Shown: positions 1 through 64,000 of the stretch, piece after piece | Position numbering within the stretch: position 1 is the stretch's first letter | Layout: the number at the start of each line of letters is the position of its first letter | DNA from: Candidatus Methanophagaceae archaeon | GTDB lineage: Archaea > Halobacteriota > Syntropharchaeia > Alkanophagales > Methanospirareceae | Length of the DNA: 64,000 nucleotides | NCBI GenBank assembly: GCA_003194435.1 | Contig: PQXC01000011.1 | Span: 1 to 64,000, forward strand | Direction of reading: 5' to 3' | Translations under genes and position numbers: made by a program | The notes under the pieces: model-generated | Database searches by the model: none | What the model was told of the DNA's origin: nothing | The model's input: only the letters and a program-made list of their open reading frames with translations

Positions 1-192
1 ATATGAATAGGACTCAAAGACCACGGGATGCACGAGCTGCCCGAAATGCTCTCCCATAGACCAAAGTAGCAATCTCTCTAGCCTTTCATAGTTTTTATCA
101 GCTTCTTCTTTGTAGTGGCTGATAAAGAGCGCTTGTATTATTATAATAACCACCAAAAACGCTGTTAGAATCTTCCACTTATTCTCACTCAT
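1..192 (-). CDS. Membrane-anchored protein, N-terminal fragment cut by window edge
   Basis: The minus strand reads open from an ATG at 192 to the left edge, giving the first 64 residues. It starts MSENKWKILTAF, has one hydrophobic stretch at about residues 8-21, then a charged, probably helical segment. This looks like a signal anchor with the rest of the protein outside the membrane. A TATA-like stretch lies about 50 bases upstream. The following upstream genes on this strand are also exported or anchored proteins, so it may belong to the same surface-protein group. No family is recognised. The fragment is short; the start and anchor are directly visible, the function is not. Confidence 0.5.
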   Translation of the reverse strand, partial: MSENKWKILTAFLVVIIIIQALFISHYKEEADKNYERLERLLLWSMGEHFGQLVHPVVFESYSY

Positions 193-242
193 TTTTTTCC
201 GGCTCTTCGTTTGGTACCATCGTTGTTATGATAGAGCGCATA

Positions 243-255
243 GTTATATAAAAAG
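243..255 (-). promoter_or_regulatory. TATA (BoxA) candidate for the left-edge gene
   Basis: Read on the minus strand the sequence is CTTTTTATATAAC, an A/T-rich archaeal BoxA-like element about 50 bases before the ATG at 192. It sits in the short gap before the 258-1631 gene's stop. Visible match only; no transcript data. Confidence 0.35.
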
Positions 256-257
256 TC

Positions 258-1631
258 TTACTCATTTTTCAATTTATGTAACAAGTTAGCGGTATATCTC
301 CATCCGTATTCTGAAGAAAACTTCTTTATGCCGTATTTCTCCATTTCCAGCGGTGAAAGCCTGTTCGGGTCATTCGGAGCACTGACCTCGATTTCCCATA
401 CGAGAGGCAGTTCATAACATGGTTTTCCCGGTTTAAACAAATCCGGCGGTCCATACAGATAATCAGTAACGACAAAAGAGATCGTCTGATTCGGCTTTAT
501 ACGGTGAAACCAGATGAAGAAATGTGTGACATCCGAAGCCGAGCTGTATCTCCACTCACGAACCACCGAACAAGGATCACGATGATGTTCTCTCGCATCA
601 TATCCACTTGAAAATGAGTAAATAAGCTCATCTGCTGACAGTGCAAAACTTGAATAATTGCTTACTCCTCTTGTCACATTGGAAGCGATTTCGTAATAGA
701 ATGAATAGTAAACATCATAATAATTCCAAAGATATCCCTTGTGATGCCATGCCCCTGGCCATGCCCCCAAATACGGTGGATCGTAACTGATCAACATCGT
801 TTGATTTCCGGTATTATTTTGCTCCTTTATTTCAAGACGCTGTGCTGAGCACGCTTTTATTGGGTCTCCTTTGCTATCTCTCGTCTCACCGGCTACCACT
901 ATCGCGTAAGTACATTCGTAACCTTCTCTGCTGTTTATCCATGTGCACCCAAGGAGAGCCAGAGAGCCAGCAACATATGCATTGTTATTGCTGAACCTTG
1001 TGGAGTTTTTCAATGTCCAACTGATTTTCGGTTCGTGGGGTTTCGGTCTTTCTTCTTCCAAATACGCCATTTCCTTATCTCTGCATTCCACTTTACCAGC
1101 AATCCTCTCCACTATTTTACCACCACCGCCATTCCATGCAATAGCCTCTATGACCACGTTTGAAAGCCTCGCAAGATGTATAGTCGCTGTTTCTGTTAAT
1201 GTGACCGCGGCTTCTTCTCTAATGCCCGATATACTCGTCCTCTGTTCCTTATTCACCGTGTAATTGTAGAATCTTTGCGCACCACTTGTGCTATTGAACA
1301 CGAAAATGTCAACTTCAACGAGTGATTTTAAATGTTTGTCCCTCTTTTGGAGAACCGAGACGTAACCATCTTTTACCCCGTATTCCCTTAATTTTTCACT
1401 CAATTCTTCATAAGCTTCTTCAAGACCACGTGCAGGGTCGCTCATGTAGACGAACCTTTTTTCTTCCCATCCCGTGCCGATCTCACTCGCATTTATCCTT
1501 AACTCCATCGCACTGCCTATCAGCCTCTCTCCGGTGTGAACCTGATAAAATGTGGTTAAAATGAATAAAATGATAGCTCCTGCACATACGCATGTTGCAA
1601 TTATCCGGATATATTTCTCCTTTTTCATCAT
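258..1631 (-). CDS. Exported, membrane-anchored protein of unknown function (457 aa)
   Basis: An N-terminal hydrophobic helix at about residues 9-28 follows a basic MMKKEKYIR start, which indicates a signal anchor with the remaining ~430 residues outside the cell. Several N-x-S/T sequons (e.g. NSTS, NVTR, NQTI) are consistent with archaeal N-glycosylation. There is a C-terminal motif around MEKYGIKKF that recurs in the downstream-decayed fragment at 1651-1935. No catalytic motif or known domain is recognised. The adjacent genes on the same strand are also anchored exported proteins. Two Met codons at the start (1631 and 1628) are both possible. Confidence 0.6.
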   Translation of the reverse strand: MMKKEKYIRIIATCVCAGAIILFILTTFYQVHTGERLIGSAMELRINASEIGTGWEEKRFVYMSDPARGLEEAYEELSEKLREYGVKDGYVSVLQKRDKHLKSLVEVDIFVFNSTSGAQRFYNYTVNKEQRTSISGIREEAAVTLTETATIHLARLSNVVIEAIAWNGGGGKIVERIAGKVECRDKEMAYLEEERPKPHEPKISWTLKNSTRFSNNNAYVAGSLALLGCTWINSREGYECTYAIVVAGETRDSKGDPIKACSAQRLEIKEQNNTGNQTMLISYDPPYLGAWPGAWHHKGYLWNYYDVYYSFYYEIASNVTRGVSNYSSFALSADELIYSFSSGYDAREHHRDPCSVVREWRYSSASDVTHFFIWFHRIKPNQTISFVVTDYLYGPPDLFKPGKPCYELPLVWEIEVSAPNDPNRLSPLEMEKYGIKKFSSEYGWRYTANLLHKLKNE

Positions 1632-1650
1632 CTAATCTATTTGGGATGAT

Positions 1651-1935
1651 TTATTTTACGGGTATCTTAGAACTAGAACTCCATGCTCGCCTCAAAGTTA
1701 CCTCTCCAGGCAGTATACGAGCGGTATATACTGGTTTTCCCCCTTTCAACATCTCTTCTATCGTCTCTTGTGACAAGCCACGCTTAGTGCCCCATTCTTT
1801 AACATCACTTAGCAGGATTTCTTTTATACCATATTTTCTTCTCTCAGATGCTGACATTTTTTCCTCAGGTGGCGGAGCAGTAATAGAAATTTCAAAGCCC
1901 ACACCATACGGGCAATCAGATGTTAGTCACGTTTA
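1651..1935 (-). pseudogene. Degenerate C-terminal copy of the 258-1631 protein
   Basis: Reading through a GTG at 1902, the frame gives a DCPY...FEISITAPPPE segment followed by SERRKYGIKEILLSD. These align with PCYELPLVWEIEVSAPND and EMEKYGIKKFSSEYG near the C terminus of the neighbouring 457-residue protein. Further upstream the same frame meets a TGA, and no convincing N-terminal region exists before the next gene. It is therefore either a truncated tandem duplicate or a short gene starting at GTG 1902 (83 aa). The homology is read by eye from the two translations. Confidence 0.5.
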
Positions 1936-1971
1936 TATGAGGGATGTAGGGTGGATGCAAATCAAACAGCT

Positions 1972-2076
1972 TCATTTATAGCACATGATTGTTTGGTGTG
2001 TCGGTTCCTCAGGCACATCACCACCCCACGCATAACAATAACTCTTCTCCAGCTCCTTATTTTGCTTTGCCCCCAT
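1972..2076 (-). CDS. Possible 34-residue small protein
   Basis: A short frame starts with ATG at 2076, seven bases after an AGGTGG ribosome-binding-like sequence, and ends with TGA at 1972. It starts MGAKQNKELEKSYCYAW and has two cysteines. It lies in the gap between the decayed fragment and the PepSY-like gene, on the same strand. The ribosome binding site is the only support. It may simply be non-coding. Confidence 0.2.
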   Translation of the reverse strand: MGAKQNKELEKSYCYAWGGDVPEEPTHQTIMCYK

Positions 2077-2153
2077 CTTTCCCACCTAATCTTATTTATT
2101 CCGTCTTATCTCCTCCATTATTCCCATTCTCACATCACCATCCTATACATCAA

Positions 2154-3062
2154 TTAGCTTGTTTCGTAAGCCTTTGAGAACCACTGAGAAGTTAACTCAT
2201 TCATCTCTATTACTTTTCCCTCTTCCATATCCACAGTTGCAACATAGGTAATCCTTGGTTCTTTTATCTCTATGTAGACATCTGTTACTAATTTTTTCCC
2301 AATCAATCTTTCCCGAGCCGAAACATGGTAAATTTCGTATCCTTTTTCTTCTATTTCCTCTTTTACTTTCGAGTCATTTAACGCTGTTTTAATTGTTGCG
2401 GATAACTTTTCATCCCATGTCTTATTCCCACAGAATGATTGACTTATCTTCTTTACTCCCTTCTCTGCTAAATCTACACCTACAATGTAGCATATTGGAG
2501 TCCCGTTAATATGTACATAGACATCGTAAGTAGGGGTTCTCATTCTTCCTTTATCCATTCGTCCTTCAGATGCACGAACATGACTGATCTTATATTCCAA
2601 CCCCTCTAACTTCCCTTTCACACTTTCGTTGTCCAGCGCAATCTTTATCGCTTCCTCTCTTTCTTCTTCGGTTACCTCTCTTGGCATTATCTCTCGGTAA
2701 GGGGGAACACTGACCACCGAAATCACTTTCTTGCTCTCTAAGTCCACAATTACCTCAATTCTATCTTTTCCTTCCAAATAAATCTTAACTGTTGGATATT
2801 TCTGCCAAACACGCTCTTCAAAACTTCCTACTCTCGATATAACAACTTCCCCTACCTTATATTTCTTATCCTTCAATATGTCCTTTATGCTTGCATTACT
2901 GAGTGCTATCTTTATTGCTTCTTCTTTTTCTTCCTTGGTTAATTCCCCTTCGGAGTCCGGCTGTCGATTTAGCTTCCCCTGAAAGATTATCCCTACTACC
3001 ATTCCTACAAGTATGCATCCACCAAGAAAACACAAACACATCACGGCAATTTTCTTTCTCAT
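2154..3062 (-). CDS. Anchored exported protein with three PepSY-like repeats
   Basis: The protein begins MRKKIAVMCLCFLGG and has a hydrophobic segment to about residue 28, so it is exported and anchored. The rest is three similar units of roughly 85 residues, at about 42-125, 127-210 and 213-295. Each opens with an E/K-rich helix (EEKEEAIKIAL, EEREEAIKIAL, KLSATIKTAL), followed by strands ending in a hydrophobic V-D-L/M-E pattern such as VIVDLESKKVISV. This is the look of PepSY domains, which often act as protease-inhibitor or modulator modules outside the membrane. Enzyme activity is not expected. The family call is by pattern only. Confidence 0.55.
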   Translation of the reverse strand: MRKKIAVMCLCFLGGCILVGMVVGIIFQGKLNRQPDSEGELTKEEKEEAIKIALSNASIKDILKDKKYKVGEVVISRVGSFEERVWQKYPTVKIYLEGKDRIEVIVDLESKKVISVVSVPPYREIMPREVTEEEREEAIKIALDNESVKGKLEGLEYKISHVRASEGRMDKGRMRTPTYDVYVHINGTPICYIVGVDLAEKGVKKISQSFCGNKTWDEKLSATIKTALNDSKVKEEIEEKGYEIYHVSARERLIGKKLVTDVYIEIKEPRITYVATVDMEEGKVIEMNELTSQWFSKAYETS

Positions 3063-3113
3063 CTTCTTTCTACTCTATTATCCTGGGGTGCACCCCTGTT
3101 AGTATACAACTAG

Positions 3114-3367
3114 TTAAGAAACAGTGTTTAAAACTTTCCTCTCCTTTTCCTTCTCGAAGTCTACGGGAGAGAGGTACCCTAATGGCAGAATGCAGCCTCT
3201 TTTTGTTGTATACGTCCTTTAACGCCAGTTCTGGGTGAAGGCTTCTATCCAGATTCCATCCGATGCATTTCCTGCTGAACGGAAGCCCATACCTGATTCA
3301 ATCGGGTTATCTTCAACTCATTCGCAAGATTGGGATAGACCCTGAGATTGTCTTCCCTCATGTGCAT
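3114..3367 (-). pseudogene. Decayed IS3-family transposase (OrfB) remnant
   Basis: The minus strand of this gap spells pieces of an IS3-type integrase in order but in shifting frames: MREDNL, then YPNLANELKITRLNQVW, then FSRKCIGWNLDRSLHPELA, then DVYNKKRLHSAI, then GYLSPVDFEKEKERK and a TAA at 3114. In intact IS3 OrfB proteins these pieces are separated by long stretches including the DDE core, which is missing here. Several internal deletions and at least two frameshifts are therefore present and the gene is dead. It accounts for most of the 367-base gap before lhr. No terminal repeats were recognised. Confidence 0.75.
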
Positions 3368-3429
3368 GATACTAACGTCCATGTCAATTTTTTATTGCCC
3401 ACACAACAAATAAGAGGTAGGAATGAGGA

Positions 3430-6021
3430 ATGCTGCAAGCGCACGAGTACAAAGAAGAGGAGATATACCAGGCTTTAGAGCCTTATATCGCTACATGGTT
3501 CAGGAATAAATATCATCATTTCACACCGCCACAGCGATATGCGATTGTGGAGATAATAAACAGGCGAAATATATTGATATGCGCGCCAACGGGCAGTGGC
3601 AAGACATTTGCTTCTTTCCTCGGGATTATCAATCACCTCTGTAAATTGAACAGGCAGGATAAGCTCGAGGATAGAGTCTATTGCCTGTACATAAGCCCGT
3701 TGAAGGCACTGGGTAACGATATAAGGCGGAATCTGGAGGAGCCACTGGCTGAGATAGCAGCGATAATGGAGCACGAAGCGGGCATCACGAAGAAGATAAG
3801 AGTAGCTGTCCGTACCGGCGATACAACACAGAAAGAGCGGCAGAGTATGCTCAGGAAACCACCCCATATATTAATAACAACACCGGAGAGCGCAGCGATA
3901 ATATTAAATGCGCCCAGGTTCAAACAGTATCTCAAGGACCTGGATTATCTTGTCGTTGATGAGATACACGAAGTTGCGGATTCAAAGCGAGGTGCACATC
4001 TCAGCATAACTCTCGAGCGATTCCAGCACTTATGCAGTTCTGAGTTCACTCGCATAGGTATGAGTGCCACTATATCACCACTGGACGAAGTGGCGAAATT
4101 CCTCGTGGGTCTCTCTGAGGAGCATAAACCGCGACCATGCCTGATTGCCGATGTCTCGTTTGCAAAGAGCCTGGAAGTGAGTGTACATTCACCCGTGAAT
4201 TTTTATGCCGGTGGTAAAGATACGACTGCTGCGCTCTACGACAAGGTGCGGGCGCTGGTGGAGCAGCATAACTCTACATTGATCTTCACGAACACGAGGT
4301 CAGGTGCGGAACGTGTTTCTTATAAGCTATCGAAGCTGATGAGTGCAGATAAAGATAGAATCGGGACGCATCATGGCTCTCTATCGCGTGATACGAGGTT
4401 CGCAGTGGAGGAGGGCTTGAAGAACGGCAGAATGAAGGCAGTTGCATGCTCATCGTCACTGGAATTGGGCATGGACATAGGTGCACTTGACCTCTGCATT
4501 CTTATTGGTTCGCCAAAGAGCACAACGAGATTGATACAGCGAGTGGGCAGATCGGGGCACAGGCTGGATAGAGTTGCACGTGGCTGTATGGTCGTAACGG
4601 ACATGGACGACCTTGTGGAATGCGCGGTTCTGGCGAGATGCGCACGCGATAAGAAGCTGGACCGCGTTCGCGTCATAGGACCGGCACTGGATGTGCTGGC
4701 ACAGCAGCTTGTGGGCATGGCGCTGGAGCAGAGATGGGACGTTGATGATGCATATAATCTAATACGAAGGGCATATCCATATCGCAATCTAAAGAAGGAG
4801 CAGTTTATATCGGTATTACGCTATTTAGCGGGAGATTATTCGGAGCTGGAGAGCAGGAAGGTATATTCTAAGATATGGTATGACCCGGTTGAGAGCGTAT
4901 TTGGCAGGAAGAGAAGCACTCGCGGCATCTACATGACCCATGTGGGGACGATACCCTCCGAGAGTTCGGTACAGGTATTCCAGCGTGGGTCGAAGAAGAA
5001 GATAGGGGAAATAGACGAGCCGTTCCTGGAGAAGTTAGAGAAGGGTGATACCTTCGTTCTTGGTGGCAGGACTTATAAGTTCATATCGGTCCGTGGCATG
5101 CGAGCATACGTGGAGCCCTACGAAGGTATGCCCACCATTCCCGCATGGATAGGAGAGATGCTCCCTTTAGAGTTCGACTCCGCAATAGAGATAGGGAGGT
5201 TCAGGGCTGAGATGGAGCGCAAGCTGGAAGAAGCGCCAGATGAGGTTGTGGAATGGTTGAAACGCGATTACAACCTTGAGGATAACGCAGCGGAGAGTAT
5301 ATTCTCTTATTTCGAGGAGCAGAAGCGGTATGCAGGTGTGATACCGAATCACAGGCGCATTCTCATTGAGGTTTATTATGATGATATAGGGCGTCAGAAT
5401 ATCGTATTCCATGCACTTTATGGCAGACGGACACTGGATGCGCTATCGCGGGCTTATGCGTATGCGATAAGCCGTGCTTATAAGAGCAATGTCTCGGTGA
5501 CGATAAACGATAACGGCTTCATATTGAAATTGCCACATAAACGCGTGGATACCCTCACCATAGCGAATTTGGTGAGCAGTGAAACAATAGAGGAGTTGCT
5601 AAGGGCGAGCGTAAAGCGAACGGAACTATTCAAGCGGAGATTCAGGCATTGCGCTGTTCGTGGCTTGATGGTGCTGAAGCAGTATAAGGGTTATGAGATA
5701 GGGGTGGGGAAGCAACAGCGGAGTTCCACATCTATATTGAATGTAGCGAAGAAGATAGAGGGCTTCCCTATCGTGGAGGAGACATACCGTGAGATACTGG
5801 AGGAGGTATTTGACATCGAGCATGCAAGGGAAGTAATCAGGGGTATTGAAAATGGCATGATAGAGGTGGTTACAATAGAGACGCCGTTCCCTTCGCCCTT
5901 TGCTCATAATCTGGTTGCGTTACAGGCATCGGATGTGGTGCTGATGGAATCGAGGCGCGAACTGCTACTCGAACTACACCGGAGGGTGATGGAATATATA
6001 AGTCAAAAAGACTTATCTTAA
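3430..6021 (+). CDS. lhr: Lhr-family DEAD/DEAH-box helicase
   Basis: A superfamily 2 ATP-dependent helicase of the archaeal Lhr type, 863 aa, which is the usual length for archaeal Lhr core proteins. Motif I APTGSGKT lies at about residue 51, the Walker B box DEIH at about 177, motif III SAT at about 211, and the motif VI-like QRVGRSGHR in RecA domain 2. The remaining ~400 residues fit the winged-helix and Lhr-specific C-terminal domains. Lhr proteins unwind forked DNA and RNA-DNA hybrids and are linked to repair and recombination. The ATG at 3430 follows a GAGGTAGG-like stretch. nadM follows 20 bases downstream on the same strand. Confidence 0.93.
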   Translation: MLQAHEYKEEEIYQALEPYIATWFRNKYHHFTPPQRYAIVEIINRRNILICAPTGSGKTFASFLGIINHLCKLNRQDKLEDRVYCLYISPLKALGNDIRRNLEEPLAEIAAIMEHEAGITKKIRVAVRTGDTTQKERQSMLRKPPHILITTPESAAIILNAPRFKQYLKDLDYLVVDEIHEVADSKRGAHLSITLERFQHLCSSEFTRIGMSATISPLDEVAKFLVGLSEEHKPRPCLIADVSFAKSLEVSVHSPVNFYAGGKDTTAALYDKVRALVEQHNSTLIFTNTRSGAERVSYKLSKLMSADKDRIGTHHGSLSRDTRFAVEEGLKNGRMKAVACSSSLELGMDIGALDLCILIGSPKSTTRLIQRVGRSGHRLDRVARGCMVVTDMDDLVECAVLARCARDKKLDRVRVIGPALDVLAQQLVGMALEQRWDVDDAYNLIRRAYPYRNLKKEQFISVLRYLAGDYSELESRKVYSKIWYDPVESVFGRKRSTRGIYMTHVGTIPSESSVQVFQRGSKKKIGEIDEPFLEKLEKGDTFVLGGRTYKFISVRGMRAYVEPYEGMPTIPAWIGEMLPLEFDSAIEIGRFRAEMERKLEEAPDEVVEWLKRDYNLEDNAAESIFSYFEEQKRYAGVIPNHRRILIEVYYDDIGRQNIVFHALYGRRTLDALSRAYAYAISRAYKSNVSVTINDNGFILKLPHKRVDTLTIANLVSSETIEELLRASVKRTELFKRRFRHCAVRGLMVLKQYKGYEIGVGKQQRSSTSILNVAKKIEGFPIVEETYREILEEVFDIEHAREVIRGIENGMIEVVTIETPFPSPFAHNLVALQASDVVLMESRRELLLELHRRVMEYISQKDLS

Positions 6022-6038
6022 CAGAGGACGGGGATTGA

Positions 6039-6557
<519 letters not shown>

Positions 6558-6615
6558 AGCAGAAACTTAAGCTTAAACTTATATGTGACTGTGATTATAG
6601 AGTGAGTGAGCATGC

Positions 6616-7152
6616 ATGGATAAGAATAAAAACACGAGTAAGAATAAGAGTAAGTCCAGGGAGGAATACATAGAGGATTTGAAGAAGACGCTGACACCTC
6701 TCATATTTGGTATTCTCGCAGGTGTTATATGCTTCTCTCTATATACTGCTTCTCCACGTATGGTCGTTGATGATACTGGAGGTACAATGGTCGCTTACCT
6801 GGATAAGGGACTCATTCCGGCAAATTTATCTGCTCAGTTTAAGGATAAGGGCATCCCACTCAATGCGAATCAGAACCTCACAGTTCTTAAGGAAGGAGCG
6901 GATAAATGGCTGATAGGCAATGAGTATATAATAAAGATAACAAAGAGCGAGTCAGCGAAGCTGAATGTATATCCAAGCCCGGTATCCGAGAACTGGTTCC
7001 TCATTGCTTTACTTCTGATTCTGGTTCAGAAATTTGTGTATCCGTATATGCATACTCGCATAGAAGGAGCGAAGGACTGGTTATATATAGGTTTCATAAG
7101 CGCCTTCGGCTGGTTCATCTCGTTCACACTGTTATTGGCTGTCCTGTTTTAA
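6616..7152 (+). CDS. Membrane protein with large external loop, function unknown
   Basis: 178 residues. A lysine/asparagine/serine-rich N terminus is followed by a hydrophobic helix at about 28-48, a soluble stretch of about 85 residues, and two helices near the C terminus (about 123-143 and 155-177). The C-terminal part resembles small archaeal EMC6-like membrane proteins in layout, but this is only an impression. It lies 59 bases after nadM on the same strand and converges with the gene at 7191. Confidence 0.5.
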   Translation: MDKNKNTSKNKSKSREEYIEDLKKTLTPLIFGILAGVICFSLYTASPRMVVDDTGGTMVAYLDKGLIPANLSAQFKDKGIPLNANQNLTVLKEGADKWLIGNEYIIKITKSESAKLNVYPSPVSENWFLIALLLILVQKFVYPYMHTRIEGAKDWLYIGFISAFGWFISFTLLLAVLF

Positions 7153-7190
7153 GTAAGAAGAATAATATGATATGCTAAGGCTAACAAAGG

Positions 7191-7889
7191 CTATCTATAT
7201 ATCTGGGGATACTTATATCTTTGCACATCTCCCCATTCTGCGGTTGCATTTATCATATCATTCCAGAATCGCGGCTTATTCAATATCTCCTGCATCATTA
7301 TGTGCCGTGCACCGAAGTATTTTATCAGACTATTACGCACCCTCTTGTAATCGCTCTCCGTATTAGTATTACCCGCTCTCTTCATCCTGACAGTGATGGA
7401 TGTGGCATGCTGAGAGACTTCTTCTACCTCCATCCCCCTGCTCCCTGCGAGGAAGCAAGCGATGGTCTTGGCTACGAACTCTGTATACATTCTCTCCCCC
7501 GTTATCTTTACTTCCACCTCCGACGGGTTCCGCTCATCATTTGCAGTTACATTGAGCTCAATAGGTAAGCCCATACCCGCGATCTCAGCAAGGTCTGATA
7601 CGGATTCGATGGCACAAATCTCCTCTATACTCCCTGCTGCAGCTTCATCCGGAAGGCACTCGTTTGTATAAGTAAGGAACCAGTTAAGCATCCCATAAGG
7701 TAAACACACACCTTTTACTCTCTTTTCTATCTTCCTCGCTTCCTCAAAGCTGCCAAACTTGCGCAGCATGAAATCAACGAAGTCAATGATCTCTCGCATC
7801 GCTGCACTGAGATTGCCTTCATGTTTCTCCACTATCTTCGCTATTTTCTTCATGTCTTCCTCATACAATGAGATGTTCTTTCGTATCAT
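7191..7889 (-). CDS. Ribbon-helix-helix-like regulator with C-terminal sensor-like domain
   Basis: The N terminus (MIRKNISLYEEDMKKIAKI...GNLSAAMREII, residues 1-37) has the strand-helix-helix spacing of CopG/MetJ-type DNA-binding domains. The remaining ~190 residues form an alpha/beta-looking domain of no recognised family, possibly ligand binding. It is divergent from the glucan operon that starts at 8064. A near-perfect 17-base palindrome lies in the shared promoter region, so it is a plausible regulator of that operon and of itself. Regulation is inferred from position and palindrome only. Confidence 0.55.
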   Translation of the reverse strand: MIRKNISLYEEDMKKIAKIVEKHEGNLSAAMREIIDFVDFMLRKFGSFEEARKIEKRVKGVCLPYGMLNWFLTYTNECLPDEAAAGSIEEICAIESVSDLAEIAGMGLPIELNVTANDERNPSEVEVKITGERMYTEFVAKTIACFLAGSRGMEVEEVSQHATSITVRMKRAGNTNTESDYKRVRNSLIKYFGARHIMMQEILNKPRFWNDMINATAEWGDVQRYKYPQIYR

Positions 7890-7900
7890 CCTGTCTCACC

Positions 7901-7913
7901 AAATCTTTATATA
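7901..7913 (-). promoter_or_regulatory. TATA candidate for the RHH-like regulator gene
   Basis: Minus-strand reading CACTATATAAAGA is a strong BoxA-like match, 12-24 bases before the ATG at 7889. This close spacing implies a leaderless transcript. Confidence 0.5.
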
Positions 7914-7956
7914 GTGATAAATTATCTCAATTATTAAAATGAATTTCCATAAGGAA

Positions 7957-7967
7957 AAGATTTATAC
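7957..7967 (+). promoter_or_regulatory. TATA candidate for the glucan operon
   Basis: AAGATTTATAC is a BoxA-like element about 100 bases before the coding start at 8064. It is directly followed by the palindrome at 7969-7985, an arrangement that would let a bound repressor block initiation. Confidence 0.4.
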
Positions 7968-7968
7968 G

Positions 7969-7985
7969 CATGTGTGGCATACATG
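7969..7985. promoter_or_regulatory. Near-palindromic candidate operator
   Basis: CATGTGTGGCATACATG: the left half CATGTGTG and the reverse complement of the right half, CATGTATG, agree at 7 of 8 positions around a central G. It lies immediately after the plus-strand TATA candidate, in the divergent promoter region between the RHH-like gene and the nucleotidyltransferase operon. Binding is inferred. Confidence 0.45.
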
Positions 7986-8063
7986 TACAAATCGCTATTT
8001 CAGGGTGCTACAACAAAGGTTAAACTGCAACTATGAGAAAGGAAAGAGGTGAAGAAAGAAGAG

Positions 8064-9518
8064 ATGAAAGCCGTAATATTGGCTGGTGGATTTGGAACCA
8101 GGCTTCGTCCTCTCACATTTACGAAGCCGAAGCCGATGGTTACGCTGGTGAATAAGCCTGTGATAGAGCATGTGGTTGATTATCTCGCTTCATACGGATT
8201 GGACGATATCGTAGTGACCACGACGTTCCTTCGGGAGATGGTCATGGACCACCTCATGTATAGAGAAGATGTGCGGCTGTCATATCCGACAGAGCCGTAC
8301 CCACTTGGAACCGCGGGGTCGGTGAAAAATGCAGGATTAGAAGAGGAAGATGAACCCTTCGTGGTGATACAGGGCGATAACATCACGGATATGGACCTGC
8401 GTAGATTGATAGATTTTCACTACGAAACCGGGGGATTGGTAACCATCGCGGTAACGCATGTGGAAGACCCGTGGAACTATGGTATCGTTACGCTCGAGAG
8501 AGACGGGCGCATCAGTAGATTCCATGAGAAACCCGATAGGGGTAAGTGCTTCAGCGATTTAGCGAGCACCGGGATATACGTGGTGGAGCCGAAAGCGCTG
8601 GAATTTGTGCCCGATGGTGCAACCTTCGACTTTGCAAAGGACCTTTTCCCTCTGCTTCAGGTGAAGAATAGAGGAAAAGGGAATGGCAAGATGTTTGGGT
8701 ATGAGATAGAAGCAGATAAATTCTGGGTAGATGTGGGTCAGCCAGCGGGGTATATGAAAGCGATGGAATGGATGTTGAAAAAAGCGAACAGAGACGTGTT
8801 CATGGGCGATAATGTGGAGATTAACGGTTCCGGGATTACAGGACCCGTGGTGATAGGTGATAATGTAGCTGTGGAAGAAGGTTCTTCGGTAGGACCCAAT
8901 GCGGTTTTGTTTGAGGATGTTTATATCGGTAAAAACTCGAACCTGGAGCAGTGTTTCATTGGCGAACATACTATGGCGGAGGAAAATGCATGCATAAGGA
9001 ATGCAATCATTGGCGCTAACTGCGAGCTCGGAAAGGACGTTGAAGTGCTTAACGGACAAATATGGCCCAATGTTACCATACCGCATCGCTCAACCGTGGA
9101 TGGCACCATAAAAAGATTCGTTAGATTCAATGGTAATGGTAATGGCAATGGTAATGGTAACGGAAGAAAAGATGGAACCGGGAGCAGGAATTTGTTACGT
9201 ACTGTTTCGGACGAGGAGGCTTTTTACTTTAATATGCGCAAGGGAGGGAAAATCGTTCATACTGGTTTTGTTGCATACAGCTTGGAGATGTTTGTGGACA
9301 TATTAAGGAAAGTAGACAAGAGGTCGATAACTTATCATTGTGGAGAGGGTTACAACGATTTCGCTGCATGGATACGTGATGTGTTCAGGGACGAGGAACT
9401 TGCATCTGAAGTCGCAGGCATGCAGTGGTGGGAGCCGCGAAGCAAGTTGATCAGAGTAATACAGGAGCGCATAAGTGAATTGAAATCGAGAGTAGAAGCG
9501 GGGGTTGATGCGTTATGA
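8064..9518 (+). CDS. NDP-sugar pyrophosphorylase fused to a DUF5752-like domain
   Basis: The N-terminal nucleotidyltransferase has the signature LAGGFGTRLRPLT and the conserved TKPKPMV downstream of it. It is of the glucose/mannose-1-phosphate nucleotidyltransferase class, which makes NDP-sugars for polysaccharide synthesis. A left-handed beta-helix-like hexapeptide stretch follows at about 250-345. A Gly-Asn repeat linker leads to a C-terminal ~110-residue domain with HTGFVAYSLEMF and GYNDFAAW, which resembles DUF5752. I prefer ATG 8064, because family members start at MKAVILAGG and GAGGTGA lies 11 bases upstream; GTG 8049 is an alternative. The last four bases overlap the next gene. Confidence 0.85.
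   Translation: MKAVILAGGFGTRLRPLTFTKPKPMVTLVNKPVIEHVVDYLASYGLDDIVVTTTFLREMVMDHLMYREDVRLSYPTEPYPLGTAGSVKNAGLEEEDEPFVVIQGDNITDMDLRRLIDFHYETGGLVTIAVTHVEDPWNYGIVTLERDGRISRFHEKPDRGKCFSDLASTGIYVVEPKALEFVPDGATFDFAKDLFPLLQVKNRGKGNGKMFGYEIEADKFWVDVGQPAGYMKAMEWMLKKANRDVFMGDNVEINGSGITGPVVIGDNVAVEEGSSVGPNAVLFEDVYIGKNSNLEQCFIGEHTMAEENACIRNAIIGANCELGKDVEVLNGQIWPNVTIPHRSTVDGTIKRFVRFNGNGNGNGNGNGRKDGTGSRNLLRTVSDEEAFYFNMRKGGKIVHTGFVAYSLEMFVDILRKVDKRSITYHCGEGYNDFAAWIRDVFRDEELASEVAGMQWWEPRSKLIRVIQERISELKSRVEAGVDAL
9129..9164 (+). repeat. Six-base simple repeat coding for (Asn-Gly)6 linker
   Basis: Twelve alternating AAT/AAC and GGT/GGC/GGA codons make a run of six AATGGT-like units within the sugar nucleotidyltransferase gene. 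The repeat joins the beta-helix region to the DUF5752-like domain, and is prone to replication slippage in multiples of two codons. Confidence 0.8.
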
Positions 9519-9910
9519 CAGCGGGAGAGCAGAAGAAAAGGGTAACGAAAGTGAAAGAGCAGAAGCAAAAGAAAGAGAGGATTGCAGCAGAGATAAATAA
9601 GAAGAAAACAGAGCTGTCCAGGCTCGCAAATTCTTTATTCGACCCCGTGGGGAAGAATCCATATTACCTGAACAGGGGCAGCAGTAGCATAGCTATAAAA
9701 AACATGGCTGAGTTGAGAGATAATCTCGAGATGTTCACCAGGGACGAGGCTCTCTGGCTTGCGTCGTGGATAGAGTATCTCGGCGACGAAGAAACCGCAG
9801 CGAGAATTAGAGAGACACCAGACGAGTTCGCGGCGATCATCACCGAGCGACATGAGGAACTGCAGGAATTCTTCAGTCCCGGAAATAGACCGATAGATAG
9901 AAGAAAATGA
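9515..9910 (+). CDS. Small helical protein of the glucan operon, function unknown
   Basis: 131 residues. The first ~35 are lysine/glutamate rich and probably coiled coil. The rest has motifs such as LRDNLEMFTRDEALWLASW and IRETPDEFAAII, and looks like an all-helical domain. It overlaps both neighbours by the four bases ATGA, so it is translationally coupled between the nucleotidyltransferase and the glycosyltransferase. It may be an accessory or regulatory subunit of glucan synthesis. No family name is certain. Confidence 0.65.
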   Translation: MTAGEQKKRVTKVKEQKQKKERIAAEINKKKTELSRLANSLFDPVGKNPYYLNRGSSSIAIKNMAELRDNLEMFTRDEALWLASWIEYLGDEETAARIRETPDEFAAIITERHEELQEFFSPGNRPIDRRK

Positions 9911-11070
9911 GAATCGCAATGTTTAGCTGGGAATCTTTACATTCGATTGCGGTCGGTGGTGTTGCGGCACATGTTACTGAGCTCGCTGCTGCTCTCCAAA
10001 GAGCCGGGAATGAAGTACACGTGTTCACGAGGATGGGGGATGGGCAGCAGCATTACGAGGTGATAGATGGAGTGCATTATCATCGCTGCCCTTTCGACCT
10101 GAATCCAAACTTCATAGAAGAGATGAACAATATGTGCCATTCTTTCGCTTATCATTTCTTCCAGACTGAGAACGTTTCTGGCAGCTTCGATATCGTCCAT
10201 GGGCATGACTGGATGACCGCGAACGCACTCGGGGAGATAAAGAATGCGAGAGCTAAAAAAATCGTTTTCACACTCCATTCAACCGAATATGGGAGGTGTG
10301 GGAATGTATTCTATGAGGGGCAATCGCGAGATATAAGGAACCTCGAATGGTACGGCGGATTTCTCGCTGATAAAATAATAGCCACTTCAGAGACGATAAA
10401 GAACGAAGCGAAGTGGATATACAACTTCGAGGACTGGAAGATAGCGATGATCCCGAACGGTGTTTCACTGAGTAAATTCAATGGCTTTGTGGACCCGTGG
10501 AGGGGTGTGAAGAAGAGATTTGGGGCAGGTGTTTGGGACCCTATGTGTCTGTTTGTAGGCAGGATGACCGTCCAGAAAGGAGCTGATTTGCTGTTAGAAG
10601 CTATACCTTCTGTATTGGCTGATTTCCCCGATGCTAAGTTCTTCTTCGTCGGCGATGGCTACATGAGAGCTGGTCTGGAACATAGAGCTTGGGAGCTTAA
10701 CGTGCAGCATGCATGCCGCTTTTTAGGCTATATACCAGAAAGCGAGCTTGTGAGCTGCTACAAGGCATGTGATGTGGTCTGCATTCCATCGCGAAACGAA
10801 CCTTTTGGCATTGTAGCACTGGAGGCATGGGCAGCAGGCAAGCCAATTGTGGTAACGCACAACGGTTTCGACTACGTCTGGCATGATGTGAATGGGCTGA
10901 AGGTATATGACAATCCAGGTTCTATTGCATGGGGTATAAAGACGATATTTAGCGATTTTGAACGCGGGAGATGGATGGGCTCTAATGGAAGGAAGACCGC
11001 GGAGGGGTTCTCATGGGATAATATAGCGAAGATGACGATGGGCGTGTACGAGGAGATATCAGGGCGATGA
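9907..11070 (+). CDS. GT4-family glycosyltransferase, glycogen synthase-like
   Basis: 387 residues with the GT-B fold signatures of family 4. An N-terminal GGVAAHVTELA glycine-rich acceptor-side loop is followed by HGHDWM near residue 97. The C-terminal nucleotide-sugar domain has VGRMTVQKGADLLL and the E-x7-E-type motif NEPFGIVALEAW. Such enzymes transfer a glucosyl unit from an NDP-glucose to a growing alpha-glucan. Position between a sugar nucleotidyltransferase and, 2.6 kb away, a GH57 enzyme supports an alpha-glucan role. The last bases overlap the next gene by ATGA. Confidence 0.88.
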   Translation: MRIAMFSWESLHSIAVGGVAAHVTELAAALQRAGNEVHVFTRMGDGQQHYEVIDGVHYHRCPFDLNPNFIEEMNNMCHSFAYHFFQTENVSGSFDIVHGHDWMTANALGEIKNARAKKIVFTLHSTEYGRCGNVFYEGQSRDIRNLEWYGGFLADKIIATSETIKNEAKWIYNFEDWKIAMIPNGVSLSKFNGFVDPWRGVKKRFGAGVWDPMCLFVGRMTVQKGADLLLEAIPSVLADFPDAKFFFVGDGYMRAGLEHRAWELNVQHACRFLGYIPESELVSCYKACDVVCIPSRNEPFGIVALEAWAAGKPIVVTHNGFDYVWHDVNGLKVYDNPGSIAWGIKTIFSDFERGRWMGSNGRKTAEGFSWDNIAKMTMGVYEEISGR

Positions 11071-11546
11071 GTAATAAATTGGAATCCCTGGGTAATGCGA
11101 TAATGGATAAGCGAACATTGATTGCAATAATTGTGATAGCAATTCTGTGGCGAGCAGGCATAAGTTCGGATGATAAGATAGCGCTATGGGAAAGTGAGTG
11201 TTCGGGCATCGCCCTTTTCGTAATGGGCTGGGCTCTATTTGCTTACATATTTTATATGAGCCGGGGACTGAAGGGATGGTTGGAATTGAACAAGATTTAC
11301 CGCTGGATTGCCGTTAGTCTGGCAGCTATAAACGTTTATGTTATAGTTTACTACGCAATGCGATGGTACAGACTGGCAGGAGTGGGGGGTGTGAGTGAAT
11401 CTTTGGTGCCCTATGATTTCCTTTTCAGAGACATAAGATACCTTCTGCTGGTGGTGTTTTATTGCGTGGTAATATGGCTGGCGAAGTATCTGAAGAAGGT
11501 GTATGGGGATTATACGTTGCTGTTCAAGGAACCGTCGAAGGTGTAA
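11067..11546 (+). CDS. Integral membrane protein, function unknown
   Basis: 159 residues with about four hydrophobic segments (near 17-33, 46-65, 80-98 and 122-140). It has no recognised motif. The start overlaps the stop of the glycosyltransferase by ATGA, so it is part of the operon. It could anchor the biosynthetic enzymes at the membrane, but this is speculation. Confidence 0.55.
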   Translation: MSNKLESLGNAIMDKRTLIAIIVIAILWRAGISSDDKIALWESECSGIALFVMGWALFAYIFYMSRGLKGWLELNKIYRWIAVSLAAINVYVIVYYAMRWYRLAGVGGVSESLVPYDFLFRDIRYLLLVVFYCVVIWLAKYLKKVYGDYTLLFKEPSKV

Positions 11547-11577
11547 AAACAAAAAACAAAAGGAAAGGAGAAGGAAA

Positions 11578-11988
11578 ATGGGAAAGAGAAAGAATATCAC
11601 AATAAGTGAGGATTCAAGCGCAGAAGAACTCGCACCGATAGCAAAAGCAGTGAACGATTTGCTTGTGATACCGGTGACCGCGCGAAGCAAGAACAGGCGA
11701 GGTGTGAGAGTGGAGAAGGGTGAAGTGGTTGACTTTGATTACACCGGTCCGGTGCTGGAGAGGGTATTGAAAGAGAACAGGGTGATTCGAACAACACCGC
11801 TAACAGGCAGATATGCTCGTATACCTGTTATTGTTGCCCCTATCAGGAACGAAGAGGGAGAGGCAATAGCAGCGCTTGGCGTCGTTGATATTGTAGGAAC
11901 AGTGGATTTAGGAGCTGTATTTGCCGACTTCCCACGCGTTCTCGAACAAATCAGGGCACATCCAGAGGCAAATAAACCCAAGGTTTAA
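11578..11988 (+). CDS. DUF2111 family protein
   Basis: 136 residues from the ATG at 11578, preceded by the ribosome binding sequence AAAGGAGAAGG; an upstream in-frame start at 11503 would add 25 basic residues overlapping the previous gene and is less likely. The core EELAPIAKAVNDLL, TARSKNRRGVRVEKGEVVD, TTPLTGRYA and PVIVAP matches DUF2111, a family largely confined to methanogens and relatives. Function unknown. The GEAIAALGVVDIVGTVDL segment suggests a small alpha/beta sensor-like fold. Confidence 0.8.
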   Translation: MGKRKNITISEDSSAEELAPIAKAVNDLLVIPVTARSKNRRGVRVEKGEVVDFDYTGPVLERVLKENRVIRTTPLTGRYARIPVIVAPIRNEEGEAIAALGVVDIVGTVDLGAVFADFPRVLEQIRAHPEANKPKV

Positions 11989-11996
11989 CTCCGGTT

Positions 11997-12023
11997 CTTT
12001 CTTTCAAAATTTCAAAAAGAAAG
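11997..12023 (+). terminator. Hairpin after the DUF2111 gene
   Basis: CTTTCTTT (11997-12004) pairs with AAAGAAAG (12016-12023), an 8-bp A/T-rich stem starting nine bases after the stop at 11988. The right arm and the following CTTTACGAAAGAAAC resemble hairpins at 40059-40097 and 62682-62752. Terminator function is inferred from position. Confidence 0.4.
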
Positions 12024-12082
12024 CTTTACGAAAGAAACATTATTCTTTATGCACTATAAATAACTAAATAAGAGAGATAAAG

Positions 12083-12880
12083 ATGGAGATGAAAGTCCGC
12101 GACATAATGAGCACGCCTATAGTAACAGAAGATGAGGATACACCTGTGATAGATATAGCGAAGGATATGAAAGAGCTGGGGATAGGCAGTGTGGTGATTA
12201 CCTCAGAAGGCAATCCAGCGGGCATTGGTATCATTACCGAGCGGGATATAGCATTAAAGGTTCTGCTAAAAGACAGAAAAGCGAGCGAGGTAAAAGCAAA
12301 AGAGATAATGTCCTCGCCTCTGATTACCATTGAGCCTGATATACCAGTGGAGAAGGCATGTGAGCTCATTGCGGAGAAGCGGATAAAGAGGCTGCCGGTG
12401 ATTGAAAATGGTATACTCATCGGGATTATCAGCGTTAGAAACATATTATCACGGATGCCCGAGTGTGTCCGGAGGTTCTATCCCGAGGTGCGGGTGTTAG
12501 CCAGTGGATGGACACTTGACAGACTTGAGCGCGCTTTGAGTGAGGCTGAGAAGTTTTTAATAGCGAACGATGTGGACAGCTACAAGGAGCGGATAAAGGA
12601 GGTATATGAAGAGTTGAGGGAACTTATAGGCTTTTACAGAGATGACAGAGAGCTGAGGGAAGTATATGACAGATTTGAGGAGCTTTATAATCGCATGGAA
12701 GAGCCTTTAAGGGGGCAGAGGAAGAGGTTGGAGACGGTGCTGAGAAAAATGAGGCATATAACATACTGGAGGAAGCAACAGTCAATTTCCAGTTTCGCAT
12801 CCGGTGTATTCTGGTTCCACGATTATCGGCATGGTGTGGGTAAGGAACTTCGTTTGCCGTTCAAAAGAACTCGCCCCTGA
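12083..12880 (+). CDS. CBS-domain protein with helical C-terminal extension
   Basis: 265 residues. Two CBS motifs fill residues 1-130 (VRDIMSTPIVTEDEDTP, then AKEIMSSPLITIEPDIPV with RLPVIENG and IGIISVRNI). Such pairs usually bind adenosine nucleotides or SAM and regulate a partner. Residues ~145-235 are a charged helical region not found in the paralogue at 12962. The last ~30 residues (SFASGVFWFHDYRHGVG...) do not look like the rest and may be read-through past an original stop or a frameshift. A TATA-like ACTATAAATAAC lies just upstream. Confidence 0.75.
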   Translation: MEMKVRDIMSTPIVTEDEDTPVIDIAKDMKELGIGSVVITSEGNPAGIGIITERDIALKVLLKDRKASEVKAKEIMSSPLITIEPDIPVEKACELIAEKRIKRLPVIENGILIGIISVRNILSRMPECVRRFYPEVRVLASGWTLDRLERALSEAEKFLIANDVDSYKERIKEVYEELRELIGFYRDDRELREVYDRFEELYNRMEEPLRGQRKRLETVLRKMRHITYWRKQQSISSFASGVFWFHDYRHGVGKELRLPFKRTRP

Positions 12881-12961
12881 ATGCCTGTATGCGAATGAAA
12901 ATGAAGAAAATCGAAAGTTTTATTTAGATTGCAGAGTTAAAGAGAAGGGAGGTGGGAAATA

Positions 12962-13375
12962 ATGGCAATGGAGATGCTGGAAGTTGGAGATATAATGACA
13001 CCGAAGGTGATAACCGAAGATGAGGACACGCCTGTGACCCAGATATCGAGGGATATGGAATTGTCGGGTGTGGGGAGTGTGGTAATAACAAGGGATGGCA
13101 AGCCTGTGGGTATAATTACCGACCGAGACATAGCATTAAAGATCACAATGAAGAACAGAATACCCGGTGAGGTGAAGGCAAAAGAGATAATGTCCTCGCC
13201 TTTGATTACCGTTGAGATTGATACACCGGTGGAGAAGGCGTGTGAGATACTGGCTGAGAAGGGTATAAGAAGGCTGCCTGTGCTTGACGGTGAGAAGCTC
13301 GTTGGTATTGTTTCTGTTAGAAATATACTAACGAGAAATCCTGCATGCGTTACAAAGTTCTATTACCCCGAGTGA
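12962..13375 (+). CDS. CBS-domain pair protein
   Basis: 137 residues, only two CBS motifs (VGDIMTPKVITEDEDTP and AKEIMSSPLITVEIDTPV, followed by RRLPVLDGEKLVGIVSVR). The strong ribosome binding site GGAGGTG ends seven bases before the ATG. It is clearly a tandem paralogue of the 12083 gene, sharing long identical runs in both motifs, but lacks the C-terminal extension. A ligand-sensing role is expected from the family; the partner is unknown. Confidence 0.82.
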   Translation: MAMEMLEVGDIMTPKVITEDEDTPVTQISRDMELSGVGSVVITRDGKPVGIITDRDIALKITMKNRIPGEVKAKEIMSSPLITVEIDTPVEKACEILAEKGIRRLPVLDGEKLVGIVSVRNILTRNPACVTKFYYPE

Positions 13376-13399
13376 TTAAAAAATAAACCGTGCTAATTT

Positions 13400-13657
13400 A
13401 TGAGAATAAAAGCGAGGATAAACATGAGGGGGGAGGATGCGTCTCTGGTAGCAGGTGCTTTGATGCCCGACAACGTGAATAATATAAAGACAGAGTTAAA
13501 GGAAAAGGACGGGAGTGCAATTGTTCATCTTGAAGCGTCCAGGATAGGAACGCTAATAGCGACCCTGGATGATTATCTGATGAATGCACGAGTGGCACAG
13601 GATATGGTGAAAATAGTAATAACGGAAGGAGAGAGAAGGAGAGACCTAATTATCTGA
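13400..13657 (+). CDS. pcc1: KEOPS complex subunit Pcc1
   Basis: 85 residues, the usual size of archaeal Pcc1. The pattern MRIKARINM...ALMPDN and the central ...VHLEASRIGTLIATLDDYL matches this small dimerising subunit of the complex that makes N6-threonylcarbamoyladenosine at tRNA position 37. Its 3' end overlaps the 3' end of the convergent GH57 gene by 12 bases. The C-terminal EGERRRDLII tail is short and charged. Confidence 0.8.
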   Translation: MRIKARINMRGEDASLVAGALMPDNVNNIKTELKEKDGSAIVHLEASRIGTLIATLDDYLMNARVAQDMVKIVITEGERRRDLII

Positions 13658-14782
13658 TTGTACGCTACGCATCAGTTCCTTCGCTGCTTTTGTATCCTCG
13701 TATATCCGGTGCACCCATGCATCACCCCAGAAGAGGTTACAGCTCGTCTCCGCCCTCAATATATGCTCTTCCACTTCTGGAATCCTTCTACCGAGCCGAT
13801 GATACTCCCTGCTCGTTGCCCACAGCTCTTCTATGGCTGCTCGCTGCTTCTCTGTACCCTCCCACTGGCTGAAATCATAACCAGATGTATTTGCTACATT
13901 CCACGCACCTGTTCGGACCTCAACATAAGTTGAGGGTGGATTCTCTTCTACGAACTCACTTATCTTTATCGGGGTGATTGGATAATCTCCCCTTCGCACT
14001 TCCTCCATGTAAGGTGCGAAGAAATGTCCCCAGAATCCCGATGGCTCATGCATCTGTCTGAACCATCCTCCATTCTCACCATCTGACCATGTGGTAAGAA
14101 GACAATTCCCTTCACATCGCTCTGTCTTATGCATGACTTCTTGCTCAAACCAGCCAGGGTCAAGTCCACTTTCCTGGGCATTACTTATATCCCTGTCTCT
14201 CGGGATTATCACTATCTCAGCGGAATTGTACTCGGCAATATGCGGCTTGTACATTATGTCCTCTCTCCGCATACTCCCGCTCTTTGGCTTCACATGTACG
14301 CTATCAACAACAACGTATTTAAAACCTGTATCCTTCAGCACTGGTATCATCTCCATGCAGAAGCCCATCTCAGGGGGCCAGAAGCCCTGGGCACTCAAGC
14401 CAAGTGCTTTCGCCCGTTGCTTCCATCGTTCTATCTGTGGTTTCCAATCCTCCATTGGTATCAGAGGGAAGAGGGGATGATAATAACCCATGCCAAGGAA
14501 TTCAATTCCCCTTGCTGCGGGATATTCCTGCATTACCCTCTTCAGGTCCAATATTGCAGAGAAACTTTCTATTATATGTGGGCTGCAGAGCTGCTCCAGC
14601 AGTATACCGGAGAAGCCCAGATGGATCCTCGCTACATCTTCATAGCGCGATACATATCTCAGGGGACGCTCATAGCACAATATTATCTCCTTTGCCTCCC
14701 ACTCTCTTGTTCGGAGCAACAAATCTATATTCCCGGGAGGCTGGTGCATGTGCAAACCCAGGGCGTGATATATACGGGGCAT
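13646..14782 (-). CDS. GH57 family glycoside hydrolase
   Basis: 378 residues with the five-motif layout of GH57. Motif 1 is HMHQPPG near residue 12, the nucleophile Glu lies in FWPPEMGF (about residue 137), and the acid/base Asp in TTWSDGENGGW (about residue 234). GH57 enzymes are amylases, alpha-1,4-glucanotransferases or branching enzymes acting on alpha-glucans. No signal peptide is seen, so it acts inside the cell, matching the synthetic genes at 8-11 kb. It starts one base after the tfb stop, so the two are cotranscribed. Confidence 0.88.
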   Translation of the reverse strand: MPRIYHALGLHMHQPPGNIDLLLRTREWEAKEIILCYERPLRYVSRYEDVARIHLGFSGILLEQLCSPHIIESFSAILDLKRVMQEYPAARGIEFLGMGYYHPLFPLIPMEDWKPQIERWKQRAKALGLSAQGFWPPEMGFCMEMIPVLKDTGFKYVVVDSVHVKPKSGSMRREDIMYKPHIAEYNSAEIVIIPRDRDISNAQESGLDPGWFEQEVMHKTERCEGNCLLTTWSDGENGGWFRQMHEPSGFWGHFFAPYMEEVRRGDYPITPIKISEFVEENPPSTYVEVRTGAWNVANTSGYDFSQWEGTEKQRAAIEELWATSREYHRLGRRIPEVEEHILRAETSCNLFWGDAWVHRIYEDTKAAKELMRSVQSDN

Positions 14783-14783
14783 A

Positions 14784-15692
14784 TCATATCACAAAATACG
14801 CGCCCTTTTGATGGGGATATGATAAGATATCTGTATCTGTGTTTATCTTTAAGTTATCCTCCAGCTCCTTACACCTGTTCCGGATGGTAATCGGAGTTGT
14901 ACCTGCGACCTTCGCTATATCCTTCTCCGAAACCGAGACGCCACTCAAATTCGCAGCAAGATATATCGCTGCTGCTGCGGTGCCAGTTGGTCCCCAACCC
15001 TTCGCTGTTCCAGCACTCTCGTTTGCTTTCAGTATCTCTATCGCTCTCTCCCTTATCGCGTCGCTCAACCCCAGCTCAGAGCAGAATCTGGGTACATACT
15101 GCGCGGGATCTGCGGGCGCAAGTTTTATCCCAAGCCTGCGCACAAGGAATATATATGCGCGCCTTATCTTGCGCAGGGGTACTCGCGAGACCTGCTCAAT
15201 CTCCTTCAGTGTTCGCGGTACATGATACTGCCTGCACACAATGTACAACATTGCAGAAGCTAATTCCTCTATACTTCGACCTTTTATCAAATTCTGCTTC
15301 GCTGCTCGCCGGTATAACACAGAAGTTGCCTCTCTGATCTCTGTTGGTAGTTTAAGCGCGCTTGCCATTCTATCTATCTCCCCAAGCGCAAAAGAGAGGA
15401 TCTTCTCACTGCTATCCATATTTATTATCCCTCGCAATTTCTTTGTCCGGGTGAGAACTTCTGGCACAGATGTGCTCAAGCCCTTATTATGAATCCTGTA
15501 GCTCATAGGAGGACCTGTTCTGACACGCTTTGATGCTTGCTCCTCGTCATAGGAACGCCACTCAGGTCCAGGGTCCACAAGATTCTCCGCTATCACTACT
15601 CCACAGTCAGCGCAATACACTTCCGCATGCCTGGGGTCTGTTATCAGGTTCTTGGACCCGCATTCCGGACACTTCTTTATCCTCTCATCCAT
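14784..15692 (-). CDS. tfb: Transcription initiation factor IIB (TFB)
   Basis: 302 residues. The N-terminal zinc ribbon has C-x2-C near residues 8-11 (CPECG) and CADCG near 27-30, then the B-finger region PGPEWRSYDEEQ. Two cyclin repeats follow, the first around ALGEIDRMASAL, the second around GLSDAIRERAIEIL. TFB bridges TBP-bound DNA and RNA polymerase. A lengthy A/T stretch with TATATATTG lies upstream. The arrangement with a GH57 gene one base downstream is unusual for a general factor. Confidence 0.96.
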   Translation of the reverse strand: MDERIKKCPECGSKNLITDPRHAEVYCADCGVVIAENLVDPGPEWRSYDEEQASKRVRTGPPMSYRIHNKGLSTSVPEVLTRTKKLRGIINMDSSEKILSFALGEIDRMASALKLPTEIREATSVLYRRAAKQNLIKGRSIEELASAMLYIVCRQYHVPRTLKEIEQVSRVPLRKIRRAYIFLVRRLGIKLAPADPAQYVPRFCSELGLSDAIRERAIEILKANESAGTAKGWGPTGTAAAAIYLAANLSGVSVSEKDIAKVAGTTPITIRNRCKELEDNLKINTDTDILSYPHQKGAYFVI

Positions 15693-15786
15693 ATCTTAAC
15701 TAAATATATATTGTTTTTTTAGTACATAAAACTTCCCTTCCCTTCTGAAAATATGTCGGGTCGGGGTGCAACAAATACCACTGCTG

Positions 15787-16116
15787 TTATTTGAACCTCT
15801 TCTTGAACTCCGAGATCACCTCCTCCACTTTGTTCGTGATGCGATATTTCCTTATCGCCTTGCCCTTTGACTTCGGTAGCTCCGAGATTTCATATTTACT
15901 ATCCAGGAACCCATGCTCCTCCAGAGTGAGTAGATGATAAGAGACAAGCCGTCTTTCCTCACCGAGCGCATTACTTATCTCATTTATGTGCATCTGCTTA
16001 TCTGCCAGTAGCTCCACAATCCTGAATCTTATCGGATGTAAGAGCACATGAATCTCCTTTATCAGCTCATCCTCGATCTTCATCCCCATCTTCGTAACAG
16101 CATAGCCCTTCTTCAA
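15787..16116 (-). CDS. ArsR-like winged-helix transcriptional regulator
   Basis: 109 residues. Residues ~22-85 show the winged-helix pattern: LLHPIRFRIVELLADKQM, then INEISNALGEERRLVSYHL as the recognition helix, then LEEHGFLD. The rest is basic and probably helical. There are no metal-binding cysteines, so it is unlikely to be a metal sensor. Its target is unknown; it lies between tfb and the zinc protein upstream of the YcaO gene. In-frame Met codons at residues 10 and 12 are alternative starts. Confidence 0.75.
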   Translation of the reverse strand: MKKGYAVTKMGMKIEDELIKEIHVLLHPIRFRIVELLADKQMHINEISNALGEERRLVSYHLLTLEEHGFLDSKYEISELPKSKGKAIRKYRITNKVEEVISEFKKRFK

Positions 16117-16247
16117 TTTTATCTTTTTCGGTTTTTTCTCAATACTTCTCCATAAGGGAAACTATTGTTGCCTCAATGCTAAAAATCTTATAAAGCCAAA
16201 AACCAAAAAAATAAAAAATGAGGAGTTTGAGTTAATTACTCCCTCTA

Positions 16248-16523
16248 TTAGCCTTTTATATACCCCATGGTTACCTTTCTTGCGAATTGTTCCACCATAT
16301 CAGCACCGCAGTTGGGGCACTTAGCAACGAGTTTGCCGAGCGTCGCACCGCATACCGGGCATTTGTCAAATACATTCTTCGATTGCATTGCATCCCCCCA
16401 AGCCCAACCGCGATGCGATGCCATTATATGTTCCACTATCTTATCCACCAGCGCATCCTTGTCTGCCGCTGTGAACGTTTGATTGCAGACATAACAAATA
16501 CCTTCCACCATTTTTACCACCAT
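16248..16523 (-). CDS. Small zinc-ribbon protein
   Basis: 91 residues with three Cys pairs: CYVC near residue 10, CPVC near 55 and CPNC near 70. A histidine pair (EHIMASH) after the first pair gives a C2H2-like first finger; the other two pairs form a zinc ribbon. An alternative start at Met5 (16511) is equally likely. Function unknown; probably nucleic-acid or protein binding. It is directly downstream of the YcaO gene on the same strand. Confidence 0.6.
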   Translation of the reverse strand: MVVKMVEGICYVCNQTFTAADKDALVDKIVEHIMASHRGWAWGDAMQSKNVFDKCPVCGATLGKLVAKCPNCGADMVEQFARKVTMGYIKG

Positions 16524-16649
16524 TGTTAGTTTAGTTTACATACATTTAAATTTTTCCATTTTCTTGAATGTTCCAATTCTGAGAAGCTAAAAATATTCAT
16601 ATATGTTCAAATCTTATGATTTTATTAAATGATTGTAATATATAATCTG

Positions 16650-17846
16650 CTATCTATATCTATGCCCTAATCTCTCTGGATTCCTGGCATATACCTCAAA
16701 TCCGGGTATTATCGCCCTTACTACCGGTATCCCAATCTCCTTACGCGTCAGATCCACCACGATCACTCGCTTTTCAATCGCTCGCAACCGCTCAAGCGCT
16801 ATCTTTATATCTCCATCTATTGTATCAGTCGCCAGGTCGGGTAGCTCGTTCAATTTCACCGCATCCTTATCCTTATCCCTATCCCTATCCTTAGTCTCAA
16901 ACCAGTGCCTGTTCATTCTTTTTACCGTCTCGTAATCCACAGGCGTACTGCCACTGCCTTTTACTATTTGCATGAGCCTGGACTGTGCAGCTTCTGTTAT
17001 CGCTCTTATCGCTGCAATCCTCGGGTCACTGTGTGTACCTGCGCCATAGACGAGAAGATTCGGGTCCTTCTCAGGGCTATCCAGGGCTAAAGCAACGGTG
17101 GGAAATCCGACATCTGTTGGAATATACCAGAAATAGGTTCCAATACCCTGAGAATTGAATCTCTCTTTAAGCTCATATATCAAGCCATCATCCTCTTCTA
17201 TCTCTATTCTTTTACCTGCATCCTTCTTTATCTCGGCATAACTCAATGCATCTCGCTCTATCACTTCCATTATGCCATGAAAAATCGCCTCCTCCTGGTT
17301 GTTACCCGAAGCTATACCATTACTATCACTCCTGAACAGCCTTCCTCCTCTGGTTGTGGTGTATGGATGGTAAACGGCATTTGCAGGCAGAAGAACTTCC
17401 TCCTCCGCCATGAGGTCATAACCCTCACACCACTCTATCTTGCTATCGGGAGTCACCTTAGAGAGCGCACTCAATATAAGAGAAGAGGGCTCTACCTTCT
17501 TCTCTCTGTTGCCTTCATTATACGATTCAAAGCGGAATTTAGCACGGTCTTCTTCTTTTATTTCCGCGGAATAACGCTCTATTGCCTCCATAAGCACTGA
17601 TACCCGCGCCTGGTCCCCCGTTAGACCCTTGCCCGTGTGAACCGGGGCAGCACCCGCTTCCGTGCCGGGTCTATATGCCAGATATACCGGTATATTGAGT
17701 TTATCCCGTCCGGTAATATCCTCTATCCTGCTTATTCCTACTTTATCGGTCAGCGTTTCTACTCGCCTCAGCGTCTCCACAGGTGTTAATGTGCGGTGTG
17801 TATCGAAGAAGTACCTCTTCGGTCTCCGTCTGAGCTTTATCTGCAT
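16650..17846 (-). CDS. ycaO: YcaO-type McrA-glycine thioamidation enzyme
   Basis: 398 residues of the YcaO superfamily, matching the methanogenesis marker 1 subgroup that, with TfuA, installs thioglycine in the MCR alpha subunit using ATP. Visible features: RRVETLTDKVGISRIEDIT near residue 27, the ATP-site elements SVLMEAIERYSAE near 83 and EEAIFHGIMEVIERDA near 180, and a C-terminal GFEVYARNPERLG. No tfuA is present nearby. McrC and AtwA genes lie 1.6 kb away on the same strand, forming an MCR-maturation neighbourhood. Confidence 0.9.
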   Translation of the reverse strand: MQIKLRRRPKRYFFDTHRTLTPVETLRRVETLTDKVGISRIEDITGRDKLNIPVYLAYRPGTEAGAAPVHTGKGLTGDQARVSVLMEAIERYSAEIKEEDRAKFRFESYNEGNREKKVEPSSLILSALSKVTPDSKIEWCEGYDLMAEEEVLLPANAVYHPYTTTRGGRLFRSDSNGIASGNNQEEAIFHGIMEVIERDALSYAEIKKDAGKRIEIEEDDGLIYELKERFNSQGIGTYFWYIPTDVGFPTVALALDSPEKDPNLLVYGAGTHSDPRIAAIRAITEAAQSRLMQIVKGSGSTPVDYETVKRMNRHWFETKDRDRDKDKDAVKLNELPDLATDTIDGDIKIALERLRAIEKRVIVVDLTRKEIGIPVVRAIIPGFEVYARNPERLGHRYR

Positions 17847-17858
17847 TTTTCAGCACCT

Positions 17859-17871
17859 TTTATATATGAAT
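17859..17871. promoter_or_regulatory. A/T-rich divergent promoter between ycaO and 17908 gene
   Basis: TTTTATATATGAA lies 13-25 bases before the ycaO start on the minus strand and about 37 bases before the plus-strand gene. It can be read as a TATA box in either direction; a leaderless ycaO transcript would be expected. Confidence 0.35.
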
Positions 17872-17907
17872 AAAACAATTGGTTAATTTAATATTAGAAA
17901 GGAAAAA

Positions 17908-18153
17908 ATGTCAGAAAGAGAAGAGACAGCAGAGGAGAGAAGCCGAAGATGGATGGAGCGAGAAGCTGCGAAGGCAGATAAAGAGGAAGGTGGGAGAGCG
18001 GTGAAGAAGATGCGGTGCGCGAAGTGTGGTAAGGAAGTGGATGAATATCTGGAGGTAGCCGGGCGTATCCTCTGCCTGGAATGCTATGCAGAGGAGGAAG
18101 CAGATGAATTTGGCGCTCTGGAGATGCCCGGGGAAGGAGGTGGCGCGGGTTAA
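17908..18153 (+). CDS. Small zinc-binding protein, function unknown
   Basis: 81 residues. A charged helical N terminus is followed by a four-cysteine zinc site: MRCAKCGKEV near residue 36, and ILCLECYAEEEA near 54. The C terminus is glycine and acid rich. GAAAGG lies seven bases before the ATG. Its TAATG stop/start overlap with the next gene shows translational coupling. No known family recognised. It is one of two plus-strand genes inside an otherwise minus-strand MCR-maturation block. Confidence 0.6.
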   Translation: MSEREETAEERSRRWMEREAAKADKEEGGRAVKKMRCAKCGKEVDEYLEVAGRILCLECYAEEEADEFGALEMPGEGGGAG

Positions 18154-18455
18154 TGGATAGAAAGAAGTATTCGCTACCAATCCCTCGTGGTGTAACTACC
18201 GGGATAGTATTCGAGGCGGCGGAGAAGTTTGGACTGGAGGTGGACCAGGAGAAGGCGAATCCAGATGAAGCCTTCGACCCCCGTACTGGCTTTCCCATTC
18301 GAGATTTTGTACCACGTATGATACTGATTGGAGATTCACCCGAGAAGCTATTGGCGGCGAAGGAATACATAGATAAGAAGCATGAGGAATGGATAGAGCA
18401 TCTGGAGGAATGGCGTACGAGGCGACGTATGCAGATATTGGGCAAGAGCAAATAA
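18153..18455 (+). CDS. Conserved-looking 100-residue protein, function unknown
   Basis: Starts at the ATG overlapping the preceding stop (TAATG). It begins MDRKKYSLPIPRGVTTGIV, has a proline/aspartate-rich centre (DEAFDPRTGFPIRDFVPR) and a helical C terminus rich in Glu, Trp and Arg. It is probably a cytoplasmic alpha/beta protein. I could not match it to a methanogenesis marker family. Coupling to the zinc protein and location between ycaO and the SAM methyltransferase suggest a role linked to MCR maturation, but only by position. Confidence 0.6.
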   Translation: MDRKKYSLPIPRGVTTGIVFEAAEKFGLEVDQEKANPDEAFDPRTGFPIRDFVPRMILIGDSPEKLLAAKEYIDKKHEEWIEHLEEWRTRRRMQILGKSK

Positions 18456-18465
18456 AACTGCTTCG

Positions 18466-19386
18466 TTAATCTTCTAACCCTGATAAAGATAAAGTGCCTG
18501 TATAAACCCAATAGTCGAAATATCCATCGCTCTCTTTGTTCTCTTTTATCTCTCCTTTAAACGTATCCTTCAGTATATCGTCCAGAATCTTCGCCTCCTC
18601 CTCGCTTGAAACAGTGAACAGGACTTTCCCTCCTTCCCTTAGCACCTTTGGCACTTCTCTTAAGACCTTCTCCCAATTGAAGACTTCGTAGGGTGTTAGT
18701 TTGCCTACCATAAACCCAAACACGACGTCAAATTCACGGCTGAAGAACGAGGAAAGAAGAGAGCAATCAAGTACGATGCTCTTCCTGGGCTCAAGCACAC
18801 CCTCCTCCAGCCCCCTGCATATCTCACACTTGTTTATATCCACAGTGATGGGAGAGATGCCCAGTTCGTGCAGCGCTATTGTCGCTTCACCCGCACCACA
18901 GCCAATCTCAATTGTATCACCGATAGGGGCAGGGGCTTCCCCTAAAAACATAATTAGTAGCTTCTTCAGTGCCTCTATCCTCGCACGCGAATAAAAACTC
19001 GCCTCCTTTATACCACAATCGCAGAACAATCGGTTCACCAGGCTGGTGGAATAGAACTCAATCACACCCTCACGAAACGCCCTCCACTTTACCTCCACCT
19101 CACGTTCTCTATCACCCCCTATATCGGCTGTAAGGGCGTTAAATTCCTCTATCTCTCTTCGACCCGCGATGAAATCGGTGAATACAATCCAGAAACCCAA
19201 CTCCCTGTCATGTATCGCAATACCTATAAGTGCGCTACTCTCATTGTATATCCGCAATAACTCGTCTACATCTGCTCTTTTCACCTTACGCATGTAATCG
19301 AGTGTCTTTGGTATCCACCGCTGTTCTGCGTAGCTACTCTCCACCAGCATAAAGTCCCCTATCCCCAGTAACTCGTTTAATTGCAT
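18466..19386 (-). CDS. Class I SAM-dependent methyltransferase
   Basis: 306 residues. The first ~125 form a distinct N-terminal domain with no recognised motif. The Rossmann methyltransferase domain follows, with motif I DTIEIGCGAGEA near residue 157, the acidic motif II ITVDINKC near 178, and KVLREGGKVLFTVSS as the post-core strand. The substrate cannot be read from the sequence. Because it lies between ycaO and mcrC on the same strand, a role in methylating MCR residues is possible. It ends ten bases from the convergent 18153 gene. Confidence 0.75.
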   Translation of the reverse strand: MQLNELLGIGDFMLVESSYAEQRWIPKTLDYMRKVKRADVDELLRIYNESSALIGIAIHDRELGFWIVFTDFIAGRREIEEFNALTADIGGDREREVEVKWRAFREGVIEFYSTSLVNRLFCDCGIKEASFYSRARIEALKKLLIMFLGEAPAPIGDTIEIGCGAGEATIALHELGISPITVDINKCEICRGLEEGVLEPRKSIVLDCSLLSSFFSREFDVVFGFMVGKLTPYEVFNWEKVLREVPKVLREGGKVLFTVSSEEEAKILDDILKDTFKGEIKENKESDGYFDYWVYTGTLSLSGLED

Positions 19387-19450
19387 TCTCTAACTAACCT
19401 CTACTACCGTCAACCCGTCAACCTTCGGCTACCTGAACTCTATTTATGTC

Positions 19451-20077
19451 CTATCCCGCACTGAACTTGCCTTCTTCTATCTCACGTAGACACATCTTCA
19501 CCTTACTCGTTATCTCATTCAACTTATCCTGTGGCACGCTCTCATGCCTTACGATTCCACTTACAATCTCTATAACTTTACCTGGCGTCTTACCCTGTTT
19601 GTGTCTCGTACTTACCCCTATTGCCTCGAAATCACCGTACTCTACGGGACACTGGCAGAGTACAATAGCCGGTATGTTTATCCTCGCCAATACGAACCGG
19701 ACCTTATAGATGAAATGTTGCTTGACATTGCCATGATTCAATAGAGCGAGCTTATGCCGCCCTATTATCTCTATCTCCTTCGGCTCCAGCCCAAATGCGA
19801 CACCATGCCCACCACCTGAGGGTGCATCTGCGGGTGTGCCATCACCAGCATTCAGTATTATCTCACCCACATTTATACCCTTATCCCTCAACTCTGTGGT
19901 TATTTCACATACCGGCTTTGGAACATGCCTGTAACCGGGTGACATTGCAATATTTATCACATCGTTCTCCAATGCTTTCGCGAATGTCCCTCGCTGGGCA
20001 AAACCTCCACCCAAGCCAAGTCCCTGACCTCTTCTGCATGCCACCAGCCGGGTCTCTCTACCCACTCCTGCTGCCAT
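19451..20077 (-). CDS. mcrC: McrC, MCR operon protein C
   Basis: 208 residues. Diagnostic segments are RETRLVACRRGQGLGLGGG and AQRGTFAKAL near the N terminus, VINIAMSPGYRHVPKPVCE, and TPADAPSGGGHGVAFG. McrC usually lies in the mcrBDCGA operon and is part of the ATP-dependent activation complex that reduces the Ni-F430 of MCR. Here it stands apart from mcrA but directly downstream of an atwA gene (16-base gap, with AGGTA before its ATG), which fits a dedicated activation operon. Confidence 0.88.
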   Translation of the reverse strand: MAAGVGRETRLVACRRGQGLGLGGGFAQRGTFAKALENDVINIAMSPGYRHVPKPVCEITTELRDKGINVGEIILNAGDGTPADAPSGGGHGVAFGLEPKEIEIIGRHKLALLNHGNVKQHFIYKVRFVLARINIPAIVLCQCPVEYGDFEAIGVSTRHKQGKTPGKVIEIVSGIVRHESVPQDKLNEITSKVKMCLREIEEGKFSAG

Positions 20078-20093
20078 TACCTCTCCCTTACCT

Positions 20094-21695
20094 CTACCTC
20101 AAATCTTCTATCTTCACTATCCGTCCATTCTGCATGTGCGCGATTCTATCGCAGACCATATTGACAAAATCCTGGTCATGAGAGACAATAAGGAACGTCA
20201 TACCCAGATTCTCACGTGCAGCTCTTATAGAATCGGCAACGAACTTCTTCGTTATGGGGTCCATTGTTCCCGTGGGTTCATCAAGTATCGCTATTGCCGG
20301 CTCCTTCATCAGTACCTGCGCGATCGCTATCCTCTGTCTCTCTCCTGCGCTCAACTGAGTATGGTCCTTAGGCAGGATCTCTTCCGCTTCATCTTCTGTG
20401 AATCCTACACTCTCAAGTATGAACTTCGCCTTCATTCGCGCCAGCTCCTCGGGTATCCTGACACCTATACAGCTTGTAAGGTTCTCCAGCACCGTCTTCT
20501 CCGGGTACATCGTGTATTCCTGATGCAACATGGCAACGCGCGTAGCTGCCTGCTCACCTACTCCAGGCGTGGTTGCACCCCATGCAATCCATACCCCGGT
20601 CTCCGCAACTCGCCCTACTTCTATCCATTTATCTCCTGCCCGTATCTTGACCGAACCCCCTGTTAACGGATCTATCTGCGCTATAATACGAGCCAAACTC
20701 GTCTTCCCTGCTCCACTTTTACCCAGAAGTCCAAATATCTCATTCTCGTATATCGTGAGTGAGACATCGTCTACCGCCTTCACCATCCCGCGCCAGACGG
20801 AATAGTAATACTTCTTGCAATGCTCAATCTTTATCTTCGGCTCCCCAACTTTCATATACTCCTCGCGCTCTATCTTGCCCACCTGCTTCTCAAAATCCTC
20901 TACTATCTGCTTCGAATCGCCGTATTTCACCACCTCTCCATGGTCAAGCCATAAAGTTTTCTCGGTTAGCTCTTCAATCACATAAGGCCAGTGAGAGGTG
21001 ACCACCATTGTCATGCCACCGTGTGTGCTCTCCTTAAGTGCTTTATGCACCAGTTTCGCAGTCTCGAAATCGAGTGTACCGGTAGGCTCATCAGCTAAGA
21101 GTAGCATGGGGTCCAATGCAAGTTGCCTTGCCAGCACCACTCGCTGCTTCTCACCCCCACTGAGGTTTGCAGCGGGGAAAGTCACACGATGCAGCATCTT
21201 CACCGCTTTCAGGAGCTCATATGCACGTCTGAACCGCTTCGCAGGGGGGTAATTCCTGCTCTCCAGCGCCTGCAAGACATTGTACATCACTGTATCATCG
21301 CTGTATAGTCCAAAAGTCCGTTGCAGCATGATAGCAACGCCTTTCTTCACCTTCTTACGCCCCTCTTTGTCCTTCCAGTAATTCACTTCCTTCAACTCCA
21401 GCTTCTCATTGCATTTACTGCACGGCTCCCCGACTCTGCTCGGTGACGCCACCCAACCGCAAGAAGGGCACATAGCTACCCTGAAGATTATCTCACCAGA
21501 AGTGGGTGCATATTCCTCACTGCCACGGAGCATATGAAGCAAGACTGACTTCCCTGCTCCGCTCCTTCCGAGCAACCCGAGCGATTCCCCCTCTCTTATC
21601 TCCACATTCACATTCTTCAAAGCTTCTTTGCCGTCGAATGTCTTACAGACATCACGAACTATCACAAACGGCTCCTCTTCTTCTGCTTCACTCAT
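20094..21695 (-). CDS. atwA: AtwA, MCR activation component A2 (copy 1)
   Basis: 533 residues with two ABC ATPase domains and no membrane segments. Domain 1 has GRSGAGKS (~42), a CPSC...CSKC zinc-ribbon-like insert (~75-95), the signature LSGGEKQR and LLADEPTGTLD. Domain 2 has GKSGAGKTS, LSAGERQR and AILDEPTGTMD. Component A2 is the ATP-carrier protein of MCR reductive activation. Its paralogue at 21767 is 71 bases upstream on the same strand, and mcrC follows downstream. Confidence 0.92.
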   Translation of the reverse strand: MSEAEEEEPFVIVRDVCKTFDGKEALKNVNVEIREGESLGLLGRSGAGKSVLLHMLRGSEEYAPTSGEIIFRVAMCPSCGWVASPSRVGEPCSKCNEKLELKEVNYWKDKEGRKKVKKGVAIMLQRTFGLYSDDTVMYNVLQALESRNYPPAKRFRRAYELLKAVKMLHRVTFPAANLSGGEKQRVVLARQLALDPMLLLADEPTGTLDFETAKLVHKALKESTHGGMTMVVTSHWPYVIEELTEKTLWLDHGEVVKYGDSKQIVEDFEKQVGKIEREEYMKVGEPKIKIEHCKKYYYSVWRGMVKAVDDVSLTIYENEIFGLLGKSGAGKTSLARIIAQIDPLTGGSVKIRAGDKWIEVGRVAETGVWIAWGATTPGVGEQAATRVAMLHQEYTMYPEKTVLENLTSCIGVRIPEELARMKAKFILESVGFTEDEAEEILPKDHTQLSAGERQRIAIAQVLMKEPAIAILDEPTGTMDPITKKFVADSIRAARENLGMTFLIVSHDQDFVNMVCDRIAHMQNGRIVKIEDLR

Positions 21696-21766
21696 TTTCC
21701 TACTCTTCTTTTCTATCTATAATTTAAATGAATAATTTAAATTTGAATATGAGTATAAAAACATAC

Positions 21767-23365
21767 CTAAGCTCTCAAATCCTCTATCTTCGTTATTTTA
21801 CCCGAATTCATGTATGCTATCCTGTCACATACCTTCTTCGCAAAGTCTAAATCGTGTGTTACTATCACGAATGTGATACCAAGGTTCTCCCTTGCCTTCA
21901 ATATCGTCTCAGCCACGTATTTCTTGGTCACAGGGTCCATCGTCCCGGTGGGCTCATCAAGCACTGCTATCTCCGGCTCTTTCATCAATACCTGCGCGAT
22001 AAGTATCCTCTGACGTTCTCCCACGCTCAACTCGAGATGCGTCTTTGGTAATACCTCATCTATCTCCTCATCGCTAAATCCCACTCCTTTCAGCATGAAC
22101 CTCACTTTCATCTGTGCAAGCTCCTCTGGCATATCAAGACCTATACCATGCGTAAGGTTCTCCCAGACCGTGAGTCCGGGAATGAGCGAGTATTCCTGGT
22201 GCAGTACACCCACAAAATGCGCTCTCCAGTCTGTTGTACCACCCATAATCTCCCCACCCGGTCCTATAAATGTGTCAACGTCGGCTTTTGATGCCTCTAT
22301 CCATCTATCACCACTCCGTACCCACGCTCCACCGCCTGTACCCGGGTCTAAATGGCTCACAATCCGCATTAAGCTCGTCTTACCCGCTCCACTATGCCCC
22401 ACTATCCCGAATATCTCATTCTCGTATACGACAAAAGAGACGTCATCCACTGCCTTTACCACACCTCGTGATGCGGAATAGTAATACTTCTTCAGGTTCT
22501 CCACTCTTATCTTCGGCTCTCCGAACTTCTTGAACTCGCCTCGCTCTATCTCCCCTACTTCTTTCTCAAAATCGCTCACCACCTGCTCTGTATCACCGTA
22601 TGAAACGAGCTCACCATTATCAAGCCATGCTGTCTTCTCCGTCAGCTCTCTAATCACGTAAGGCCAGTGCGAAGTGACGAGTAATGTGGTTCCACCCCTT
22701 GTACTATCTATCAATGCGCGGTGTACAACGCGAGCAGTTTCATGGTCAAGAGTGCCAGTAGGTTCGTCAGCCAGTAGCAGAATGGGTTCCAAGGCTAACT
22801 GTCTTGCAAGCACCATCCGCTGCTTCTCTCCACCGCTGAGGTCCCTTGTATCAGGGAAGTTAACACGATGCAGCATCTTCACAGCATCCAGTAGCTCATA
22901 CACCCTCTTCATCCTCTTGCTCTTCGGGTAACCCGCCCGGTCAAGTGCCTCCAGTACATTCCACACAACTGACTCATCACTATACAGAGCGAAACTTCGC
23001 TGTAACATGATGGCAATTGCGCCCTTCAATAATTTCCGCATTCGCTTATCCTTCCAGAAGTTCACTTCCTTCAACTCATACTCCGCCCCGCACTTGTTAC
23101 ACGGAGTGCCAACCTTGCTCGGTCCACTTATCCATGAACACGAAGGACATATCGCCACCCGATAAATAATCTCGCCACTATCTGGTGCATATTCCTCCGT
23201 TCCCCTGAGCATACGCAGTAGCACCGATTTCCCTGAGCCACTCTTACCAAGAAGCCCTAAAGGCTCCAGCTCCTTTATATCCAGGCTTACATTCTTCAAC
23301 GCTGGCTTGCCATTGAACTCCTTGCTCACATTCCTAACTTTAATAAATATCTCGTCCTCCCCCAT
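21767..23365 (-). CDS. atwA: AtwA, MCR activation component A2 (copy 2)
   Basis: 532 residues, two ABC domains with the same layout as the 20094 gene: GKSGSGKS, the cysteine insert CPSC...CNKC, LSGGEKQR, LLADEPTGTLD, then GHSGAGKTS, LSVGERQR and AVLDEPTGTMD. The two copies are colinear along their whole length but differ clearly, so this is an old tandem duplication, not a recent one. Both keep all ATP-binding residues that I can see, so both are probably active. Confidence 0.92.
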   Translation of the reverse strand: MGEDEIFIKVRNVSKEFNGKPALKNVSLDIKELEPLGLLGKSGSGKSVLLRMLRGTEEYAPDSGEIIYRVAICPSCSWISGPSKVGTPCNKCGAEYELKEVNFWKDKRMRKLLKGAIAIMLQRSFALYSDESVVWNVLEALDRAGYPKSKRMKRVYELLDAVKMLHRVNFPDTRDLSGGEKQRMVLARQLALEPILLLADEPTGTLDHETARVVHRALIDSTRGGTTLLVTSHWPYVIRELTEKTAWLDNGELVSYGDTEQVVSDFEKEVGEIERGEFKKFGEPKIRVENLKKYYYSASRGVVKAVDDVSFVVYENEIFGIVGHSGAGKTSLMRIVSHLDPGTGGGAWVRSGDRWIEASKADVDTFIGPGGEIMGGTTDWRAHFVGVLHQEYSLIPGLTVWENLTHGIGLDMPEELAQMKVRFMLKGVGFSDEEIDEVLPKTHLELSVGERQRILIAQVLMKEPEIAVLDEPTGTMDPVTKKYVAETILKARENLGITFVIVTHDLDFAKKVCDRIAYMNSGKITKIEDLRA

Positions 23366-23456
23366 CTCCTTTACGCTCTTACACTTTCACTTTTCTGCAT
23401 CACATCTAAACATCTATTAAGTTGTTCTCCTCATTTAAAAAACTTTCTATATTTTT

Positions 23457-23825
23457 TCAGGTTCGCTTCTTGAGCACCATTATATCAGGGCGGGGAGCAG
23501 CCTTTGAACCCGCAAATTCGCGCTTGCAACGCGTACATAGTTGTCTTGCGGTGAGCGTTACGACCTCATCCGAGCCAGGTAATTTCCTCGCATAGATGAA
23601 CTCAGGCTTCACACCCACTGACCTGCTTATATCCTCAAGTATCGCGCTTATCTTATCCCTGAATACCACCACGTCATCGCTCTTCAGTCCTCTCAGATCG
23701 GCAGCGAAGCCAGTACAACCACACACCATCCCGAATACCTTCGCCTCCGGGACGAAGATATTACCTAAGAGTGCTCTCAATTCATCCTCCAGTCTCTTCC
23801 TACCCGCGATTATCTCCTCCTTCAT
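23457..23825 (-). CDS. Small cysteine-containing protein, possibly DUF5402-like
   Basis: 122 residues. An N-terminal helix is followed by NIFVPEAKVFGMVCGCTGFAADL (split here between FVPEAKVF and VCGCTGF) near residues 22-42, and a C-terminal pair LCTRCKREF near 98. It resembles a small methanogen-restricted family that I recall as DUF5402, but the name is uncertain. It lies between the U32 genes and atwA on the same strand, 30 bases from one and about 90 from the other, so it is a candidate MCR-maturation factor with a metal or Fe-S site. Confidence 0.55.
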   Translation of the reverse strand: MKEEIIAGRKRLEDELRALLGNIFVPEAKVFGMVCGCTGFAADLRGLKSDDVVVFRDKISAILEDISRSVGVKPEFIYARKLPGSDEVVTLTARQLCTRCKREFAGSKAAPRPDIMVLKKRT

Positions 23826-23854
23826 CGCCTTACCTTACCCCTACTCCTCAGCTC

Positions 23855-24874
23855 TCATTTCTTCACGCTCAATACCCTGCTCGTCACTTCATCACAGTAT
23901 CGGCAGGTATCGCACATCTTATTACAGCTCTTCCACTGGTTTATACACCCTTCAAGCTTCTTATTATCAATATAAAACATATAACGGAGCTCAGAGGGGC
24001 AATCCAGGAGTTCAAGCAGGTTACCCTCGTATGACCTCCGCGAATAAGCATCCATACAGGCTGTTATCCACCCCACTGCATTTGCACGCCCTGCTATCTT
24101 AAAATCTTCTATCCCTATTCTCTCGTATTCCACGATGTCCTCCGGTCTTATCCATGGTGATCGGATGATCTGTGAAGGGTCACGAACCCGTATGGATATA
24201 CACTTATCGAAATAATAATCACCGAAGGTGTTCAGTGGCTGTGTACCTGTACCTGCACCTGCACCTGAAGCAGCAGTTATATGTGAGAAGAGGTTGAAGT
24301 GTGCATACCGAAACGGGCATTTGTAAAGGCAACCCTCGTTCACTATCACCCTGATATCGCAGTTCACCGCTCTCATTATAGCCTCCAGCGTATCGAAATC
24401 GCGGTTTATGTTCGTATCCACCGTGATACTATCAGCGCCAAGCGCCTCATAGAACTCCGCTCGCTGTGGTGAATCAACATGAGAGACGCAGGATATGACG
24501 GTTTCCATCGGGAAATCCCTCAGCAGTTCCACTAAATATGGCTCCGCCACCGTGACACCATCCACACCCGCCTTATTCAGTTCCTCAAAATACCATTCAA
24601 AGAGCTTGTAGCCCTCAAAAGTGAGGTGATAGCCACCCAGGCAGGATGGATTCATCACTATATTCATCTTGATGCCATGTTGATGTGCATACTCGGTTTG
24701 TTCCCTGATCTCTTCTATAAGTGCGGCATGCAGTGTCGCTCTCCCGCTACCCATCACCTGCGGTGAGCCTGCCATATAAACTTCATCCACATCTGCTAAA
24801 TGCTTATCCTCTTTATACTCTATTATCTCCTTCAATGCTTCGAAATGCCCGGGATGCGGAACTATCAATCTCAT
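23855..24874 (-). CDS. U32 family protein, member B of a tandem pair
   Basis: 339 residues, TIM-barrel-like, COG0826/U32 type. Visible motifs: MRLIVPHPGHFEAL at the start, NEGCLYKCPFRYAHFN near residue 197, FDKCISIRVRDPSQIIRSP, and a C-terminal CNKMCDTCRYC. The Cys residues could hold a [4Fe-4S] cluster, as in the UbiU/UbiV and RNA-hydroxylating U32 enzymes, which hydroxylate substrates without oxygen. Classical U32 collagenase activity is not indicated. The start lies one base after the stop of its paralogue. Confidence 0.8.
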   Translation of the reverse strand: MRLIVPHPGHFEALKEIIEYKEDKHLADVDEVYMAGSPQVMGSGRATLHAALIEEIREQTEYAHQHGIKMNIVMNPSCLGGYHLTFEGYKLFEWYFEELNKAGVDGVTVAEPYLVELLRDFPMETVISCVSHVDSPQRAEFYEALGADSITVDTNINRDFDTLEAIMRAVNCDIRVIVNEGCLYKCPFRYAHFNLFSHITAASGAGAGTGTQPLNTFGDYYFDKCISIRVRDPSQIIRSPWIRPEDIVEYERIGIEDFKIAGRANAVGWITACMDAYSRRSYEGNLLELLDCPSELRYMFYIDNKKLEGCINQWKSCNKMCDTCRYCDEVTSRVLSVKK

Positions 24875-24875
24875 T

Positions 24876-25877
24876 TCATTTGATGGTGCTCAATACCTCC
24901 GCTGTGAGTTTATCGCAATAGCCACATTCGTGACAATGCTTATTGCACTCCTTCCATTGCTCTATACTACCTTCGAGCTTCTTATTGTCAATGTAGAAGA
25001 CATAACGGAGCATCTGAGGGCAATCCAGGAGTTCAAGCAGGTTACCATCATACGACCTTCGGGAATATACCCGCATGCAGTTTATTATCCAGTTCACTGC
25101 CTTCGTCCTGCCTGAGAGTTTAAAGCTATTTATCCCGATAGCCTCGTATTCCTTCAGGTCTTCGGGTCTTATCCATGCTGACCTGATGATCTGCGTCGGG
25201 TCTCTCAAGCGGATATTAATGCACTTGTCAAAATAGAAATCAGGAGCGAATAGCGGCGTTCTCGGCTGATTCAAGCTACTGAGATGTGATGCGAGATTGT
25301 AATGAGAATACCGAAACGGGCATTTGTAAAGGCAACCTTCGTTCACTATCACCCTGATGTCGCAGTTTACCGCTTTCACCATCGCCTCCAGAGTAGAGAA
25401 ATGGCGATTTATATTCGTATCCACAGTTATCACATCAGCACCGAGTTCCTCAAAGAACCGTGCACGCTGTGGCGCATCCACATAAGATAAACAGGATACA
25501 ATCGTCTTCATCGGGAATTCACGCAGTAACTCCACAAGATAAGGCTCCGCAACTATAACACCATCCACACCCGCCTTGTTCAATTCCTCAAAATACCATT
25601 CAAACATCTTATAACCCTCAAAAGTCAGATGATGCCCACCAGTGCATGGTGAATTCAGAGCGATGTTCATTCTGATGCCATGCTGATGTGCATAGTCAGT
25701 TTGTTCCCTGATCTCGTCAATAAGTGGCGCGTGGAGCACCCCCCTTCCACTGCCCATCACCTCCGGCGAGCCGCCCATATAGACTTCTTCTACTTCATTC
25801 AAACCTTCTGACTCTTTAGCCTCTATTATCTCCTTCAACGCTTCGAAATGTCCGGGATGCGGAACCATCAATCGCAT
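24876..25877 (-). CDS. U32 family protein, member A of a tandem pair
   Basis: 333 residues, closely related to the 23855 protein along the whole length: MRLMVPHPGHFEAL, NEGCLYKCPFRYSHYN, FDKCINIRLRDPTQII, and C-terminal CNKHCHECGYC. The one-base gap and similar length suggest the two form a heterodimer, as UbiU-UbiV do. It is the first gene of the run leading to atwA and mcrC. O2-independent hydroxylation is an inference from the family; the substrate is unknown. Confidence 0.8.
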   Translation of the reverse strand: MRLMVPHPGHFEALKEIIEAKESEGLNEVEEVYMGGSPEVMGSGRGVLHAPLIDEIREQTDYAHQHGIRMNIALNSPCTGGHHLTFEGYKMFEWYFEELNKAGVDGVIVAEPYLVELLREFPMKTIVSCLSYVDAPQRARFFEELGADVITVDTNINRHFSTLEAMVKAVNCDIRVIVNEGCLYKCPFRYSHYNLASHLSSLNQPRTPLFAPDFYFDKCINIRLRDPTQIIRSAWIRPEDLKEYEAIGINSFKLSGRTKAVNWIINCMRVYSRRSYDGNLLELLDCPQMLRYVFYIDNKKLEGSIEQWKECNKHCHECGYCDKLTAEVLSTIK

Positions 25878-25925
25878 TTTATAAGGGATAAGTAATAGCA
25901 GTATTTAAATTTAGCATAAAAAGAA

Positions 25926-26690
25926 TTAGATAAGATAAGCATAAGCAATCAAGATGGCGATAATACCACCAAATAACGTTGCCAGGATGTTCACGTGATG
26001 CTTATTCAATTTAAATGGATTCCGATCCTCGAGTGTTGCACCAAGCACGCTATCAGCCAGAGAGCCCATGAACCCTGAGATGAGGCAGATGGTGAATGAA
26101 GTCCGTTTATCCATATCCAGATTCAAGGGGAAGGTGAGCGATACGAGCGAGATTAAAGCAGAGCCGAGCAGTGCAGCACCGATGCCGGGTAGGCTGACAC
26201 CACCATTAGTCCCCACTGGCACTCGCTTAAGCGTAGTAATCAATCTCGGTCTACCGTCTGCCTGTCCTATCTCGGTTGAGAAGGTATCAGCGCAGGCGGT
26301 GGCGACGGAGCCCGAGAACCCAATTAAGAAGATGGCGTTACGCGAGATGGCGAAGGAAATAGCGAAGATTAGTGGCGATAGCCCGTTACCAAGTACGTTA
26401 TTTATGTCCCGCATACCCCTATTTGATTCAGCAACGCCAAGTGCAGCTTTCTTCTCATATTTGTATTTCGTGACGAGGTTACCAAACAGGAAGAAAGCAA
26501 GTAGCGCGAGCAATCCACAATAACTATATCGCAATCTGAGCGTTATCAGAATACCAGCGCCAAGTGCGAGAGTGCCGAGGAAAGCAGCGGTGTTTATCTT
26601 TCGTCTCACATACGTATATATCACCGCTGAGAGTGCAACCAGAGCTGTAACTACGTCTATCCACAGATATTCATTGAGCAACATGACCAT
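25926..26690 (-). CDS. DUF92/TIGR00297 family membrane protein
   Basis: 254 residues with about six or seven hydrophobic segments. The family pattern is visible: ADTFSTEIGQ near residue 137, ITTLKRVPVGTNGGVSLPG near 152, and a C-terminal ...GSLADSVLGATLEDR. Relatives include phytol/phytyl-phosphate kinases and CDP-alcohol-type enzymes; in archaea a role in isoprenoid lipid phosphate metabolism is possible but unproven. It lies 48 bases upstream... on the same strand, its 3' end faces the U32 operon. Confidence 0.75.
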   Translation of the reverse strand: MVMLLNEYLWIDVVTALVALSAVIYTYVRRKINTAAFLGTLALGAGILITLRLRYSYCGLLALLAFFLFGNLVTKYKYEKKAALGVAESNRGMRDINNVLGNGLSPLIFAISFAISRNAIFLIGFSGSVATACADTFSTEIGQADGRPRLITTLKRVPVGTNGGVSLPGIGAALLGSALISLVSLTFPLNLDMDKRTSFTICLISGFMGSLADSVLGATLEDRNPFKLNKHHVNILATLFGGIIAILIAYAYLI

Positions 26691-26745
26691 AAGATCTGGT
26701 ATAGAGCTACCATGTATATATCATTTCCCTTTTTCTACCTCCCGC

Positions 26746-27882
26746 TCACTCATTCTCATCCTTACTCTCGTCATGGAGCATGCAGACGGGATCCTCAGCG
26801 AGATAGTCACCGGAAACGGCATAAGCTCGCGACCTGCAACCACCACATGTCTCCCTGTATCGGCAGGTTGCACATCTACCCTTCAGCCTTCTCTCACGCA
26901 GTGCATTGAAGACATCCGCATTGCGAATTATATCCAGGAATTTCGCATCTCTTATATTGCCCGCCGTCACAGGCAGATATGCGCATGGCGCCACATCACC
27001 GTCAGGGAAGATATGGAAGCGAGTGATACCGGCAGTACAGCCTGTGAATTGAGGTTTGTTTCCATCTACAAGCCCCATTGACTGGAGATAAGCCCAATAT
27101 TGGGGATTGCATATCGGTTTAAGCCATACGCGGACATCCTTCTGCTGCTCCAGTACGAACTTGAAGAATTTCATATTCTCAGCAGGGGATAAACAGGCAT
27201 GGGAAATCTCCTTACCCCGACCTACAGCGATTAGATATATAAGATAGATTCTCCAGAGTCCAATAGAATCGGCAAACTTGATTATCCCCGGTAGCTCCTC
27301 GTAGTTATATCTTGTAACCATTGAGAATAGCTGAACGGCAAGTCCAGCATTCGTGCATGCCTTGAGCCCCCGAATCGTGGCTTTAAATGCACCATCAACA
27401 CCCCTGAAGAGGTCGTGTGCATGCCCGAGACCATCAATACTTATCGCTGCACGTTCCAAACCCGCTCTCACCAACTTCTTTGCCACTTCATCTGTTATCA
27501 GCGTTCCATTTGTCGCCATCACCACCTGCATATCAAACGAGGCGGCATATTCGATGAGTTCATATATATCAGGACGCAGTAGCGGCTCTCCACCTGTGAA
27601 TGCGAATTTGACATGTCCAAGTTTCGCCGCTTCTTCGATCAGTTCAAAGCCTTCCTCCGTACTGAGCTCTCCAGGCGCTTCTTCACTGATTGAACAGTGT
27701 TTGCACCGCAGGTTGCATTGCTTTGTAACTGCCCATACGACCTCACCGGGCGAATAGCTGAAACAGCCGGTTCCTACGGCATCATTTGCAAAAATCTCAT
27801 CCTTATGCGCTCTTATCCATGATCTTAACTCTAACTCCTTAGCATTCATCATTCCCTCTCTTCTTGAGGGTGGGCATCTCAT
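26746..27882 (-). CDS. Radical SAM/SPASM enzyme
   Basis: 378 residues. The radical SAM cluster motif CNLRCKHC lies at about residue 54, GGEPLLRPD near 97, and the C-terminal auxiliary-cluster cysteines GCTAG...GDVAPCAYL and CATCRYRETCGGCRSRA near 335-355. Such proteins modify peptides or tetrapyrroles; AhbD (heme synthesis) has a similar layout. The substrate cannot be assigned. It precedes DUF92, the U32 pair and the MCR activation genes on the same strand, so a role in MCR or F430 modification should be considered. Confidence 0.82.
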   Translation of the reverse strand: MRCPPSRREGMMNAKELELRSWIRAHKDEIFANDAVGTGCFSYSPGEVVWAVTKQCNLRCKHCSISEEAPGELSTEEGFELIEEAAKLGHVKFAFTGGEPLLRPDIYELIEYAASFDMQVVMATNGTLITDEVAKKLVRAGLERAAISIDGLGHAHDLFRGVDGAFKATIRGLKACTNAGLAVQLFSMVTRYNYEELPGIIKFADSIGLWRIYLIYLIAVGRGKEISHACLSPAENMKFFKFVLEQQKDVRVWLKPICNPQYWAYLQSMGLVDGNKPQFTGCTAGITRFHIFPDGDVAPCAYLPVTAGNIRDAKFLDIIRNADVFNALRERRLKGRCATCRYRETCGGCRSRAYAVSGDYLAEDPVCMLHDESKDENE

Positions 27883-28016
27883 ATAAAATTATCTTTTTGT
27901 ATTCATATCAGTAGACCAGCGATTATATGTCTAATCCCTATTGCATTAAGCAACTATACAACAATTCAAAGACAAAAGAGAAATAATAATTCCTTATATG
28001 TAATGCAAAACAGTTT

Positions 28017-28493
28017 TTATGTACGATGGTTCTTTATCATTGCTATCTCCTTTCTCCTCTCCAATACCAGTTCGTATATAGCCACTGCCAGCTTGTGACA
28101 TTGAACTGCCGGGTCACCTCTCTTTGTAATGTACCTGTCAGCGCCTTGCTTTAGAGCCTCTTTTGCTATTCCCGGTCCTCCGGCACCGGTGAAGAGGATA
28201 AAGGGTATATTACCAAATTTGTCGTCGCTCCTGATCATTTCCAGGAACTCTATGCCATTCATCCCTGGCATCTTGTAATCTGCAATCACAACATCAAAAA
28301 ATTCGTTATTAAGCTTCACCAGCGCTTCATCCACTGATGGCACACTGGTGATATCGAGATCGTTATTCGCTTCGCGTTTCAGGAATATCCTCGTTATCTC
28401 CAGGTGTGCAGGCTCGTCATCCACATGTAATACTCTTATCGGTACTACTCCAGCATTATAATCCTCTATCATTTCTGTCACCTTTGAATACAT
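28017..28493 (-). CDS. Stand-alone response regulator receiver protein
   Basis: 158 residues made almost entirely of a receiver domain. The acidic pair is in VLHVDDEPAH (residues 25-26), the phosphoacceptor is Asp72 in VVIADYKMPG, the Thr is in ILFTGAGG, and the conserved Lys in YITKRG. There is no DNA-binding output domain, as is common in archaeal receivers. No histidine kinase is present in the window. A short C-terminal tail is basic. Confidence 0.88.
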   Translation of the reverse strand: MYSKVTEMIEDYNAGVVPIRVLHVDDEPAHLEITRIFLKREANNDLDITSVPSVDEALVKLNNEFFDVVIADYKMPGMNGIEFLEMIRSDDKFGNIPFILFTGAGGPGIAKEALKQGADRYITKRGDPAVQCHKLAVAIYELVLERRKEIAMIKNHRT

Positions 28494-28575
28494 TCCCGGA
28501 AATAACTTAAATAGGTTTTTTAATAACCAAAGATTTTATAGCTATATTGTCAATTATGAGATCATTGTTTTTAAT

Positions 28576-30078
28576 TCAATTATGCAAAGTTTGAATTCTT
28601 CTTTCCACTTCCCGCTCCAGTTCCCTCAGGCATAGTTTTACACGTTCCTCCTTAGCTCCCCTTAGCTTATCGTCCCGGTTCAGGTCATCTTCCCTCGCTC
28701 GCAGCATTCTCATGACCTCTTTCCTCGCAGGTCCTCCTGTTACATTGCGTCTGTTTATGTTTGAGACTATATCCAGTGCTTCCTTCACGCTCTCGGGCGT
28801 CAAACCCAGCTCGCTAACTCGCTTACCCGTGATACGAACGCTGAACTCATCAATTCGATTAAGGTCAGCATCTGCAATATTAGTTTCACCATGCTCATGC
28901 CCCTTCTCCTCAGCCATGCTTGCTACAATCCTGTATGCGGTTCTGAATGGCAGACCGGTCTCTCGTACGATTGTATCTGCCAGCTCAGTTGCGGTAGTGA
29001 ACCCCACTTTTGCTTCGTATGCCATTCGCTCCTTCTTCAATTCCAGCTTCGTTACATAGCCCCGCATCACGGCTACCGAAGTCATGGAAATCTCGGTTGC
29101 TCGCAGTAGATGGGGCGTGACCTCCTGCAAATCCCTATTATACGAATACGGTAATGCCTTGCAGATAGAAAGAATGCTGAGTAAGCACCCATAGACCGAG
29201 CCGGCTCTTGCTCTAATGAGTTCTGCATAGTCGGGATTGCGTTTCTGCGGCATTATTGAACTCCCGGTTGCATATTCCTCAGGCAGAGTAATAAAACCAA
29301 ATTCCGAACTGCTCCATAGTATTATCTCCTCCGCAAGCCTGCTCAGGTTCGTCATCAGGTTCGCATAGCATGAAACCGCTTCAATCACGAAGTCCCGCGT
29401 TGATACCGCATCCATGGAATTCTCCAGTACGGAATCAAACCCAAGTAGTTCGGCTGTTCTTTCCCTGTCAATGGGGAATCCAGTGGCAGCAAATGCGGCA
29501 GCACCCAAGGGACTCACATTTACACGCTCATATACGGCGATGAGCCGTGCGAAGTCGCGAGCGAAAGCATCGGCATGTGCGAGTAAATGATGTGCAAGTG
29601 TTGTTGGCTGCGCATGTTGCAGATGCGTATAGCCCGGCATCACGGTCTCAATATTCTCCGCCGCCCTCTCTATTAATGCTCTTCTCAGTTCGTTCAGTTC
29701 TTTCATCAACCGCAATAGTTCCTCTCGGAGTGCTATTCTTATGCACGTTGCAACCTCGTCATTTCTCGAACGAGCCGTGTGCATCCTTCCTCCCGCATTA
29801 TCGCCTACTTCTCTCGTCACCCATGATTCTATTGCCGTATGGACATCCTCATAATTGGGGAGTTCGCGTTCTATAAAGACCTCCGACCGGAGCTGGAGAT
29901 TCTGCAGGCTTTTGAGTATTGCTGCTGCTTCTTCTGCTCTTATTATACCACGCTCCGCCAGCATTACTACATGCGCCTTATCCACAACCAGATCGGCGTG
30001 AAATAGCCATCTATCCGCTTCCAGCGAGTGTATGTAATCCCCGTCCATCTTCTTTATGTATTTATATACAATACGCAT
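28576..30078 (-). CDS. argH: Argininosuccinate lyase
   Basis: 500 residues. Cleaves argininosuccinate to arginine and fumarate, last step of arginine synthesis. The fumarase/aspartase superfamily signature GSSIMPQKRNPD lies near residue 285; also TARSRNDEVAT near 101 and the catalytic-His-containing GYTHLQHAQPTT near 150. The first residues MRIVYKYIKKMDGDYIHSLEADRWL are shortened against typical ArgH N termini (which have a WGGRF-type start), so the true start may differ slightly. Not linked to argB at 54 kb. Confidence 0.95.
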   Translation of the reverse strand: MRIVYKYIKKMDGDYIHSLEADRWLFHADLVVDKAHVVMLAERGIIRAEEAAAILKSLQNLQLRSEVFIERELPNYEDVHTAIESWVTREVGDNAGGRMHTARSRNDEVATCIRIALREELLRLMKELNELRRALIERAAENIETVMPGYTHLQHAQPTTLAHHLLAHADAFARDFARLIAVYERVNVSPLGAAAFAATGFPIDRERTAELLGFDSVLENSMDAVSTRDFVIEAVSCYANLMTNLSRLAEEIILWSSSEFGFITLPEEYATGSSIMPQKRNPDYAELIRARAGSVYGCLLSILSICKALPYSYNRDLQEVTPHLLRATEISMTSVAVMRGYVTKLELKKERMAYEAKVGFTTATELADTIVRETGLPFRTAYRIVASMAEEKGHEHGETNIADADLNRIDEFSVRITGKRVSELGLTPESVKEALDIVSNINRRNVTGGPARKEVMRMLRAREDDLNRDDKLRGAKEERVKLCLRELEREVERRIQTLHN

Positions 30079-30148
30079 TTAAAGGTGAAGCCATAAAACG
30101 CAAAAGGATAGAGGAAGTAGTGGTACGGGGAAAATAAAAATACCCGGG

Positions 30149-32197
30149 ATGCTTTACATACTTGTTTCTTTTGTACCCTGGATTCTTTACTGGGTGTTGT
30201 GTGGTATGGGAAGCGTCATTGGCATCTTCACTCCTCTTGTAATTTCTTTGTTTCTCGTAACCACTCAAATCCGCAAACGGGAATTCAATCTGATGGACCT
30301 TACTTCTATTTTTTATTTCAGCATAGCTACGGCAGGCACATTTATTCTCGGCTTGAATGTATTTGTAAAAAGTAGCGGTTTTCTGGGTTATCTTGTCCTA
30401 TCTTTCATGGCGCTATCTTCTTTAGCTATCAAGCAACCCTTCTCCTTACAGGTGGCGAAAAGAGACTATCCAGAAATTTACTGGAAGGACCCATCTTTTT
30501 TGGCTATAAACAACTTAATCACAATAGTTTGGGCAGCCATCTTTGTATCAAATGCAGCCATATTTTTGCTCCTTGCCAGACCTTTCACAATAGCACTCTC
30601 AAACATTTTAACCACCTCCGGTATAATTTTCTCAATTGTTTTCCCTTTGAAGGCACCTGCTTATTTCGCTACAAAGGAATTCAAGAAATATGACTGGAGA
30701 GTTGAAGTGAATCCACAAAATCCAAAAGGAGCGGACGAGTATGATGCTATCATTGTTGGTTCCGGGATAGGAGGTTTAACTTGTGGTGCTTTGCTTTCAA
30801 AAAGAGGATATAAAGTTTTAGTGCTGGAGCAACATCATCAAGTTGGGGGTTACTGTTCCTCTTTTGAGAGGAGAGGATTTGTATTTAACACTGGCGTAGA
30901 GGACGTAAGCGGTTTATGGGAGAGAGGTCCAGTCACTTATCTTTTGAGAGAACTCGGGCTGGAGAAGGGAGATTTGTTCGTAAGAAACACCACAGGATAT
31001 ATTTTCAGGGGGAGAGAAATAAAAGCAGAGAATCTGGAAGAGTTCATAAAACAGCTCTCGGATATGTTCCCGGCTGAAAGAGAAAACATTCCCTCTTTCT
31101 TCATAGAAGCTAAAAAAGCTTATGATGAATGTTATAAAGATACAGAAATTTACGGCACTCCTTTACCTGCCGAACTGATAGTAAAAGTCTTTGGAGAAAG
31201 AAAGCTTCTGAATTATCCCAAGGAACATCCACACTTCTACGACTGGATGAACAAAACCTACAAAGAGAAGCTTAATGAATATTTTAAAAACGAAGATTTA
31301 AAAGAGTTGCTTTGTGTTCTATTGGGCTACACAGGAACAGAGGCGGAGAAAACACCGGCAAGCAGTGCACTTACCACATGCGTTTCTTATTATCTTTACG
31401 GTGGTTATTTCCCAAAGGGAGGTGCGCAAAGGTTTGCAAATAGTTTAAAGGATGCCATTGAAAGCCGGGGTGGCAAAGTCCTGACAGGGTCTAAAGTGGA
31501 TAAAATATTGGTTGAAGACGGAGAAGTTAGAGGAGTGAAAGTTGGAGAAGAGATTTTGAAAGCTCCAATAATTGTAGCTAATGCAAACGCCAAAACCACA
31601 TTCTTAGAGCTTATCGGAGAAGATAAATTAGATAAAACGTTTGTTGAGTATATAAAAGGATTAAAAATGTCTCCTTCTTGCTTTATGGTATTCCTGGGTG
31701 TTGATATGGATTTATCTGACTATCCAACGCTCATTAAGGATCTGGACGGAGATTATGAGATTGTCATCAATTCAAATGCAGATCCAAACCTGGCACCAGA
31801 GGGCAACGCCAGCGCCAGCATTACAATATTAACGGATGCTAATTATTACGATTTCCCGGAGCGAGGAACGGAGGAGTATTCCAGTAAGAAAGTGAAGATG
31901 GCTGAAGCACTGATTCATAAAGTTGAAGAGGTTATCCCCGGGTTGAGCAGCCACATAATCGTTCGGGATGCAGCAACGCCAAAGACATTTGAGCGGTACA
32001 CATCAATGCCTGAAGGAGCCCTATATTCCTTCGATCAATCAATTGGGGTTAAAAGACCATACTTTAAGACACCAATAAAAGGTCTATATTTAGCGAGCGC
32101 TTCGACTTTCCCTGGAGGGGGAATAGAAGCTGTCGTAATCTCAGGAATTATTTGCGCAAATGAGATATGTAACTGGGAGGTAAAAGCGGAATGGTAA
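30149..32197 (+). CDS. Membrane domain fused to a CrtI/CrtISO-like FAD oxidoreductase
   Basis: 682 residues. The first ~190 hold five or six hydrophobic helices with no recognised family. A flavin domain follows, with the dinucleotide-binding motif IIVGSGIGGLTCGALLSKRG near residue 202 and LEQHHQVGGYCSSF after it. The C-terminal KGLYLASASTFPGGGIEAV is typical of phytoene desaturases and carotene isomerases. This suggests redox action on an isoprenoid lipid in the membrane, for example saturation or desaturation of prenyl chains. The fusion is unusual. Divergent from argH. Confidence 0.78.
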   Translation: MLYILVSFVPWILYWVLCGMGSVIGIFTPLVISLFLVTTQIRKREFNLMDLTSIFYFSIATAGTFILGLNVFVKSSGFLGYLVLSFMALSSLAIKQPFSLQVAKRDYPEIYWKDPSFLAINNLITIVWAAIFVSNAAIFLLLARPFTIALSNILTTSGIIFSIVFPLKAPAYFATKEFKKYDWRVEVNPQNPKGADEYDAIIVGSGIGGLTCGALLSKRGYKVLVLEQHHQVGGYCSSFERRGFVFNTGVEDVSGLWERGPVTYLLRELGLEKGDLFVRNTTGYIFRGREIKAENLEEFIKQLSDMFPAERENIPSFFIEAKKAYDECYKDTEIYGTPLPAELIVKVFGERKLLNYPKEHPHFYDWMNKTYKEKLNEYFKNEDLKELLCVLLGYTGTEAEKTPASSALTTCVSYYLYGGYFPKGGAQRFANSLKDAIESRGGKVLTGSKVDKILVEDGEVRGVKVGEEILKAPIIVANANAKTTFLELIGEDKLDKTFVEYIKGLKMSPSCFMVFLGVDMDLSDYPTLIKDLDGDYEIVINSNADPNLAPEGNASASITILTDANYYDFPERGTEEYSSKKVKMAEALIHKVEEVIPGLSSHIIVRDAATPKTFERYTSMPEGALYSFDQSIGVKRPYFKTPIKGLYLASASTFPGGGIEAVVISGIICANEICNWEVKAEW

Positions 32198-32286
32198 TAG
32201 AGTTTCGCACTGCGAATTTATTTTAATTAACAATACCAAGAATAAGAAGAGTAGGAAGAATAAGATAAGAATAAGGGTGTAATATT

Positions 32287-33624
32287 ATGGAAGAAGAGGT
32301 AAAGACGAAGGAAGAAGTATTTGAAGTGATAAAAAATCAGAATGTGAAATTCGTTGGACTTTGGTTCACCGACATCTTGGGGAGATTGAAGAGCGTTTCT
32401 ATTCCCGCTTCCGAATTAGAAACCGCCTTTGACGAGGGTGTGGGCTTTGACGGCTCCTCGATAAAGGGGTTTGCAAGGATTGATGAAAGCGATATGGTTG
32501 CAAAACCTGACCCTGCCACATTTCAGATCATTCCATGGCGATCAAAAGGGGATGTAGTTGCGAGGATGTTCTGTGATATTCAGAATCCTGACGGTAGTCC
32601 TTACGAAGGCGACCCGAGGTATATATTGAAGAGGAGTCTGGAACGGCTGGAGAGAGAATACGGTTATACCTTTTATGTCGGTCCCGAACTGGAATACTTT
32701 TATTTTAAGAATGGGAGAAATCCAGAGGTGCTGGATGAGGGTGGATACTTCGACTTGACGACACTGGATGCAGGAATCGAGATGCGAAGAGAGACAATCT
32801 TAATGCTGGAGGCAATGGGAATAAAAGTGGAGTACAGCCATCATGAAGTTGCACCTTCGCAGCATGAGATAGACCTCAGATATAGGGATGCGCTCACGAT
32901 GGCAGACCAGGTAATGACTTATCGAATAGTGGTAAAGGAGATAGCACGGCAACACGGATGTTATGCCACATTCATGCCAAAACCCATATTCGGTGTGAAT
33001 GGTTCAGGAATGCACACGCATCAATCCCTATTTAAAGGAGATAAAAACGCTTTCTTTGACCCGGATGACGAATATCACCTATCTGATGTAGGCAAAGGGT
33101 ATATCGCAGGATTGCTTAAACACGCACCAGAAATAACATCTGTTACCAATCAATGGATAAATTCGTATAAACGGTTGGTCCCGGGATATGAAGCACCCGT
33201 GTATATTACATGGGCACGTCGCAACCGCTCTACGCTCGTTCGTGTGCCGATGTATAAGCCTAATAAAGAGAAAGCGACACGTGTGGAATTCCGCAGTCCC
33301 GACCCTGCATGCAATCCTTACCTGGCGTTTTCTGTGATGCTCGCAGCAGGCTTAGCAGGGATAAAAAACAGGTATGAGTTGCCGCCACCTACGGAGAAGG
33401 ATGTTTACCTGATGAGCAATGAGGAAAGGAAGAGTGAAGGAATAAAAACGCTGCCCGGGAGTTTGATTGAGGCAATTACACTGACAGAGAAGAGTGAACT
33501 GGTGAGAGAAGCTTTAGGCGACCATATCTTCAACAACTTCATCACCTCCAAGCTCGTGGAATGGAACAGGTATCGTGTGAACGTCACGGAATGGGAGTTG
33601 AAGGAGTATTTATCGGTGCTGTGA
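32287..33624 (+). CDS. glnA: Glutamine synthetase type I
   Basis: 445 residues. Makes glutamine from glutamate, ammonium and ATP. Conserved blocks: GFDGSSIKGF near residue 53, the metal-site GPELEYFYF near 134, SHHEVAPSQHEID near 185, GSGMHTHQS near 240, and the ATP-site RVEFRSPDPACNPYLAF near 335. The usual adenylylation Tyr motif (NLYxLP) is not seen in the C-terminal region, as in GSI-alpha enzymes. Downstream genes include an FMN glutamate synthase, giving a GS-GOGAT pair. Confidence 0.96.
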   Translation: MEEEVKTKEEVFEVIKNQNVKFVGLWFTDILGRLKSVSIPASELETAFDEGVGFDGSSIKGFARIDESDMVAKPDPATFQIIPWRSKGDVVARMFCDIQNPDGSPYEGDPRYILKRSLERLEREYGYTFYVGPELEYFYFKNGRNPEVLDEGGYFDLTTLDAGIEMRRETILMLEAMGIKVEYSHHEVAPSQHEIDLRYRDALTMADQVMTYRIVVKEIARQHGCYATFMPKPIFGVNGSGMHTHQSLFKGDKNAFFDPDDEYHLSDVGKGYIAGLLKHAPEITSVTNQWINSYKRLVPGYEAPVYITWARRNRSTLVRVPMYKPNKEKATRVEFRSPDPACNPYLAFSVMLAAGLAGIKNRYELPPPTEKDVYLMSNEERKSEGIKTLPGSLIEAITLTEKSELVREALGDHIFNNFITSKLVEWNRYRVNVTEWELKEYLSVL

Positions 33625-33725
33625 CTGTGATACTGTGATACAGTGACGCTTTTTCTTTTTGCCCAAAAGAAAACGCATTTATTTATATGCCATCATAACA
33701 ATAACAATCAACAATCAATCATAAC

Positions 33726-34196
33726 ATGGGGCCGCGCCAGCTTAGCGAGAAGCTAAGCGAAAAGGCAAAGGAGATGGGATATCTACCCGAGGAGTTAGGC
33801 GTTGAACTACTGAGCAAGAGTTTAAACGAGGAACTGGATCCCGAGGGGCTTGTAGAACACTACCAATTCTTGAGTGAGAAATACCTTGATGAGGCGAGGG
33901 AACTATTGAAGAAAGGAGATTTGGTGCAGGCATCGGAGAAGTTTTGGGGTGCAACGGCATTAACAATAAAAATGTTGGCGGCAAAGAGAGGTTTGAAGTT
34001 AGAGGAGCATGGTAGTTTGTGGGCTTTTGTAAATGTGCTTTCCATAAAGAGCGGAGATAAAGATATCATCAGGTTCTTTAATACCGCGAATGCTTTGCAT
34101 AAAAACTTCTATGAGAATGAAATGCCCAAAGAGGCAGTAGAGGTATCAGCAGAGGATATTGAGAAGTTAATAGAAAAATTGAGGAGAATCTCGTGA
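33726..34196 (+). CDS. PaREP1-family (HEPN-like) protein
   Basis: 156 residues, all helical. The core SEKYLDEARELLKKGDLVQASEKFWGA and ALTIKMLAAKRG, then FNTANALHKNFYENEM, matches PaREP1 proteins, which resemble HEPN domains. Function is unknown; some members are thought to act with nucleotidyltransferases. The RxxxxH RNase motif of active HEPN toxins is not seen. It lies between glnA and the F420-linked glutamate synthase genes on the same strand. Confidence 0.75.
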   Translation: MGPRQLSEKLSEKAKEMGYLPEELGVELLSKSLNEELDPEGLVEHYQFLSEKYLDEARELLKKGDLVQASEKFWGATALTIKMLAAKRGLKLEEHGSLWAFVNVLSIKSGDKDIIRFFNTANALHKNFYENEMPKEAVEVSAEDIEKLIEKLRRIS

Positions 34197-34463
34197 AACG
34201 GGAACAATTACTCGTTACTCGCAATAAATTCATTGATGCTTTATGAGTCTGAGTCCATGGGAAATAATTACAGAAATGCCCTACGATGAGCGAAAACCTC
34301 TTTTTCTCTACCGGGTAGCCCATCCTACTCATCCTTCCGTCTTTTTTATGTCGTTCATAACTTTTATGAAAAATTCTCAAATAGTTTTTTATATTCTCTT
34401 CCCCTAAGACAAGGAGGAAATATTAGTTTAGCGATAAAAAGGAAAAGGAGGAGAAGATAGCTT

Positions 34464-35567
34464 ATGGCAAACGAAAGAAGCTTCCCGATATGCTGCTATT
34501 GCGGTGCGTGTGCGGCGTTCATACCAGATTTTGAGAAGTATAAGGAGGAAGAAGTGGTGTTTGACAAGGGCTGTGGCGGTACGGTGTCAAAAGGCTTCTG
34601 TTTCAGCTTCTGTCCGCGCTCATTCGCAGCTTGCCGTTTATGTGAAGAGGAGTGTCCGAGGAAGGATTATGGCGTATGTGATTTCAGTCCCTGTGCTTCC
34701 AGTCCCGAGGGACGAATTCTGGGGCACTATAAAGAAATAATAAGTGCAAGAGCAACGGAGGAGGGCATAAGAGAGGTGGGGCAGGATGGCAGTGTTATAA
34801 CAGCAATGCTATGTGAAGCGTTAAGAAGTGGATTTATAGATGCCGCCGTTGTCGCTATACGGACAGAAGATTGGAAAGCCGAACCTTTTGTTGCCACCAC
34901 ACCGGAAGAAGTTTTGCGTGGCAGAGGTTCAAAATTCACTGCCTGCCCTTCTGTCCTGGGCGTATGGGAGGCAATAGACCGCGGGTATGAAAATATCGCA
35001 ATGGTCGGCACGGGCTGTAATATAGAGGCGGTGAGGAGACTTCAGGCGTTACGTGACCCTGCTCTGGAGCTGGACCGTGTGAAGGTCTTAATCGGGCTTT
35101 TTTGCACCGAGGCTTTCTGGCACCGTGATCTGGTCATGTTCCTCGCCGAACGTGGGATAGAGATCAAAGAGGTAGAGCGGTTTTATGTTACAAAGGGTAA
35201 ATTTATGGTGGTTACAAAGGACAAAGAGTACAGTATTCCAACAAAAGATATGGAATCTTGCGCACGGGATACATGCAGGATATGTGAAGATTTCACCTCA
35301 CAGCTCGCCGATGTTTCCGCAGGCTCGTCTGGTTCGCCAGAAGGATACACGTCATTAATAATCCGGACAAAAGCGGGAGAGGAGCTCGTAAGTGTATCAA
35401 AAAGGGCAATAGAAACGAAGAAGCTGGATGATGCGGGTATAAAAAAAATGGAAAGGCTCGCTTTTAATAAGAAGATGAGGAATTATGGTATGATACTGGA
35501 CCAGATGGGGATTTGTTCTGCGTGTTTAACCAATCCGTATTCTTTTACGTTGCAAGCATCACATTAA
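34464..35567 (+). CDS. FrhB-like F420-binding protein, likely electron-input subunit of glutamate synthase
   Basis: 367 residues. A cysteine-rich N terminus (CCYCGACAAF, CGGTVSKGFCFSFCP, CRLCEEECP) could bind Fe-S clusters. The C-terminal half has the FrhB/FpoF-type core: GRGSKFTACP near residue 154, MVGTGCNIEAVRRL near 181, GLFCTEAFW near 208 and CRICEDFTSQLADVS near 275. FrhB-family proteins bind FAD, F420 and Fe-S. It is followed 12 bases later by an FMN glutamate synthase, so F420H2-driven glutamate synthesis is inferred. The ribosome binding site AAAGGAGGAG precedes the ATG. Confidence 0.85.
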   Translation: MANERSFPICCYCGACAAFIPDFEKYKEEEVVFDKGCGGTVSKGFCFSFCPRSFAACRLCEEECPRKDYGVCDFSPCASSPEGRILGHYKEIISARATEEGIREVGQDGSVITAMLCEALRSGFIDAAVVAIRTEDWKAEPFVATTPEEVLRGRGSKFTACPSVLGVWEAIDRGYENIAMVGTGCNIEAVRRLQALRDPALELDRVKVLIGLFCTEAFWHRDLVMFLAERGIEIKEVERFYVTKGKFMVVTKDKEYSIPTKDMESCARDTCRICEDFTSQLADVSAGSSGSPEGYTSLIIRTKAGEELVSVSKRAIETKKLDDAGIKKMERLAFNKKMRNYGMILDQMGICSACLTNPYSFTLQASH

Positions 35568-35579
35568 GGGGTGATTGAA

Positions 35580-37187
35580 ATGGCAGATATATATGCAAAT
35601 GCGAGGTCTACCACGGGAACGTCCGTGAGAAGGAGAGATGTGAATGCACTGAGTGGAATGTGTCCGATATGCGTGAAGGAGTGCACGGTGCTATGCGAAG
35701 TTGGTAAGAGCGCGTTCAGGGGACGAGAAGTATTATATCCGGAGCCAGAGCAATTTGGATGGAGTACTGCCGCGTCGAACAAGGATTATGGACTCGATTG
35801 GTCTGACTTCAATATCCTTTCGCGGTTGCGAGGCGCGGAAGGGATTGAACCAGAGCCGGATGTCGCTTTGTTCCATAACGTGGATATAGAATCGAAGATA
35901 GGGGGTATTCCGTTGAAAATACCGCTGGCAACGGGCGCATTCGGGTCCACCGCGGTAGGAGAAAACAACTGGGATGCACTTGCTATCGGCGCCGCACTCT
36001 CAGGAGTAATAATAATTATCGGGGAGAACGTTTGCGGTGTTGATAAAGAGTCGGTATTCACGAACGGGAAAGTGACGCGCTCGCCGGAGATGGAACGGAG
36101 GGTGAGACTTTTCAAGGAATACTGGGACGGCAAATACGGTGATATCGCAGTGCAGACGAATGTGGAAGACCAGAGGTTCGGCGTGGACGAGTATGTATTG
36201 TCAAAACTGGAAGTGAACATAATAGAGAGGAAATGGGGGCAGGGCGCAAAGGCGATAGGTGGTGAAATACGTGTTTCTTCGCTTGATAGGGCACTGGAAC
36301 TGAAGAAGAGGGGATATATTGTGCTGCCAGACCCGGAAGAGCCTGTGGTTCAAGAAGCGTTCAAAAATGGGTTGTTCAAGACATTTGAGCGGCACAGTCG
36401 CGTGGGATTTCCGGAAGAGCGCGATTTCGTGGAGGATGTCGAATGGCTTCGTAGCATAGGAGCAAAGCATGTAACGATAAAGACCGGTGCTTATCGCCCT
36501 GTTGACGTTGCATGGACGATGAAAGTGGCATCAGAAGCAAAAGTGGATTATATAACGTTTGATGGAGCAGGTGGAGGGACGGGGATGAGTCCGGTGCCGA
36601 TGATGAATGAGATGAGTACGCCCACCGTGTATTTGGAAGCGCAGGTATTGAAGTGTGCGAGGATATTGCTCCGTGAAGGGAAATACGTGCCTGATATAAG
36701 CATGGCTGGCGGGTTCGTCAACGAGACACAGATATTCAAGGCGATAGCGCTTAGCAATTTCGACGGGAACAATGGCAAAGGACCCTTCGTGAAATCTATC
36801 ACGATGGCAAGGTCGCCGTTGACGGCAGCGATGAAAGCTCTTTATTTCACCGAACTCGCAGAAAAGAACAGGTTACCGAGGGATTTTGCAAATAAATATG
36901 GCAACAGCCCGGAAAAGTTCTTTATCGCTGCTGATGAGATAAAAGGGGAATATGGCGATAGAGTGGGTAAGGAGATACCATGGTCTGCGGTTGGTGTTTA
37001 CACGTATCTCAGCGAGAGGTTGGGACTGGGTTTAAAGCAGTTGCTCGCCGGCACTCGCAAGTTCAAACTGGATTTGATAGACCGTGGCGATATTGCGGCA
37101 CTTAGCAGGCTTGCTTCGGAGGTCACGGGGATACCAATGATGCATGAAATAGAGGCTGAGTTGTTTGAGGAGATACTAACATCTTAA
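35580..37187 (+). CDS. FMN-binding glutamate synthase, GltB2-like
   Basis: 535 residues. Converts 2-oxoglutarate and (glutamine-derived) ammonia to glutamate on FMN. The N terminus carries CPICVKECTVLC, probably an Fe-S site. The TIM-barrel FMN domain shows ATGAFGSTAVGENNWDA, the TIKTGAYRP loop, and FDGAGGGTGMSPVPMMN near residue 322. There is no glutaminase domain. ATG 35580 is preferred since AGGGGTGA ends five bases upstream; GTG 35571 is an alternative. It starts 12 bases after the FrhB-like gene, implying a two-subunit enzyme. Confidence 0.87.
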   Translation: MADIYANARSTTGTSVRRRDVNALSGMCPICVKECTVLCEVGKSAFRGREVLYPEPEQFGWSTAASNKDYGLDWSDFNILSRLRGAEGIEPEPDVALFHNVDIESKIGGIPLKIPLATGAFGSTAVGENNWDALAIGAALSGVIIIIGENVCGVDKESVFTNGKVTRSPEMERRVRLFKEYWDGKYGDIAVQTNVEDQRFGVDEYVLSKLEVNIIERKWGQGAKAIGGEIRVSSLDRALELKKRGYIVLPDPEEPVVQEAFKNGLFKTFERHSRVGFPEERDFVEDVEWLRSIGAKHVTIKTGAYRPVDVAWTMKVASEAKVDYITFDGAGGGTGMSPVPMMNEMSTPTVYLEAQVLKCARILLREGKYVPDISMAGGFVNETQIFKAIALSNFDGNNGKGPFVKSITMARSPLTAAMKALYFTELAEKNRLPRDFANKYGNSPEKFFIAADEIKGEYGDRVGKEIPWSAVGVYTYLSERLGLGLKQLLAGTRKFKLDLIDRGDIAALSRLASEVTGIPMMHEIEAELFEEILTS

Positions 37188-37197
37188 CATCGTAGTG

Positions 37198-38088
37198 CTA
37201 AGGCAAAGGGGGGGTTCTGTCCTCCCCACCCCTATGGGTGAAGTTTATAATGCTCAAATACAATCTGCTCCACCATATAACGGTTAAAGGTTGAATAATA
37301 ATAACCGATAGTATCACGCTAATTATACCGCCGATATGGGGGATAGCGCCTAAAGGCATAACGATTGTAGTTATTACGAGTACAATAAGCCATAACAGGA
37401 AGACCGCGACTTTATTGTGCATAAAAGCTACGAAACCGTTTTTAATACCTTCTATTGCACCGACATCGTCTATAACAACGGAATATCTGGGAAGTGCAAA
37501 TATTATACTGATGAGCAGGAGATAAACTATCATAGCGAGAAAACCCAGTCCAAATAGTGCCAATGCCATAACCGCTTCCTCAGGTGGTAGCTCCGAGAGT
37601 GCCCTTAGTTTTGGGAGAATGTATAAGATGCCGGGGATCAAGAAGACAATACCACCAAGAGAAATCAAACCAATAATAAAGTCAGTGAAGAACAGACTTA
37701 TGAACTTCCGCTTACCGTATTCGATCATGTGATAGAGGCTGGTACGTCCGGTTTCTGTTGCCTCCTTAGCCATACCGATCGCTCCAGCCCGGAAAAAAGC
37801 ATCTATCAACCCGCATAAAATTACTGTGACGATAAAGGCGATAATGATTATGACTATGCTCTGAATGATTTGGGGCTGAAGCTGCGAAATAACATCAGGG
37901 GTGATTTCATCGGGTTTTGTAAGGTATGGTACCAGCGAAGGAATTGATGCCAGTATGGCACCGCCCATGATTATAATTGCCAGTATGGATGTTAGTATCG
38001 AACTAAACACAAAAGGAAGGCAAATGCACAAGTTCTCCTTCCACGTGTCGAACCCCCTTCTGATTACACTGCCAATGTCTTCTACCAT
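37198..38088 (-). CDS. Multi-pass membrane protein, DUF7847/GDPD-membrane-like
   Basis: 296 residues with about six hydrophobic segments. The pattern VIRRGFDTWKENL at the N terminus, RTSLYHMIEYGKRKF in the middle and PRYSVVIDDVGAIEGIKNGF near the C-terminal third is common to archaeal multi-pass proteins annotated as DUF4013/DUF7847. No enzyme motif is seen. The gene ends 11 bases from the convergent glutamate synthase gene. Precise family uncertain. Confidence 0.6.
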   Translation of the reverse strand: MVEDIGSVIRRGFDTWKENLCICLPFVFSSILTSILAIIIMGGAILASIPSLVPYLTKPDEITPDVISQLQPQIIQSIVIIIIAFIVTVILCGLIDAFFRAGAIGMAKEATETGRTSLYHMIEYGKRKFISLFFTDFIIGLISLGGIVFLIPGILYILPKLRALSELPPEEAVMALALFGLGFLAMIVYLLLISIIFALPRYSVVIDDVGAIEGIKNGFVAFMHNKVAVFLLWLIVLVITTIVMPLGAIPHIGGIISVILSVIIIQPLTVIWWSRLYLSIINFTHRGGEDRTPPLP

Positions 38089-38135
38089 GTCAGGTCATGT
38101 AATGCTAATCTTCACAGTTAAAAAAGCCTTTTCAA

Positions 38136-38349
38136 TTACTGTCTTGAAAGTAAAACTGAAGTATTGACCACGCAAAAATCTCGATCACTTCTGCTGTTCA
38201 ATTCACCTTTTGCAACCGAGCCGAACAAAAGGACCGCAAGAACATTCTCATCATATTCTAAAAAAGCAAAAACTATTTTAAAACAGACTGAACGCTTCGT
38301 ATAGCGATGCAAATTCTTTAAAGAGAAAGCATCCCTATCAATTTTCCCA
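38136..38349 (-). pseudogene. Truncated minimal nucleotidyltransferase (MNT) remnant
   Basis: An open stretch with no ATG reads KIVFAFLEYDENVLAVLLF and GSVAKGELNSRSDRDFCVV, ending with TAA at 38136. The GSxxxGxxxxxSDxD pattern is the catalytic signature of MNT-type nucleotidyltransferases found in HEPN/MNT pairs. The protein stops some 25 residues after the motif, and no start codon lies upstream before a TAA, although a TTG start within it is possible. It holds most of the 320-base gap. I therefore call it a remnant. Confidence 0.5.
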
Positions 38350-38408
38350 TTTTGAAGTTATTCCCTGGAGATATGCTGTTGAGGAAAAGCGAATTTTATC
38401 TCCAATTT

Positions 38409-40058
38409 TCATCCCTCTTTTCTCCTTCTAATCAGATATGCCACTGTCAGCAATCCTGCAATTGCGAATATCGCTTCAAATCCCGGCACACCACCAACTC
38501 CCGATTTCTGTACAGTCTCAGCAGCAACAGTCCCGGTTGAAGCCTGGAATGCACCGCTTACCATTACCTTATCTCCCTCTTGAATGTCTCCCAAACCGCC
38601 TTCATAAACAACTGATATCATACCAGTTCCATCGTCTAATGCGAATGTATATCCTTTTCCATAAACGGTTTCTATATCACGAATAGTTCCTGATACTACC
38701 ACAGTTCGCTGGTCATATTTTGTTGCCAGCGCCTTCAGGTCTATTATTTTAACAGAACCAACACTTGCGTGTTTTGCCAGTTCCAAAGCATCATCAGCCC
38801 AGGACCTTGCGTATTCGTAATTTCCTTTGTCTAAAGCATCTCTTGCATCGTTTAGCTTACTTTCTGCATCGGTTACGTCAGCACCTATGGATTTCGCTTC
38901 GTCAATTTCCGATTGTGCTGATTCTATGTAGCCTGCTGTTTCATAAGCATCATCAGCCATCTTCTGAGCGTTCTGTGCGAGTTCGTAAGCTTCATCGTAT
39001 TTTTCGAGTTCATAAGAATCTTCTGCTCTGCTTAAGGCTTGCTCAATTAGAGATGTGTCTACATTCTTGCGTTTTAATGCGTCTATTTTTGTTGAAACGG
39101 AATTTATTAACTTTGATGCGGTCTCTTTGGCGAGGGATACTGAAAGCCAATCTATAATGTTTAACCCCAATTTTTTATTGTCATATTCGTAAAGATTTTT
39201 GATTCCGTCGTTGTTTTCATCTATGCTTAATAAAAACCCAACACTTCCAGCAAAGACTACTTTACCTTTTACATATTCAGTTACTGCAATGAAAGGCGGA
39301 TTTTCACCTTTCTTATAATATTCGCCCCTGTATCCTGTATAGGAATCTTCGTCTCCAGAAATTACAACGTCCACTGAGGGGTCGCTGATAGTTAATGAGC
39401 TCGGGAATCCTTTACAATTGGTGATTTCATATACATCTTTTGTTATTGGATGTTCTTTGATGAAAGGTCTGTGAAAAATCGGGCAACCTTCACCTTCTCT
39501 ACAACCCGGGTAACGATTAGTAGGGTCATATATAATATCGTCATTCAGCTTAATTCCAAATTCTTTCCCTATTCGATTAACTTGAGCTTTTTCTATGGAA
39601 AGATGAGTGTAATCAACCCAGGACCATCCACATCCAAATAAGAAAAGTCCTCCACCATCAGCAACAAATTTCTTTAGCGCTTTTATCTCATCGTCAGTAA
39701 GTAATTTAACCCCTTCGTCAAAGGAATATTTTCCCACAAGTCCGTTTGGTAAAACAAAAATATCATAATCTTTTAATTTATCATACGTGATTGGTCCATC
39801 AGTTACTCTATCTACCTGATATCCCTTATTACGCAACTCTTTGGCGAAATCAGCCAAGCCGGCATCTATATAGTTATACCAAGACTGATGATGTGATTCA
39901 TCGAATAAAAATTTTTTATTGGTAGTATCCTCTGCGCTCACTATCCCAATAACACAACCAACTGACACAGCTCCTAACACCAAACATATTAGCAACATTC
40001 CCATCACAGTTTTTCTTTTCATCTCCTTTTGATTTTTGTTTTCGTTCATTTTTATCAC
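38409..40058 (-). CDS. Exported PGF-CTERM surface protein with GATase-like and OB-like domains
   Basis: 549 residues. A signal sequence lies at ~15-41 (ends ...GIVSAED). Residues ~45-310 resemble class I glutamine amidotransferase-like/DUF4350 folds (LFDESHHQSW, FVADGGGLFLFGCGWS). Then come ~110 residues of helical, Ala/Glu-rich repeats, an OB-fold-like region with VSGTIRDIETVYGKGYTF, and a C-terminal GVPGFEAIFAIAGLL helix plus RRRKEG. That tail is a PGF-CTERM sorting signal, which predicts cleavage by an archaeosortase and lipid attachment. The catalytic triad of GATases is not evident. Confidence 0.72.
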   Translation of the reverse strand: MIKMNENKNQKEMKRKTVMGMLLICLVLGAVSVGCVIGIVSAEDTTNKKFLFDESHHQSWYNYIDAGLADFAKELRNKGYQVDRVTDGPITYDKLKDYDIFVLPNGLVGKYSFDEGVKLLTDDEIKALKKFVADGGGLFLFGCGWSWVDYTHLSIEKAQVNRIGKEFGIKLNDDIIYDPTNRYPGCREGEGCPIFHRPFIKEHPITKDVYEITNCKGFPSSLTISDPSVDVVISGDEDSYTGYRGEYYKKGENPPFIAVTEYVKGKVVFAGSVGFLLSIDENNDGIKNLYEYDNKKLGLNIIDWLSVSLAKETASKLINSVSTKIDALKRKNVDTSLIEQALSRAEDSYELEKYDEAYELAQNAQKMADDAYETAGYIESAQSEIDEAKSIGADVTDAESKLNDARDALDKGNYEYARSWADDALELAKHASVGSVKIIDLKALATKYDQRTVVVSGTIRDIETVYGKGYTFALDDGTGMISVVYEGGLGDIQEGDKVMVSGAFQASTGTVAAETVQKSGVGGVPGFEAIFAIAGLLTVAYLIRRRKEG

Positions 40059-40085
40059 AAACCTTTTCTTAGAAAGAAAAGGTTT
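40059..40085 (-). terminator. Perfect 12-bp hairpin at the end of the giant secreted protein gene
   Basis: AAACCTTTTCTT (40059-40070) and AAGAAAAGGTTT (40074-40085) pair perfectly around a 3-base loop, just beyond and overlapping the TAA of the 2178-residue gene. It is a plausible terminator or transcript-end stabiliser. Near-copies occur at 11997-12038 and 62682-62752. Confidence 0.55.
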
Positions 40086-43000
40086 ACCAAAAGAACCTTA
40101 TTGCAGGTATCCAGTCATAATAAACCCTCCCATTTGCATCCCCAAATGAAGAGCAGTTTATCCTGCCATTTGGTGTGAGTAAGGATGTATTATGATGAAT
40201 CTGTGGATAAGAGCCCGTTATTATTGTGAATTTATACTCCTCATCTGCGTACAACTTGAAAGGTTCAGTGAAAGAAAGATTATGCCAATCTCCTCCATAG
40301 CCTTCCCATGGTAAAGTCTCGATACCCCATGAATCGTTATAAATCCTTGCGTATTCCGTATGACCGCCGGTGCCTGAGCAGGGATAGGTGTAAAGTTTGG
40401 ACACATTAATCGTTTGATTTGGTGTGATTATGCCTGTATGGTTTCCCATTATGCTTGGGTATGGATTTTCGCTTGGACCTGTGTCAAAAACATTTTCTGT
40501 TGGTGCAAAGTAATTCTCAAAAGGCTTCATCAGCGGATAATTGTCGTTATCTGAATCTACGGGGTAATATGTATCACCAATTCCATCGTTGTTTTCATCT
40601 GTTCCGTTATAATCGCTCCAGTAGTTGCCGAGATAGTTCTCGTAAGTTTTTCCTTTATAGGTGTAGGTTATTTTTTCGGTGGAGTTCCAGATGTTGGTTG
40701 ACCATACAGAATAAACATTATCTGTGTTGTTTATGAAGTTGTTAATATATATGACGTTGTTATTGCTTGAAGAGTGCAGGATGATGCCGTATTCGTTGTA
40801 CAATGCGTTGTTATTTATGATGCTGTTGTTATTGGAATCCCCATAGAGGATAATTCCCTCCGTGTTATTCGAGGCGTTATTGTTTGTGATGATATTGTTG
40901 GAAGAATCAAATAGAATGCGGATTCCAAACTCGTTGTTCAAGACATCATTGTTTATAATGCTATTATTTGAAGATTTATCATAGAGGCAAATTCCTTCGT
41001 ACTCATTATTCGAGGCATCATTGTTTATAATGCTGTTGTTAGAACAATAAGAGAGGAGACGGATTCCATCAAAACTATTGAAGCTAACGCTATTGTTTAT
41101 GATACTGTTATTGGAAGAATAAGATAGATGAATTCCGTCAAAGTTTTTCGAGACATTATTTTCAATGAGCGTGTTATTGTTTGATAAAGAGGACAAAGAT
41201 ATTCCGTCATTCTTCGAGTTTGTTATGTGATTATGATTGAGTATGGTATTGTTTGATGCAACTAAAACAATACCTGCTGAATTGTTAGCCACTTCATTAT
41301 CAAATAAAATATTGGTATTGCTCCAAAATAATCCGAAACCGTCTAATTTGTTTGAATTTGCAGTATTTCGTGTTGCCGTGTTATGGTTACTACCAGCAGT
41401 TATTACAATGCCTCGGTATCGATTTAAATTCGCAGTGTTGAATGTTATCTGAGTATAAGTAGAATTAAATAAATAAAACCCATCTATGTTATTATTTGAA
41501 GCATTGTTATTTGATATTATATTATTGTGTGCATCTACGAAAGCAATTCCTCGACCATTCATTTTGACTGTATTATTTGCTATTGTATTATAACTACTGT
41601 TAGCATGTAAATAAGCGCCATCAGCAGTGTTATTTGAAAAAACATTACCTTTCAGGTTATTGCAATGAACATCTGCAAGAGCTATCCCACGATTATTGTT
41701 CAACGCAGTATTGTTAATTATTTGATTATAACCCGAATTAGCGTGTAAATAGATACCATCCGCAGAGCTATTCAAAAGAATGTTCCCCTTCAGCACATTA
41801 TTATGGGCATCTGCAAGAGCTATTCCACGATTATTTGCTTTAGCTGTATTATTTGTTATTCTATTGTAACTACTATTAGCATGAAGATAAATTCCATTAC
41901 TATTATTCAATAATGTATTATTTTCTAAAATAGTATTGCTTGAAGATGATAGAGAAATCCCATTATCGTTGCTTGAGGCAATATTGCCAATTATTCTGTT
42001 ATTATCGCTATTTGATAAGTAGAGCCCATTAACACTGTTAACGATCTTAAAACCATTAATAGTGCAATTATCAGCAGTAACAGTAATGGCATTTCCATTC
42101 CCACCTGCATCAACTACTGGATAATCAATTCCTGTTAAATTAATTGACTTATCCACATCCACATTCTCATTATAAGTCCCAGCGTCCACCGTTATCGTAT
42201 GCCCATCCTTTGTATCGTAATCATCAATCGCAGCCTGAATAGATGAGAAGTTCTCGCCTGTGTTTAAGTTATGAACTGGAAGCCCTGTTACTTCATAGAG
42301 CGCCACTTCATCCCACCATGCAGTCCCGGTTCCCGCATTAAAATCGAATAAGAACCAAAGCCAAGTGCAATCTTTGGGCATCGGCGAGAGAGTGAAAGGT
42401 TCGCTTTCGTAGTACCACCAATTTTTTGTTCCATTGACATAACCTATTTCTTTCACATAACCATCTGCGGGTGTCCAACCAGTATCATCAACATAATCAA
42501 GACCAATTACCACACACCCTTCTACATTTTCTGTTTTAATCCACCCACTTATCTTATATGTTTTCCCTAGTTCTAATTTTCCCGTTACATTCTGATAAAA
42601 TCTCCCAAGGTTGCTTTTTTCCATTTCAACCCCTTTTACACAATAACTTCCACTAACAGCGCAAGTGTCCACCGAATAATCCGCAGTTCCTCCCGTTTGA
42701 TACCAGTATCTCAATCTTTCTTCAAAGTTCGAATTTAACAGCAGGTTTTCTATCAACTCTATTTCAACCTCCCCATGAGCAGATTCTGCTGGCGGTGCAT
42801 CACCTGGATTCTTGGGACAATCTATCCATGCTTTTAATTTTACCGTACCTGGCGTGCCCATGCCTATACTACTGTTTGCAATCACTTCTGCTTCAAATTC
42901 GTTATCAGGACGTATAGGAATATCATTAAGTTCTGGATGTAGCACATCGTTAATGAAAATATCAACTGTGGAGCCCGTGGTGACCACACCCTTTATATTA

Positions 43001-46000
43001 AACGCTTCGCCGATTACTACTGTCCGTGGTATATCAAAGTAAACTTTCTTTTCTCCTTTTACTTTTATCAACCAGACAGAACCAGCGCCGTTAGACCTTG
43101 TCAAGCCTGTAATGATATATCCACCATCTAAAGTATGCTGAATTGAGTAGCCTTCATCCCGGTCCGACCTATCAAAGGTTCTATCCCATACTTTATTTCC
43201 GTCTGCATCTGTCTTTATCAGCCATACATCATAAAGCCAAACACCATAAGAATACCATGCCCATGTAGTACCTGCAACGATAAATCCTCCATCTAACGTC
43301 TGCAGGACTGAGGATCCTGCTGCACCTGCACGCGCACTATACGGTCCAAAGGTTTTATCCCATACTCTATTTCCATGTGAATCAGTTTTTATTAGCAAGA
43401 CATAAGGACCCCAACCTCCACTACCTGTGATAATAAATCCTTTATCTGATGTCTGCTTGACCGAGTAGCCATAATCCTCCACACTTACTCCAAATGTTTT
43501 ATTCCATTTTTCGTTTCCATTTTTATCTGTCTTTATCAGCCAGACATCCCTAAAACCCGCTCCGTAAGACATTGTATAACCCGTAATAATATATCCTCCA
43601 TCTGATGTTTGCTGGATTGATCGACCACTATCCTCTTCAGGCCCACCAAAAGTCCTGCTCCACACTTTATTTCCATTAGAATCAGTCTTTATCACCCAGA
43701 CATCACTAGAACCAGCGCCGTAAGACCCTGTAGAACCCACAATGATATATCCTCCATCCGAAGTCTGCTGGACTGCGTAACCATAATCGTAATCTGGCCC
43801 CCCATAAGTCTTACTCCATTGCTTATTTCCAATAGAATCAGACTTTATCAACCAGACATCATAATAACCAGCGCCGTAAGACCATGTAGAACCCGCAATG
43901 ATATATCCTCCAGTTGATGTCTGCTGAACTGATTCGCCCCAATCACGATATGCCCCACCAAATGTCTTGTTCCATTCTTCGTTCCCGTTAGAATCGGTCT
44001 TTAATAGCCAGATGTCATTCTTACCAGCGCCGTAAGAATATGTCTCCCCTGTAATGATAAATCCCCCATCCGATGTCTGTTGGACCGACTTGCCGCTATC
44101 ATAACTTGACCCACCAAAAGTCTTGTTCCACTCTTCGGCGGGTAGCGTTGGCGTTGGCGTTGGTTCCAACGAATAAACCTTATTTCTCGCATCAGGATAA
44201 TTCGCTACGGTATAATACTCAGTCGCCTCCGCAACCGTTTCCGGCTCGATGCTGAACTCATCCACAGTAGCCAGATAACCCGGCTGCGTATTAATATCAA
44301 ACCGATTCGCAGCCCATTTCGCAGTATGGTCTTTGCTATAAAGCGTCAATCCAAAATTCTGGTCGTTCACAAACGAAGCCCAGTATTCAGTAGGATAAAA
44401 ATACGTATTCGCAGACCCCGGCGACTGTTGGGGTATGCTGAGTTCAACAACGGTATCGTTTGTCCACGGCTTGCTGCCATTATACGTAATGCACCTGTAC
44501 AAACTCTTATTAACGTATGCGCAAGGAAACTCCTGGTCGTAGAACGTATGAACCTCAGTTCCCCAATGTGTCATTCTATAATCCACCTTTACAGCTTCGC
44601 CTTCAAGCGAGACCCATTGCTCCACATACACGTCTGCAAGCTCACCGGTATTCCAATCGCGTGGCTGTGTTTTCGTATAAATCAGATTCGGCTGAGCCGT
44701 ATAATCCTGAACAGGACTGCCCTTATCTTTTATATCTCCACCCTGAACCGGATTCCACGCACTGCTATTGTCATAGAACGCAACCTGAGCAAGCCTGCCT
44801 GCATCGTGGTCATCTATCAGATTGAAACCCTGATGGCTGATTTCACTTATTGCACCGCCCCAATCCAGATTGACGCCAACTCTGATTATGCCGTTATCTA
44901 AATATTTCAGAGTTGGCGGGATATTATAAGCGAAGAAGAATTTTTGCGTGCCAGGTCGGTAAACGCCAATGTTGGAGTCGCCATCTCCGTTCCAGCTACC
45001 GGTGATTGGGATATCGCCGTTATTTCCATAAGGATAAGGAGTAATATCCGCCTGGCTGCCGGTAAGATTCAAATCGAAATAAAAAGTCGGGTTGTTCCAG
45101 TAATCCGGGTCGTATGCACGATAAACACCGACATCGTCATCGCCGTCCCAATCCCAGTCTCCTGTAATTGGAGTATCGCCAGACAGACCAAAAGGAACAT
45201 CTTTGAACGAAGTTGCAGTAGAACTGCCCAAATTGAGCAGATATAAGTAAAATGTGCTGTTAGCAGGATAGTAGCCGCCGATGTCGTCGTCACCGTCCCA
45301 ATCGCCTGCAACCGGTATATCGTCTGGATAGTAACCAAAAGGAATTGTTTTGTCCGCTGCACCAACTTCATAAGGCAGGTCTGCCCAGTTTCTCGTTACT
45401 AAGTAAAACGTTGATTGCTCAGCGCCATCTTCTTTCGGGCGGAACACGCCTATCTCGTCATAGCCGTCACCATCCCAATCGCCTATAACTGGTATATCGG
45501 TTGTCACACCGAATCTGACTGTTTTCCCGTCAAATGTGAATTCCGCGGTGCTGGTGTTGTAAATGCCAGGTGTGTCTGTGCCGTTTGCAGTTAAATCTGC
45601 GGTGAGTGGGATTAGAACATTTTCTGCTGTTTTAATATGAATAAACCGATGATGAGTAGTACCCAATTGCCAGTCGGCATGCCATACGCAGGTTGTATGA
45701 GCTGCTACCTTGCCACTGCCAAGATAGAGCGCCACATGGTCCCACCATCCATCTCCGTTCCAATCGTAGTTGATAACATCACCTTTCTCTAATTGATCAA
45801 TTGAAGTTTTTTGTTCAGCAAAATCATTGTTAAGTAACCAATCGCCGAGGGCATCTGCACCTGCAATACCATATGGTCCGGTTGGAAAATCTCTACGCAC
45901 CTCCAATCCGCCACCTTGCTCATTTGGTTCGCTACCGATGCAACACGATACAAAATGAGCACAATCATAGCCTGTCCAACCCACAATATTCGTTCCCGGT

Positions 46001-46620
46001 GAAAGTGTAATATATTTTGAGGACGTATTCCAAAAATAACCATCACTACAAACTTCATCCCAGTATTTTTGGGCATAATTATACGCTGATTGGCGGCTAT
46101 ATGATGAACTCACAGGTCCAAGTGGCAAAGACTGGTCAGCGAAGGATACATGTACAAGCCTGCAATCACTCCATCCAGAAGAGCTAACCCCAAATAAGTA
46201 CTCCGCTACCGGAGATGAAACATCGATTATCGATCTTCCACCATCGCCACATTTCGCTCTGGCATTATCAATTACCCATTGCACTGGTCCCCAATCCTCG
46301 ATTGACGCGACAATCGCCTTATTATTTGCCTCTATTAAAACCTTCTTCTTATACCACCATGCCTTACCACCAGGTTGCGAATAGTCCCACCTCATAGCAA
46401 CATAATACTCTGATACCCTTCCGCCATACGCACTAAATGCACCTTCGCCCGGGGGGCAATAGAATGTAGTCAGGTAATTCCATTCAGCAGGCAGTGTATG
46501 TCCTTCAAGCTCAGTCGCCACTTGCGCTGAGGATACAAGCTCGCCACTTGAAAGAAGAGCCACTGTAAGAGAAAATGCAAAAATCACTACAAACCCCCAA
46601 ACCTTCACGCTTTTCTTCAT
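40084..46620 (-). CDS. 2178-residue multidomain secreted protein
   Basis: Signal peptide at residues 1-32. A double-psi beta-barrel-like region (~55-165) is followed by an amidase_6/CHAP-like hydrolase, with Cys in GYDCAHFVS (~218) and His in WWDHVALYL (~294). Four or more FG-GAP/VCBS-like repeats ([10 protein letters not shown], ~367-553) come next, then a mutarotase-like region and a TPTPTLP linker. Seven ~50-residue repeats ([14 protein letters not shown]..., ~828-1190), a carbohydrate-binding-like domain (~1290-1430), a NosD-like parallel beta-helix (~1460-1960) and a C-terminal beta domain follow. Probably a cell-surface or matrix adhesin/hydrolase. No sortase tail is seen. Confidence 0.8.
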
Positions 46621-46764
46621 CTTAAATCGCCATTCTCAGGTATATGCTTATCAAAGGGTATAATAAACCTTCCGATTTTTTTCACATTCGTCCTCATGAA
46701 TTTCTGGATGGTCAAAATCATCTTTGTCTTCTGTGTTCTGTGTAAAAATCAGAATGCGTAAATC

Positions 46765-46798
46765 CTGCAATCACCCTCCTTAAACGGAGGATTTGCAG
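46765..46798. other. Bulged hairpin in the gap upstream of the giant gene
   Basis: CTGCAA (46765-46770) pairs with TTGCAG (46793-46798), and CCTCC (46775-46779) with GGAGG (46786-46790), with a TTAAAC loop and a 4 x 2 internal bulge. It lies next to the IS110 remnant, and could be part of that element or an RNA structure. No assignment is possible. Confidence 0.35.
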
Positions 46799-46848
46799 AT
46801 CCCAATATCATTTCTGCTTTCGTTGAAGCATCGCTTGCATTGTATCAC

Positions 46849-47005
46849 TCATCTTGGCGATCCTCTAAGTACCTTTGGCCCTTCCTTGGTCAATAATGCA
46901 TGCACTCTGTTCTTTATCGAGGTCCTTAAACGAACGAGACTTGCCCTATGCCCCACGATCGCGGATTTACCAGGAATCGTACTAAACCATTCTTTTTGCC
47001 TTTCT
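46849..47005 (-). pseudogene. IS110-family transposase fragment
   Basis: The minus strand contains VGHRASLVRLRTSIKNRVHALLTKEG (in pieces: HRASLVRLRT, then SIKNRVHALL), the well-known central segment of IS110/IS116 transposases that lies between the catalytic domain and the C-terminal Tnp_20 domain. The frame stops with TGA at 46849 and has a TAA upstream near 47010; the rest of the transposase is absent. It is a dead fragment of about 50 codons. It occupies most of the 478-base gap 46621-47098. Confidence 0.7.
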
Positions 47006-47098
47006 TAACCCTTTTACTTGTGCCTTCTCCGGTGAGTGGTCATATCCGCTAAGAAAAGGTTTTTGGCACTTTCAAGTTCTGTACTTTGCAATTTAACC

Positions 47099-48028
47099 TT
47101 AACCCACCAGAATTCCGAACTTGTCACACAGTTCCATTACTAAAGGGCGTTTCTCAAGCGTAATCAGCGCCTTCTGCACTTTCTTCAAGCCCAACTTCTT
47201 TATCGCCAATTCCGCTTTGTCATTGAATCTTTCAATGTCCTCTTCTTCGGCATATGATTTTATCTCAAATATCAGGCTTTCCGTATCTGTTACACATAAA
47301 TCAATCTCGTAACTTCTCCCTTTTGGTCCTATTAAACCCTCATCATCCGTTATCTTCTTTCTCATCATGATGTTCTCCGGCTTCACTTCCCTGCCCAGAG
47401 CGATCCTTAAAGTTCCTGCAACCGCATCCTCAAGACTTCGCCCTGCTCTTCTTTGAAATCCCCCTACCACTATACCAACCCAATCCTTCAAATCTTTAAA
47501 GTCTCTGTCCACCTTATCAAATCTATGATACACTTCTTCAAAACGCTTATCCATCGCTTCAAATCTGCGATACACCTCCTCGAACCGCTTATCTATCACT
47601 TCAAATCTGCGATATACCTCTTCGAACCGCTTGTCAATCACTTCAAACCTGCGATACACCTCCTCGAACCGTTTATCAATCACTTCAAACCTGCGATATA
47701 CCTCTTCGAACCGTTTATCAATTGCATCAAATCTTTTATCAGCAGCTTCAAATCTCCGATTCATATCCTCACGCATCTCTTCAAAGCGTTTATCAAGAGC
47801 TTCAAACCTTTTATCAGCAGCTTCGAATCTGCGATTCGTATCCTCCCTGAATGCTTTTAATTCCTGCAGTAGCCTTTCAAATCGTTCATCACTCTTCTTC
47901 ATGTACTCGTAAAACTCGCTCCTTATTACGAATTCATCAGATAATATCTTACATATCTCTGTTCTGAGCTCCGGATGCTCTCTCAAAAGCCCCGGTAAAC
48001 TCTTCACCACTTCTTCCGCTGTTACCAT
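47099..48028 (-). CDS. Coiled-coil protein with PD-(D/E)XK-like C-terminal domain (DUF3782-like)
   Basis: 309 residues. N-terminal EEVVKSLPGLLREHPELRTE matches DUF3782-type proteins. A long coiled coil (residues ~45-175) is built from 14-residue near-identical units such as KRFEEVYRRFEVID. The C terminus has GRSYEIDLCVTDTESLIFEIKSY, with the D...(E)xK spacing of PD-(D/E)XK nucleases (SYEIDLCV ... IFEIKSY). It is probably a nuclease-like protein of unknown target. The repeats may be prone to copy-number change. A ribosome binding site was not examined in detail. Confidence 0.72.
   Translation of the reverse strand: MVTAEEVVKSLPGLLREHPELRTEICKILSDEFVIRSEFYEYMKKSDERFERLLQELKAFREDTNRRFEAADKRFEALDKRFEEMREDMNRRFEAADKRFDAIDKRFEEVYRRFEVIDKRFEEVYRRFEVIDKRFEEVYRRFEVIDKRFEEVYRRFEAMDKRFEEVYHRFDKVDRDFKDLKDWVGIVVGGFQRRAGRSLEDAVAGTLRIALGREVKPENIMMRKKITDDEGLIGPKGRSYEIDLCVTDTESLIFEIKSYAEEEDIERFNDKAELAIKKLGLKKVQKALITLEKRPLVMELCDKFGILVG
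47515..47724 (-). repeat. 42-base tandem repeats coding for the coiled coil
   Basis: The phrase CTTCAAAYCTGCGATA recurs at 47557, 47599, 47641 and 47683, exactly 42 bases apart, with flanking partial copies. Each unit codes for 14 residues (two heptads). The copies are nearly identical at DNA level, pointing to recent expansion. Confidence 0.85.
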
Positions 48029-48170
48029 GATTCCACCCCTTTTAACAAATTACTCAATTTACTTTACTCTACCTTCTTTCTTCCTTATTCCTTACTCTAT
48101 TAACTATTTATTCCATCGGGGCGTTTAAATATTTTTCACTTTCACTTTCACCAACATTCCTATCTCTGGC

Positions 48171-48758
48171 TCAGTGAACACTTTGTGAAGTGAATAAGCT
48201 ATAATAAAGCCTGTTCAGTTTACTCCTGCCTCGCTCGAGCATGAAGTTCGCCTTCGATACGATAAAATCCAGGTATGGTTCGCTGCAAAATATCACTCCC
48301 TCTTTGCCCACCGGGACATCCATCCTCTCTGTACTCATTATCTCCACCATCACTCGTTTCATGGTGATGGACTTTATCCCACTATACTTGAAGCCCGACG
48401 CAATTGCAAGGCTCAGTAGTTGCTTCGCTTTCTCTATGCTCGCGCACGAGACATGCAATATCGGCGATTGGGACATCAGCCATAACTCGCCATCAGCGTC
48501 TTTCCACGTTCCCATCGCTTTTAATACCTCATCCTTGCTCACTTCCCGATGCCATTTCGCAATGAACTCTGCTTCTTCCTTCGCTCCTATCTCGGGTATG
48601 CTTATCAGAACGACCCTGCCGGAGCAGCTACTCGTTGTGAAGTAGTCATCAAAACCATTTAATAACTCTATCAGCCCCGCTATATCATCATCTGCACCCT
48701 CTTTGTCCAATCGCTCAAGCGCCTTCCTCTTCTCCGTTTCAAATATCCCCATTCCCAT
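48171..48758 (-). CDS. taw3: tRNA-Phe wybutosine-pathway methyltransferase Taw3
   Basis: 195 residues, matching archaeal TYW3/Taw3, which N4-methylates the wyosine-derivative at position 37 of tRNA-Phe using SAM. Visible motifs: LLNGFDDYFTTSSCSGRV near residue 33, AKWHREV near 70, GELWLMSQSPILHVSC near 88, and ASGFKYSGIK near 119. The Ser-Ser-Cys-Ser-Gly segment is a conserved family feature. Divergent from the Mrp cluster. Confidence 0.9.
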   Translation of the reverse strand: MGMGIFETEKRKALERLDKEGADDDIAGLIELLNGFDDYFTTSSCSGRVVLISIPEIGAKEEAEFIAKWHREVSKDEVLKAMGTWKDADGELWLMSQSPILHVSCASIEKAKQLLSLAIASGFKYSGIKSITMKRVMVEIMSTERMDVPVGKEGVIFCSEPYLDFIVSKANFMLERGRSKLNRLYYSLFTSQSVH

Positions 48759-48790
48759 GCATACATCCTGAGGTGGGAAAAATCCGGAAG

Positions 48791-48800
48791 TTATTTATAT
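48791..48800 (+). promoter_or_regulatory. TATA candidate of the Mrp-like operon
   Basis: TTATTTATAT lies 30-39 bases before the ATG at 48830, so transcription would begin about at the start codon. No ribosome binding site is visible before 48830, as expected of a leaderless first gene. Confidence 0.45.
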
Positions 48801-48829
48801 TACCTCGCACCACTCACATATAAAACAAA

Positions 48830-49108
48830 ATGTTCGAGATGGTGGATGTATTCCTCGGGGTTGGAATCGCTATCGCATTCACAATACTGATGTGCCTGTA
48901 TAGGGCGGTGCGTGGACCGGGAGTATTTAATCAGGTAGCGGCGGTGAATGTGATAGGAACGAAGGTGATTGTGCTCCTTGTTGCCATTGGATATATCTTT
49001 GAAAGACCGATGTTCGTGGATATCGCACTTCTATATGCTGGCTTGAACTTCGTTGGTACACTGGTTATGGCTAAGTATCTGGAGAGGGGGGAGATATGCT
49101 CGGCATAG
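48830..49108 (+). CDS. mrpF: Mrp-type Na+/H+ antiporter subunit F (MrpF/MbhB-like)
   Basis: 92 residues with three hydrophobic helices. Core pattern CLYRAVRGPGVFNQVAAVN and VDIALLYAGLNFVGT are typical of MrpF. This small subunit is part of the membrane arm shared by Mrp antiporters and membrane-bound hydrogenases. It begins the cluster and overlaps mrpG by 13 bases. Confidence 0.9.
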   Translation: MFEMVDVFLGVGIAIAFTILMCLYRAVRGPGVFNQVAAVNVIGTKVIVLLVAIGYIFERPMFVDIALLYAGLNFVGTLVMAKYLERGEICSA

Positions 49109-49419
49109 GCGTAACAGATATAATATCCATAATCTTCATGGCTGGTGGGATATTCTTCATGGTTACAGGAGCAGTGGGATTAATACGATTACCGGATTTT
49201 TATACCCGGCTGCACGCAACCGGGAAATGCGATACGCTTGGTGAAGTTCTTCTGATCACTGGCTGCATGATATTCCAGGGCTGGTCGTTCGTCAGTGTAA
49301 AGCTCCTCTTCCTCATATTCTTTATATTCATGGCTAATCCCGTGGGCACACATGCGATAATGAAAGCGGCGTATTATACGGGTCTGAAGCCCTGGAAGAA
49401 GGGAGAGGAGCGGAGGTGA
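49096..49419 (+). CDS. mrpG: Mrp-type antiporter subunit G
   Basis: 107 residues with three helices. Signature GAVGLIRLPDFYTRLHATGK near residue 26 (split: GLIRLPDFY, TRLHATGK) and NPVGTHAIMKAAY near residue 80 are characteristic of MrpG/PhaG. It overlaps mrpF and is followed ten bases later by mrpE. Confidence 0.92.
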   Translation: MLGIGVTDIISIIFMAGGIFFMVTGAVGLIRLPDFYTRLHATGKCDTLGEVLLITGCMIFQGWSFVSVKLLFLIFFIFMANPVGTHAIMKAAYYTGLKPWKKGEERR

Positions 49420-49428
49420 TGTGATGAT

Positions 49429-49953
49429 ATGATGAAGCGGAGTACAGTTGCCATCTTCATTGTCATGTTCGTCTTCTGGGTGCTCTTATCTGCCTGTATC
49501 AATCCACTTAAGGGGCACTATGACCATATTCGTATCGTTGTGGGTATGATATGTGCGGCAATAGCAACTTCGGTCTCTCGTGACCTCCTGATAACGGGCA
49601 AGGAGGACATGACACTGCGTAAGACCCTCCGGCTACTGCTGTACATACCGTGGGAGCTGTGGCAGATAGTTCTGGCGAACTTCGATGTTGCTTATCGCGT
49701 GCTACATCCAAAGATGCCAATAGACCCGCGCATAATAGAATTTGATACTACTCTGAGGAGTGATTTCGCACTCACCACATTAGCGAATTCCATTACTCTC
49801 ACACCGGGTACGATAACGATAGACGTGGAGCCGGAGCGAGGCAGGTTCCTGGTGCATGCAATCGCGTCGAAAGCCGCAGATGCTCTACTCGTTGACCAAA
49901 CGATGCAGAAGAAGGTTGCACATGTGTATATGGAGGAAGGAGGAGGGGAGTGA
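49429..49953 (+). CDS. mrpE: Mrp-type antiporter subunit E
   Basis: 174 residues. An N-terminal pair of hydrophobic helices, then the family motif IPWELWQIVLANFDVAYRVLHP near residue 70 (split: IPWELWQIV, NFDVAYRVL), then TTLANSITLTPGTITIDVE near 117. In this family the C-terminal half is a small cytoplasmic domain. Between mrpG and the MbhD-like gene. Confidence 0.9.
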   Translation: MMKRSTVAIFIVMFVFWVLLSACINPLKGHYDHIRIVVGMICAAIATSVSRDLLITGKEDMTLRKTLRLLLYIPWELWQIVLANFDVAYRVLHPKMPIDPRIIEFDTTLRSDFALTTLANSITLTPGTITIDVEPERGRFLVHAIASKAADALLVDQTMQKKVAHVYMEEGGGE

Positions 49954-49959
49954 AGAGAT

Positions 49960-50205
49960 ATGATAATCCCGCTTGATCTCATTGCATTGTTCTTCCTCGT
50001 GGTAATTGCGCTCGCAGCGATAACAGTGAGAGACCTGTTAGCAGCAATCGTGCTATTAAGTGCTTATAGCTTTATTATCGCCACAGTGTGGGTGGAGATG
50101 CATGCAGTGGATGTCGGATTTACCGAAGCCGCAGTAGGTGCGGGCGCGACTACAGCCTTCCTGATTGCGACACTGGCGCGAACAAGGAGGTGGGAGAAGA
50201 GATGA
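49960..50205 (+). CDS. MbhD-like (DUF4040) subunit
   Basis: 81 residues, three hydrophobic helices. AAITVRDLLAAIVLLSAYS and GFTEAAVGAGATTAFLI match the DUF4040 domain that occurs as MbhD in hydrogenase-type complexes and as part of MrpA in antiporters. Overlaps the next gene by ATGA. Confidence 0.82.
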   Translation: MIIPLDLIALFFLVVIALAAITVRDLLAAIVLLSAYSFIIATVWVEMHAVDVGFTEAAVGAGATTAFLIATLARTRRWEKR

Positions 50206-50747
50206 AGGCTCTTACAGCTTCTGCATTAATGTTCGTGATACTCCTGGGCGCTCTATTTATCTATGTTGCGGAGGATATACCAGCATTTGGAGACCCGTAT
50301 TCACCTGCTAATCGGTGGGTCAACCTCTCCATCGGTATAGATGCCCGGAGCCATGTGGTGGAGAGTTTGAACCATGGAGTAGTTCCTGATATATTGGTGC
50401 GCGAAATAAAGAATCGTGGATTACCGCTACCTGAGGGTTATAAGGTAGAGCGAGGAGGAGAAGAAGGCTGGAAAGGCTGGGATATACTGATTCCAAAAGG
50501 AGAAATGTTCTATCCGAACCTGGAGAAGTATTATTTCATCATGAACGAGGGTAATAGATTGTGGATTTATCGCTATTCGGTTCCGGTGCGGTGGGAAGAG
50601 AGATGTGAGGAGGAGATAGGCGTACCGAATATGGTGACTGCAGGTCTCGCAGATTATAGGGGTTACGATACACTCGGTGAGACCACAGTCATATTCACCG
50701 CTGGCGTTTCTGTTATATTGTTGCTAAGGAGGCGAGGCAAGTTATAA
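50202..50747 (+). CDS. MbhE-like subunit with an extra hydrophilic insert
   Basis: 181 residues from the ATG that overlaps the preceding stop. The N-terminal helix plus IPAFGDPYSPANRW and the C-terminal NMVTAGLADYRGYDTLGE with a final helix are the MbhE/MrpA-C-terminal pattern. Between them lies ~90 hydrophilic residues (about 55-130) not usual for MbhE. The upstream in-frame start at 50088 would overlap the MbhD-like gene by over 100 bases and is rejected. Confidence 0.75.
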   Translation: MKALTASALMFVILLGALFIYVAEDIPAFGDPYSPANRWVNLSIGIDARSHVVESLNHGVVPDILVREIKNRGLPLPEGYKVERGGEEGWKGWDILIPKGEMFYPNLEKYYFIMNEGNRLWIYRYSVPVRWEERCEEEIGVPNMVTAGLADYRGYDTLGETTVIFTAGVSVILLLRRRGKL

Positions 50748-50750
50748 GTT

Positions 50751-51269
50751 ATGAGAGTGAGAGGTAAAGGTAAAGAGCACGGGCAAGAGCAGAAGCACAA
50801 GCGTGATGTTATTGTAACCACTATCGCACGGTTGATGATTCCGTTTATACAGATGTACGCGTTGTATGTGATGGTGGGTACAGAAGGAGCAGGCGGGGGA
50901 TTTCAGGGCGGTGTGGTATTTGCTGCTTCTTTCGTGCTCTTCGTCACGGCATTTGGAATCACAAGAGGGCGCAGAAGGTTACCTGAATCGTGGAATGCTG
51001 CACTTAGCAGTCTGGGGTTATATTTTTATGCAGGTATTGGGCTGTTATGCATAATTCTTTCACTTTTCAGTGCTCAATATCTAAATTATGGCGCACTTCC
51101 GCTATGGGAGATAATAGGTCGCCCGGAGACGCGGGGACTGATGATAACATTTGTTGTGGAGGTAGGGATAGCGATAACAGTTATGGCGGTTTTTACATCT
51201 ATATTCTTCGATCTCGCATGGAAGGGAGAAGAGGATAAAGAAGATAATAAAGAAGAAGGGGGTGAATAA
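50751..51269 (+). CDS. mrpB: Mrp-type antiporter subunit B (MnhB)
   Basis: 172 residues. A basic N-terminal tail (about 20 residues) precedes four helices. The motif IQMYALYVMVGTEGAGGGFQGGVV near residue 35 (split: QMYALYVMVG, GAGGGFQGG) is the family signature. The C terminus is an acid-rich tail. It starts four bases after the MbhE-like gene. Confidence 0.9.
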   Translation: MRVRGKGKEHGQEQKHKRDVIVTTIARLMIPFIQMYALYVMVGTEGAGGGFQGGVVFAASFVLFVTAFGITRGRRRLPESWNAALSSLGLYFYAGIGLLCIILSLFSAQYLNYGALPLWEIIGRPETRGLMITFVVEVGIAITVMAVFTSIFFDLAWKGEEDKEDNKEEGGE

Positions 51270-51277
51270 AGACAGAG

Positions 51278-51700
51278 ATGCTGGAATGGCTAATTGCGGA
51301 GGTATTTGCGAAGTATAATTACTGGGTCTCCATCGTGCTGATGCTCATCGGGTTCTATGCAATGATAGCAAAGGACAATTTAATGAAGAAGATCATCGGG
51401 TTGAATATATTCCAGACAGCAATTATTCTCTTCTTTATATCGCTTGGTGATGTCTCAATAGGGGGCTGGGGCGGAGGAGTGACCGAGCCGATAGTGAAAG
51501 GAGCACTTCCATGGGAAACAGGGGAAGGAGGGGCTGTGTATGCGAATCCACTGCCACATGTGCTCATGCTTACAGCGATTGTGGTGGGAGCGGCGACAAC
51601 TGCTGTTGCACTCGCACTTGTGATAAGGCTACATGAGGAGTACGGAACGATAGAGGAGAGTGAGATAATAGAGAAGGAGCGGGAGAGGGAGCTCCCATAA
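51278..51700 (+). CDS. mrpC: Mrp-type antiporter subunit C (NuoK-like)
   Basis: 140 residues, three helices. FYAMIAKDNLMKKIIGLNIFQTAIILFF and HVLMLTAIVVGAATTAVALALVIR (in pieces: MKKIIGLNIFQTAI; LMLTAIVVGAATTAVA) match NuoK/MrpC. A ~30-residue insert between helices two and three is rich in glycine. It is the last gene of the cluster; no MrpD-like subunit follows before the gene order reverses. Confidence 0.9.
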   Translation: MLEWLIAEVFAKYNYWVSIVLMLIGFYAMIAKDNLMKKIIGLNIFQTAIILFFISLGDVSIGGWGGGVTEPIVKGALPWETGEGGAVYANPLPHVLMLTAIVVGAATTAVALALVIRLHEEYGTIEESEIIEKERERELP

Positions 51701-51752
51701 CCATCCCATTCCATAACCTGATACCTAATTTTTGCATGACGGAAGGAGCAGG

Positions 51753-52634
51753 TCACCTCGTCACTCTTCTCGCTCGCATCTTGAAGAAACGTTGTAGTGG
51801 TATGTAAAACGGCTCACTCGTATTTACCTGGATTATATCCACCCCTATTCGCTTCATACTCGCAAAAAAGGCATCTTGCTTAGCCTTTACCAGTTCGGTA
51901 TATCTTGCCCGGAATTCCGGGTCAGACGTATCCACGAGCATTTGTTCACCGGTTTCCTGGTCTTCCAGAAACGCATAGCCTATATCCGGGATTTGGGCTT
52001 CTCGCATATCGGTGATATTCACAAGAATCACATCGTGCCTGTTCTTGAGCTGTTTAAGCGGGCGCTCAAAATCTGGTGCTAAGAAATCAGAGATGATGAA
52101 GACGATACTGCGCTTTTTGATAACGTTATTCAGGTAAGAGAGTGCGGCTCGAATGTCAGTGTTTCTGTTCTTCGGCTCATAATAAATGAGCTCTCGCAGC
52201 AGCTTAAGCATATGCTTCTTACCCTTACCCGGGGGTATGAAGAGCTCCACTTCACTTGTGAATAAACACAGACCTACACGGTCGTTGTTTCGAAGCGCAG
52301 CAAACATCAAAGAAGCGGCGATGTCATACCCAATCTCCTTCTTCCTGCGCTCGAATCCAAATTCGTTACTTGAAGAGACGTCAAAAACGATGAACAGTGT
52401 CAGGTCTCGCTCTTCAATGAACTCCTTGACGAAAGGTGCGTTGAATCTCGCTGTAACATTCCAGTCAATCGCTCTTATATCGTCCCCTGGCACATATCCC
52501 CGGACTTCTGCGAATTCTATGCCTCGCCCTTTGAAAACTGAGTGATATTCGCCGGATACAAGCCCCTCAACCAGCCTACTTGTCTTTATTTCTAACTTTT
52601 TTACTCGCTTTAATACTTCCTTTACGCGGGGCAT
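51753..52634 (-). CDS. DUF58-family protein with VWA-like domain
   Basis: 293 residues from ATG 52634, which lies one base after the MoxR stop; starts further upstream overlap moxR by 60 bases. Core: YHSVFKGRGIEFAEVRGYVPGDDIRAIDW (as SVFKGRGIEF, YVPGDDIRAIDWN) and FIVFDVSSS, a DxSxS-like metal-site motif. Such proteins form gene pairs with MoxR AAA ATPases and act as chaperone-like factors for metal or complex assembly. It partners the upstream gene in a minus-strand operon. Confidence 0.88.
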   Translation of the reverse strand: MPRVKEVLKRVKKLEIKTSRLVEGLVSGEYHSVFKGRGIEFAEVRGYVPGDDIRAIDWNVTARFNAPFVKEFIEERDLTLFIVFDVSSSNEFGFERRKKEIGYDIAASLMFAALRNNDRVGLCLFTSEVELFIPPGKGKKHMLKLLRELIYYEPKNRNTDIRAALSYLNNVIKKRSIVFIISDFLAPDFERPLKQLKNRHDVILVNITDMREAQIPDIGYAFLEDQETGEQMLVDTSDPEFRARYTELVKAKQDAFFASMKRIGVDIIQVNTSEPFYIPLQRFFKMRARRVTR

Positions 52635-52635
52635 C

Positions 52636-53628
52636 TCACGGCGCCTCGACATTCGCAACAATTGCGTCAATAATATGGTCAGAAGTAATCCCCTCAGCAT
52701 CTGCTTCGTAAGTCAATAAAATTCGATGCCTGAGTACGTCATGCGCTACCGCTTTAATATCCTCTGGAATGACATAGCCACGTCCATTTAGTAGTGCATG
52801 CGCTTTTCCTGTAAGAATCAGCCATAGTGAAGCTCTTGGCGAAGCCCCATACTCTATCATACCATCGAACTTCTCTCCTAACTCGTAATTACCCGGATGT
52901 CGCGTAGCATCAACGAGTTTAGTAACATAATCCTCTATCTTCTCATCTGCATAAATCCGCTGATTGAACCTCTGTATCTCCGTCACATCTGCTGCAGACA
53001 AGACTTTCTCCGGTGTGAGCTCAATTCCACGTGTATTACGCTGTATTATTATCTTCTCCTCCTCCCGCTTTGGATAATCTATCAGGAGTTTAAAGGTGAA
53101 CCTGTCGACCTGAGCTTCAGGCAGTTTATATGTGCCCTCGGTTTCTATCGGATTTTGCGTCGCCAGAACCATGAAGGGTTCATCTAACTTGAATGTTTCT
53201 CCCTGTATGCTCACCTGCCTCTCCTGCATGGCTTCTAACAGCGCGGATTGAACCTTCGGCGGTGCTCTGTTTATCTCATCTGCGAGTACGAAATTAGCGA
53301 ATATGGGTCCTTTCTGCGTGGTAAAACTCGCCGTGTGGTGGTCGTATATCTTCGTCCCGATGATGTCCGCGGGCAGCAGGTCAGGCGTAAACTGAATCCT
53401 GCGGAAACTCGCGGAAAGAGTCTCTGATAGCGTCTTCACCATCAATGTCTTTGCCAGTCCAGGGACACCTTCAAGTAGAACATGACCATTGGCAACGAGA
53501 CAAATCAGCAATTTCTGCAATACGGATTCCTGACCAACAATAACTCGTCTGATTTGGTTCAGCACGTCATTTAATCGCTTTGCATATTCCTGTGCCTGTA
53601 AATTTAAATGCTCTATCTCTTTGTCCAT
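52636..53628 (-). CDS. MoxR-family AAA+ ATPase
   Basis: 330 residues. The Walker A LLEGVPGLAKT lies near residue 53, the Walker B LADEINRAPPKVQSALLEAM near 125, sensor 1 ATQNP near 155 and sensor 2 in the C-terminal lid. MoxR proteins act with DUF58/VWA partners in protein complex maturation. Upstream, its first codons overlap the DUF167 gene by 16 bases; downstream the DUF58 gene follows directly. Confidence 0.92.
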   Translation of the reverse strand: MDKEIEHLNLQAQEYAKRLNDVLNQIRRVIVGQESVLQKLLICLVANGHVLLEGVPGLAKTLMVKTLSETLSASFRRIQFTPDLLPADIIGTKIYDHHTASFTTQKGPIFANFVLADEINRAPPKVQSALLEAMQERQVSIQGETFKLDEPFMVLATQNPIETEGTYKLPEAQVDRFTFKLLIDYPKREEEKIIIQRNTRGIELTPEKVLSAADVTEIQRFNQRIYADEKIEDYVTKLVDATRHPGNYELGEKFDGMIEYGASPRASLWLILTGKAHALLNGRGYVIPEDIKAVAHDVLRHRILLTYEADAEGITSDHIIDAIVANVEAP

Positions 53629-53858
53629 TCTTCTATCGCCACAATTTTGCGCCTGCTATTCGTGCCTGAAACGATTCTTACTCTGGCGTTGAAGTACCGC
53701 GACAATAGTTTCACTACTGCTTTATTCGCCTTCCCTTTTATCGGCGGCTCTTTCACTCGCACTATTAACGGTTTCAGTTCCGCCTCTGCTTCCGGTTCTA
53801 TTACCGTCTCCTCTTTTGAGTTCGGAATGACTTTTATTTCTATTTCCTTAGTTCTCAT
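53613..53858 (-). CDS. DUF167-family (YggU-like) protein
   Basis: 81 residues. The C-terminal core IVRVKEPPIKGKANKAVVKLL and VRIVSGTNSRRKIVAI match DUF167 proteins (in pieces: PPIKGKANKAV, VSGTNSRRKI). Function unknown. It is the first gene of the DUF167-MoxR-DUF58 run, overlapping moxR by 16 bases. Confidence 0.85.
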   Translation of the reverse strand: MRTKEIEIKVIPNSKEETVIEPEAEAELKPLIVRVKEPPIKGKANKAVVKLLSRYFNARVRIVSGTNSRRKIVAIEEWTKR

Positions 53859-53937
53859 TCTGAATATAACAATAACAATATAACATTAGTTAGAATTAGA
53901 CCATCAGCAGATTTAAAAATATCTCATCTCATTTCAC

Positions 53938-54804
53938 TCACTTAGAACCTATTATCATAGTTCCAATGCCCTTATCGGTGAGCAACTCAAGCAGTATAGT
54001 GTGGGGTGCTTTACCATCAATTATGTGCGCGGTGACGCCACGATGAGCGGCTTTCAAGCACGCCTCCACCTTCGGTATCATCCCGCCACCTATGACACCC
54101 GCAGCAATAAGCTCTTTTACAAGCTCCGGTGTCGCCTCCGATATCAAACTGGATGGGTCTGCGGGATTACGTAACAACCCCACGACATCTGTAAGTAATA
54201 TCAGCTTCTCTGCTCTTATCGCACATGCTATCTCGGCGGCAACCGAATCGGCATTTACATTCAGGCTGTTCCCTTCCCTGTCCACCGCTATTGGCGATAT
54301 TACGGGTATATAATTCTGCTCTGCGGTGATATCAATTATCTCGGCATTGATCTCCTCTATCTCTCCAACCCATCCGAGGTCTATCTCCTCACCTTCCATA
54401 CGCTGCTTCGCTTTCTTCCTCGCCACTATCAATTTACCGTCATTGCCCGAGAGCCCGATACCCTTACCGCCGTGCTTGCCTATCAGCGATACGATGCGTT
54501 CATTAACACTGCCCACAAGCACCATTCGCGCTATCTCCAGCGTCTCATCATCGGTGATGCGAAGCCCGCGAAAGAATCTCGGCTTCTTGCCCAGTTTCTC
54601 CATCAGTTTCGTTATCTCTGGACCACCGCCATGCACAACCACAGGTTTTATCCCGATGAACCTGAGCAGAACGGTATCACGCATGATATTATCCATTATG
54701 TGCTCATCCACCAGCGCATGCCCACCGACCTTTATCACGATTTTAGCGCCATAGAACTTACGAATATAAGGCAAAGCCTCTATCAGAACCTCTTCTCGCT
54801 TCAT
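53938..54804 (-). CDS. argB: Acetylglutamate kinase
   Basis: About 288 residues. Phosphorylates N-acetylglutamate, the second step of arginine synthesis. The ATP-binding motif VIKVGGHALVD lies near residue 20, GGGPEITKLMEKLGK near 60, and the NVNADSVAAEIA substrate-site stretch near 175. I chose ATG 54804, where family members start (MKREEVLIEALPYI); GTG/ATG at 54816 would add four residues. A TATA-like TTTATAGTTC 30-40 bases upstream (minus strand) supports a leaderless start. The only other arginine gene in the window is argH at 28 kb. Confidence 0.95.
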   Translation of the reverse strand: MKREEVLIEALPYIRKFYGAKIVIKVGGHALVDEHIMDNIMRDTVLLRFIGIKPVVVHGGGPEITKLMEKLGKKPRFFRGLRITDDETLEIARMVLVGSVNERIVSLIGKHGGKGIGLSGNDGKLIVARKKAKQRMEGEEIDLGWVGEIEEINAEIIDITAEQNYIPVISPIAVDREGNSLNVNADSVAAEIACAIRAEKLILLTDVVGLLRNPADPSSLISEATPELVKELIAAGVIGGGMIPKVEACLKAAHRGVTAHIIDGKAPHTILLELLTDKGIGTMIIGSK

Positions 54805-54853
54805 CACAAACATCAAACATATATGAATGATGGAACTATAAAATTATTGAGAG

Positions 54854-55915
54854 ATGAAGGAACTAAAGGAGCTATTGGCGAGATTAGCGGAAGCGAGGGG
54901 GATTTCAGGCTATGAAGGTGCGGTAAGAGAGATAGTTGAGGAGGAACTGAGAGAGTATGTGGATGAGATAAGGACCGATAAGTTAGGGAATCTGATAGCG
55001 AGTAAGAGCGGTAAGAGCCCCTCTGTCATGATAGCTGCGCATCTTGACGAGATAGGACTGATGGTGAAGCATATAGAACCAGAGGGCTTTTTGCGATTCT
55101 CAACCATTGGCGGCTGGTTCGACCAGACATTGCTCAATCAGCGTGTGGTGCTGCAACCCCAGCCAGAAGGTGAGGGTGGCGACATCGTATATGGCGTTAT
55201 AGGCTCGAAACCGCCACACAGAATGAAGAAAGAGGAGCGTGAGAAGGTGATCAAAGCAGAAGATATGTTCATAGATATTGGTGCGAAGAGCGAAGAGGAA
55301 GTATCAAAGCTGGGCATTACTATCGGCACGCCCGTCATAATTGACAGGCAGTTCACACCGCTCATAAATGACAGAGTCACGTGCAAAGCCTTTGATAATC
55401 GGTCTGGTGTGGCTGTTATGATAGAAGCGCTACGAAGAGTGAATACCGAGTTCGAGGTATATGCGGTGGGCACGGTGCAGGAAGAGGTGGGGCTGAAGGG
55501 GGCACGGACGTCTGCATTTGAACTCAACCCCGATGTTGCCATCGCTATTGATACCGATATAGCGGGCGGGCATCCGGGTATAGAGAAGAAAGACACAACT
55601 GTGGAACTGGATAAAGGACCTGTGATTACCGTCTCTGATGCATCGGGACGCGGTATAATAACACCGCCCGCTGTACTGAAATGGCTAAAGGGTACCGCTT
55701 CACGATATGATATCCCGTATCAGTTGAGTGTATCCGAAGGCGGGACGACCGATGCCACTGCTATCCATCTCACGAGGAGTGGTATACCCACAGGCGTGAT
55801 TGGTGTGCCCACGAGATATATCCATTCACCCGTGGAGCTGTTGAGCCTGAAAGACCTGGATAAATGTGCGGAACTCATAGCGAGGGCACTGGAGCACGTG
55901 GGTGAATTCTTCTGA
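54854..55915 (+). CDS. M42-family metallo-aminopeptidase
   Basis: 353 residues, tetrahedral aminopeptidase (TET)-like. Metal ligands are visible in MIAAHLDEIGLM (~65) and the second Asp/Glu group EEVGLKGARTSAF near 210; the base Glu pair is EE there. The C-terminal GVPTRYIHSP carries a further metal His. It degrades short peptides from the proteasome. It is divergent from argB with a 38-base gap and is followed nine bases later by the radical SAM gene. Confidence 0.93.
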   Translation: MKELKELLARLAEARGISGYEGAVREIVEEELREYVDEIRTDKLGNLIASKSGKSPSVMIAAHLDEIGLMVKHIEPEGFLRFSTIGGWFDQTLLNQRVVLQPQPEGEGGDIVYGVIGSKPPHRMKKEEREKVIKAEDMFIDIGAKSEEEVSKLGITIGTPVIIDRQFTPLINDRVTCKAFDNRSGVAVMIEALRRVNTEFEVYAVGTVQEEVGLKGARTSAFELNPDVAIAIDTDIAGGHPGIEKKDTTVELDKGPVITVSDASGRGIITPPAVLKWLKGTASRYDIPYQLSVSEGGTTDATAIHLTRSGIPTGVIGVPTRYIHSPVELLSLKDLDKCAELIARALEHVGEFF

Positions 55916-55924
55916 AGTTCGAAA

Positions 55925-56701
55925 ATGGGAATAGAAGAAAAGGAAACGGAAATAAGAGTAAATCTCGGTGGTATAATCCACTTCTCCACAATAGACTGGC
56001 GCGGTAAAGCAGCAATGGTGATATTCCTCAGGCGGTGCCCGTTTCGCTGTATCTACTGCCAGAATTACAACCTCTTAGGGACTGACAATTATGTGGATAT
56101 GGGAGTGATAGAAGAAGCGATAAGAGATAGCGAGGTTTTCATTGACGCCGTGGTATTATCGGGTGGCGAACCATTCATGCAACCCGAAGCAATAGCTGCA
56201 ATATCAAAATACGCACGGCAGAGGTCGCTCTATCTTGGAGTGCAGACTAATGGCTACTATCCCGAAGCAATAGAATCTTTGCTTGATACCGACGCTATTG
56301 ATAAAATCTTCCTCGATATCAAAGCGCCACTGGGTGGTGCACGCTATGAGGAACTGACAAAAGCGCATGGCGCTTCAGAACGAGTGCGGAAGACATTGGA
56401 GATACTCCTCGCGAGAGATGTTGATGCGGAATTGATAACAACGGTATTCAAGAATATTGTGGGTGCTGGAGAAGTGAAACAGATAGTAGAAGAGCTTCAT
56501 GAGATGGGTGCGACATGCTACCCTTATGTAATACAGCAGGGTAGAATCGAGCGTGTACCGCCAGATGCGGGCTTGAGCAAGGCGAACATCTTCAGCTATG
56601 AAGAACTTGAGGAACTCGCTTCTCTCGCTTTTCACACCGCACCACTGAAGGAGGTCAGAATACGAACACGAGAGAGGGGGGAAGAAGTGATTTATAAATA
56701 G
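55925..56701 (+). CDS. Anaerobic ribonucleotide-reductase activase-like radical SAM protein
   Basis: 258 residues. Motif RRCPFRCIYCQN near residue 38 is the radical SAM Cx3Cx2C cluster. The family's usual N-terminal IIHFSTIDWRGKAAMVIFL segment is present, and GGEPFMQPE follows near 79. This matches the NrdG2-type activating proteins (TIGR02495). No class III reductase (NrdD) lies in the window. Starts nine bases after the M42 gene. Confidence 0.85.
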   Translation: MGIEEKETEIRVNLGGIIHFSTIDWRGKAAMVIFLRRCPFRCIYCQNYNLLGTDNYVDMGVIEEAIRDSEVFIDAVVLSGGEPFMQPEAIAAISKYARQRSLYLGVQTNGYYPEAIESLLDTDAIDKIFLDIKAPLGGARYEELTKAHGASERVRKTLEILLARDVDAELITTVFKNIVGAGEVKQIVEELHEMGATCYPYVIQQGRIERVPPDAGLSKANIFSYEELEELASLAFHTAPLKEVRIRTRERGEEVIYK

Positions 56702-56750
56702 AAATAGAAATAGAATAAGGGAATAAGGGTAGAAATAGGACGTGATAGAG

Positions 56751-57101
56751 ATGGTGAGCGTGTTTTTGGAGGGTATACCGTTGAACTTGCGGATTGCAAA
56801 AGCGGTCTGTGAGGACAATCGCGATAGAAATGCCAGTTATATCTGGTTTGGACTCCAGATAAGGATAAGAGCGAGTGAGAAGCTCGTTTTGAACCGTGCG
56901 AGCTTGGAACGCGCAATTGAGCGCGCATTGACAGACGATGAATGGTTGAGTGCCGCATGGAACCACACGGGGCGAATAACGAAATTTGAACGAGAAGAGA
57001 TGATATTTGAGGATTCAGAAGAATCGGAGATGCTGGATTCATACTGGGACACACGGTTGAGCACGCTGAAAGGGGGATTTTTAAATAATGATGATAAATA
57101 A
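56751..57101 (+). CDS. Small protein of unknown function
   Basis: About 116 residues from ATG 56751 (GTG 56742 is the upstream option). Composition is charged with a WFGLQIRIRASEK core and a C-terminal acidic helix. No motif recognised. Six bases separate it from the DUF22 gene downstream. It is in the same plus-strand operon as the radical SAM, DUF22 and kinase genes. Confidence 0.5.
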   Translation: MVSVFLEGIPLNLRIAKAVCEDNRDRNASYIWFGLQIRIRASEKLVLNRASLERAIERALTDDEWLSAAWNHTGRITKFEREEMIFEDSEESEMLDSYWDTRLSTLKGGFLNNDDK

Positions 57102-57107
57102 AGAAGC

Positions 57108-57554
57108 ATGACAAAGATAGAACTCGTTTGCTGGAAGGATAGAATAGGTGGAGAGATCAAGAGAGAGACAGTAGAAGCATTCAGTTACGGGTTTACTGTG
57201 GGACCGCATGGTGAATGGGAGATGGTGATTGCGAATGAGGACAAAGAAGTGAAGAAGGACAAACTCGTGAATATAAAGATAGAGCAGATAGAAGTGCCTC
57301 CAAGGTCAATAGTACTGCCATGCCCAATAATGCGTCATGCGCTTGGTATTGTTACTTCATTCGCAGCAGTGGGTAAGCCGAAACGAGTTGAAGGCAGGAG
57401 ACTCCTTGACGAGGCAATCTTTCACCCGATATTTGATGGTACAATAAATAAAGGGCAATTACTTGGTGTTGCAAATATATTCTACGCATCTATTGAACGA
57501 AGGCTTGTGCGGGGTGCAGCGGAGAGGTGGCTGCAGGAAAGATACAGGTATTAG
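57108..57554 (+). CDS. DUF22-family protein
   Basis: 148 residues. The pattern EWEMVIANEDKEV near residue 44, EVPPRSIVLPCPIMRHALG near 65 and GQLLGVANIFYA near 128 is that of archaeal DUF22 proteins, whose function is unknown. It overlaps the start of the kinase-like gene by 28 bases, showing translational coupling. Confidence 0.75.
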   Translation: MTKIELVCWKDRIGGEIKRETVEAFSYGFTVGPHGEWEMVIANEDKEVKKDKLVNIKIEQIEVPPRSIVLPCPIMRHALGIVTSFAAVGKPKRVEGRRLLDEAIFHPIFDGTINKGQLLGVANIFYASIERRLVRGAAERWLQERYRY

Positions 57555-58156
57555 CTTTTGTCGGCGCTCCTGCGGCAGGTAAGACCGAAGCGGCATCTGT
57601 GGCGCGGGAACTGGGCATTCCGGTAGTGGTGATGGGGGATGTAATAAGAGAGGAACTGAAGAGGCGTGGTATCGAATTGAGTGATGCAAATGCGGGTAGA
57701 ATCGCAACCGAGCTACGACGCAGATACGGCATGGATGCGATTGCGAAGAGGTGCATACCGTATATAGAGAGTGCAAGTGAAAGAGCAGGCAGTGAGGTGG
57801 TTGTTGTTGATGGTATAAGGGGAATAGCGGAGGTTGAGGCTTTTAAAGCGCATTTTGGTGCTGATTTCTTGCTTGTTAACATCCATGCACCCCTTTTACT
57901 CAGGTATAGCAGGATAAAAAGACGTGGTAGAAGTGATGACTCTTTAAGTCTCGCTGAGTTCAGAAGACGTGAGGAGCGAGAGATAGGATGGGGTATGGGC
58001 GAGGCAATGAAGAAAGCATCAGTGGTCATAAAGAACGAAGGTTCACTGGCGGATTTTAAGGCACAGATAAGGGAGCTACTGCTGCGCTCACTGAGTAAGC
58101 ACAACATGAACATGGGTATGAATATGAATAAACTTCATGACAGTGCGAAGTCCTGA
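57527..58156 (+). CDS. UPF0200/dephospho-CoA kinase-like NTPase
   Basis: 209 residues. The P-loop VGAPAAGKTEAAS lies near residue 12, then VVMGDVIREEL, a RRRYGMDAIAKR helix and VVDGIRGIAEVE (Walker B-like). This corresponds to archaeal UPF0200 proteins, related to dephospho-CoA kinases. The GTG start at 57527 follows GGAGAGG and overlaps DUF22. The last ~15 residues (HNMNMGMNMNKLH) are a low-complexity methionine/asparagine tail. Confidence 0.82.
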   Translation: MAAGKIQVLAFVGAPAAGKTEAASVARELGIPVVVMGDVIREELKRRGIELSDANAGRIATELRRRYGMDAIAKRCIPYIESASERAGSEVVVVDGIRGIAEVEAFKAHFGADFLLVNIHAPLLLRYSRIKRRGRSDDSLSLAEFRRREEREIGWGMGEAMKKASVVIKNEGSLADFKAQIRELLLRSLSKHNMNMGMNMNKLHDSAKS

Positions 58157-58226
58157 GCTGGTGGTTGCTTTTTTCTTTTTATTTATAAACTTAAAAAGTA
58201 ATAGCGAGGTAGCGAGGTGATAAGAG

Positions 58227-59153
58227 ATGGGAAAGAAGACCTTTATAGTGATGTTTGTTCTGCTCGTTGCTTCTATCGTATCAAATGCATACCTCGTGGT
58301 TAAGCTTAACCAGCAGCAGGTGAACCCTACAGAGCTTAGAGAGCATGTGAACCGCCTTGAAGCGGCGAATGCATGGTTGGTTAAGGAGCTTTACCAGACA
58401 AATCTCTCGCTGCAGCAGGCGAGGGAGCAGTTACAGGTGTACAGAAGTGAGCTTGCTGCATTGAAGGCGCAAATAAACAGAACTACTGCAATAGGAGAAG
58501 AAGGTAGTGCCCAGCTCGAAGCTCCCGCAGTGATGCGCCGTATCCAATACCACGGTAACTACCCCTTTTACAGTCGTGAGATTGTAGAGAAAGGAACGAT
58601 GATTAAGGTCTCTGTTGATATAAAGCCCGGGCATGGACGTGTACTTGTTGTAACAAAGCCACTAATGGGCGTTGTATTCCAGGATGCGGCAAATACCGCG
58701 GTTATTGCCGCTGAGAATTACACCGGTATTGACCTCTCGGGAAGTGATGTGATATTCAGTGTAGAAGCGCCATCAAAAGTACCGGAAGTGGATGGACCCA
58801 GTGCTGGTGCGCTTATGACAACGCTTATTATTGCCGCACTGAAGAATATCTCGCTACCTCCCGATATCACTATGACCGGAACAATCAGCTCGAACGGGCA
58901 TGTTGGTGAGATAGGGGGCGTTATAGAGAAGGCAAAGGCAGCAAAAGAATCAGGCAAGCGAATTTTTATCCTGCCACGCGAGAACAGTCATCTTATAAGA
59001 TATGAGGAGGTGAGAGAGCAGTTAGGGCTCATAACCATAATCCGAGAGAACCCGGTAGTTGAAGATGCAAAGGAGTACATCGAGAAGAATATAGGTATCC
59101 GTGTGGAATATGTGGATTCAATAGATGATATCATGAAGATCATCAATGCTTAG
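58227..59153 (+). CDS. Membrane-anchored Lon-like (S16) protease
   Basis: 308 residues. N-terminal transmembrane helix (~5-25), then a coiled coil (~35-90), then the Lon proteolytic domain. The catalytic dyad is Ser in DGPSAGALM (~192) and Lys in GGVIEKAKAAK (~235). It has no ATPase domain, so it is an archaeal S16-type stand-alone protease, probably active outside the membrane. GAGGTGAT lies eight bases before the ATG. Confidence 0.85.
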   Translation: MGKKTFIVMFVLLVASIVSNAYLVVKLNQQQVNPTELREHVNRLEAANAWLVKELYQTNLSLQQAREQLQVYRSELAALKAQINRTTAIGEEGSAQLEAPAVMRRIQYHGNYPFYSREIVEKGTMIKVSVDIKPGHGRVLVVTKPLMGVVFQDAANTAVIAAENYTGIDLSGSDVIFSVEAPSKVPEVDGPSAGALMTTLIIAALKNISLPPDITMTGTISSNGHVGEIGGVIEKAKAAKESGKRIFILPRENSHLIRYEEVREQLGLITIIRENPVVEDAKEYIEKNIGIRVEYVDSIDDIMKIINA

Positions 59154-59178
59154 TTTAGCTTAAGGAACTCTTACGGAA

Positions 59179-59961
59179 ATGCAGAATGACGACCTGAATG
59201 TAAATATTCTAAAGCTGATAAAACTACCTGACTTAATATCCATCTGTAATGCGTTATTAGGCTTCTTAGCCATCCTGCTTGTACTCTCTGGTGGTAGTGA
59301 GGCATTAAAGGATGCACTTGTGGTAATTCTATCAGCAGCGGTTATTGATGGTCTGGATGGACTGGTAGCGAGGGGGATAGAAAGCTCGCACATGGGCAGA
59401 TACCTCGATTCGCTCGCTGATATAGTCTCCTTTGGCACTGCACCCGCCATCCTCGCCTTTATGTTCCTGAACGACCACCTCATGACTGCGGTATGCAGTG
59501 CGTATCTGATATGCGGAGGGTTAAGACTCGCGCGATTCGATGCAATGGCGGGAGCAGGAGCAAGAGCAGCAGGAGCGACCACAGGAGATATGGATGTGGA
59601 CTTTGAAGGTTTACCAATCACGGGCAGTGCGGTATTTCTGGCTTCCTTTATGCTGCTTGCGCTCGAACTGCACCTGCACCTTGTAAGCTCATTATTCCTG
59701 AGCTTTTTAATGGCTGCTCTATGCATCCTTATGACGAGCAGGATAAGATATAGAAACCTTAGAGATATGAGAATAGTGATTCCACTGGGCTGCATCTTCT
59801 TCGCTCTGATACTATTCTACGCGTTACATTCCCCGCTGTTCATTTATCCCACAGCTATCATTACCGCTTTAGCCGCTTTATATATCTGCAGTCCAGCAGC
59901 TACCTACCTTAAGGAGATGAGAGGCTCACTCACCGAAATATCTTCGGAGCATGAGAAATAG
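59179..59961 (+). CDS. CDP-alcohol phosphatidyltransferase (archaetidylserine synthase-like)
   Basis: 260 residues, about eight hydrophobic helices. The catalytic CDP-OH-P motif is visible: DGLDGLVARGIESS...GRYLDSLADIVSFG (positions ~51-80), i.e. DG-x2-AR-x8-G-x3-D-x3-D. This transfers a polar headgroup onto CDP-archaeol; serine is most likely by similarity to PssA. The 3' end overlaps the convergent MFS gene by 36 bases. Confidence 0.82.
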   Translation: MQNDDLNVNILKLIKLPDLISICNALLGFLAILLVLSGGSEALKDALVVILSAAVIDGLDGLVARGIESSHMGRYLDSLADIVSFGTAPAILAFMFLNDHLMTAVCSAYLICGGLRLARFDAMAGAGARAAGATTGDMDVDFEGLPITGSAVFLASFMLLALELHLHLVSSLFLSFLMAALCILMTSRIRYRNLRDMRIVIPLGCIFFALILFYALHSPLFIYPTAIITALAALYICSPAATYLKEMRGSLTEISSEHEK

Positions 59962-61143
59962 AATAGAGGCGATGAGACTGACGGAACTGCCAAATAGGAA
60001 TGTCAAGCTGTGCGTGGGCGTTAAAGCCCATAGAAATCCCGCTATTAAACTTGCCGGTAGAGCAATTATACCTATCAGGGTATGAAAAGTGCCCAGAGCA
60101 GTTGCCCTTAAGTCTTCTGTGCAGAGGTCGGAGACAAAAGCCCGCTGATTACCATCTACTATTGCATACATCACGCCATAAAGCGGAAATAAGACCAAAA
60201 ATGCGGCGAGTGAATCGGAGAAAGCGAATCCGAGACATGTTACAGAGAACAGTAGGTAGCCAGAAATAAGCACTTTCCGTTTCCCTATTCGGTCTGACAG
60301 CATGCCAAAAGGGATGGCAAGCACGGCATAGAAGATATTAAAAAAGACATATAAGAGTATAGCAAGAGCTCTTGCTTCCTTCACTGGCATTACGGACGAA
60401 AACGCTGTTTCCGCCTTCAATATGAAGAACATATAGGTGAAATTGGCTAATGCGAAGACGGTAGCCACCATAATGAACAACTTAAGCGGTTTGGGCAGTT
60501 TTCTCAGGCTTATCTGTAATCTTATATCCTGCGGTTCTCTTTTCCCTTCTTTTACAAAATAGAGTGGCATTAAGGAAAGAAAAGCGACTATTGCGGCTAT
60601 AAATATGATATGATTGAAACTGAACGCTAAAAACCAATATAATATAAGCGCAGCTATGCCGCCAGAGATTGCACCAGAAGTATCAAGTGCGCGGTGGATA
60701 CCAAATCCCTTACCTCTCGCTTCGGGCATAGAATCCGCGATGATTGCATCTCTTGGCGCTGTTCTCAAGCCTTTACCCACGCGTTCAAAACTGGCGAAGA
60801 CCAATATGTGCTGCCAGATTGTGGAGAATGCCAGAAGCAATTTAAAGCATGCGGACGTGAAATAGCCAGAGGATACAAATATTTTACGCCTTCCTATTCT
60901 ATCAGACCAGTAGCCAGAAAGAACCTTTAATATACTCGAGATGCTTTCCTGTAATCCTCCTATTAACCCTACAATACTAATAACCCCTAAAATCAAGCCA
61001 GTACCGCCTAAAGCTTTAATGAACAGGGGTAGAATCGGGATAATCATTTCGCTACTCAAGTCGTTCAGGAAACTGACAACACCCAGTAGAAGTACGTTTG
61101 TGCTTACTCCTGCTCCTTTCAGATAGTGGCTATGGCTACGCAT
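59926..61143 (-). CDS. MFS transporter
   Basis: 405 residues, about 12 hydrophobic helices. Typical loop motif between helices 2 and 3: GYWSDRIGRRKIF near residue 74, and its repeat GMLSDRIGKRKVL near 273. The N terminus SFLNDLSSEMIIPILPLFI is typical of a subgroup of major facilitator proteins often called drug or polyol permeases. Substrate not predictable. It overlaps the end of the archaetidylserine-synthase-like gene. Confidence 0.87.
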   Translation of the reverse strand: MRSHSHYLKGAGVSTNVLLLGVVSFLNDLSSEMIIPILPLFIKALGGTGLILGVISIVGLIGGLQESISSILKVLSGYWSDRIGRRKIFVSSGYFTSACFKLLLAFSTIWQHILVFASFERVGKGLRTAPRDAIIADSMPEARGKGFGIHRALDTSGAISGGIAALILYWFLAFSFNHIIFIAAIVAFLSLMPLYFVKEGKREPQDIRLQISLRKLPKPLKLFIMVATVFALANFTYMFFILKAETAFSSVMPVKEARALAILLYVFFNIFYAVLAIPFGMLSDRIGKRKVLISGYLLFSVTCLGFAFSDSLAAFLVLFPLYGVMYAIVDGNQRAFVSDLCTEDLRATALGTFHTLIGIIALPASLIAGFLWALTPTHSLTFLFGSSVSLIASILFLMLRRYFGE

Positions 61144-61170
61144 GTTGTTTCATTAACATAACACATCCAA

Positions 61171-61188
61171 AGGTTTATATATAGATAA
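61171..61188. promoter_or_regulatory. Divergent TATA region of MFS and 61219 genes
   Basis: GGTTTATATATAGATAAA lies 28-45 bases from the MFS start (minus strand) and about 31-48 bases before the ATG at 61219 (plus strand). The self-complementary TATATATA can serve both directions. Confidence 0.45.
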
Positions 61189-61218
61189 ATAGTGTATATT
61201 TAATCGGTGATAGAGTAG

Positions 61219-61473
61219 ATGAAGGAGCTTATATCTGCGGTCGTGGTGGTCTCAATATTATTGTTCTCGGTCTCCACAGTCTTTACAGCGGGTGGGAGTG
61301 AGATAGAAGAGCTTCAGCGATGGATTCATGAGCATGGTTTTAAGTATAACGTTGCTGAGAACTGGATTATGAAGTTGCCACCTGTGAATAGGGCAGTTAT
61401 ATGCGGCTACAAACCTTCTCTGCCGCCTGTTACGCCTCTTCCGGCAGGTGTTGACTTTCACATCATAGAGTAG
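61219..61473 (+). CDS. Small exported protein, function unknown
   Basis: 84 residues. A signal peptide or anchor fills residues ~4-24. The mature part has a WIHEHGFKYNVAENWIMKLP core and a proline-rich tail. No known motif. It lies ten bases before trm56 and may be cotranscribed. The combination of a hydrophobic start and good spacing supports a real gene. Confidence 0.5.
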   Translation: MKELISAVVVVSILLFSVSTVFTAGGSEIEELQRWIHEHGFKYNVAENWIMKLPPVNRAVICGYKPSLPPVTPLPAGVDFHIIE

Positions 61474-61483
61474 TAGTAAATGA

Positions 61484-61948
61484 ATGGAGATTGTAGTACT
61501 GAGGTTAGGGCACCGTCCTCAGCGAGATAAGCGAGTTACTACACATATCGGGCTGGTTGCACGTGCATTGGGAGCGAGTGGTATGCTTCTCACAACGGAG
61601 GATAAAACGGTGGAGAGGAGCATAAACGATGTTACGAAGCGCTGGGGTGGTGATTTCTTTGTGCAGACTGGTGTGAAATGGCGCGAAGCGGTGGCGAGGT
61701 GGAAGCGAGAAGGCGGGAAGGTATGTCATCTCACGATGTACGGTGAGAACATCCTCGATGTGATTGACGAGATAAGGGGGTGTGCAACAAACAATCGCAT
61801 ATTGGTCATTGTGGGCGCGGAGAAGGTGCCACCTGAGGTCTATGAAGTTGCAGACTGGAATATTGCAGTGGATCAAAAGTATCAAAGCGATGGGAGCAGA
61901 TTATATTTATTTGACGGATATCAACAACTCTCCTTGTGTTACCGCTAA
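61484..61948 (+). pseudogene. trm56: tRNA (cytidine56-2'-O)-methyltransferase Trm56, C-terminally truncated
   Basis: The first ~130 residues are a good aTrm56: LRLGHRPQRDKRVTTHIGLVARALGA, RSINDVTKRWGGDFF, CHLTMYGENI and VGAEKVPPEVYEVADWNIAV (in pieces as given). From residue ~131 the reading frame continues as QKYQSDGSRLYLFDGYQQ, which does not belong. The family's next element, the SAM-binding knot motif GNQPHSE..AL, is missing. The break at about 61870 coincides with the start of TOPRIM-like coding sequence in another frame. The protein is unlikely to fold a working SPOUT knot. Confidence 0.8.
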
Positions 61949-62246
61949 AAAAGAAGAAACTCATAGTAAATATAAAAACATTGATAATGACAAAATGATC
62001 GTTGTAATCAAGGAGATAGAAAGTTGGTATTTGGCAGGATTAGATAATAAGGTATGTAGACAACTCAAAATAAATAATTTTGCCGATACTGACAATGTTA
62101 CTAAGGAAAAATTTAATGCCTTGATTCCTAAAAAGTTTACTTCCAGAATAGATTTTATGTCAGAAATCCTGAAAAAATTCTCTATTGAAATAGCAAAGCA
62201 GAAAAATAACTCCTTTCAATACTTTGTAGAGAAATACGATTGCTAA
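61872..62246 (+). pseudogene. 3' part of a TOPRIM/DUF4276-like gene fused onto trm56
   Basis: In a frame shifted from trm56 the sequence reads MGADYIYLTDINNSPCVTAKK, then NIDNDKMIVVIKEIESWYLAGL, and a Lys/Asn-rich tail ending EKYDC and TAA. The 'IKEIESWYLAGLD' block is typical of small TOPRIM-like proteins often encoded beside an AAA ATPase. It has no start codon of its own near the junction; the conserved metal-binding Glu-containing N terminus is absent. A fragment of an accessory or defence-type gene. Base composition is clearly more A/T-rich than the upstream genes. Confidence 0.6.
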
Positions 62247-62298
62247 ACTTATGGAGACTTATGGAGATATTGGCAACGTTGCCTAACAGGCAGTCTCC

Positions 62299-62664
62299 CT
62301 ATGAAGTGTTGCTAATCTTTGGGAGTGGTAAAGTTGTCAGTAATTCTTTAACGGTCCAGATATGTCAGTCCAGCAGCTATTGCTGGCGTTCCGACTGCCA
62401 GTCTGCACGCAGGCTTCTTAAAGGTGGGTGGTCTATCTCGTTCAGTTCACGCAGCCACCTCAAAATTGTATCCTCTGCTCTGGTGTGCGTTTGCGATAGA
62501 AGACCGTCCCAAAGGTCTATGTTGAATGTCCGCCCGCAGGTCTTGCACTGGTAACACTGGACACCTTTACGAGTCTTACCGCTCTTTTTTATGTTCCGTT
62601 GGTGCTCACTCTGGATCTTCCCGAAATCAAGGTAATTCGGGTTGGGACAAAATTCGCCTGCCAT
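62299..62664 (-). pseudogene. IS1-like transposase with deleted catalytic core
   Basis: The start MAGEFCPNPNYLDFGKIQ and TRKGVQCYQCKTCGRTFN form the N-terminal zinc-finger (InsA-like) domain of IS1-type transposases; EDTILRWLRE is the following helix-turn-helix. The frame then drifts through apparently unrelated sequence, and the family's C-terminal tail (TPAIAAGLT, then after a frameshift HIWTVKELLTTLPLPKISN) ends at TAG 62299. The DDE catalytic core is missing. The ATG lies directly at the end of a truncated CRISPR repeat. Confidence 0.72.
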
Positions 62665-62685
62665 CCTACCTTAGTCCGGGTTTAA
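62663..62685 (-). repeat. Truncated CRISPR repeat next to the IS1-like remnant
   Basis: On the plus strand ATCCTACCTTAGTCCGGGTTTAA equals positions 8-30 (minus the final C) of the array repeat. On the minus strand the repeat's final TGAAAG is replaced by the transposase ATGGCAGG. It is 175 bases away from the first full repeat of the array. Confidence 0.85.
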
Positions 62686-62752
62686 AAACCTTTTCTTTGA
62701 AAGAAAAGCTTTACCATCAAACTTTCTTAAAAAGAAAGTTTAATCAAAGAAC
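62682..62752. repeat. Two tandem A/T hairpins
   Basis: Hairpin 1: AAACCTTTTCTTT / AAAGAAAAGCTTT (one mismatch). Hairpin 2: AAACTTTCTT / AAGAAAGTTT (perfect 10 bp). Hairpin 1 is nearly the same as that at 40059-40085 and related to 11997-12023; the trailing TTTAxCAAAGAACC pattern is also shared. Likely a dispersed palindromic element. Confidence 0.6.
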
Positions 62753-62835
62753 CAGAGCTGTTTTTACTTCGGAAAAAAAGAGAGGCGAGCTTTGTTTTTT
62801 TATTCCCTGTCTTGCTATAGGCGGGGAAGGTATCG

Positions 62836-62855
62836 GAAACCCCGAAGGGGGTTTC
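62836..62855. terminator. Hairpin at the distal end of the CRISPR array
   Basis: GAAACCCC and GGGGTTTC pair perfectly (8 bp) around a 4-base loop, five bases from the last repeat on its trailing side. In the array-transcript direction (minus strand) the hairpin immediately follows the array and so could end its transcript. No U-tract follows. Confidence 0.4.
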
Positions 62856-62860
62856 TGATT

Positions 62861-63321
62861 GTTTCAATCCTACCTTAGTCCGGGTTTAACCATGTTTTTA
62901 GTGAAACTTTATATCGAACTAAAAACTTTCAATCCTACCTTAGTCCGGGTTTAACACAGTTAGCATGAAATCCGGGTTTAACTATGTACCAGAGCTAAAT
63001 ATCCAGCTACTTGCTACAATCTTTCAATCCTACCTTAGTCCGGGTTTAACGGAAAAGAGTTTATATTGATGTGGTCTATTACTATCTTTCAATCCTACCT
63101 TAGTCCGGGTTTAACGGAAATACTATGCTGATAATAATGTTCCCATTTACTCTACATTCTTTCAATCCTACCTTAGTCCGGGTTTAACATAAACATGTTG
63201 GTCATTAAAGAAAACCAGTTCCATCCTTTCAATCCTACCTTAGTCCGGGTTTAACTTTTATAGCAGAAGAGGAAAAGCACCTTCCCGCAATCTTTCAATC
63301 CTACCTTAGTCCGGGTTTAAC
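62861..63321 (-). CRISPR. CRISPR array, seven 30-base repeats
   Basis: Repeat (minus strand) GTTAAACCCGGACTAAGG plus TAGGATTGAAAG, 30 bases. Full copies on the plus strand start at 62861 (one base changed: G for C), 62926, 63021, 63086, 63159, 63226 and 63292. Spacers are 35, 65 (contains a half repeat), 35, 43, 37 and 36 bases. The ATTGAAAG end and the degenerate copies at low coordinates put the leader on the right and transcription toward the left. No cas genes lie in the window. Repeat type resembles those of archaeal type I-B/III systems, but the class cannot be decided here. Confidence 0.95.
62971..62982 (-). repeat. Half repeat inside the CRISPR array
   Basis: TCCGGGTTTAAC equals the last 12 bases of the plus-strand repeat. 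It lies between full repeats at 62926 and 63021, flanked by 15 and 38 bases of non-repeat sequence, so part of a spacer and part of a repeat have been lost. Confidence 0.85.
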
Positions 63322-63516
63322 AGCCCCCGAAATCGCCCCTTTTATGCCTTCGCTACACTCTCCCCGCCGCACTTCACTACCTCCATCTGGGATATACAAT
63401 AACCCTCTTCATATATAAAGATCCACGACTCTTTTCTATAAAGGTATTGGAAAAGGGCATCCCAAAGGTCAACGTAAACCTCCCCGAAGCGAAGCGGAGA
63501 GTTTGGCTCGGCGGCA
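63322..63516 (-). promoter_or_regulatory. Putative CRISPR leader
   Basis: The 195 bases right of the last repeat carry no reading frame of note. A TATATAAAG stretch near 63413-63421 (ATATATAAAG on the plus strand) and a short hairpin (CTCC...GGAG) near 63479-63503 are seen. Placement as a leader is inferred from the array's orientation. Confidence 0.5.
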
Positions 63517-64000
63517 TCATATTATGTTATTCGCCTCTTTTCTTACACCGTATGTTTCATCATAAAATACATCTACAATAGGGAAACCCTCCTCTACCGG
63601 TATTTTAATCATCCAAATAGGAACAGGAACAGTATATTCTTTTATTTCAGCAAATATTTCTCTTTTTTGTGTGTATGTCTCTTCTTTTCTCATCTTTTCA
63701 TATAGTTTCTGGACATAATCCCTATAGATACTTGGTATAACAAGTCTTGTGAATTCTTCTCTGAATTTAAGGAGTCTCTGAGCGAATTCGTCATCTATAC
63801 GCCAAGAATATAAGAAATTTGTATTTTCATTCCAGGTTTCTAATAAGTTGTATATCTCTCTCCGTTTTACTCGTGAGAGTTTAGCTACTTTATCATATTC
63901 TTCTATCAATTGAAATTCATTCTCCAGATTAGCTCCTTCTAAATCTTTCAATAATCCCCATGCATTTGTGATATCGTCTTTCTCGTATGGATACCTCTTT
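63517..64000 (-). CDS. Partial gene of unknown function at right edge
   Basis: The minus-strand frame is open from the right edge (first codons read KRYPYEKDDITNAWG) to a TAA at 63517, about 161 codons. The visible part is mostly helical with Glu/Lys/Arg-rich segments (LSRVKRREIYNLLETWN, LLKFREEFTRLVIPSIYRDY) and ends in a beta-like VPVPIWMIKIPVEEGF stretch. No known domain was recognised. Its location beside the CRISPR leader makes a defence or accessory role possible, but nothing in the sequence proves it. The true start lies outside the window. Confidence 0.55.
   Translation of the reverse strand, partial: KRYPYEKDDITNAWGLLKDLEGANLENEFQLIEEYDKVAKLSRVKRREIYNLLETWNENTNFLYSWRIDDEFAQRLLKFREEFTRLVIPSIYRDYVQKLYEKMRKEETYTQKREIFAEIKEYTVPVPIWMIKIPVEEGFPIVDVFYDETYGVRKEANNII

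Follow-up and report, generated by a model that had tools for sequence, protein, structure and literature searches.

The question raised by this locus is what two adjacent proteins of the U32 family may do in an operon devoted to the activation of MCR, the enzyme responsible for almost all methane of biological origin and for the first step of anaerobic methane oxidation. In U32 oxidases a [4Fe-4S] cluster is bound by cysteines, and the substrates, which are hydroxylated without O2, are nucleobases or precursors of quinones; prephenate is the oxygen source for UbiUV and is implicated as such for other U32 oxidases (PMC11574389). By analogy, hydroxylation of an indole ring can be regarded as the same kind of step. 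Hydroxytryptophan has been found in each of the three ANME clades for which MCR structures are available, organisms in which a hydroxylase that needs oxygen is unable to function. As of 2020, no enzyme was known for this modification of MCR (PMC7581889), and no later assignment was found in the literature searched. Neither was a link between U32 proteins and MCR found by term search in ProPhylo or in the 2022 methanogenesis-marker paper. The earlier note on this DNA had proposed that the U32 pair could be an oxygen-free hydroxylase acting on MCR. We think that MCR is supported as the target, but that the conserved unit consists of U32 and a small protein, DUF5402, the pair being specific to ANME-1. 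It is likely, judging from sequence comparisons, that U32–DUF5402 hydroxylates the active-site tryptophan of McrA without oxygen.

Gene Organization of the Locus

The window, i.e., the whole stretch of 64,000 nucleotides that was analysed, contains on its minus strand a gene run that spans approximately 27.9 to 18.5 kb and in which neighboring genes are separated by 1 to about 90 bases. It starts with a radical SAM (rSAM)/SPASM protein of the NirJ2/AhbD (haem-modifying) type (26746–27882) and a DUF92 membrane protein (25926–26690), followed by U32-A (24876–25877, 333 aa, PF01136 with 42.4 bits) and its paralogue U32-B (23855–24874, 339 aa, 33.8 bits). Directly downstream of U32-B lies DUF5402 (23457–23825, 122 aa, PF17393 with 127.7 bits). 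Then come two paralogues of component A2 (AtwA), the ATPase of MCR activation, at 21767–23365 (TIGR03269, 631 bits) and 20094–21695 (686 bits), both exceeding the equivalog cut-off of 517. McrC, the MCR operon/activation protein (19451–20077, TIGR03264 with 241 bits, cut-off 213.5), matches chain I of PDB 8s7v with E = 1.4e-62, and the final gene encodes a SAM-dependent methyltransferase (18466–19386, assigned by PF08241 and synteny).

U32-A and U32-B share one operon with both AtwA paralogues and McrC, and since the pair is kept in about 47 of the 51 genomes of the window's family, the arrangement is not due to chance. The earlier note's description of two adjacent, cysteine-rich U32 paralogues upstream of AtwA and McrC holds: the open reading frames are intact and the profile matches lie above the cut-offs. 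Its gene list was right for the U32 pair, AtwA and McrC, but it left unnamed the DUF5402 gene between the pair and AtwA, and AtwA is in fact two paralogues.

Several other features of the region deserve mention. Tandem full-length component A2 paralogues (in the window at 20094–23365, minus strand) are also found in ANME-1 loci L033–L038, L043, L047 and L052. The SAM-dependent methyltransferase has been retained close to McrC by a number of ANME-1 genera (L033, L034, L036, L037, L040, L043), and its substrate is conceivably an MCR residue. The window also includes an open reading frame of 2178 aa at 40084–46620 (minus strand). The DUF92 and rSAM/SPASM genes could provide a link to tetrapyrrole (F430 or haem) chemistry; outside the window genus (L034, L035) they were not seen immediately before the U32 pair, and with the linkage so confined we rejected them as part of the core of the system.

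The U32 Proteins and Their Cysteines

The two U32 proteins are 73% identical, are encoded one base apart and are the only PF01136 matches in the 1.8-Mb genome assembly. Both are above the PF01136 cut-off of 22.4, with a match that spans about 80 of 233 positions, and no NCBIfam model matched either of them. The cysteines of U32-A are C78, C182, C186 and C219, plus C311-X3-C315-X2-C318-X2-C321; those of U32-B are C78, C182, C186 and C225, plus C317-X3-C321-X2-C324-X2-C327. Seven of these eight cysteines are invariant or nearly so among 76 relatives, the four in the barrel being conserved in 75–76 of them at each position. The remaining one, C311/317, is Cys in 70 of the 76 and His in six ANME-2a/b-like rows. 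C78, C182, C186 and C219/225 are candidate ligands of a [4Fe-4S] cluster. The nearest solved relative is PDB 5d88 (E = 8.6e-21 for U32-A and 2.3e-21 for U32-B). In an AlphaFold model built from two sequences, strands alternate with helices across the N-terminal half, but the mean pLDDT of 51 is too low for a fold search.

In the phylogenetic tree, U32-A forms one fully supported clade and U32-B another, both within the ANME-1 proteins, which are separate from the U32 proteins of Methanosarcinales and Methanococcales. The pair is an ANME-1 duplication, most other lineages having one U32 per DUF5402, and its two members lie apart in some ANME-1 genera (G027, G029, G032, G033).

The U32–DUF5402 Cassette and Its Genomic Neighbors

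The conserved unit is the U32–DUF5402 cassette, not the U32 pair as such. In almost all lineages examined, DUF5402 comes directly after U32: ANME-1, Methanoliparia-like f12, Syntrophoarchaeum-like G057, Methanosarcinaceae, ANME-2a/b-like, ANME-2c, ANME-2d, ANME-3-like, Methanocaldococcus, Methanothermococcus, Methanotorris and Methanopyri. Its Cys 35, 37, 97 and 100, arranged as CxC and CxxC, are invariant in all 30 sequences. As DUF5402 is too weakly conserved for an alignment scan of contigs, the McrC of M. maripaludis served as query instead. A tandem double-domain form of DUF5402 occurs in some Syntropharchaeia genomes (L053, L054, L055).

The neighbors of the cassette are mcr, mtr, A2, mcrC and cfbC genes, and no UbiT-like gene was seen among them. 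In Methanoliparia-like f12 (L060, L061), a complete mcrB-D-C-G-A operon is followed by U32–DUF5402, and in Syntrophoarchaeum-like G057 (L056) the cassette comes after acrA. ANME-1 genomes show the order U32A-U32B-DUF5402-A2-A2-McrC (the window, L033–L038, L047), U32A upstream of mcrB-G-A (L051), or a cassette that adjoins mtr genes and A2/McrC together (L047, L045). In ANME-2d the cassette stands a few kb upstream of mcrB-D-G-A (L286, L306). The U32 in this position, which is also seen in L305, is a second, divergent one of the ANME-2d genomes and branches outside the main Methanosarcinales clade. The cassette heads the mtrEDCBAFGH operon in Methanosarcinaceae and ANME-3-like genomes (L064–L069, L072, L290, L291), and the F430 biosynthesis gene cfbC comes next after it in two Methanothermococcus genomes (L235, L254, L295, L300).

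A fused, frameshifted remnant of U32–DUF5402 precedes an intact mtr operon in Methanohalophilus-like G198 (L297, 4192–4860), which indicates that the cassette can be lost; this remnant is a recent loss and a natural test case.

Distribution Among Genomes

A search of 325 Halobacteriota genomes gave McrA matches in 189 and DUF5402 matches above the cut-off in 79, these 79 all belonging to MCR/ACR families, with a patchy occurrence. According to the earlier note, a wide spread in genomes without MCR would speak against the idea. It was not observed: in the approximately 136 genomes with no McrA match, DUF5402 exceeded the cut-off only in seven incomplete, fragmentary ANME-1 assemblies. The Methanococci and Methanopyri genomes examined for the cassette are also MCR-bearing, and DUF5402 is present in 12 of the 36 Methanococci-type genomes.

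In the Methanosarcinales-type order, a U32 orthologue is found in most ANME-2a/b-like, ANME-2c, ANME-2d and ANME-3-like genomes, and in most of those termed Methanolobus-, Methanococcoides- and Methanohalophilus-like, which are genus labels inferred from gene content among other bases. None was found in the Methanosarcina genomes (g68, with McrA 89–97% identical to that of M. barkeri or M. acetivorans) or in f35. Genome G056, of the same genus as G057, has no U32 match despite four acrA genes. With this patchy distribution, the cassette was rejected as a universal marker of methanogenesis.

Correspondence with MCR Modifications

The variable modifications of MCR were taken from published structures (PMC9081873, Table 1; PMC12413448 for ANME-2c and ANME-2d), and genomes were assigned to the crystallised enzymes by McrA identity. 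The cassette is present in G522, with McrA 100% identical to 5n28 (M. formicicus, 6-hydroxytryptophan), in f36, with McrA closest to 9qm5 (ANME-2c, 6-hydroxytryptophan), and in f37, with McrA 92% identical to 9qqt (ANME-2d, 6-hydroxytryptophan). It is present as well in ANME-1, for which the hydroxylated tryptophan mentioned in the earlier note is 7-hydroxytryptophan in the published data (PMC9081873). It is absent from G521, with McrA 100% identical to 5n1q (M. thermolithotrophicus), from G330, with McrA identical to 7b1s (Ca. Ethanoperedens), and from M. acetivorans and, by genus, M. barkeri, all four having no hydroxytryptophan. Cassette and hydroxytryptophan agree in eight of eight organisms (Fisher p 0.029, shared descent being ignored), where the status of ANME-1, ANME-2c, ANME-2d and M. 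barkeri is that of the family or genus, not of the crystallised strain. S-methylcysteine, 2-methylglutamine, 5-methylarginine, didehydroaspartate, S-oxymethionine and 3-methylisoleucine agree with the cassette in only three to five of the eight, so that the phylogenetic profiling suggested in the earlier note singles out hydroxytryptophan and no other modification. The p value alone is weak; the weight comes from its agreement with the independent evidence of genomic context. Didehydroaspartate, which might arise by hydroxylation of aspartate and dehydration, was considered as a product and rejected, as it occurs in cassette-less Methanosarcina and is absent in cassette-bearing M. formicicus and ANME-1.

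Two further species bear on the match. The MCR modifications of M. okinawensis are reported to be the same as those of M. maripaludis (PMC9584954), and MAGs labelled as M. okinawensis lack DUF5402, which is consistent with the match. The MCR of M. kandleri is listed without hydroxytryptophan (PMC9081873). A Methanopyri MAG (L236, L241) is therefore discordant, as it carries the cassette. The M. kandleri structure is reportedly of modest resolution; the oxygen could have been overlooked, or this may be a real exception.

The McrA of the window genome (L076, contig C13) has an ANME-1-like cysteine-rich region and, by alignment, a tryptophan (W444) 18 residues before the thioglycine site. Judging from alignment, the target tryptophan would be residue 429 in M. 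formicicus numbering. Every canonical McrA examined has this tryptophan, whether or not the genome carries the cassette, and the idea that it was gained jointly with the enzyme was consequently rejected. The alkyl-CoM reductases of G057 have His, Tyr or Asn at this position, with the cassette beside acrA, so that the substrate there must differ.

Alternative Explanations

The last observation also bears on two explanations in which McrA tryptophan is not the substrate. The cassette might hydroxylate or otherwise oxidise a cofactor of methanogenesis, be it F430 or a precursor that MCR or Mtr uses, the match with hydroxytryptophan being a coincidence of descent. The position of cfbC in Methanothermococcus, the cassettes that head mtr operons, the modified F430 of ANME-1, 17(2)-methylthio-F430 (PMC9081873), and the Syntrophoarchaeum-like ACRs that lack the tryptophan while the cassette is present all point that way. 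However, the cfbC adjacency is limited to one genus, F430 is canonical in cassette-bearing ANME-2c and ANME-2d (PMC12413448) and no known F430 variant tracks the distribution of the cassette; we consider this explanation unlikely. Action on another residue of MCR or ACR, or on an Mtr subunit, e.g., a ring hydroxylation not yet seen, would fit the proximity to mcr/acr/mtr, which is the strongest link of all, and again the ACRs adjoining the cassette without the tryptophan. ANME-1 has in addition S-oxymethionine, found nowhere else. Nevertheless, this last modification is absent from cassette-bearing M. formicicus, ANME-2c and ANME-2d, and presence and absence are matched by hydroxytryptophan only, which makes another residue quite improbable as the substrate.

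A general U32 hydroxylase of RNA or quinones (similar to RlhA, TrhP or UbiUV) that is near MCR genes by chance seems very improbable. It would share the Pfam family with the window proteins, the quinone chemistry of ANME-1 is unsettled, and the DUF92 protein upstream in the window genus is presumably related to prenyl-phosphate kinases. But DUF92 adjoins the cassette in that genus only (L034, L035), with no UbiT-like gene in sight; the cassette occurs in MCR/ACR lineages only, some members of which have lost it, and a housekeeping RNA enzyme is not expected to track mcr operons. The historical name of the family and the co-transcription with A2 and McrC in ANME-1 could instead suggest a true peptidase, or a chaperone-like factor, that assists in activating or assembling MCR and takes no part in redox chemistry, a reading that we find hardly credible given the invariant cysteines and the fact that characterised U32 proteins are, in the literature, Fe-S oxidases. 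Moreover, the activation complex purified from a methanogen contains McrC, Mmp7, Mmp17, Mmp3, A2 and DUF2098, U32 and DUF5402 not being among its named subunits (PMC12176620). A component of such a complex is expected to be universal in MCR-bearing archaea, and DUF5402 is missing from 117 of the 189 McrA-bearing Halobacteriota genomes; hence the cassette is not needed for activation.

Proposed Function and Significance

Hydroxylation of McrA is the explanation that we prefer. The proposal in the earlier note of an O2-independent hydroxylase for MCR is supported by the restriction to MCR lineages, the adjacency to mcr, acr, A2-mcrC and mtr genes and the hydroxytryptophan match; the strongest candidate for hydroxylating the tryptophan of MCR is U32 together with DUF5402, and not the pair by itself. 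From the genes, their conservation, their genomic association and the match we infer the chemistry, the substrate and the order of events, including catalysis, Fe-S binding and use of prephenate by the cassette. U32-A, U32-B and DUF5402 would together be a U32-type oxidase that hydroxylates a protein, its target being the conserved tryptophan of McrA and its product 7-hydroxytryptophan in ANME-1 and, where there is a single U32, 6-hydroxytryptophan. Each U32 would be a TIM-barrel; from the cysteine positions of UbiV/UbiU type and the CX3CX2CX2C tail, two clusters per protein are predicted, one [4Fe-4S] on C78/C182/C186/C219-225 and a probable second one on the ferredoxin-like C-terminal motif. 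The oxygen would come from a shikimate-derived donor such as prephenate, as for UbiU-UbiV, while DUF5402, with its four invariant cysteines, might deliver electrons or present McrA. MCR would be hydroxylated while nascent or not yet activated; this would account for the co-transcription with A2 and McrC. The U32 proteins of ANME-1, where the product is 7-hydroxytryptophan, and those of Methanosarcinales and Methanococcales, where it is 6-hydroxytryptophan, occupy separate places in the tree, which suggests that the U32 protein may set the regiochemistry. On balance, we think that a new U32 subfamily and its dedicated partner DUF5402 are probably an anaerobic protein hydroxylase and the long-missing 6-/7-hydroxytryptophan enzyme of MCR, with the ring position determined by the U32 clade.

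If this is true, proteins would join quinones and RNA as targets of U32 chemistry, and the cassette, absent from M. acetivorans, would be a missing part for the production of native-like ANME MCR in this and similar hosts. With a candidate gene pair at hand, the function of hydroxytryptophan becomes testable.

Comparison with Known Systems

The closest known system is UbiU-UbiV of E. coli, O2-independent hydroxylases of ubiquinone biosynthesis, which share with the window proteins the U32 domain, two side-by-side paralogues and four conserved cysteines per barrel. The C-X3-C spacing of UbiV C193/C197 is kept in both window proteins and the C-X38-C spacing of UbiU C193/C232 in U32-B. On the other hand, the window proteins have the extra C-terminal CX3CX2CX2C and one ligand cysteine far upstream (C78), and the cassette differs in its DUF5402 partner, in the single U32 of most lineages and in an MCR/Mtr context instead of UbiT and quinone biosynthesis. 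RlhA and TrhP, also of the U32 family, perform O2-independent ring hydroxylation of rRNA and tRNA, with prephenate implicated (PMC11574389); they differ from the window proteins in their RNA substrates, in having no tie to MCR lineages and in their motif. The CX6CX15CX3C of the U32 oxidases (PMC6747719, PMC11574389) coincides only in C-X3-C with the arrangement in the window, C78-Xn-C182-X3-C186-X32/38-C219/225.

Among PDB entries, the closest in sequence (E about 1e-21) is MkU32 of Methanopyrus kandleri (5d88), the first U32 structure, annotated as a protease. In Methanopyri-type MAGs (L236–L238), the gene that directly follows U32–DUF5402 codes for a close homologue of MkU32, and the solved "U32 peptidase" probably belongs to the U32–DUF5402 system. 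The MkU32-type protein has lost the CxxxC (it reads AVGA..RDP), unlike the window proteins, and looks like a non-cluster paralogue of the cassette system. Finally, Mmp10 (5-methylarginine), MgmA (2-methylglutamine), McmA (S-methylcysteine) and YcaO-TfuA (thioglycine) use radical SAM, SAM or ATP-thioamidation chemistry, and none of them hydroxylates; nevertheless, like the cassette, they are lineage-variable accessory enzymes of MCR lineages, each matching one modification of McrA.
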